Source of the DNA: a virus
DNA: 22,893 nt
Virus record (IMG/VR): IMGVR_UViG_3300046370_000393
Location: 1-22,893 of that record
Direction: 5' to 3' (one strand)
Part shown: in pieces, positions 1-22,893 of the stretch
Layout of the letters: the number at the start of each line of letters is the position of its first letter
Position numbering within the stretch: the stretch's first letter is position 1
Notes under the pieces: generated by a model
The model's database searches: none
Told to the model about the DNA's origin: nothing
The model's input: the letters and a program-made list of their open reading frames with translations, nothing else
Made by a program: the position numbers and the translations under genes

Positions 1-775
1 CCTGCGTGTCCATTTTCCCAGGGACAGGCGGAAGATCCCTTGCCTGAGCTTTCTTTCTGATGGTGCTGCCACCGTTAATCAAAGGCAGCGTACGGGTGTT
101 TTGTAGTTCACCACCGCCACCACCGCCACCTGAACCACCACCACCAGCGACAGGACCTACACGCGGATCCTTGGCGGGCTGCCTGAGATTGGCCAGCTTG
201 GTCCAGCCCTCACCGTTCTTCTTAAAGAAGCTGAATTCAGCACTGGAAATGTCGATCCAGTGGTCACCCTCTACTCCGTCGTTCGCTTGAGGAGCACGCG
301 GTCCAGACAGTACTGCTGCGCCATCCTTGCCGGACTCACCCGCCAAACCGGTTGCGCCCACTGCGCCAGTGGCCCCAGCAGGACCAACAACACGCCCAAC
401 ATCAATGATTGAACTGTCAGATAACCCCAGCAGAAGATGACCATTGGAATTAACTACAGCCGTCTCAATACTGCGTCCAGGAACTCCGTCCGCACCATCG
501 CGCCCTGGCAATCCCTGACTGCCATCACGACCTGCTCTTCCAGAATCGCCCTTCTCACCCTGTCTTCCACTGGGGCCAACGGCACCGGCTTCTCCATTTT
601 TAGCCGCTGGGAGGTCGATCCTTTTAAACGAACCATCCGTAAGTCGAAAGGTGAAACCAGTCTCATCAAATTGCTCAACCTGCTGTATTCCTACACCCGG
701 TTCACCTTTAGGGCCACGTTGTTTTTCCTTGACGGTATCGACTAGCTGAAGCAGCTCTAGATCAGACATGCTCAT
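1..775 (-). CDS. Collagen-like phage structural protein, partial at left edge
   Basis: This reading frame is open from the start at 775 to the window edge, so the C-terminus is missing (at least 258 codons). The start is chosen because it overlaps the portal stop as ATGA; an in-frame ATG at 769 is an alternative. After about 18 residues come broken collagen-like Gly-X-Y runs (GPKGEPGVG, then GEAGAVGPSG, GEKGDSGRAG, GLPGRDGADG, later GPAGATGAVG). These are followed by a compact segment containing DHWIDISSAEFSFFKK and a glycine-rich linker of about 15 residues. Such repeats are common in phage tail fibres and adhesins, where they form trimeric stalks. Its place directly after portal is unusual for a fibre, so a head decoration or connector role is possible. 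The collagen-like reading is secure; the structural role is inferred. Confidence 0.75.
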   Translation of the reverse strand, partial: MSMSDLELLQLVDTVKEKQRGPKGEPGVGIQQVEQFDETGFTFRLTDGSFKRIDLPAAKNGEAGAVGPSGRQGEKGDSGRAGRDGSQGLPGRDGADGVPGRSIETAVVNSNGHLLLGLSDSSIIDVGRVVGPAGATGAVGATGLAGESGKDGAAVLSGPRAPQANDGVEGDHWIDISSAEFSFFKKNGEGWTKLANLRQPAKDPRVGPVAGGGGSGGGGGGGELQNTRTLPLINGGSTIRKKAQARDLPPVPGKMDTQ

Positions 776-2382
776 TCGTCTTCCTCGCTTGAGTTGTCTT
801 CAACTGTTGCCCGTAGTCTACGCAATACTTCCTGACGAATTTCTGAGTCTTGCTCGCCACCGGAATCAGTCTCTTCAGTCTCCTCGTCTTCCTCCTCTTC
901 GCCTGGAATACCACCCGCAGCCTGTAGATCTAGCCCTGCCAGTTTGTTGGATTCAATCATCTCGATTTCTGACTCAATGTCGATGTCAGGCAGGATCTCT
1001 CCCCTGCTCAGTATTTCAAGCAACGTCTGATGGGTGATAGCTCCGTTCTGCCACATCTGCATGTACTGGCCCACCTGCGTGCCATCTAGCTTCTGCAGGT
1101 CAAAATCACGACTAACGCAGACTTTGGGCGCTTCAATGCCAACAAAGGTGGCGGCCATCTCCATGGCGTTTTGGAGGGCGCTTTCAAGATCCTGAGATAC
1201 GACAGACAACATGGAATCGCTGTCACTGCGATCCATTGCCTTGGCTTCTGCTGTCTCGCCTACATACGTCTGAGAGAACAAGGTCGAGATGCCCAGATTC
1301 CTCATCTGGTTCTCTAGCTCAGTAATAAACGCCTGCTGACTCTCGAAGGCAGAAGATGCGGGTTCTGCATAACCGACCTCGCCATTCTCAGGCAGCAAAA
1401 TGGCGCTATTAGCTGAAAGGGCGATTTCATCGCCGTTGTCCTCAAACGCCTTCAGGTACATCACAGGCAACGCTGCAACGTGGAGGGCATGCTGCAAATC
1501 TGCCTGTCGTTGGCCGTGCAGGATGTTGAGGTTTGCCAGTGGCAGCAGGGGCGGGACGCTCATTAATTCACTTACCTTGCTGCTGTAAGTGACCGCCAAA
1601 GGGATCACAGGAAGGCTGGTAGTGCCCTCCTGGTACATGGCCCAGCCATCTTCACCCTTACGCCAAATTGACCAGGCTCCGCGCTCAAGAACCCGTATCT
1701 GATGAACGGCCTTGTCGCCAAATTGGCCAACCGCCTCAGTTACGTATTCCGAGATCCGAATTTGGTTGACCGGCGCTAACGGCGAGTCTTCTTCCTTGCG
1801 CCAACCCAACACTTGATCTGCGCGAACCTCCAGGAAATAAGGGCGCAAACCCAGCTGACGTTCCTGAAGAAGGTTTTCCGCAGGTTCCGTACTGGGGAAG
1901 TCAACCAAGACGGCGGAATGGCCCAGAAGAAGGCTATTGAGGACAACACGACGAGCAAAAGCATCTAAGTCGGTTCCGTAGCCATCGACGTCTTTAATCC
2001 ATTCTGTCCAGTATTCATCAACCTCGCCGTCTTCTTCCTTTGGCTCTAGCTGAATTGGTTTCCTGCAGATAAGCCCAGCCGCCTGATCAGCGATACGCAT
2101 CGTGAACGGCGATAGCACCGCATGGCTAACACGTCTGCGCCAAGCTGCTTCGTCCTCGCGAGGCTCGATTGGCAATAATTCGCCCGCATGCTCACGGAAC
2201 GCCTGGGTGCCGCCCATGCACACCAACATCGGCTGCCAGCGTTCACTCATCTCCAGATATGGACCACTCAACCAAGACGGGTCATTTCCCGCCGCTGCAT
2301 CACGATCACTCGCAGCTAAATCATCAGGCGGACCGTTACCAGGGCCATAGATTCCCGATGGGTAGCCCCTTTGATCTGGCAC
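772..2382 (-). CDS. Phage portal protein (DUF4055-like)
   Basis: The 536-residue product resembles the DUF4055 family of phage portal-like proteins. Features include an early segment with WQPMLVCMGGTQAFREHAGE and LLPIEPRE, followed by a region with AGLICRKPIQL, and a very acidic C-terminal tail (EEEEDEETEETDSGGE). Portals form the dodecameric ring at the capsid vertex through which terminase pumps DNA. Position supports this: it is the next same-strand gene after the large terminase. The start is GTG at 2382; no strong Shine-Dalgarno is evident. The stop overlaps the next gene as ATGA, implying translational coupling. The nblA gene begins only about 50 bases upstream on the other strand, so the usual terL-portal junction is interrupted. 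The family call rests on pattern and gene order without a search. Confidence 0.8.
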   Translation of the reverse strand: MPDQRGYPSGIYGPGNGPPDDLAASDRDAAAGNDPSWLSGPYLEMSERWQPMLVCMGGTQAFREHAGELLPIEPREDEAAWRRRVSHAVLSPFTMRIADQAAGLICRKPIQLEPKEEDGEVDEYWTEWIKDVDGYGTDLDAFARRVVLNSLLLGHSAVLVDFPSTEPAENLLQERQLGLRPYFLEVRADQVLGWRKEEDSPLAPVNQIRISEYVTEAVGQFGDKAVHQIRVLERGAWSIWRKGEDGWAMYQEGTTSLPVIPLAVTYSSKVSELMSVPPLLPLANLNILHGQRQADLQHALHVAALPVMYLKAFEDNGDEIALSANSAILLPENGEVGYAEPASSAFESQQAFITELENQMRNLGISTLFSQTYVGETAEAKAMDRSDSDSMLSVVSQDLESALQNAMEMAATFVGIEAPKVCVSRDFDLQKLDGTQVGQYMQMWQNGAITHQTLLEILSRGEILPDIDIESEIEMIESNKLAGLDLQAAGGIPGEEEEDEETEETDSGGEQDSEIRQEVLRRLRATVEDNSSEEDE

Positions 2383-2429
2383 GGCCTATCTCACCATGAA
2401 TATGCTTGATTCTAAGTTGCTCGTTTCTA

Positions 2430-2615
2430 GTGGCTGATCGATACGCGCTAGCCAAAGAGTTTGAGCTAAGAAAATTTGAGATGACCGTGATGAAGATGAG
2501 CGACCTTTATCAAGTGCAAGAACTTTGCATCAGGCTATTCGCTCAGACCAAAGCGCAACAACGGGTGTACGAATCCCTGCTGCGGGACGTCAGAGGGCTC
2601 CCGCCAGAGCAATAA
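2430..2615 (+). CDS. nblA: NblA, phycobilisome degradation adaptor (phage-borne)
   Basis: This 61-residue helical protein carries the NblA pattern: an N-terminal AKEFELRKFE helix, a middle MSDLYQVQELCIRLFAQ segment, and a C-terminal QQRVYESLLRD helix. NblA proteins are about 55-65 residues and recruit Clp protease to phycobilisomes, causing pigment bleaching. The GTG at 2430 gives the normal family length; an in-frame TTG at 2406 would add eight residues, and neither has a clear ribosome site. The gene is on the strand opposite the packaging genes, divergent from portal and convergent with terL, and is followed immediately by a hairpin and then a strong terminator, which is typical of a self-contained moron. 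Phage nblA genes are known from Microcystis and Planktothrix phages and uncultured marine cyanophages. The promoter is unclear; TATGCT at 2401-2406 is a weak -10 candidate. Confidence 0.85.
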   Translation: MADRYALAKEFELRKFEMTVMKMSDLYQVQELCIRLFAQTKAQQRVYESLLRDVRGLPPEQ

Positions 2616-2657
2616 GCCTGCGTACCTGCTATTGCAACAGGTGCGCAAGCCTGCTTA
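2613..2657 (+). terminator. Long imperfect hairpin at the nblA stop codon
   Basis: A 10-bp stem (2619-2628 pairing with 2638-2647, one G-U pair, 9-base loop) is enclosed by an outer TAAGC/GCTTA stem (2613-2617 with 2653-2657). The outer arm begins at the nblA stop codon itself. There is no U tract, so it is more likely an mRNA 3'-end stabiliser or processing site than a complete intrinsic terminator; the real terminator lies at 2884. Confidence 0.5.
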
Positions 2658-2840
2658 AGCGGAATGCTTGAGGCTGGGGAAATGCCTGCCCTGACGGCGG
2701 CTTGTGCGCTTTGCTCCTGCTCTAGGACGACCACGTTCTTTGGACCGCTGGACGGCTTTTTGGACGGCCTCAGCTCTTCCGGGGCTGTCTTGCACCCCAG
2801 ACCAAAGCAAAATCGATGACCAATCCATAAATGCTTGATT

Positions 2841-2852
2841 GCGCCTGCGTAG
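2841..2852. promoter_or_regulatory. Operator-like palindrome TGCG-CCTG-CGTA
   Basis: An exact match to the TRCG-N4-CGYA palindrome found in four promoters of this window. Here it lies in non-coding DNA, 31 bases before the terminator stem, and I see no good -35/-10 pair around it on either strand. It may be an auxiliary binding site or chance. Confidence 0.35.
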
Positions 2853-2883
2853 GAAGATTAGGTTGGGAGAGAGAATGCGTCGG

Positions 2884-2913
2884 GCCGCCTCTTGCCAAGG
2901 CGGCTCTTTTTTT
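2884..2913 (+). terminator. Rho-independent terminator of the nblA unit
   Basis: A 7-bp GC stem (GCCGCCT 2884-2890 with AGGCGGC 2898-2904), a 7-base loop and the tract TCTTTTTTT. It works only for plus-strand transcription, the nblA direction, and would stop nblA transcripts before they enter terL antisense. Confidence 0.85.
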
Positions 2914-2926
2914 GTGACGCGTGCAA

Positions 2927-4297
2927 TCACCAGACCTGCGCCTTGCGGGATTTGCCAGCGCCCACCTTCCACTGCCTGATTGCTGCGAGCTTGTAAATGG
3001 CATAGCCCATCGCATCCCCGGCGTGGCTGAGGTCATCCATCCCCACACCGCCTTTCTCGGGCTTTCCCTTCTCGTCGTAGGCGTGCTGTTCAAACGTGCG
3101 GATCAAGTGCTTGCAGCCATTGCCCACTTTGATCTTGCGTTGCTCCACAAGGGCATTAACTGCATTTATTCGATCGGCAATAACAGGGTTACTGCTTTGC
3201 ACCTTCACCTGGTGGCCAGCCTTCTTCAGAATGCCGATGTCTGATTCCTGAGCGGCTGCAGTTGCCCGTTGCTTCGATGCAGCATCAGGGATCAACACCA
3301 ACTGCCCTGTGCGGAAGTGATGCGGGTACATCTCCTTTAGGCCGCTGGCGATTTGCTGCGTGTCGCGATAAACCTTCTCAGCAAAGAAGTGAAACTCATC
3401 ACCACGACGGACAAGGTGCTGAGTCACGCAGTTGCCGACGTTCAAATCGATTCCACACCAAATGGTGTCGTTCTGATCGGGCTGCGTGTCGCAGTAGTTC
3501 AGGCTGCGGTCGAACTCCGGATACAGGCTGCAGCTGGCCAGGTTGACGAAATGACCTTCTAGGTACGCCTGGATTAACTGGCTTGGGTAGTTGCGCTCCA
3601 GGCTGGGGATGAAGTCAGCAGGCAGGTGCGGGTTGTCCTGAGTGCGAACACGAATGAGCCGCTTATCAGGGCCGTCGTTCTCCACGAAGGTGCGATAGGC
3701 CCAGCGGAAGCCTTCTGGGGTGGATGCCACTGCCAGTTGGTTCAGCTCCCCTGTCCGCATACGTGCGAGGAGCATCTCGCCGGCTTTCTGTGCGGTATCT
3801 ACAGGGCTGGTGTCGCATTCATCCCAGACGGCTGCACAGATGTTCTGACCACGAATTCGTTGGTAGTTCTCAGCTGACTGGCAGTAGATCGTCACCGGCC
3901 CGGTGGGCAGGTTGATCGAGTATTCAGGCTGAGGGCTGGCCCGGTAGCTGTACTCGATGTCCCATTGATCCAGAGCCATGTCGATGGCTGGCACCAACAC
4001 AGTGCGAATCATTGGGAACGTTGGCTCACAGGCCATCAGCGTTCCGCCTGGGTTACGCAGACCAAGGAAGATCAGCTTTGCAGCCAGGGCAAATGACTTG
4101 CCTGATCCAAACCCGCCGATGTAGCTGAGGATGCGGTGGTCTTCGTCGTCGAGAAATGCACGCTGCGCAGGTAGGCAATCAGCCAGGATCCGCTCGCGCA
4201 GTGCATCAGCAGCACCAGGCTCAGGAGGCTTGACGCAGGCTTTGGGCTTCTCCAGCAGAGTCCCGCCGCCACCTGACCAGCGATCAAGCAGGCTCAT
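2927..4297 (-). CDS. terL: Terminase large subunit (packaging ATPase-nuclease)
   Basis: The 456-residue protein is a DNA-packaging motor. The ATPase domain shows a Walker A motif GGFGSGKS at residues 61-68, a Walker B motif AAVWDE at 155-160, and an ASTPEGF segment near 191-197 that fits the coupling motif region. The C-terminal RNase H-like nuclease begins with CGIDLNVG (Asp at about 284) and ends with DDLSHAGDAMGYA, which supplies the late acidic residue. Length and motif order fit Terminase_6-type large subunits. TerL cleaves concatemeric DNA and pumps it through the portal. The start ATG at 4297 overlaps the preceding small gene by 14 bases. Confidence is high for function; the packaging mode (cos or headful) cannot be told from the sequence here. 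Confidence 0.95.
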   Translation of the reverse strand: MSLLDRWSGGGGTLLEKPKACVKPPEPGAADALRERILADCLPAQRAFLDDEDHRILSYIGGFGSGKSFALAAKLIFLGLRNPGGTLMACEPTFPMIRTVLVPAIDMALDQWDIEYSYRASPQPEYSINLPTGPVTIYCQSAENYQRIRGQNICAAVWDECDTSPVDTAQKAGEMLLARMRTGELNQLAVASTPEGFRWAYRTFVENDGPDKRLIRVRTQDNPHLPADFIPSLERNYPSQLIQAYLEGHFVNLASCSLYPEFDRSLNYCDTQPDQNDTIWCGIDLNVGNCVTQHLVRRGDEFHFFAEKVYRDTQQIASGLKEMYPHHFRTGQLVLIPDAASKQRATAAAQESDIGILKKAGHQVKVQSSNPVIADRINAVNALVEQRKIKVGNGCKHLIRTFEQHAYDEKGKPEKGGVGMDDLSHAGDAMGYAIYKLAAIRQWKVGAGKSRKAQVW

Positions 4298-4478
4298 CTA
4301 TCTCAGCGGCCAGCACCGCTTCGATCTTGTGAAACACAGCACGTATGCGATGACCGCCTTCAGTGCCGTGCGCATAGAGCCCTTTGATCGGTTCCTCAAG
4401 TTCTGGGGCGTATGCACCCGTGAGGACGTCAATAGCAGTGATGAGATCACGTAACTCGTCACGGGTGAACACCGTCAT
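4284..4478 (-). CDS. Small hypothetical protein in the packaging operon
   Basis: A 64-residue, mostly helical product (starting MTVFTRDELRDLITAIDV) of unknown function. Upstream in-frame codons exist, but the ATG at 4478 is preferred because it overlaps the previous stop as ATGA. It ends 14 bases inside terL, so all the packaging genes appear translationally coupled. No catalytic or metal-binding motif is visible. Position between terS and terL suggests a packaging accessory, but this is inference only. Confidence 0.7.
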   Translation of the reverse strand: MTVFTRDELRDLITAIDVLTGAYAPELEEPIKGLYAHGTEGGHRIRAVFHKIEAVLAAEIDEPA

Positions 4479-4642
4479 GCGGCAAACGCCTCCGCAGCAG
4501 TACGGCGCAACGACTCTTTGAGCTGCGTTTCTTTTGTCCCTACAAGGTGATGAGAGCTGACCCAGCCAGTGGCACAAATGTTGTCTTCACAGACGCGGAT
4601 TTGAACAGTTCCGCAGGGAAGGTTGGTCAACTCAGTGGTCAT
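4475..4642 (-). CDS. Very small hypothetical protein in the packaging operon
   Basis: A 55-residue product (starting MTTELTNLPCGTVQIRVCED) joined by ATGA overlaps to terS upstream and to the next small gene downstream; that tight packing is the main evidence that it is real. It has three cysteines in its first half (LPCG, RVCED, ICATG) and a basic, alanine-rich helix at the end. The first half reads as a short beta-rich fold. I do not recognise the family; a packaging accessory role is possible from context only. Confidence 0.65.
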   Translation of the reverse strand: MTTELTNLPCGTVQIRVCEDNICATGWVSSHHLVGTKETQLKESLRRTAAEAFAA

Positions 4643-4968
4643 GCCTTAATGCCAGCAAGGTTGGTCATATTTTCGACTGCCTTTAGAGCAGCCATCAACT
4701 GACCTCTACGTTCTGCACTTTGCCGAATCTGCCTATATGCGGCAAATGCCTCTGCCATCAAGGCCTCTCGGGTGATTGAGCAATCCTTTTCGATTAGCTC
4801 TCGTGCTTCCGCGATGTATCGCTCAACCTGCCGAGTTGATACATCCCAGTTTTCCGACCCTTCCTGACATATTTGATTCATCGACCAGCCATCAACGATT
4901 TGCTGGTAAACCGCCTGTATCCGCCAGGTGACTTCATTTTTGGTGGATTTCTTTCCAGCCACCGACAT
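4639..4968 (-). CDS. terS: Terminase small subunit-like protein
   Basis: The 109-residue product has the layout of small terminase subunits: an N-terminal helix-turn-helix (TWRIQAVYQQIVDGWSMNQI, then WDVSTRQVERYIAEAREL) followed by a long helical oligomerisation part (MAEAFAAYRQIRQSAERRGQ). TerS binds the pac or cos site and hands DNA to TerL. The ATG at 4968 is preferred over a TTG at 5004 because the longer form would be translated out of the terminator hairpin. Only five bases separate the likely start from the nearest terminator arm, with no clear Shine-Dalgarno, so expression may depend on RNA structure. The stop overlaps the next gene as ATGA. Confidence 0.75.
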   Translation of the reverse strand: MSVAGKKSTKNEVTWRIQAVYQQIVDGWSMNQICQEGSENWDVSTRQVERYIAEARELIEKDCSITREALMAEAFAAYRQIRQSAERRGQLMAALKAVENMTNLAGIKA

Positions 4969-4970
4969 AT

Positions 4971-5012
4971 AAAAAACCACCCGTAGCTTAACCACAGGTG
5001 GCAATACGGGTG
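4971..5012 (-). terminator. Terminator or attenuator immediately before terS
   Basis: On the minus strand an 8-bp stem (CACCCGTA, 5012-5005, with TACGGGTG, 4985-4978) encloses a small inner CCAC/GTGG hairpin and is followed by GTTTTTTAT. The U tract (4976-4971) ends next to the terS start. It would separate the 5.1-5.9 kb small genes from the packaging operon unless antiterminated. Confidence 0.75.
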
Positions 5013-5087
5013 CGAAATAGGTGGCGGGTATGGATCAGCACTCGCACCTGGCCCTCGGACCCGTGGTCATCGCACCGCCCTGGCTTA

Positions 5088-5109
5088 CGCGGACAGGCTC
5101 CCGCCAGGG
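5088..5109. repeat. Inverted repeat downstream of the secreted-protein gene
   Basis: CCCTGGC (5088-5094) and GCCAGGG (5103-5109) form a perfect 7-bp inverted repeat with an 8-base spacer, just past the 3' end of the minus-strand gene at 5120. There is no U tract on either strand, so it is more likely an mRNA stabilising stem than a terminator. Confidence 0.45.
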
Positions 5110-5119
5110 AGAAGGTTAA

Positions 5120-5383
5120 TCAAGAAGCAAAATGTTCAGGGCACATCCGGCGGGCTTGGTATTCAGTCGCTTTGCTGATTGAACGTCCATAAAACATGGA
5201 CTTAGAAAAAGTTGCGCCTGAGGCAATGTGCATGTTTCTCATGGCGTTGTTGGCTTTTTTCCTATTGCCTGTTTCGTCCATGGTCATGCACCAGGCAGAA
5301 GCGGCCCCAAAAGGGTCTGAAGCTTGCACTGGGATTGGGGCAGCGATGAGGGATAGGGCTGCGAGTGCGGTGAAGAGTTTCAT
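5120..5383 (-). CDS. Small exported two-cysteine protein (paralogue of the gene at 8836)
   Basis: The 87-residue product starts with a clear signal peptide (MKLFTALAALSLIAAPIPVQA, likely cut after PVQA). The mature part has AWC near its start and RMCPEHF near its end, with 48 residues between the cysteines, which may form a disulphide in the periplasm. The same layout (HC, then RTCPDV, 49 residues apart, and a shared RKxA stretch) occurs in the gene at 8836, so the two look like divergent paralogues. Both sit behind the same type of promoter, palindrome, 5' hairpin and leader. I do not recognise the family. An envelope or superinfection role is possible but untested. Confidence 0.75.
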   Translation of the reverse strand: MKLFTALAALSLIAAPIPVQASDPFGAASAWCMTMDETGNRKKANNAMRNMHIASGATFSKSMFYGRSISKATEYQARRMCPEHFAS

Positions 5384-5405
5384 TTGTTTGGAGGTTTGAG
5401 GTGTG

Positions 5406-5419
5406 GGCCGTCTCCGGCC
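5406..5419 (-). promoter_or_regulatory. 5'-end mRNA hairpin with GNRA loop
   Basis: On the minus strand GGCCG-GAGA-CGGCC forms a 5-bp stem with a GNRA tetraloop. It begins about two bases from the transcription start predicted from the -10 box. It is followed by CACCTCAAAC (5403-5394), identical to a leader segment at 8822-8831. Confidence 0.6.
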
Positions 5420-5427
5420 ATGTGCAA

Positions 5428-5456
5428 ATCATACCCTTACGCAGACGCATCGTCAA
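5428..5456 (-). promoter_or_regulatory. Promoter with internal operator for the exported protein
   Basis: On the minus strand TTGACG (5456-5451), a 17-base spacer and TATGAT (5433-5428). The palindrome TGCG-TCTG-CGTA (5449-5438) fills the spacer, so a bound protein would block RNA polymerase. The -35 box overlaps the stop codon of the upstream gene. Confidence 0.75.
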
Positions 5457-5644
5457 GCGATGGCGTATCTTCGAGCGGTAGTGGGTGAAACGTGGAGCAT
5501 GAGGCCGATGGCCTTGTAGGTGTGGCCGGCTGAGCGAAGGCGCTTGGCGTTTTGCTGAGGCGTCAAGGAGAGGCGCCAGAGGATCACCAGGGGGATGGTG
5601 AGCAGAGCCAAGACCGTCGCCACCAGGCAGGTGATGGTGGTCAT
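5453..5644 (-). CDS. Membrane-anchored mini helix-turn-helix protein
   Basis: The 63-residue product has one strong N-terminal transmembrane segment (about residues 3-23, LVATVLALLTIPLVILW) followed by a compact helix-turn-helix of the resolvase/Hin type: NAKRLRSAGHTYKAIGLMLH then VSPTTARRYAIA. A DNA-binding fold tethered to the membrane and otherwise so short is uncommon. Starting at 5644 ATG it lies just downstream of the tRNA-like element, and its stop overlaps the -35 box of the next promoter. It could be a membrane-associated regulator. Alternatively the hydrophobic segment may serve a holin- or spanin-like role. The two-part layout is visible in the sequence; any function is inference. 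Confidence 0.65.
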   Translation of the reverse strand: MTTITCLVATVLALLTIPLVILWRLSLTPQQNAKRLRSAGHTYKAIGLMLHVSPTTARRYAIA

Positions 5645-5668
5645 GGATTGAGTTGTGAATGGTGTGTG

Positions 5669-5710
5669 CGTCCCGTACCGGAATCGAACCGGTGCATCGC
5701 CAGGCGGGAC
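5669..5710 (-). other. tRNA-like element or tRNA 3'-end remnant (possible attachment site)
   Basis: On the minus strand, a perfect T-arm (ACCGG, loop TTCGATT, CCGGT; 5693-5677) contains the GGTTCGATTCC consensus of tRNAs. It is followed by an acceptor-like strand ACGGGAC and G at 5669. Upstream, GTCCCG (5710-5705) can pair with CGGGAC to form a 6-bp acceptor-like stem. The D and anticodon arms are absent: only 11 bases lie between GTCCCG and the T-arm, so it is not a complete tRNA. It may be the tRNA 3'-end portion of a phage attachment site, a tRNA relic, or a tRNA-like processing signal. A large serine recombinase is the only integrase seen and usually does not use tRNA sites. Confidence 0.55.
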
Positions 5711-5721
5711 AGGGGGGGGTA

Positions 5722-5737
5722 GGGGCCCGAAGGCCCC
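5722..5737 (-). other. UUCG-capped GC hairpin
   Basis: On the minus strand GGGGCC-TTCG-GGCCCC, a 6-bp GC stem with the very stable UUCG tetraloop, starts seven bases after the stop of the gene at 5744. No U tract follows (TACCCCCCC instead), so it is a stabilising or processing stem, or a weak terminator. Confidence 0.6.
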
Positions 5738-5743
5738 GTGTGG

Positions 5744-5896
5744 TCAGTCGTCGATGAACTCGTCAGCTGTTGCCTTGAGTCGGTCGAGTGCCTCGAAGAC
5801 GCGCTTGCGCGACTCCAGCAGCTCGCGGTCTGACTGTGCGTGACGCTCTCGCATCTCGTCCAGTCGTGCTTTCAGGCGGTCGGAAATAGTTCCCAT
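5744..5896 (-). CDS. Small coiled-coil protein
   Basis: A 50-residue, highly charged protein, almost all predicted alpha-helix (from ISDRLKARLDEMRERH to RVFEALDRLKAT), ending in the acidic DEFIDD. The heptad-like spacing of Leu, Met, Val and Phe suggests a coiled coil. The start ATG at 5896 is chosen because a good promoter lies 40 bases upstream; an open frame continuing further up would run through the promoter and is discounted. It is the first gene of the minus-strand control cluster and is expressed from the palindrome-containing promoter at 5937-5965. Function unknown; a dimeric regulator or anti-regulator is possible. Confidence 0.65.
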   Translation of the reverse strand: MGTISDRLKARLDEMRERHAQSDRELLESRKRVFEALDRLKATADEFIDD

Positions 5897-5916
5897 GATT
5901 CGGTTGTCGAGGTACT

Positions 5917-5930
5917 GCCCCTCTCGGGAC
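5917..5930 (-). promoter_or_regulatory. 5'-end mRNA hairpin with GNRA loop
   Basis: On the minus strand GTCCC-GAGA-GGGGC forms a 5-bp stem (one G-U pair) with a GNRA tetraloop. Its first base coincides with the start point expected about seven bases after the -10 box. It is the same arrangement as the hairpins at 5406 and 8805. Confidence 0.5.
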
Positions 5931-5936
5931 CCCACC

Positions 5937-5965
5937 AGTATAGCACACACGATGCGAATGCGCAA
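5937..5965 (-). promoter_or_regulatory. Promoter with operator overlapping the -35 box
   Basis: On the minus strand TTGCGC (5965-5960), a 17-base spacer and TATACT (5942-5937). The palindrome TGCG-CATT-CGCA (5964-5953) overlaps the -35 box and upstream half of the spacer. On the plus strand the same gap holds a weak rightward candidate, TTGCAT (5974-5979) with TACGTT (5998-6003), for the gene at 6049. Confidence 0.65.
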
Positions 5966-6048
5966 CGACTGGGTTGCATGATGCTGCTGCGTAATGCTAC
6001 GTTCTGCACATGCCCACCACGGGCTGACCCATCCACACCGTTTTTCCA

Positions 6049-6648
6049 ATGTCTTTTCAAGACGAACCCCGGAGTGCACAGCGTGCTCAGCTGCCCGACT
6101 TCGACATCACTGCCGCTGAGGTTCAGCAATTATTGGCCGACTCTTCTGGTCATGGCCTTAGCAACTACTTGCTGGAACACGCCGCCCACTTTGTCACCAC
6201 TGGTGGCGCACTTCGCACCCCTTATCGGATTCTTTGGTACGCCGAAAATCTGGGCTTGACCCGTGAAGTCTTCTCTGGTCAACACAGGGACAGCCAGGCC
6301 GTGCGCTTACGCGACATCCTCGATCAGGTCAACCGTTCCAACGAACTGAACGGCAAGCGTCCAGTAAGCATTAGCACTGTGCTGAATGGCCTCAGTCCTA
6401 TGGCCAAGACCCTGCTTAACGGGTTTAAAGTCAAAGTGCTGATCAATCGTCAAGACGAGACGATCAAGCTGCTTAGCGAGGCATTCGCAGCCAACATGTT
6501 CAGCAACATGAAGGCAGACGCCGAGCGTGTTTTCAAGCGTTATGCAGATGTGTTTGAGCAGGCCAAGGCTGTTGGCGTTGATCCAAAGGGTCTGATCGCT
6601 GGTACGCATGTTGAGCGCCTGGTGCTGACTGCTGCTGGGGATAACTGA
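6049..6648 (+). CDS. Hypothetical protein, first gene of the rightward operon
   Basis: A 199-residue soluble protein of unknown family, mainly helical by its pattern of charged and hydrophobic residues (for example the FSNMKADAERVFKRYADVFEQA stretch split by helix breaks). No metal site, membrane segment or signal peptide is visible. It is the first plus-strand gene to the right of the divergent control region, and an intrinsic terminator follows its stop by 13 bases. That position resembles the first early gene of temperate phages, where regulators or antiterminators are found, but the sequence itself gives no support for a regulatory fold. A weak promoter (TTGCAT, TACGTT) and a small GCCC/GGGC hairpin at 6012-6024 precede it. 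Confidence 0.8.
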   Translation: MSFQDEPRSAQRAQLPDFDITAAEVQQLLADSSGHGLSNYLLEHAAHFVTTGGALRTPYRILWYAENLGLTREVFSGQHRDSQAVRLRDILDQVNRSNELNGKRPVSISTVLNGLSPMAKTLLNGFKVKVLINRQDETIKLLSEAFAANMFSNMKADAERVFKRYADVFEQAKAVGVDPKGLIAGTHVERLVLTAAGDN

Positions 6649-6661
6649 TCCGCCTACGCAG

Positions 6662-6683
6662 GGGTCTGGCGACAGGCCCTTTT
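6662..6683 (+). terminator. Intrinsic terminator between the first two rightward genes
   Basis: GGGTCTG (6662-6668) pairs with CAGGCCC (6673-6679) around a GCGA tetraloop (one G-U pair) and is followed by TTTT. The next gene starts 17 bases later with no clear promoter between, so read-through or antitermination may control the rest of the block. Confidence 0.7.
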
Positions 6684-6700
6684 AACCCTCACTTTTCCCA

Positions 6701-7798
6701 ATGACAGAAGTAACTCTTATCCCGGCATCGGATCAGGTCCAGCTGATGCTGGATTCTCCGATGACCGATGGCGAGCAACAACAGCTTGCAGCGATTGAAG
6801 CCCGCGCCACATCATCTGCGGGCAAAATCACGATCAACAAGATCGAGATGGCCCAGTGTCTTCTGGAGGTCTACAACGACAAACTCTTCAGGGGCAAAAC
6901 CGGTGGCCGCACTTGGGGCGACTATCTGCAGTCCCATGACTTTTCAAAGCTTGGTTTCCCCAATGCGTTGACCACTGAGACAGCAACCAATCATCTGAAT
7001 TACGCCGCCCTGTGCGATGCAATCGATGATTGGAACGACAGCAACCCAGGCCGTGAGCTGCCTTACCCCGCTGGATCAACCCACCTGCAAGGTTGGACGC
7101 TGCTTTTTGATCGCAAGAAAGCCTCTTCTGGCGTCTCTAGCGTCTCTGCTTACATGCCAATAACAGGCGCCGAAAATGCGCTGAAGACTTGGTACACGGC
7201 AGTCGTCAACAACGACGGCAAGGCCCCTGATTGCAATACTGCCCGGTCATACGGCAGAAAAGCACGGGACTCAGGGCTTGGAAGAACTGCCTTTGCCAGT
7301 GAAGGAAATTCAGCCACGCTGACCAGACCCACGTCACGCGGCTCTGGTCCCCAGCCAGAGCCCGAGTCAGTCCAGCGCACCGTTTCCGCCGAAACCCGGA
7401 TGGAGGCCGCCGCTGCTCAGCTCGAACGCGACCAACACCGTGCCGCGGATCGCTCGCTCCGCGCCGATGGCATCGACCCACGATCCATTTCAACGATGGA
7501 AAAGGAGTCGGACTTCGACGTGATGAATGAGTGCGAGACGTACTCGACTCAGATGAACAAGGTTTACCTCAACATTCAGACCTTGGATGTCTGGGTGCGT
7601 GGTCGCCTTAATCAGTACGGCACCGACGGGATGGAGATGCTGCGCAAGTTTGATGCGGGCATGTATTCCATCCACGACGACATTGGCAATATCACCGACA
7701 TGTCGCAACGGCTGGCTGATCTTGCTGCACTGCTGCAGGACTACATCGAGCCCGGCTCGCTTGACGAGAACAGCTTCACGCCTGAACCCAAGGCATGA
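6701..7798 (+). CDS. Hypothetical protein (possible DUF3102-like N-terminus)
   Basis: A 365-residue soluble protein. The first 200 residues include a helical stretch with INKIEMAQCLLEVYNDKLF and GGRTWGDYLQSHDF that loosely recalls DUF3102/ParB-like helical domains, a weak resemblance. Next comes a low-complexity Ser/Pro/Arg/Glu linker (about residues 205-260) and a C-terminal helical domain ending in an acidic tail. The two-domain layout with a flexible linker suggests a DNA-binding or scaffold protein, but I cannot name its role. It follows the intrinsic terminator directly. The ATG at 6701 is the only good start. The gene is followed by a hairpin at 7804-7821 and then the next gene on the same strand. 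Confidence 0.8.
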   Translation: MTEVTLIPASDQVQLMLDSPMTDGEQQQLAAIEARATSSAGKITINKIEMAQCLLEVYNDKLFRGKTGGRTWGDYLQSHDFSKLGFPNALTTETATNHLNYAALCDAIDDWNDSNPGRELPYPAGSTHLQGWTLLFDRKKASSGVSSVSAYMPITGAENALKTWYTAVVNNDGKAPDCNTARSYGRKARDSGLGRTAFASEGNSATLTRPTSRGSGPQPEPESVQRTVSAETRMEAAAAQLERDQHRAADRSLRADGIDPRSISTMEKESDFDVMNECETYSTQMNKVYLNIQTLDVWVRGRLNQYGTDGMEMLRKFDAGMYSIHDDIGNITDMSQRLADLAALLQDYIEPGSLDENSFTPEPKA

Positions 7799-7803
7799 AG
7801 AAA

Positions 7804-7821
7804 GGGGTGCTGTAACACCCC
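7804..7821 (+). other. Intergenic GC hairpin
   Basis: GGGGTG (7804-7809) and CACCCC (7816-7821) form a 6-bp stem with a 6-base loop, right after the stop of the preceding gene. No U tract follows, so it probably stabilises or marks the 3' end rather than terminating. Confidence 0.45.
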
Positions 7822-7856
7822 CCTCAACGACCTAACCCCATCCACGGAATTAAGCC

Positions 7857-8426
7857 ATGTCCATTTTTGAACAGATCAAACGCCTGATCAAGGGAAGTCC
7901 TGATGCTCAGGCTGCAACGCAACATATGATCACGGTGCTCGCAGCGGAAGCCGTAAAAACCGGCAACCCTGATGCGCTGGTGGCTGTTGCTGCTCAATGG
8001 GAGCAGTTGCAGGAAGGCCGGATGCTGCCACCTGGCACTGAACATGCAACGACTGGTCTGCCTGCTGATTACACGACAGCAGCTGAGCTGAAGCCGCTAG
8101 TGATCAAGGTGATGCAGAACGCTTATTTAGGCGGCATCACGGAGGTGACCAACGGAACGATCAAAAAACAGGTCAACACGTTCAAGCTGGCCAATGGCGG
8201 CTGGAAAGATGCTGATCTGCAGGACAACGATCCGAAGCCTGGCATTCAGCCTTTGTGGTGGAGCACGCTGAGCCAAGCATTGTCAGAGCTGCGGCAATCA
8301 GGCGACATCAGCAACGATTCGCGTGCATGGCGCACTTACACCCTGGCCCCACAGCACTTGCCGATGCTGCCTGGATCTGTTGCTCCGAAATCGTTAGCTG
8401 GCGACTGGGAGCCGATCAATGCTTGA
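7857..8426 (+). CDS. Hypothetical protein with winged-helix-like C-terminus
   Basis: A 189-residue protein of unknown family. The N-terminal third is an alanine-rich helical region. From about residue 75 the pattern (LKPLVIKVMQNAYLGG, then ITNG-like turn, then WWSTLSQALSELRQSGDIS and a tryptophan-containing strand WRTYTLAP) resembles winged-helix domains with a terminal beta hairpin, as in phage and restriction-endonuclease N-terminal modules. This is a structural impression, not a search result. It overlaps the next gene by eight bases and so is probably co-translated with it. A regulatory or DNA-binding role is plausible. Confidence 0.75.
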   Translation: MSIFEQIKRLIKGSPDAQAATQHMITVLAAEAVKTGNPDALVAVAAQWEQLQEGRMLPPGTEHATTGLPADYTTAAELKPLVIKVMQNAYLGGITEVTNGTIKKQVNTFKLANGGWKDADLQDNDPKPGIQPLWWSTLSQALSELRQSGDISNDSRAWRTYTLAPQHLPMLPGSVAPKSLAGDWEPINA

Positions 8427-8712
8427 TAACGAAACATCGCGGCCCTCTTTAGAGGGATACGAGGAAATTGGGAGCGAGAGTACAGGTCGCGTCAACGGCC
8501 TTGCAGAGCCCAAGGCATTGATTCCAGAACATCTCAATGAGTTTGCAAAAAGGGAGTGCAAGTTGCACAACCAAACAGCAAGCCAATACCTAGGCAGCTT
8601 GCTTGCACCAGCCATCGAGGCAGCAATGAAGGAGTCAAAGACTGAGAAGCGGCGATTGCTAGAGGAGACGTTTGGTCCTGGCTGGCTGGAGGTAGTGAAA
8701 GAAGTGATTTGA
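8419..8712 (+). CDS. Small protein with ribbon-helix-helix-like region
   Basis: A 97-residue protein whose middle part (ALIPEHLNEFAKRECKLHNQ followed by TASQYLGSLLAPAIEAAM) has the spacing of ribbon-helix-helix DNA-binding domains, in which a short strand is followed by two helices. The N-terminus is polar and the C-terminus is charged (KTEKRRLLEETFGPGW). It starts inside the previous gene (ATG at 8419, eight-base overlap). If it is a ribbon-helix-helix protein, it is a candidate reader of the palindromes, since these proteins bind short inverted repeats, but nothing here proves this. Confidence 0.65.
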   Translation: MLDNETSRPSLEGYEEIGSESTGRVNGLAEPKALIPEHLNEFAKRECKLHNQTASQYLGSLLAPAIEAAMKESKTEKRRLLEETFGPGWLEVVKEVI

Positions 8713-8766
8713 CTGAGCTGAAGTAGCACCTGTGCCAGTTAATGGTGCAGGCGTGCCACTTCCTGC

Positions 8767-8796
8767 TTGACCATGCGCATACGTATGGGCAATAAT
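8767..8796 (+). promoter_or_regulatory. Promoter with internal operator for the second exported protein
   Basis: TTGACC (8767-8772), an 18-base spacer and AATAAT (8791-8796). The palindrome TGCG-CATA-CGTA (8774-8785) fills the spacer, and the flank TATGG is shared with the promoter at 13450. Confidence 0.7.
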
Positions 8797-8804
8797 GCAT
8801 TTAA

Positions 8805-8818
8805 GCGGGGCGACCCGC
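8805..8818 (+). promoter_or_regulatory. 5'-end mRNA hairpin with GNRA loop
   Basis: GCGGG-GCGA-CCCGC, a perfect 5-bp stem with a GNRA loop, starts about two bases after the predicted start point. CACCTCAAAC follows at 8822-8831, as in the leader of the paralogue at 5383. Confidence 0.6.
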
Positions 8819-8835
8819 ACCCACCTCAAACAACC

Positions 8836-9225
8836 ATGAATTTCATCAAAGCCACCATCGCCACTGCTGCAGTTATTACCTGCTGCATGGGCAACGAGAT
8901 GCCTGCCAAGGCCACACCTCTTTGGATGAGATCAGTTGCTCAAGATCACTGCACTTACCTCGCCTTGGGAGTGCCTTCACGTAAAGCTCAACAATTGGCT
9001 CTAAATGACAACAAGCATTGGCGCAAAGAAATGCTGGCTTCTCACAAAATCTCTTCAGCAGGCATGACCAAACGCTATGCGCTCACCATGCTTCGCACCT
9101 GCCCTGATGTGATTGAAAGCTTTGGCAAGGAAGACCTAGAGGCAGAAAGAGCCGCTGAACAGCAGAAGGCCCAGAGCGAGTTCAGAGAGTTCTATCGCTC
9201 CACCTCCCACTTTGGGTATCAGTGA
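8836..9225 (+). CDS. Exported two-cysteine protein (paralogue of the gene at 5120)
   Basis: The 129-residue product has a signal peptide (MNFIKATIATAAVITCC, with likely cleavage after PAKA). The mature domain carries QDHC and, 49 residues later, RTCPDV, with the stretch PSRKAQQLAL between. The layout matches the smaller protein at 5120. This one has an extra charged helical C-terminus (about residues 95-129, rich in Glu, Ala, Gln and Arg). Upstream codons back to 8767 are open but include the promoter, so the ATG at 8836 is preferred. It heads a coupled group with the two small genes at 9225 and 9386. It is probably periplasmic or cell-surface, but no function is known. Confidence 0.75.
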   Translation: MNFIKATIATAAVITCCMGNEMPAKATPLWMRSVAQDHCTYLALGVPSRKAQQLALNDNKHWRKEMLASHKISSAGMTKRYALTMLRTCPDVIESFGKEDLEAERAAEQQKAQSEFREFYRSTSHFGYQ

Positions 9226-9389
9226 TGGCCGGCCCTAATTGGAACAGCAGGCCGCAGGACTACTGCGACGAGGCGAGGCGACGAGCGATTGCCGCCTTGC
9301 ATGCCAAGCATTCAAAAGGTTTAACAAGCCTTGAACGTGGCTACCTAAAGGCTCTACAGGAAGGCCGCATTAACCCCGAGGAATCATGA
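9225..9389 (+). CDS. Very small hypothetical protein
   Basis: A 54-residue basic, helical product (starting MAGPNWNSRPQDYCDEARRR) sharing one base with the stop of the exported-protein gene (TGATG) and overlapping the next gene as ATGA. The tight coupling is the main evidence for it. The segment KGLTSLERGYLKALQEGRI reads as a helical hairpin. No known family is recognised. Confidence 0.65.
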   Translation: MAGPNWNSRPQDYCDEARRRAIAALHAKHSKGLTSLERGYLKALQEGRINPEES

Positions 9390-9577
9390 GCACTCAACTG
9401 AACGGCAACAAGCACAGCCGACCGGGGAGCCGGGTTCCAACGCACCTACTGGAAACAGCGATTAGGTGGGAGCAATTCAGAGCTTCGCTTGCGCCTGTTT
9501 TTGGGATGCCCAATGAGGGCCAGGAGGCAGCGGGTCTGGCGCGGAACTACGAGCGAAGGCTGAAGGAGGAAGGCTGA
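9386..9577 (+). CDS. Small hypothetical protein
   Basis: A 63-residue product (starting MSTQLNGNKHSRPGSRVPTH), mostly polar N-terminally and helical afterwards (LETAIRWEQFRASLAPVF, then LARNYERRLKEEG). It begins by ATGA overlap with the previous gene and ends 96 bases before the replication-like gene. No recognisable family. It belongs to the operon driven by the promoter at 8767 on the basis of spacing. Confidence 0.6.
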   Translation: MSTQLNGNKHSRPGSRVPTHLLETAIRWEQFRASLAPVFGMPNEGQEAAGLARNYERRLKEEG

Positions 9578-9624
9578 CACTGTTGATGCAGGTACGTCTT
9601 CCATGCTCCTGCGCAACGGCATCA

Positions 9625-9653
9625 TTGACATTGCAGCAATACGACCGCAGAAT
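9625..9653 (+). promoter_or_regulatory. Candidate promoter for the replication-like gene
   Basis: TTGACA (9625-9630), a 17-base spacer and CAGAAT (9648-9653), 20 bases before the ATG at 9674. A perfect -35 and fair -10. No full palindrome of the TRCG-N4-CGYA type here, which sets it apart from the regulated promoters. Confidence 0.45.
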
Positions 9654-9673
9654 GCAATCACTTCACTCACGCC

Positions 9674-10243
9674 ATGCCAGCACTCAATGTTCGGGTTGAT
9701 CAGGAACTGTGGTCGGCCCTAGAGGCTCAAAAGCCTCACTTCCTTTCCAGCACAGCGTATTTGAATCTAATCATTCATCAGGCCATTGACGGTGGCTTTA
9801 CGCTGAACAAACCGAGCCCCGCAAGCGGGGGCCCCGCACCAGCAAAGGGGGGCGAGGTTTTAAATAAAGAAGATAAAGAACGCGTGCGCGCGTTATCTCT
9901 TGAAGGGTTGCCCATTCCGCCTGCGCAGGGCAAACCCGTTGATCCCGCTCTAGAGGCTCACACGACCCTCATTCGGGACTTCTGGCGCACCAAGAAGGGC
10001 TCCAAGGGCGAACAGGCCTGGAAGCTCTTGCAGACGGGTCTGACGTCCATACAGGCGGCTTACGGCGATGCCGTCGTCAAGGAACAGCTGGAGCTGGCAA
10101 TCAATGGCCGGTGGCAGTCGATCACCCTCGCCAACTACGAGCGGTTCAAGCCGGCCGGGACCACCAAGAAGGTCAAGCGCATGACCGAGGAAGAGAAGGA
10201 AGCCGCACACCAAAAGCGTCTGGAGGAATGGGGCCTTGTCTAA
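9674..10243 (+). CDS. Ribbon-helix-helix and replication-protein-like fusion
   Basis: The 189-residue protein has two parts. Residues 1-40 (ALNVRVDQELWSALEAQ, then SSTAYLNLIIHQAI) look like a ribbon-helix-helix domain, with a DNA-reading strand followed by two helices. After a Gly/Pro/Ala-rich linker, residues about 95-165 (LIRDFWRTKKGSKGEQAWKL, then LELAINGRWQSITLANYERF) resemble the C-terminal part of phage replication initiators, in which a short helical region with a Trp-rich motif binds helicase or DNA. A charged tail follows. The fusion of a sequence-specific DNA-binding module to a replication module suggests an initiator or loader; this is inference. The stop overlaps the next gene's TTG start. 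Confidence 0.65.
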   Translation: MPALNVRVDQELWSALEAQKPHFLSSTAYLNLIIHQAIDGGFTLNKPSPASGGPAPAKGGEVLNKEDKERVRALSLEGLPIPPAQGKPVDPALEAHTTLIRDFWRTKKGSKGEQAWKLLQTGLTSIQAAYGDAVVKEQLELAINGRWQSITLANYERFKPAGTTKKVKRMTEEEKEAAHQKRLEEWGLV

Positions 10244-10919
10244 ACCGAACTTTGATGGTCTCCACCAGTACGCAAAAACCAAGGCGCCCCGCGCCAAAGG
10301 GCCTCAGGCTGTTCTGCCTCATGAGCGGATCTACCGCTGTGAATGCTGCAACGACACCGGAGTGGCGCAGGTCTGGAAACTCAACAAATGGGCCTTCCCA
10401 AATCAGCCCCCCCTCGATACGTCCAGCTATCCAGTGTTCTGCTGCCACTTCAATACCTGCGGGAACGTCACCATGCAGGTGTTCACCGACAACCGTGAAC
10501 AGGAAGACGGCCAGGCCCGCACAGAAACGTTGAACCTGTTCAACACGCCGAGCAACGAGTCGACCACCATCGGCAAGATGATCGGACGCGGGCAAGCCAA
10601 GGTGCTGTCCCATTCCCAGTCCAAGTACATCCACGACAGCGTCTTGGATTACAGAGCCAAGCTCGCCGCCGGCCCTGGCAAAGCCTGGGTTGAACAGGTG
10701 AAGGCTGCTTGCCGCAATGCCATGCCAACTGAGCAACCACGAGGCACAGGCGGTCTGACGAAGGTTTGCGTTGCTGTTGACCTGCCACCCGAGCCTGATT
10801 TCGACGCACCACCAGCTGTTGAAGTCACAGCGCCTAAAGATCTGATTTCTGTAGGTGCAGGCCCTACGCCTCCGCAGCCGGATGGCCCGATCACCCTCGA
10901 TGAGGAGTTCCCCCTGTGA
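10236..10919 (+). CDS. Zinc-finger-containing hypothetical protein
   Basis: A 227-residue protein starting at TTG 10236 and overlapping the previous gene by eight bases. Residues about 33-75 contain CECCNDTG and CCHFNTCG, a four- or five-cysteine group that would fit a zinc-binding knuckle. A helical central region (QSKYIHDSVLDYRAK) and a Pro-rich acidic C-terminus (ITLDEEFPL) follow. The first part resembles zinc-ribbon parts of phage replication factors, such as helicase loaders, but no motif is decisive. Its place after the replication-like gene supports a replication role. Confidence 0.7.
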   Translation: MSKPNFDGLHQYAKTKAPRAKGPQAVLPHERIYRCECCNDTGVAQVWKLNKWAFPNQPPLDTSSYPVFCCHFNTCGNVTMQVFTDNREQEDGQARTETLNLFNTPSNESTTIGKMIGRGQAKVLSHSQSKYIHDSVLDYRAKLAAGPGKAWVEQVKAACRNAMPTEQPRGTGGLTKVCVAVDLPPEPDFDAPPAVEVTAPKDLISVGAGPTPPQPDGPITLDEEFPL

Positions 10920-11059
10920 AAAACATCCCGCACCTGAACAAGGACGAGCCATGGAAACCATTTTCCGGCAAGTGGAAGGTCACGAAGCTGCCCCGCGATG
11001 CCGGGACGAAGCCCGAAATGACCCCTGAGGAATACGCCAAACAGCACCCCGACAAATGA
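10916..11059 (+). CDS. Very small basic protein
   Basis: A 47-residue, Lys- and Pro-rich product (starting MKNIPHLNKDEPWKPFSGKW) from a GTG start that overlaps the previous stop; its own stop overlaps the next start as ATGA. No recognisable domain. The coupling on both sides and the lack of frame breaks support it as a real gene. Confidence 0.6.
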   Translation: MKNIPHLNKDEPWKPFSGKWKVTKLPRDAGTKPEMTPEEYAKQHPDK

Positions 11060-11394
11060 TTCAGACCGATCTTTTTGCCACCAACACCACTCCGGCCCAT
11101 GTACGCAATTCCGAAACCTCGCTCGATGCGGCCATCTCCATCCAGCACAAAGTCCCGAAGCTTCAGCGACAGGTTCTGGACTGTGTGCGGGCGATGCCTG
11201 GGGGCGTTACTTGCGATGACGTGGAGGTTTTTACCGGCCTCGCGCACCAAACCTGCTCGGCGCGTTTTCGTGAGCTGTCCTCCTGTCAACCGCCGCTGAT
11301 CAGAAAGCTGTTGCTAGCCGACGGCAGCTACGCCAGGCGCAAGACACGCAGCGGTCGCGGTGCCTTTGTTTACGTTTGCGCGGAGGCCGTATGA
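11056..11394 (+). CDS. Winged-helix-like phage protein
   Basis: The 112-residue protein has the pattern of small phage winged-helix proteins: LQRQVLDCVRAMPGGVTCDD (helix and turn), VEVFTGLAHQTCSARFRELSS (recognition helix with Thr, Ser and Arg), then a wing with LLLADGSYARRKTRSGRGAF. Such proteins sit in early regions and often act as DNA-binding accessories. It could be the regulator of the operators here, but the position gives no proof. Both ends overlap neighbours as ATGA. Confidence 0.7.
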   Translation: MIQTDLFATNTTPAHVRNSETSLDAAISIQHKVPKLQRQVLDCVRAMPGGVTCDDVEVFTGLAHQTCSARFRELSSCQPPLIRKLLLADGSYARRKTRSGRGAFVYVCAEAV

Positions 11395-12080
11395 CGCTGA
11401 CCGCACTGCGTCCACGCAACTGCGTGCTGGACGAAGCCACTCACCGTTATTTCTGGGATCCAGACGGCGAGAACATCCAGATGGCGATCAGCGTCACTGG
11501 TGTGATCGCTGCAGGTAAGCCAAAGGTGGATTACTCAAAGTGGCCCGAGGCAGCGCCCAGAGGTACGCATGTTCACCTGTGCATGAGGGCCTTGGCAGAG
11601 CGCTGGAAGGTCCTGCCTGATCCGATCAGCCCTGAGGGCATCGACTGCTCTGAATGGTTCCGCGTGCTGCAAGACGTGCCCTTGTGGGGTCACGTCAACG
11701 TGCTGGCCTGTGAGTACACCTTGACCAAGAAACGCTGGAGCCTTGGCGGTCAGCTCGACCTGCTGGTGGAGAAGGACGGCAAGCGCACGCTCATTGATGT
11801 CAAAACGAAGAGCGCCAAGTGGGAGCTGCCTAAAAAAGGCAGCCGGTATTACGCCGACTGGGAGAAGACGCTGCAGGGGTACAAGGCCCAAGCCGGTGCC
11901 TATGCCGACCTGTTGGAGACAGGCGACCAAGCCGAGCCCTGCTGGATCGAGAACTACCAAACGCTGATCATCACGCCGACACACCACCAGTGGATTTCAT
12001 TCGATGGCTACGAGGCCTCGGCCGCTTGGTCCGACGCCTGGTTGACCTATTTAGCCCACAAACAAGCGAACCCCTTCTGA
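11391..12080 (+). CDS. PD-(D/E)XK nuclease (RecB-like exonuclease)
   Basis: A 229-residue nuclease of the PD-(D/E)XK superfamily. A frame further upstream exists, but the ATG at 11391 is preferred for the ATGA overlap. The core is visible: LGGQLDLLVEKDGKRTLIDV with Asp in GQLDLL and the DVKTK signature (Asp and Lys at the active site), followed by YKAQAGAYADLLE (the motif-IV Gln and Tyr). These proteins resect double-stranded DNA ends. An ERF-like annealing protein is encoded about 1.4 kb downstream, and the two could act together as a Red-like recombination pair; this pairing is inference. Confidence 0.8.
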   Translation: MTLTALRPRNCVLDEATHRYFWDPDGENIQMAISVTGVIAAGKPKVDYSKWPEAAPRGTHVHLCMRALAERWKVLPDPISPEGIDCSEWFRVLQDVPLWGHVNVLACEYTLTKKRWSLGGQLDLLVEKDGKRTLIDVKTKSAKWELPKKGSRYYADWEKTLQGYKAQAGAYADLLETGDQAEPCWIENYQTLIITPTHHQWISFDGYEASAAWSDAWLTYLAHKQANPF

Positions 12081-12089
12081 CTTACCTCG

Positions 12090-12653
12090 ATGACGACATC
12101 AACCACGCGCAACGGCAACGGCTGTATTTGGAATTCTGTTGGACCTTGGAAGCACCCAGAACTCGACAGCCCGGCACAGAGGGCTAAGTGGGATCGGGCA
12201 GCAGCTAAACCCGAAGTGCTGCATTTTCACTTTCTTGGGGAGCCAGCACCGCAGGGAAGCAAAGTTGTATCCAAGTGGGGCAGCTTGCGAGAGGTCAGCA
12301 AGAAGATCCAGCCCTGGCGTGCATCGATTCAATATGCGTGCGCAGCTCAGTTCAAAGGCGATCCGATTACGGAAGCAGTTGAGCTTGCTGTGACATTTGT
12401 ACTACCGCGAGCGAAGAACCATTACGGAACTGGTCGAAATGCTGAGAAGCTGAAGGACTCAGCCCCGGCACATCACACCAAAACTCCTGACCTGGACAAG
12501 CTTTTAAGAGGCTTAGTTGATCCAATGACAGTGAAATGCGGGGGCAACGTGCTCATAGACGATTCCTGCGTTATCGCGCTTAATGGGAGGAAGCGTTACG
12601 CAGAGGCAAACGAAAGTGTTGGTGCACTGGTCAGCATCCGCGTTGTGCGCTAA
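12090..12653 (+). CDS. rusA: RusA-like Holliday-junction resolvase
   Basis: The 187-residue protein ends with a RusA-type domain. The marker stretch HHTKTPDLDKLLRGLVDPMT is followed by VLIDDSCVIALNGRKRYA, giving the conserved Asp residues that bind magnesium, together with a basic patch. The N-terminal LGEPAPQGSKVVSKWG and the strand LAVTFVLPRA fit the family. An N-terminal extension of about 40 residues makes it longer than the usual 120 or so; a later start is possible. RusA enzymes cleave Holliday junctions and are frequent in temperate phage recombination blocks like this one. Confidence 0.85.
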   Translation: MTTSTTRNGNGCIWNSVGPWKHPELDSPAQRAKWDRAAAKPEVLHFHFLGEPAPQGSKVVSKWGSLREVSKKIQPWRASIQYACAAQFKGDPITEAVELAVTFVLPRAKNHYGTGRNAEKLKDSAPAHHTKTPDLDKLLRGLVDPMTVKCGGNVLIDDSCVIALNGRKRYAEANESVGALVSIRVVR

Positions 12654-12659
12654 AACCCT

Positions 12660-12671
12660 TTCGCAGACGCA
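12660..12671. promoter_or_regulatory. Near-match palindrome TTCG-CAGA-CGCA
   Basis: One mismatch from TRCG-N4-CGYA, with the ATGG flank seen at 8774 and 13457. It lies just before the gene at 12681, but no good -35 box precedes it, so it is only a possible secondary site. Confidence 0.3.
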
Positions 12672-12680
12672 TGGGGCCTA

Positions 12681-13421
12681 ATGGAAGATTCCAGGCTTTT
12701 AGGCCCTGTTATCAAGGCTTGGTTCAAGGCCAACGAATGGCCGCAGTCAGTCAGCGAGGGACTGGCTAGGGCAAAGGGCTGGGAGATCGGCCCCTGGGCT
12801 TCTCAGATCAGCATTTGCATGAGCGGGCGGCTGCAACCCAAGCCGCCATTCTTTGTGGCTCTTGGCAAGTTCAACCAAGCGGTAGCTGAGCGTGACTTTG
12901 AGGGCGTCACTGATCGGCGCCTAATCGATCGGTTGCGTGCTGCTGAGCCGATCGTCCATGACGATTGCTGCTCAGGCAGGCGCTGCCAGGCAGGGACGCC
13001 ATGGGACGCCATGGACTTCTTCGGTTGCTACATCGGAGCCTTATCGCCCCCAAAGACGTTTGATCTTCAGCGAAAGGTCACGCAGGAAGAGGTTGACTAC
13101 TTCACTGCCGAGATTAGAGACGGTTGGCGTGAGCTTGTCTTGGTTGCGATGGACCCCAGCGGGCCACCTGCCGTTTGGGCCAAGGTTGCTGAAAGGTGCG
13201 TCAAATTTGGGGCCGCACCGGAAGACATCGAATGGAGTCAGGAGCTATTGACTGGGCTACGTGAGATGACGATTGAGGAGAAGAAACGGTTTTCTGGCAA
13301 GTATCCCGCATGTCCCTTGCTTCAAGCGATCACTGAGGAAACTGAGGCGCGGGGCGGGTCTACGGACCGCTTAGAGCAGTTCTATAAATGGCACGTCGAA
13401 ATGAACAAGACGATGGCCTAG
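12681..13421 (+). CDS. Hypothetical protein in the recombination block
   Basis: A 246-residue protein of unknown family, probably soluble. A helical N-terminus (LLGPVIKAWFKANEWPQSVS) followed by SQISICMSGRLQPKPPFFVALGKFN could be a helix-turn-helix-like DNA contact. The middle shows HDDCCSGRRCQAGTPWDAMD, a small cysteine group, and the rest is helical with several Trp residues. It lies between the resolvase and the ERF-like gene, so a DNA-metabolism role is likely from context. The ATG at 12681 is preceded by an operator-like near-match. Confidence 0.75.
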   Translation: MEDSRLLGPVIKAWFKANEWPQSVSEGLARAKGWEIGPWASQISICMSGRLQPKPPFFVALGKFNQAVAERDFEGVTDRRLIDRLRAAEPIVHDDCCSGRRCQAGTPWDAMDFFGCYIGALSPPKTFDLQRKVTQEEVDYFTAEIRDGWRELVLVAMDPSGPPAVWAKVAERCVKFGAAPEDIEWSQELLTGLREMTIEEKKRFSGKYPACPLLQAITEETEARGGSTDRLEQFYKWHVEMNKTMA

Positions 13422-13449
13422 GCCAAATAGATAAAAGACGCAAAAACCG

Positions 13450-13479
13450 TTGACGATACGCAGACGTATGGTCTATAAA
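13450..13479 (+). promoter_or_regulatory. Strong promoter with internal operator for the annealing gene
   Basis: TTGACG (13450-13455), an 18-base spacer and TATAAA (13474-13479). The palindrome TACG-CAGA-CGTA (13457-13468) fills the spacer and is the most symmetrical of the set. The leader to the ATG at 13501 is only about 15 bases, and I see no 5' hairpin. Confidence 0.8.
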
Positions 13480-13500
13480 GAGTGAGTTAACCGCAATTGA

Positions 13501-14247
13501 ATGACGGACACCCCAACGCCTGAGCTGTTACAGGCGTTAAACAGCTTTCAGCAGACGACCATTTTAGCGTTCAAAGACTCCAAAGGCTACGGATACAAGT
13601 ACGCCTCTGAAGAGTCCATTAACGACACCATCCGCCCAGCCAAAGCCTTGGGTCTTGTCCATTACTTCACTTGCCTGCCAACAGGCTCTGAATTTGATGG
13701 CAAGCCCGGGAAGACTGATGTCACCTTGGTTGTAAGGCACATCAAGGGTGGTGAGCTGACTTCAACCCTGACGGTTGACGACTACGACCCGAACAACAAA
13801 AAGGACGCACGGCATCAGCAGCGTGGCTCTGGCATCAGTTATGCCAAGCGCTACCTGTTAGCCGCCATGTTCGGCCTGGCGACTTCTGAAAACGAGGGAG
13901 AGACTCTTTTCCCTCCCGCCAAAGAGGAACCTGCAGAGCCTGCCCCGAAAGGGCCAAAGCCAAAGGCAAAACGCGATGCGCCTACGCAATCGCAATCTCC
14001 CGCTAAGCCTGAGGCTGATCCGCTAGAGGCACGCCGCGCTAAGTGCCAGCAAAGCCTTCAGGGCTTTTTCTCGGCCGGTGACAAGGAAGTTGTTGGCCTT
14101 TGGCGAAAGCACATGAAGTTGCGCTTTAACGGTGGCATCAAGGTTGAGGAACAACACCTCAAGTGTGAACACCTCACAACGGCCGAGATGCTCGACGAGT
14201 GCGAAGCCTGGATCGCCACATACCAATCAACAGCCAAAGCCAAGTAA
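13501..14247 (+). CDS. erf: ERF-family single-strand annealing protein
   Basis: The 248-residue protein fits the ERF recombinase family. The N-terminal domain includes AFKDSKGYGYKYASEESIND, the ERF-type KYA-x-L region, and the highly marked stretch RGSGISYAKRYLLAAMFGLA near residues 106-125, followed by TSENEGE. A Pro/Lys-rich linker (about 137-178) separates a helical C-terminal domain that probably binds partners. ERF proteins anneal complementary single strands and promote phage recombination and circularisation. Expression from the operator-containing promoter places it in the same regulon as the exported proteins. Its stop overlaps the next start (TAATG). Confidence 0.85.
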   Translation: MTDTPTPELLQALNSFQQTTILAFKDSKGYGYKYASEESINDTIRPAKALGLVHYFTCLPTGSEFDGKPGKTDVTLVVRHIKGGELTSTLTVDDYDPNNKKDARHQQRGSGISYAKRYLLAAMFGLATSENEGETLFPPAKEEPAEPAPKGPKPKAKRDAPTQSQSPAKPEADPLEARRAKCQQSLQGFFSAGDKEVVGLWRKHMKLRFNGGIKVEEQHLKCEHLTTAEMLDECEAWIATYQSTAKAK

Positions 14248-14453
14248 TGACCCTTGCACCCATCTCCTATGACCCTGATCACGACGTCAAAACTGCTGCC
14301 AGAGCCCTGGCCCGGGCTCTCAACCGAATGGCAGACCTCGGACAAACAGGACAGCTCTACGGCCAATACAAAGGCGCTCTCACGCTATTGCTCGACAAAT
14401 CGTGTGACGCGGAACCGGTATTGCCTGCGCTCCCTGCACGGGTTCGCTACTGA
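14247..14453 (+). CDS. Small hypothetical protein after the annealing gene
   Basis: A 68-residue, largely helical product (starting MTLAPISYDPDHDVKTAARA), joined to the annealing gene by a one-base TAATG overlap. The helix around ALARALNRMADLGQTGQLYG is amphipathic. No family recognised. It overlaps the following small gene by about 50 bases, which leaves the exact boundary of that gene open. Confidence 0.65.
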   Translation: MTLAPISYDPDHDVKTAARALARALNRMADLGQTGQLYGQYKGALTLLLDKSCDAEPVLPALPARVRY

Positions 14454-14607
14454 AAACGGCTTCACTGATAACCCAGCCGAAGCCATCCAATTGGTTGATC
14501 ACGAAGCAGCCGCCAGACGTGTCCTTTTCTCAGGCCGTGTCGATTTACTCCCTTGCCAAGTGACCTTTGAACTTAATGACGACACCTGGCAACCAGTCGC
14601 AGCGTGA
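14404..14607 (+). CDS. Small hypothetical protein, start uncertain
   Basis: A 67-residue frame from GTG 14404 (HGFATENGFTDNPAEAIQLV, then FSGRVDLLPCQVTFELNDD) that overlaps both neighbours. No clear ribosome site is visible, and frames further upstream run through the previous gene. Its second half looks like a beta-rich module. The overlap on both sides and unbroken frame suggest a gene, but it could be partly a shadow of the neighbours. Confidence 0.45.
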   Translation: MTRNRYCLRSLHGFATENGFTDNPAEAIQLVDHEAAARRVLFSGRVDLLPCQVTFELNDDTWQPVAA

Positions 14608-14854
14608 GGGCGAGTCATACGCCGAATTTATGGATCGGCTGTATGCATCAAACCCTTACTCAAACCGCAAACGAAATGAAACCGGTCATTACGTCCCTTC
14701 TAGGGATGGCAGTGAACGACCTAGGTGGTCCTTCCGTGTCCCCAATGATCTTGCGAGAGAAGCTCTCAAATTCATGAGGGAGCAAAACATGAGCGTGACC
14801 AAGTACCTCACGTTCGCCATGCACAACCTTCACAACTCTGACAAAAATGGCTGA
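14576..14854 (+). CDS. Small ribbon-helix-helix-like protein
   Basis: A 92-residue product with a polar N-terminus and a C-terminal stretch RWSFRVPNDLAREALKFMRE followed by NMSVTKYLTFAMHNLH, the strand-helix-helix spacing of ribbon-helix-helix DNA-binding domains. It is the third protein with such a pattern in this early block and might read the palindromes. The ATG at 14576 is preferred over a TTG at 14567. It overlaps both neighbours, as usual in this operon. Confidence 0.65.
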   Translation: MTTPGNQSQREGESYAEFMDRLYASNPYSNRKRNETGHYVPSRDGSERPRWSFRVPNDLAREALKFMREQNMSVTKYLTFAMHNLHNSDKNG

Positions 14855-15185
14855 TTTCAAAGCTGCCCTGCCCTCCGTTATCAAATGGAGCGTGGGCGAA
14901 AACAAGTACGACGAAGACGGCTCTAACCCCAAGTCTTTGTCACTCTTCATCCCTGCCGACTCGATTGACGCTTTGGCAGCTCACCTGTCAGCAATGGCAG
15001 CTGATTCTGAAAAGTTGAAAACCGGCAAGATCTGGGATTACAACAAAAAAGAAGAAGTTCAGGTCAGCGGCGTGTATCTCAATGCCAAGGGCAAGTCTGG
15101 AGAGTACGGCGACTTCGGGAACATTAACCCTGTGTCGTTAGGCAATGCGCCTACGCAAGCACTTCCTGCTGACCTGCCTTTCTAG
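14847..15185 (+). CDS. SSB-like phage single-strand DNA-binding protein
   Basis: The 112-residue protein has alternating strands (VIKWSVGENKYDE, then KSLSLFIPADS, then EVQVSGVYLNAKG) suggestive of a small OB-like or related fold. Its C-terminus is PADLPF, resembling the DDIPF tip with which bacterial SSB proteins recruit partners, preceded by a Pro/Gln/Ala-rich linker. The position beside annealing, nuclease and resolvase genes supports a single-strand DNA role. I cannot assign a specific family from sequence alone; the acidic tip is rather short. Confidence 0.55.
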   Translation: MADFKAALPSVIKWSVGENKYDEDGSNPKSLSLFIPADSIDALAAHLSAMAADSEKLKTGKIWDYNKKEEVQVSGVYLNAKGKSGEYGDFGNINPVSLGNAPTQALPADLPF

Positions 15186-15187
15186 TC

Positions 15188-15376
15188 ATGGCACGCCTCC
15201 GCCTCCGGTGCAGAAGCTGCCAGCAGTTCCACAAGAACCGTTGTCAGCTTGCGCTGCCCGAGTGTCGGGGGCCTGAATCAATAGCTGCGGAGGACTGTTG
15301 CTGTTACCTCCCAGCTTCTGGAATACCAGCATTTCTGACCGACGATGATGAATCCAAACAGCTCGCGCTGTTCTGA
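15188..15376 (+). CDS. Cysteine-rich small protein with a clamp-binding-like tail
   Basis: A 62-residue protein with seven cysteines (LRCRSCQQFH, NRCQL, PECRG, EDCCCYL), which fit a zinc-binding knuckle. Its last residues are SKQLALF, matching the QL(S/D)LF-type motif that docks proteins onto the bacterial sliding clamp. It is the last rightward gene before the convergent serine recombinase and follows the SSB-like gene by two bases, so a small replisome-associated factor is possible. The clamp motif is short and could be chance. Confidence 0.65.
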   Translation: MARLRLRCRSCQQFHKNRCQLALPECRGPESIAAEDCCCYLPASGIPAFLTDDDESKQLALF

Positions 15377-15400
15377 TCGGCCTACGGAGGCGTCATGGAC

Positions 15401-16690
15401 CTAGAGACTGCCGTCTTCCGTATCGCCGCCCGTCAGGCCGCGAAGCTTGAAGCCAACGGCATCAGGGTTCCCCTCGAACCTGATGCGCTCAAAAAACTCA
15501 AGGAACAAAACCCGCAACTCTTCGTCAGTGGCACTGTCGAGGCCACCGGCAACCAATTCCGCCAATCCCTGCCAGTCAGGCCCGGCCACCGGAGCCGCCA
15601 AAGCGGCGATCTGATCACGGAGCGAGTCGATTGATCTACCCAGTTCGGGCACCCCTGACTCCTGCAACTGCAATAGCGCTGCAAGCTTGTTCTCTGCCTC
15701 GACTTGCACCGAAGTCTTTTCAGACGCCTTGGCATTATTGGCTTGCTGGGCTGCCTGTGCCATCCGGGGTGCTTCCCGACGCAACACTTCTATCGCCTGT
15801 TGTCGTACCAGCGCTTCTGCTATCGAGCGGCCAAACCAGTCGCATGGGGCGTAAAAACACTTCCAGCGAACCCGGTGATACTGCGTCACCTGGCGGTGCA
15901 ATGAACGCCCGCAGCAAGCGCAGGAGATTAAGGACGAAAAAAGATGAGTCTGTGGGACGCCGGTTGGAACCCGTGACTGGGTCCGACGAGCAAGTAGGCG
16001 TTTGGCTTGCTCCCACTCCTCAGCAGAGATCAGCGGCTTAACGCCACCCTGCTGATGGGGGACTACCCCGCGCAGCATCGGGTTACGAACCCAATTGGTC
16101 AGACCTGATCTCGACACCCCACCAAATTCTCTGCAATAGCCCTGCAGGTTCATCTCCATGGCCATTAACCGTTCCCACCGATCACGAGCTGGCCCCCACT
16201 GCTCTGGGTCTGGCTCCACCACCCCGTCTTTGTATCGGTAGCCGAATGGGCAGTAGCCCACGGCGTAATGCCCAGCAGCACGACGACGAGCCAGTCCATC
16301 CTTGACCTTGGCGCTGTTCAACCGTGAATAGGCCTGGTTCATGACTGAGAAAACGCCGGCCTGGATAAAACCGCCGACCGTTTCCGTTTCGATCACGCCG
16401 CCCGTCAATGCCCGCACGATGACGTTCTGCAGAGCACAAGCCTGCAGAAACTCCAGATCATCGCCAGACCGGCTAAGACGCGATTGATCGACAACCAGCA
16501 CCTCTTTGACCCGGCCACTGGCCACGAGGGCCCAAAGGTGCGTCCAACCCTTGCGCTGCCCTTTGAAGGCAGACGCACGCTCAACGATCACCTCATCACA
16601 GCCCGCAGCGATCAATTGCTGTTGCTGGCCTTCGAGGCTAATGTCCTGCTCAGCCTTGGTTGTTGAGACGCGGCAGTAGCCGACTCGCAT
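15401..16690 (-). CDS. Large serine recombinase (phage integrase candidate)
   Basis: The 429-residue protein has a resolvase catalytic domain beginning MRVGYCRVSTT with the nucleophile Ser at residue 9 and VDQSRLSRSGDD as the later catalytic region with Arg. A recombinase domain follows (GYCPFGYRY, then SGLTNWVRNPMLRG), then a zinc ribbon (ISCACCGRSLHR and KCFYAPCDW) and a coiled coil rich in Ala, Glu and Gln (about residues 310-360). Large serine recombinases integrate phages through short attP and attB sites and need a directionality factor for excision. Its presence points to temperate lifestyle. Both flanking genes are on the opposite strand. The attP core is not visible by eye; the tRNA-like element at 5.7 kb is distant from it. 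Confidence 0.9.
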   Translation of the reverse strand: MRVGYCRVSTTKAEQDISLEGQQQQLIAAGCDEVIVERASAFKGQRKGWTHLWALVASGRVKEVLVVDQSRLSRSGDDLEFLQACALQNVIVRALTGGVIETETVGGFIQAGVFSVMNQAYSRLNSAKVKDGLARRRAAGHYAVGYCPFGYRYKDGVVEPDPEQWGPARDRWERLMAMEMNLQGYCREFGGVSRSGLTNWVRNPMLRGVVPHQQGGVKPLISAEEWEQAKRLLARRTQSRVPTGVPQTHLFSSLISCACCGRSLHRQVTQYHRVRWKCFYAPCDWFGRSIAEALVRQQAIEVLRREAPRMAQAAQQANNAKASEKTSVQVEAENKLAALLQLQESGVPELGRSIDSLRDQIAALAAPVAGPDWQGLAELVAGGLDSATDEELRVLFLEFFERIRFEGNPDAVGFKLRGLTGGDTEDGSL

Positions 16691-16742
16691 GTACGTGGTG
16701 GGTGGTCGACAGAACTTACAGCTGAAGCGTTAACCACAAACC

Positions 16743-17015
16743 ATGCCTCTTCAACGTCGTTCCCTGATGCGCTGCCCAGAGTGCAACTTCGCTGTTGTCC
16801 GCGTCGTCAACTCAACGCCTGACGCTTCTGGGAATTACAGAACCATTCACCGTATGCGCTGCGAATCCTGTGACCATCGCTGGTATGCGGCTACTCCACA
16901 CCCTGTGGTTATCAACTACGTCACCTACTACGGGCCACGGGAAAACCAACGCGTTGCCGCCGTAAAAGTGCCTGCTGAGGCAGAACAGAATGTAAACAGC
17001 AAAATCTCTGCGTAA
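16743..17015 (+). CDS. Zinc-ribbon protein (Ogr or NrdR-like)
   Basis: The 90-residue protein has a four-cysteine ribbon: RCPECNFAVVRVVNSTPDAS and MRCESCDHRWYA, CxxC pairs about 30 residues apart. This resembles both Ogr/Delta late-gene activators and the NrdR-type ribbon, whose sequence begins CPxC and continues with a basic arm. In a phage, a late transcription activator is the more attractive reading, but neither is certain. An ATG at 16767 is an alternative start. It shares one base with the lysin start (TAATG). Confidence 0.65.
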   Translation: MPLQRRSLMRCPECNFAVVRVVNSTPDASGNYRTIHRMRCESCDHRWYAATPHPVVINYVTYYGPRENQRVAAVKVPAEAEQNVNSKISA

Positions 17016-17755
17016 TGGCAAAAATCTCGCTGCCTGACTTTTTCAAATTTTTCGACCCTAATAACGTCAATCAGTTAGAGGCCATTGTGCTTCTGGAGTC
17101 GCTGATGCCCGAGACACTTTTGCGTGATCGAAGTGCATGGGTTGAGATGTATCGCAAGCCTCTGCCTGAACCTGAAGCACCGCCTTGGCCCATTACTAAG
17201 GAACAGATGGGTCACATCATGCAGTGCTCTGCTGAGAGCCTGACTGACAGCCTCATGGACGACTTCGCCCGCTGCGTGGCTAACTGCACCATGGACACCC
17301 TGGAACAGGTGTACTTCTTGGGCCAGTGCGGCCATGAATCAGCTGGGCTGCGGTATCCGATGGAGATCCACGATGGCAGCAACTATGAAGGTAGGACCGA
17401 CCTGGGTAACACCCAGCCAGGTGACGGCGTCAAGTTCGCCGGCCAAGGATGGATCCAAGTGACCGGCCGGGCAAATACACAAGATTTTTCGGACTACATG
17501 GAGTCCATTGGCCAAGCCGATCCAAACATCATGGCAATTGGCAAGACATGGAATGCCGAGAAGTACCCCTGGAGCATTAGCGGTAACTGGTGGCGCAACA
17601 ACAACATGAAAGCCCTGTGCGCTCAACACAAGGCTTGCACTAACGCAGACATCGATGTGATCGGTGCCCGCGTCAACGGTCGCAACAGGCCCAATGGTGC
17701 AGACGATCGCATTGCTTACACCGATCGGGCCTACAAAACGCTCATTGGTGTTTAG
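17015..17755 (+). CDS. GH19-like endolysin
   Basis: The 246-residue protein is a GH19-type muralytic enzyme. After about 60 residues without a recognisable domain, the core shows FLGQCGHESAGL with the catalytic Glu at 108 (the HET/HES motif of GH19), a second glutamate in NYEGR at 125, and FAGQGWIQVTGRAN, the conserved substrate-groove strand. Later RVNGRNRPNGADDR fits the end of the domain. It lacks a signal peptide, so a holin would be needed; none is convincing here. Its stop shares two bases with the stop of the convergent tail-fibre gene. Confidence 0.85.
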   Translation: MAKISLPDFFKFFDPNNVNQLEAIVLLESLMPETLLRDRSAWVEMYRKPLPEPEAPPWPITKEQMGHIMQCSAESLTDSLMDDFARCVANCTMDTLEQVYFLGQCGHESAGLRYPMEIHDGSNYEGRTDLGNTQPGDGVKFAGQGWIQVTGRANTQDFSDYMESIGQADPNIMAIGKTWNAEKYPWSISGNWWRNNNMKALCAQHKACTNADIDVIGARVNGRNRPNGADDRIAYTDRAYKTLIGV

Positions 17756-19140
17756 CTCTTGCGTTTGCGGGTAGTGCTTGTTGCGCCACCCGCTGCAGAC
17801 TCCAGCACTTCGATGCGCTCCAGGGCTTCCTGCAGTGCTTTGGTCAGCAGTGGGATTAGCTTGGACTGGTCAACACCTTGATAGACAGCTTGCGTTCCAG
17901 TGGCTGTCCAGGTGCGGGTGCGAACAGTTGCTGTAGTTACGCCGTCAGTCTCAACCTCTTCGGTGTAGGTCAGCTCTTCTGCTGATGGTTCGGTGACTTC
18001 AGTTTCTAGTTCAGTGCCGTCGTAATCAGTAAGGGTGCCGATTGCTTCGGTTGCGTCTGCTGTTCCAAAGACAGCGGCAGGAAATGTTCCAGTCAAGTCA
18101 GCAGGGAGAAAGCCATTAAAGGTTTCACCGCCTTGTGTAATTACTTTAGGTTGTAATTGATTAATAATAGTAGATGCTCCATCTGGCATCAGCGTTCCAG
18201 CGGCGCCTAAACGACCATCAATTGCACGAGCATTTGAGCCATCAATTGTGATAAAACTAAACGCAGAACCGTCGTGGTTATACATTTCAATAGCACGCCA
18301 GTCACCCGTTGAACTAGCGTTTGATCGTGTTAGCTTGAGGCACGGGTTGCCTGAGCCAGTGGGCTGTCCTCTTTTTACCTGAAGCAGCCCTGCGTTTCCT
18401 AGTTGAATTGAACTATTATTGGTGTCGTGGCCTGGGCCTGCCGAGGAGACCTGCAGAATACCTTTAAAATAATTATCCGCGTCGCCTGCGGCATTGACGC
18501 CACCCGATACTGTCAATTTTCCAGTATCAGTTTGAACACTAGGGCCTAAAGCGCTAAACCTTACATTTCCTACTTCGTTGTCAGTATTAGTGTCGGTGTT
18601 CTTAAGAAGAATGAGTCGTTCTTTATTATTGTTAGCAGAATTCTGATTTACTTTACTGGCAGTTGCGGCATTACCAGTTAAGTTCCCGTAAAAACCACCT
18701 GCGGCAACGATTCCTCCATCGGACCCTTGAACATAGGGTGGGTTAAGCGTGCTGTACTTGATTTCAGTACTAGAAATATTTGTAGGGTCTAAAGTATTAC
18801 CAAAGCAGGCAATAGTACGAGTACTTGCTCCATCAAACCCTTTAGAATTAACCGCAACCTGAGCTGCTATACCATCCACATCACCAGTTAGATTACCAAC
18901 AAAACCACCTTGGGCAGTAATCGCACCAGCGGCGGTGTCATCGTTGACTTTACTGAGGTAAAGCTCATCACTATCACCACCCCCACCTCCACCACTGTTG
19001 GATTCGGTTGACCAGACGCCTAGCCCTGAGTTGTATGTCCAAAGGATCCCAGCATTTTCATAGGCATCGCCGTCTTGTAGCGGGCCTGAAGGCTGGGGCG
19101 GGTCAAGCTGGTCGCGGTTAGAGGGGAAGTTAAGAGACAT
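17752..19140 (-). CDS. Tail fibre protein, paralogue 1
   Basis: A 462-residue protein whose N-terminus carries a module (NFPSN, then AGILWTYNSGLGVWSTE) shared with the next two genes. A Gly/Ser run follows, then LYLSKVNDDTAAGAI, a repeat also seen twice in the 508-residue protein. The long centre is beta-rich with many Thr, Ser, Gly and Asn, as in trimeric fibre shafts. The end has a coiled-coil segment (LLTKALQEALERIEVLESA) and a basic tail (TRKRKS). No chaperone domain is seen. Fibre identity is inferred from the repeats, composition and neighbours. Confidence 0.8.
   Translation of the reverse strand: MSLNFPSNRDQLDPPQPSGPLQDGDAYENAGILWTYNSGLGVWSTESNSGGGGGGDSDELYLSKVNDDTAAGAITAQGGFVGNLTGDVDGIAAQVAVNSKGFDGASTRTIACFGNTLDPTNISSTEIKYSTLNPPYVQGSDGGIVAAGGFYGNLTGNAATASKVNQNSANNNKERLILLKNTDTNTDNEVGNVRFSALGPSVQTDTGKLTVSGGVNAAGDADNYFKGILQVSSAGPGHDTNNSSIQLGNAGLLQVKRGQPTGSGNPCLKLTRSNASSTGDWRAIEMYNHDGSAFSFITIDGSNARAIDGRLGAAGTLMPDGASTIINQLQPKVITQGGETFNGFLPADLTGTFPAAVFGTADATEAIGTLTDYDGTELETEVTEPSAEELTYTEEVETDGVTTATVRTRTWTATGTQAVYQGVDQSKLIPLLTKALQEALERIEVLESAAGGATSTTRKRKS
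18925..18958 (-). repeat. Direct repeat copy 1 (LSKVNDDTAAG coding)
   Basis: A 34-base segment that differs at only two positions from 20359-20392. Both encode LSKVNDDTAAG on the minus strand, in two different fibre genes. The identity at DNA level suggests recent exchange or selection for recombination. Confidence 0.7.
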
Positions 19141-19167
19141 CGTTTTAAGGAGAAAAAGGGTTTAGGA

Positions 19168-20694
19168 TCAAGCCCTTTCTAGGGCGGCTAAACGAACTTC
19201 AAGGTCAGCAATCTGATCTCGCTGTCTCTGGCAAATCTTCAGCAGAACTGGAGCAAATTCAGCATAACGAACACCGTCATAACGGTCTAAATGTGGGTTG
19301 AATGCTGCCAGGCGAGGGTCAACCTCAGCCAGATCTTCTGCAATAAATCCCCAGTAGCTGAGATTAGGATCGCTGCCCTCATTCATCCACTTTTCATCCA
19401 TTGTCCAGGGAATATTGTTCTCATCACAGAACTCCTCGCACTGATAAACACTGGGAGAGATGTCGGTATTACCAGCGGCAATTTGTGCGTCAATCATATC
19501 AAGGTAAGCCTGAGGGTATTCAGGATCTTGAACTTTTGGCTTGTAATAAACCGGTTGAGCGTTGTTCAGAATGTTTTCAGCGTAGCTATATTCAATCGGC
19601 TCGATGTTTGTTTTGTACGCGCGGCTAGAGCCCTTTCTGCGCAGACGCCCTGCAGTATCGACAACAACATCAGAACCAGAGCTATCGGTGTTGTTGTAAA
19701 TACCAGGACACTCAAATAAACCCGAACCAAAAGAGGCACGCCTAACACCACTTGTTGCGATATGGACTCTGTTAGTATCTGCAAAGTACATACCAGCATT
19801 TTCCTTAGTCAGGAAGCTGTACGCTGGAGCGACGGCAGAACCGAATGTTGCGTTAACAGTACCAACAGCTTCAATTGGACCTTGGAAAAAGTTCGGTGCG
19901 TTACCTTCTGCGTAGAAGTTGTAAGATTGTGAATTCGTGCCGGTGGTTGAATTGGGGGAGACGTTACTTCTAAATCCTATGACTTTAATGTTATCTGCTG
20001 TCTGGACTGTGCTACCTTGGTGCTTCGCATTAAAATGTGATATGTTTGAACCCACATCAACTGATACAGTTGACAAGAATCCACTATATATTGACGTGCT
20101 ATCGTGACCAGTTCCTTTGTAATCTAATGAAAAAAGTGCGGGGTTGGTGCCAGATTGATTTAGTTGAATATCACTATTTGCGGCTAGAGCATAAGCTTGT
20201 TGATTTTTGCCAATGGTAAGAACAGGGTTGTTATCGTTAATAACAGCAAGGCGGTCGCTGGTGCTCTGAATGCCAATACCTTTTTCAATAGTTGTGTTAT
20301 CACCACCTGTCACAATGACGCCAGCTTCGTGGGTGGTTGCGCCTTCAAACGTAATCTGACCAGCGGCGGTGTCGTCGTTGACTTTGCTGAGGAATTCAGC
20401 ACTTCCTCCGCCACCTGTGCCAGCAATGATGTTGCCGTCAACGTCAGTGGCTAACGCCGCTGTGTTGGTCAGGTTTGGCAGTTGCACCCCTTGCTGGTGC
20501 TTGGTCAGCCCTTTGAATTCGATGTTGCCATCAGCTGCATCATCATTTCTTTTGCTGAGGTAAAGCTCGCCAGCATCAAAGGCTGTTGTGGTTTCAGATG
20601 ACCAGACACCCAAGGTTGCGTTCCAGGTCCAGAGGATGCCTGCGGCCTCAAACTCTTGAGTTACAGCAGGATCGGGAAAGTTGAGAGCGGCCAT
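19168..20694 (-). CDS. Tail fibre with self-cleaving intramolecular chaperone (S74)
   Basis: The 508-residue protein opens with the shared module LNFPDPAVTQEFEAAGILWT and two copies of the SKxNDDxAxG repeat (residues about 46-55 and 104-113). A beta-rich central shaft follows, related to the partial gene at the right edge. The last 154 residues are a peptidase S74 intramolecular chaperone: GSSRAYKTNI with candidate catalytic Ser356 and Lys361, five apart as in the known endosialidase dyad, and WGFIAEDLAEVDPRL. These domains guide trimer folding and then cut themselves off. A long insertion sits between these two parts. A coiled coil ends the chain (RDQIADLEVRLAALERA). Of the four fibre genes, the other three show no such domain in this window. 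Confidence 0.85.
   Translation of the reverse strand: MAALNFPDPAVTQEFEAAGILWTWNATLGVWSSETTTAFDAGELYLSKRNDDAADGNIEFKGLTKHQQGVQLPNLTNTAALATDVDGNIIAGTGGGGSAEFLSKVNDDTAAGQITFEGATTHEAGVIVTGGDNTTIEKGIGIQSTSDRLAVINDNNPVLTIGKNQQAYALAANSDIQLNQSGTNPALFSLDYKGTGHDSTSIYSGFLSTVSVDVGSNISHFNAKHQGSTVQTADNIKVIGFRSNVSPNSTTGTNSQSYNFYAEGNAPNFFQGPIEAVGTVNATFGSAVAPAYSFLTKENAGMYFADTNRVHIATSGVRRASFGSGLFECPGIYNNTDSSGSDVVVDTAGRLRRKGSSRAYKTNIEPIEYSYAENILNNAQPVYYKPKVQDPEYPQAYLDMIDAQIAAGNTDISPSVYQCEEFCDENNIPWTMDEKWMNEGSDPNLSYWGFIAEDLAEVDPRLAAFNPHLDRYDGVRYAEFAPVLLKICQRQRDQIADLEVRLAALERA
20359..20392 (-). repeat. Direct repeat copy 2 (LSKVNDDTAAG coding)
   Basis: The partner of 18925-18958, located in the adjacent fibre gene; see that entry for the comparison. 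Confidence 0.7.
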
Positions 20695-20729
20695 GGTTCA
20701 GAAAGAAAAGGGTTGACGGGTGTTAAGGA

Positions 20730-22235
20730 TCAAGCCCCTTCCAGGGCAGCAATGCGACTGGTTAGTGCGTCAATTTGCTGATCACGCTCATCAAGTCGTT
20801 GAGATAACGATGCGACTAAAGTAAGCAGAGCAGAATCAACAGCGTCATCTGCTACTTCATTTGATTCAATAGCAGAGACACGAGCAATAAGGTCTGCTAC
20901 ACGGTCTTGAATAGGTCCGATGTATTCACCTTCTGCATCGTAGTTACTAGCAAGAGCAGCATCTTCAGGCAGGACAAAACCAGCATTACCACCTTCAGCA
21001 TTAATCACGTAACCGTTTGTGGTGCCATCCGCTTTTTTGAAGTTATATTTGCCGTTAGAACTTCCAAAATTAAGAGCATTATTTCCGGCATTAGTAGCGC
21101 TTGTAATTGCAAGTGGTGTAAACCTTAAATAGTTTTTTGAATTAGAAACGTGATCTTTGAATATTGTTAGCTGACCTACTCCATCACTATTTCTTTTAGT
21201 TTCAAACATAAGATTTTTACTATCTGCAGACCGATCAGAAAATTCAAAAGTAGAATCCAGTTGCCATACTTGAGAACGGGTGTTGCCATCAGCATCTGCA
21301 AGCTCGTGCTGCACCCCGGCGGCAGAGCTGGAGTCAGGAGATCGGAAAACGAATTTATAATTAGTTCCAGTCCCAGTAACTTGGACATTACCTTTGTCAC
21401 CAATCGGGAAAATATTTAATGTAGCTTCACCATCTGCATTAGCGAGGCTATTTGTATCACCACCTGTAACAAGCCCAGACATGAACTGGGGCATACCAGT
21501 GTTAACGCTATCGTTAGTAGATGAGACAAAGTAATCTTCACCGGGTCGTGCAACCCAACCATCTACGGTTTCGTTGACTTGGTCAATAGTGCAGTTAATG
21601 CCTGTTGAACCAGTCCCATTAGGATTAGCAGGGTCATACCCAAGATCAAGGGAAATAGTTTCACCAGCGTTATACCCTTCTCCACGAACAGCGACATAAA
21701 CTTCGTGTGCTCCGGTGTTTTTACGTCGGATTACATTACAGACTAAACCAGTACCGTTGCCACCAGATGCAGCAATATCAGAAAAGCTGGCACCAGAGGT
21801 TGTAAACGCAGTTTCTGTTGTAGAAATTTCTTGTACTGAACCTAGTTCCGCCCAGTGGATAATACTGTTAGTGACACTTCCGTCATCTAGATTGAACTCA
21901 GGTGGAATGTTTGGCTTGTTAGTTAGGTCATTGTAATCACCACTGAAGCCACCACCGGGTTGTGAAACATCGACCCACTGACCGGAGTCAGCATCTTCGT
22001 AATAGACATATAGCCGGCCGCCGCCGTCCTCTCGTTCAGCGGTACAAAACCACAGGTCGCCCTGGCTCGGTAGTGATGGGCGGGTGTCGCCTACATCAAC
22101 ACTGGCATCACCACCGTCTGGAATTTCACCCGCCTCTGATGACCAGACTTTTAGGGTGTCGTTCCAGGTCCAGACAATTCCAGCCTCCTCGTAAATTTGG
22201 GTAAGAGTTGGATCAGGAAAGTTGAGCTTTGCCAT
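20730..22235 (-). CDS. Tail fibre protein, paralogue 3
   Basis: A 501-residue protein with the shared N-terminal module LNFPDPTLTQIYEEAGIVWT followed by WNDTLKVWSSE. A segment from about residue 48 (DTRPSLPSQGDLWFCTAERE then LYVYYEDADSGQWVDVSQPG) resembles a small beta domain often placed between fibre repeats in cyanophage proteins. The shaft (about residues 120-400) is rich in Asn, Gly, Thr and Asp. The C-terminus is a coiled coil (RVADLIARVSAIES, then LSQRLDERDQQIDALTSRIA). No S74 domain. Gene order and module sharing support a fibre role; the receptor is unknown. Confidence 0.8.
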   Translation of the reverse strand: MAKLNFPDPTLTQIYEEAGIVWTWNDTLKVWSSEAGEIPDGGDASVDVGDTRPSLPSQGDLWFCTAEREDGGGRLYVYYEDADSGQWVDVSQPGGGFSGDYNDLTNKPNIPPEFNLDDGSVTNSIIHWAELGSVQEISTTETAFTTSGASFSDIAASGGNGTGLVCNVIRRKNTGAHEVYVAVRGEGYNAGETISLDLGYDPANPNGTGSTGINCTIDQVNETVDGWVARPGEDYFVSSTNDSVNTGMPQFMSGLVTGGDTNSLANADGEATLNIFPIGDKGNVQVTGTGTNYKFVFRSPDSSSAAGVQHELADADGNTRSQVWQLDSTFEFSDRSADSKNLMFETKRNSDGVGQLTIFKDHVSNSKNYLRFTPLAITSATNAGNNALNFGSSNGKYNFKKADGTTNGYVINAEGGNAGFVLPEDAALASNYDAEGEYIGPIQDRVADLIARVSAIESNEVADDAVDSALLTLVASLSQRLDERDQQIDALTSRIAALEGA

Positions 22236-22257
22236 CGGTCAGTTGCGAAGAGGAGGG

Positions 22258-22893
22258 TCAGGAAAGGCTTGAGATAACAGCCTGTTCAAGGGTCGCCACG
22301 CGGGCTTCTAGTGCGGTTTTAGATGCACGCAGGTCTTTGATAATGCTCAGCAGGTCTTCAGACGTTCCAATGTATTCTTGGTTCTCAACTTGATTGCCCT
22401 CGCTATCGGCGCTATAGGTAGTCTGGAATGCTGCAGGGTTGTCACTCTGCATACGAAGGCTAAAAGCTCCGTTGACTGTACCGTCACATTCAATGTTGCC
22501 TCTGAAGTAGTTCGGTGCGGTGCCAGATGCGAAAAAGTTATAAGCTTTTGAGCCTGCCCCTGTAACCACATCGGGAGTTACAGAACTATTAAAACCTGCT
22601 ACCGTAATTCCAGCTGTTGTCTGAGGGTAAGTTCCACCTTGTCCCGCCAAAAATAGGTTTACATTACAACCTGCATCAGCCTTACAAACACCAGAATAAA
22701 TAGCCAATTCTGCCGTGTTGACGTGACCAGTTCCGTAGTAATCAACCTGTATAACATGAGGGTCAGAACCAGTCTGTGTTAGTTGCAGATCACTATTTAG
22801 GTACATACCATAAGTAAGACCATCTTTCCCGAAGGTAGCAATAGCTTTATTATCGTTAATAAGAGCAAGGCGGTCGTCACTGGTGATGCCAAT
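22258..22893 (-). CDS. Tail fibre protein, paralogue 4, partial at right edge
   Basis: The frame is open to the window edge, so the N-terminus lies outside; 211 residues are visible. An ATG at 22806 exists inside the frame but cannot be the true start because homology to the 508-residue fibre begins upstream (DDRLALINDN against SDRLAVINDN). The shared shaft continues through YYGTGH, then SKAYNFFASGTAPNYFRGNIE against QSYNFYAEGNAPNFFQGPIE. The C-terminus is a short coiled coil (LLSIIKDLRASKTALEARVA) without the chaperone. It belongs to the same fibre family, apparently as a diverged copy of the 508-residue gene. Confidence 0.8.
   Translation of the reverse strand: MGITSDDRLALINDNKAIATFGKDGLTYGMYLNSDLQLTQTGSDPHVIQVDYYGTGHVNTAELAIYSGVCKADAGCNVNLFLAGQGGTYPQTTAGITVAGFNSSVTPDVVTGAGSKAYNFFASGTAPNYFRGNIECDGTVNGAFSLRMQSDNPAAFQTTYSADSEGNQVENQEYIGTSEDLLSIIKDLRASKTALEARVATLEQAVISSLS

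Follow-up and report, generated by a model that had tools for sequence, protein, structure and literature searches.

A 12-bp palindrome, TRCG-N4-CGYA, is probably the core of an operator at which a phage repressor would control early genes and genes for exported proteins. The DNA analyzed, hereafter the window, is an entire virus record of 22,893 bases. The operator lies between the boxes of three sigma-70-type promoters and across the -35 box of a fourth, placed so that a repressor encoded by the phage would, once bound, exclude RNA polymerase from all four. The regulon would comprise the annealing operon, the genes for two small exported proteins, and a coiled-coil gene, and two further sites, before genes 9674 and 12681, would join it. 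Sites, placement, matrix rank, and conservation are read directly from the sequence, and from them we infer binding by a protein, repression, and the regulator's identity. A shared repressor operator had been proposed in a preliminary description of this DNA. A palindrome common to several promoters, its blocking placement, and its retention in relatives all agree with that proposal, in which repression itself stays a prediction.

The window encodes a terminase, a portal protein, an ERF annealing protein, RusA, a PD-(D/E)XK exonuclease, a serine recombinase, and tail-fibre-like genes, with the portal and tail names assigned by resemblance. Its nearest named relatives are Cyanophage KBS-S-2A and Synechococcus phage S-H1 (38-40% terminase identity), and from sequence the host is likely a cyanobacterium. 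No Rfam family and no tRNA was detected in the window.

Palindromes and promoters in the window

Exact matches to TRCG-N4-CGYA were found at ten positions in the window (2840, 5438, 5953, 8774, 10865, 11407, 13457, 13977, 13983, and 15146), compared with a mean of 1.08 and a maximum of 4 in 100 dinucleotide shuffles. The preliminary description had counted nine and guessed that one or two would occur by chance. The excess and the guess both agree with our counts, and the list needed two corrections (2841 should be 2840, and the overlapping match at 13983 was missed). Its caution about composition was also justified, as a backward-read control pattern gave 5 matches in the window and composition therefore accounts for part of the excess. 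Of these ten, five fall between genes, within the 6.3% of the window that is non-coding on our own gene map. The other five lie in coding sequence, where synonymous-codon shuffles predict 2.55 and reached at least 5 in 38 of 400 cases. The palindrome signal resides in the intergenic copies. We therefore rejected the idea that all exact matches are operators, the coding copies being within the synonymous-shuffle expectation, and the nine matches cannot be treated as one set when half of the exact matches are ordinary coding sequence.

Four of the intergenic matches, A to D, coincide with promoters (Table 1). Measured from the first base of the -35 box, the palindrome starts 7 bases downstream in promoters A, C, and D and 1 base downstream in promoter B. 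The resulting six-base shift matches the distance between the two RCGY boxes when the site is written AT-RCGY-NN-RCGY-AT. A TTGACn arrangement had been noted in three of the four promoters, and these are A, C, and D, with their fixed offset of the palindrome from the -35 box. The further statement that each palindrome has a good promoter holds for these three, which are strong and of the sigma-70 type, but not for B, which is weak alone and has its -35 box overlapped by the palindrome. The consensus scores of promoters A, C, and D and of the promoter at 9625 were matched by 0.6 to 0.75% of random stretches, whereas that of promoter B was matched by 14% and is unremarkable by itself. When 12.5 kb was scanned for generic promoters, A, C, and the promoter at 9625 were among the four promoter-like sites returned.

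Table 1. Coordinates of operator sites, promoters, leader hairpins, and genes in the window
Feature	Position	Strand	Remarks
Operator A, 18-bp extended site	5435..5452	-	Exact core 5438-5449; relatives-matrix rank 3
Promoter A	-35 5456-5451, -10 5433-5428	-	TTGACG-17-TATGAT; operator A within spacer
Leader hairpin A	5406..5419	-	GGCCG-GAGA-CGGCC, 8 nt after -10 box of promoter A
exp1, small protein	5120..5383	-	Signal-peptide-like N-terminus, export judged by eye; downstream of promoter A
Operator B	5950..5967	-	Core 5953-5964; matrix rank 5; overlaps -35 box of promoter B
Promoter B	5965-5937	-	TTGCGC-17-TATACT; weak alone
Leader hairpin B	5917..5930	-	GTCCC-GAGA-GGGGC, 6 nt after -10 box of promoter B
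50-aa coiled-coil-like protein	5744..5896	-	Downstream of promoter B
Operator C	8771..8788	+	Core 8774-8785; matrix rank 1; counterpart in L037 at 1715
Promoter C	8767-8796	+	TTGACC-18-AATAAT; operator C within spacer
Leader hairpin C	8805..8818	+	GCGGG-GCGA-CCCGC, 8 nt after -10 box of promoter C
exp2, small protein	8836..9225	+	Signal-peptide-like N-terminus, predicted export; downstream of promoter C
Operator D	13454..13471	+	Core 13457-13468; matrix rank 2; kept in L005, L006, and L037
Promoter D	13450-13479	+	TTGACG-18-TATAAA; operator D within spacer
ERF single-strand annealing protein	13501..14247	+	Family match 6.1e-13; downstream of promoter D
Operator-like site	9601..9618	+	One mismatch in core 9604-9615; matrix rank 8; also in G008 at 38558
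Promoter of gene 9674	9625-9653	+	TTGACA-17-CAGAAT; conserved; directly 3' of 9601 site
Operator-like site in rusA/12681 gap	12657..12674	+	One mismatch in core 12660-12671; matrix rank 4
Intergenic exact match	2837..2854	-	Core 2840-2851; matrix rank 13; membership uncertain
One-mismatch site with CGCCTACGCA	6646..6663	+	Gap before gene 6701; matrix rank 7; membership uncertain
Gene 12681	12681..13421	+	XRE-like predicted fold; best candidate regulator
Protein 14576	14576..14854	+	Arc/CopG-like (ribbon-helix-helix); downstream in annealing operon; second candidate

The near-matches at 12660 and 9604 belong to the operator set. The fifth intergenic exact match, at 2840, has no convincing promoter and is separated by 11 bases from the small minus-strand ORF that follows it, and no promoter was seen at the 6646 site. 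Family searches with exp1 found no match, and exp1 and exp2 have no detectable relatedness to each other.

The same placement bears on whether the bound protein would repress. A phage activator or dual regulator would co-control the same set of genes, and the 9601 site lies upstream of a -35 box, where an activator would sit. In promoters A, C, and D and in the relatives, however, the site fills a 17- to 18-base spacer between near-consensus boxes. Since boxes so spaced need no activator, steric block is favored, and we consider activation improbable.

Promoters A, B, and C, both left-region promoters of the related contig L037, and three promoters of L028 are followed by a hairpin of 5 to 6 pairs with a GNRA loop. 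These hairpins begin 6 to 9 nt after the -10 box, at about the predicted first transcribed base, and the leader downstream of them has little predicted structure. Pairing and loop type persist although the stem sequences differ, in support of the hairpins as well as the predicted start sites. No leader hairpin follows promoter D or the promoter at 9625.

Operator sites in related phages

Closer relatives of the window are metagenomic viral contigs, and none were found when bacterial genomes were searched. L027 to L031 were found via the terminase (83% identity to the window in L028 and L029), L005 and L006 via an annealing protein about 55% identical to that of the window, L037 (record G008, 45.5 kb) via protein 14576, and L075 via the integrase. 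The first 26 residues of exp2 have 77% identity in both L037 and L075.

Comparison of sites indicates an operator longer than the 12-bp core, about CCATRCGYNNRCGYATGG, which can also be written as two AT-flanked RCGY boxes six bases apart. The annealing promoters of L005 and L006 carry TTGCCATACGCAAGCGCATGGGATAAGTT and TTGCCATACGCAAACGCATGGGTTAAGTT, and that of L037 carries two copies 35 bases apart (8810 and 8845), although the L037 annealing protein is mostly unrelated to that of the window except in its C-terminal part. Beside its counterpart of site C at 1715, L037 has a one-mismatch copy in the adjoining promoter on the opposite strand. The gap between rusA and gene 12681 holds a copy in L005 (1456), L006 (1318), and L037 (7928), corresponding to the one-mismatch copy at 12660 in the window. 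Because relatives keep the site even where the downstream gene has been exchanged, it is very likely that one viral protein controls these genes jointly. Across nine aligned promoters, the columns that never vary are TTG, AT, CG, CG, and a single A in the -10 box.

We built a position matrix from nine sites of the relatives and none from the window. Its top five sites in the window are C (24.2), D (19.7), A (17.8), 12657 (16.7), and B (14.3), all intergenic, while the best scores in 60 Markov-3 sequences had a mean of 11.8 and a maximum of 16.5. The training sites were pattern matches near gene starts, so this test is independent of the window bases but not of the pattern. That a CG-rich motif was scattered at random and the promoters only seen by eye is very improbable. 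Such scatter fits the coding matches, which are near expectation, and the backward-read control, but the top-ranked sites are all intergenic, hold a fixed offset from the -35 box, and are kept in relatives, and the presence of the site in the annealing promoters of L005, L006, and L037 contradicts it.

Among the contigs searched, only this phage group has the operator. Other phages of the terminase group, the two named Synechococcus phages among them, show the motif at about background level or not at all, and KBS-S-2A and S-H1 have no copy of CGCCTACGCA and no matrix score reaching those of the top three sites of the window. A scan of all viral contigs with the extended promoter pattern gave 28 matches, about the chance number, and none had a relative of the window's proteins. 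The scarcity of the motif in the terminase group argues against a host transcription factor exploited by the phage, which we regard as unlikely. The promoters are of the host sigma-70 type, as such a factor would suit, but no tested cyanobacterial LexA-type box is enriched. The cyanobacterial LexA box has the consensus AGTAC-N4-GTACT, which has 4 matches with 2 mismatches in the window compared with 4.2 expected, none at these promoters, in keeping with the earlier remark that no LexA box matches.

A further point against a host factor comes from L028 and L029, which have another motif at the same place, as expected of phage-specific repressors. Neither has an exact palindrome, and their corresponding left-region promoters have motifs of the type GGTGCTTGACA(GG/CC)TG, several of them followed by a leader with the same kind of hairpin. 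Their copy of the 12681-gap site reaches a matrix score of only 12.8, and one intergenic site reaches 14.6. The comparison rests on left-region promoters, the annealing promoter lying beyond the contig end. From these few sites, it looks like operator specificity has changed in the sister phages while the promoter layout stayed constant. A different motif at the same promoters in a sister group offers a direct way to study how operator specificity changes between related phages.

Candidate regulators

The best candidate is gene 12681, which we rate, with somewhat less than even confidence, as the most likely binder of the operator. Its AlphaFold model, made from five sequences (mean pLDDT of 79.7), has as best structural matches HigA-type, ComR, Stl, PlcR, DdrO, SinR, and restriction-controller proteins, mostly XRE (Z of 5.0 to 5.8). 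It has no Pfam match, and no HTH was found by Pfam; with these low Z scores, we treat the XRE assignment as a lead. Its presumed recognition helix has the sequence SQ(I/V)SICM(S/A)GR, which is nearly invariant among the operator-bearing phages and differs in L075 (SQMCGAMKGS), which is without the operator. A conserved copy of the site precedes the start of gene 12681 itself, and the gene would thus be autoregulated. L028 has the same helix and a different left-region promoter motif, which is awkward for 12681 as the regulator. Together with the weakness of promoter B alone, the low Z scores of the 12681 model, and the pattern-based choice of matrix training sites, this pairing in L028 counts against the reading as a repressor operator.

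Protein 14576 is a possible but somewhat less likely binder, ranking second. It has a weak PHROG match to Arc-like repressors (E of 0.0043) and no Pfam match, and its low-confidence model gave five Foldseek matches, including CopG and Arc (Z of 4.0 to 4.6). All three contigs found to encode it have the operator, and L075, which is without the operator, has no match to it. The residues of 14576 presumed to contact DNA differ between phages, whereas the operator is constant. If it is the binder, the annealing operon would exert feedback of the Arc or Cro kind. Searches for 12681 and 14576 in named phages gave no match.

The preliminary description had listed 8419, 14576, and 11056 as candidate binders. 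From that list, 14576 is retained, and the other two were rejected: 8419 has no match in L037, which bears the operator, and 11056 is 75% identical in L028, whose promoters bear another motif. Gene 12681 was absent from the list. We also rejected the 63-aa membrane-plus-HTH protein 5453, whose presumed recognition helix (SPTTARR) is also present in L028, as read from its DNA. The outcome is one specific operator with its promoters and, by name, two candidate regulators, and in vitro tests of these would not require the phage.

Comparison with known phage repressor systems

Temperate phage repressor-operator circuits include lambda CI/Cro, P22 C2, and Arc/Mnt. As in those circuits, one palindromic operator overlaps several phage promoters, and the candidates are predicted to share folds with known repressors (XRE, as in P22 C2, and Arc/CopG). 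Unlike in those circuits, the sites here are single (once double, in L037) and spread over at least four promoters in both arms rather than forming one clustered switch. We know of no operator whose sequence matches this one, and to our knowledge, the regulatory circuits of temperate-looking cyanophages have been little described.

Some sites of the set are promoterless. The one at 12657 is conserved although no convincing promoter accompanies it, and other promoterless copies are coding and ambiguous. In addition, copies of the 10-mer CGCCTACGCA exceed the shuffle expectation in the window and in G008, where all of them are on the plus strand. Across the relatives, the 10-mer occupies non-coding gaps as well as two reading frames, with most coding copies encoding APTQ/TPTQ linkers.

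By analogy, a stoperator-like role for the promoterless sites is possible. In cluster A mycobacteriophages, stoperators repeat one motif at promoters and elsewhere along operons where no promoter lies; they are asymmetric, with a single orientation relative to transcription, and relatives differ in the motif while keeping the layout (PMC6550527). The window and its relatives may resemble this in having a motif at both kinds of place and in changing the motif while keeping the layout. The promoter sites of the window differ from stoperators in being palindromic, with strand bias confined to the separate 10-mer, and in this phage, only the promoterless site at 12657 is clearly conserved. It is doubtful, though conceivable, that one regulator would act at promoters and at promoterless operon sites as a palindromic counterpart of the stoperator system, with relatives keeping the layout of promoter and 5' hairpin and swapping operator specificity. 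Taken together, the sequence comparisons indicate that the operator set is real and conserved and is a new example of a familiar form of viral control.

Annealing-gene region and promoter motifs

The annealing gene of L037, a related metagenomic viral contig, and the window ERF annealing gene have the same operator promoter (palindrome TRCG-N4-CGYA). The C-terminal part of their products is the same, and the N-terminal two-thirds of the L037 protein is unrelated to the window protein. At 14248-14607, following the ERF gene, a small ORF stops and the conserved stretch GFATENGFTD... runs on in another frame, an arrangement common to the window and its relatives L005 and L006. This could reflect a frameshift; alternatively, two genes may overlap, the start of the second being unclear. 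In sister phages L028 and L029, the promoters corresponding to those of the window carry a different recurrent motif, AGGTGCTTGACA(CC/GG)TG. L075, a relative lacking the operator, has two relatives of the candidate regulator gene 12681 within one phage, the shorter ending soon after the HTH-like region.

Coordinates of features in the window and related records
Feature	Record	Position	Strand
Annealing protein	L037	8893-9675	
GNRA-capped hairpin	window	5406-5419	-
GNRA-capped hairpin	window	5917-5930	-
GNRA-capped hairpin	window	8805-8818	+
GNRA-capped hairpin	window	6660-6681	+
AGGTGCTTGACA(CC/GG)TG, promoters	L028	6042, 6335, 6973, 7678	
AGGTGCTTGACA(CC/GG)TG, promoters	L029	1357, 1650, 2288, 2993	
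63-aa protein	window	5453-5644	-
Gene 12681 relatives	L075	13303-14010 and 16392-16817 (-)	
10-mer CGCCTACGCA	window	6651, 13979, 15148	+
10-mer CGCCTACGCA	G008 (45.5-kb record of L037)	1987, 36275, 39213, 43535, 44683	+

63-aa protein and recurrent 10-mer

The 63-aa protein has a membrane-segment-like N terminus and an HTH-like C terminus; it is conserved at 72% in L028 and at 60%, across the C-terminal 30 aa, in the L037 counterpart. Nearby, a tRNA-like fragment (5664-5712, minus strand) was judged by eye to comprise an acceptor-like stem and T-arm CCGGTTCGATTCCGG; ARAGORN reported no tRNA. All listed copies of CGCCTACGCA share one strand, in both coding and noncoding DNA, and coding copies often encode APTQ/TPTQ linkers.

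Leader hairpins

Short GNRA-loop hairpins begin leaders in the window, L037, and L028, with pairing kept while the stems vary, and an A/C-rich leader follows. The hairpin possibly acts as a 5'-end stabilizer.
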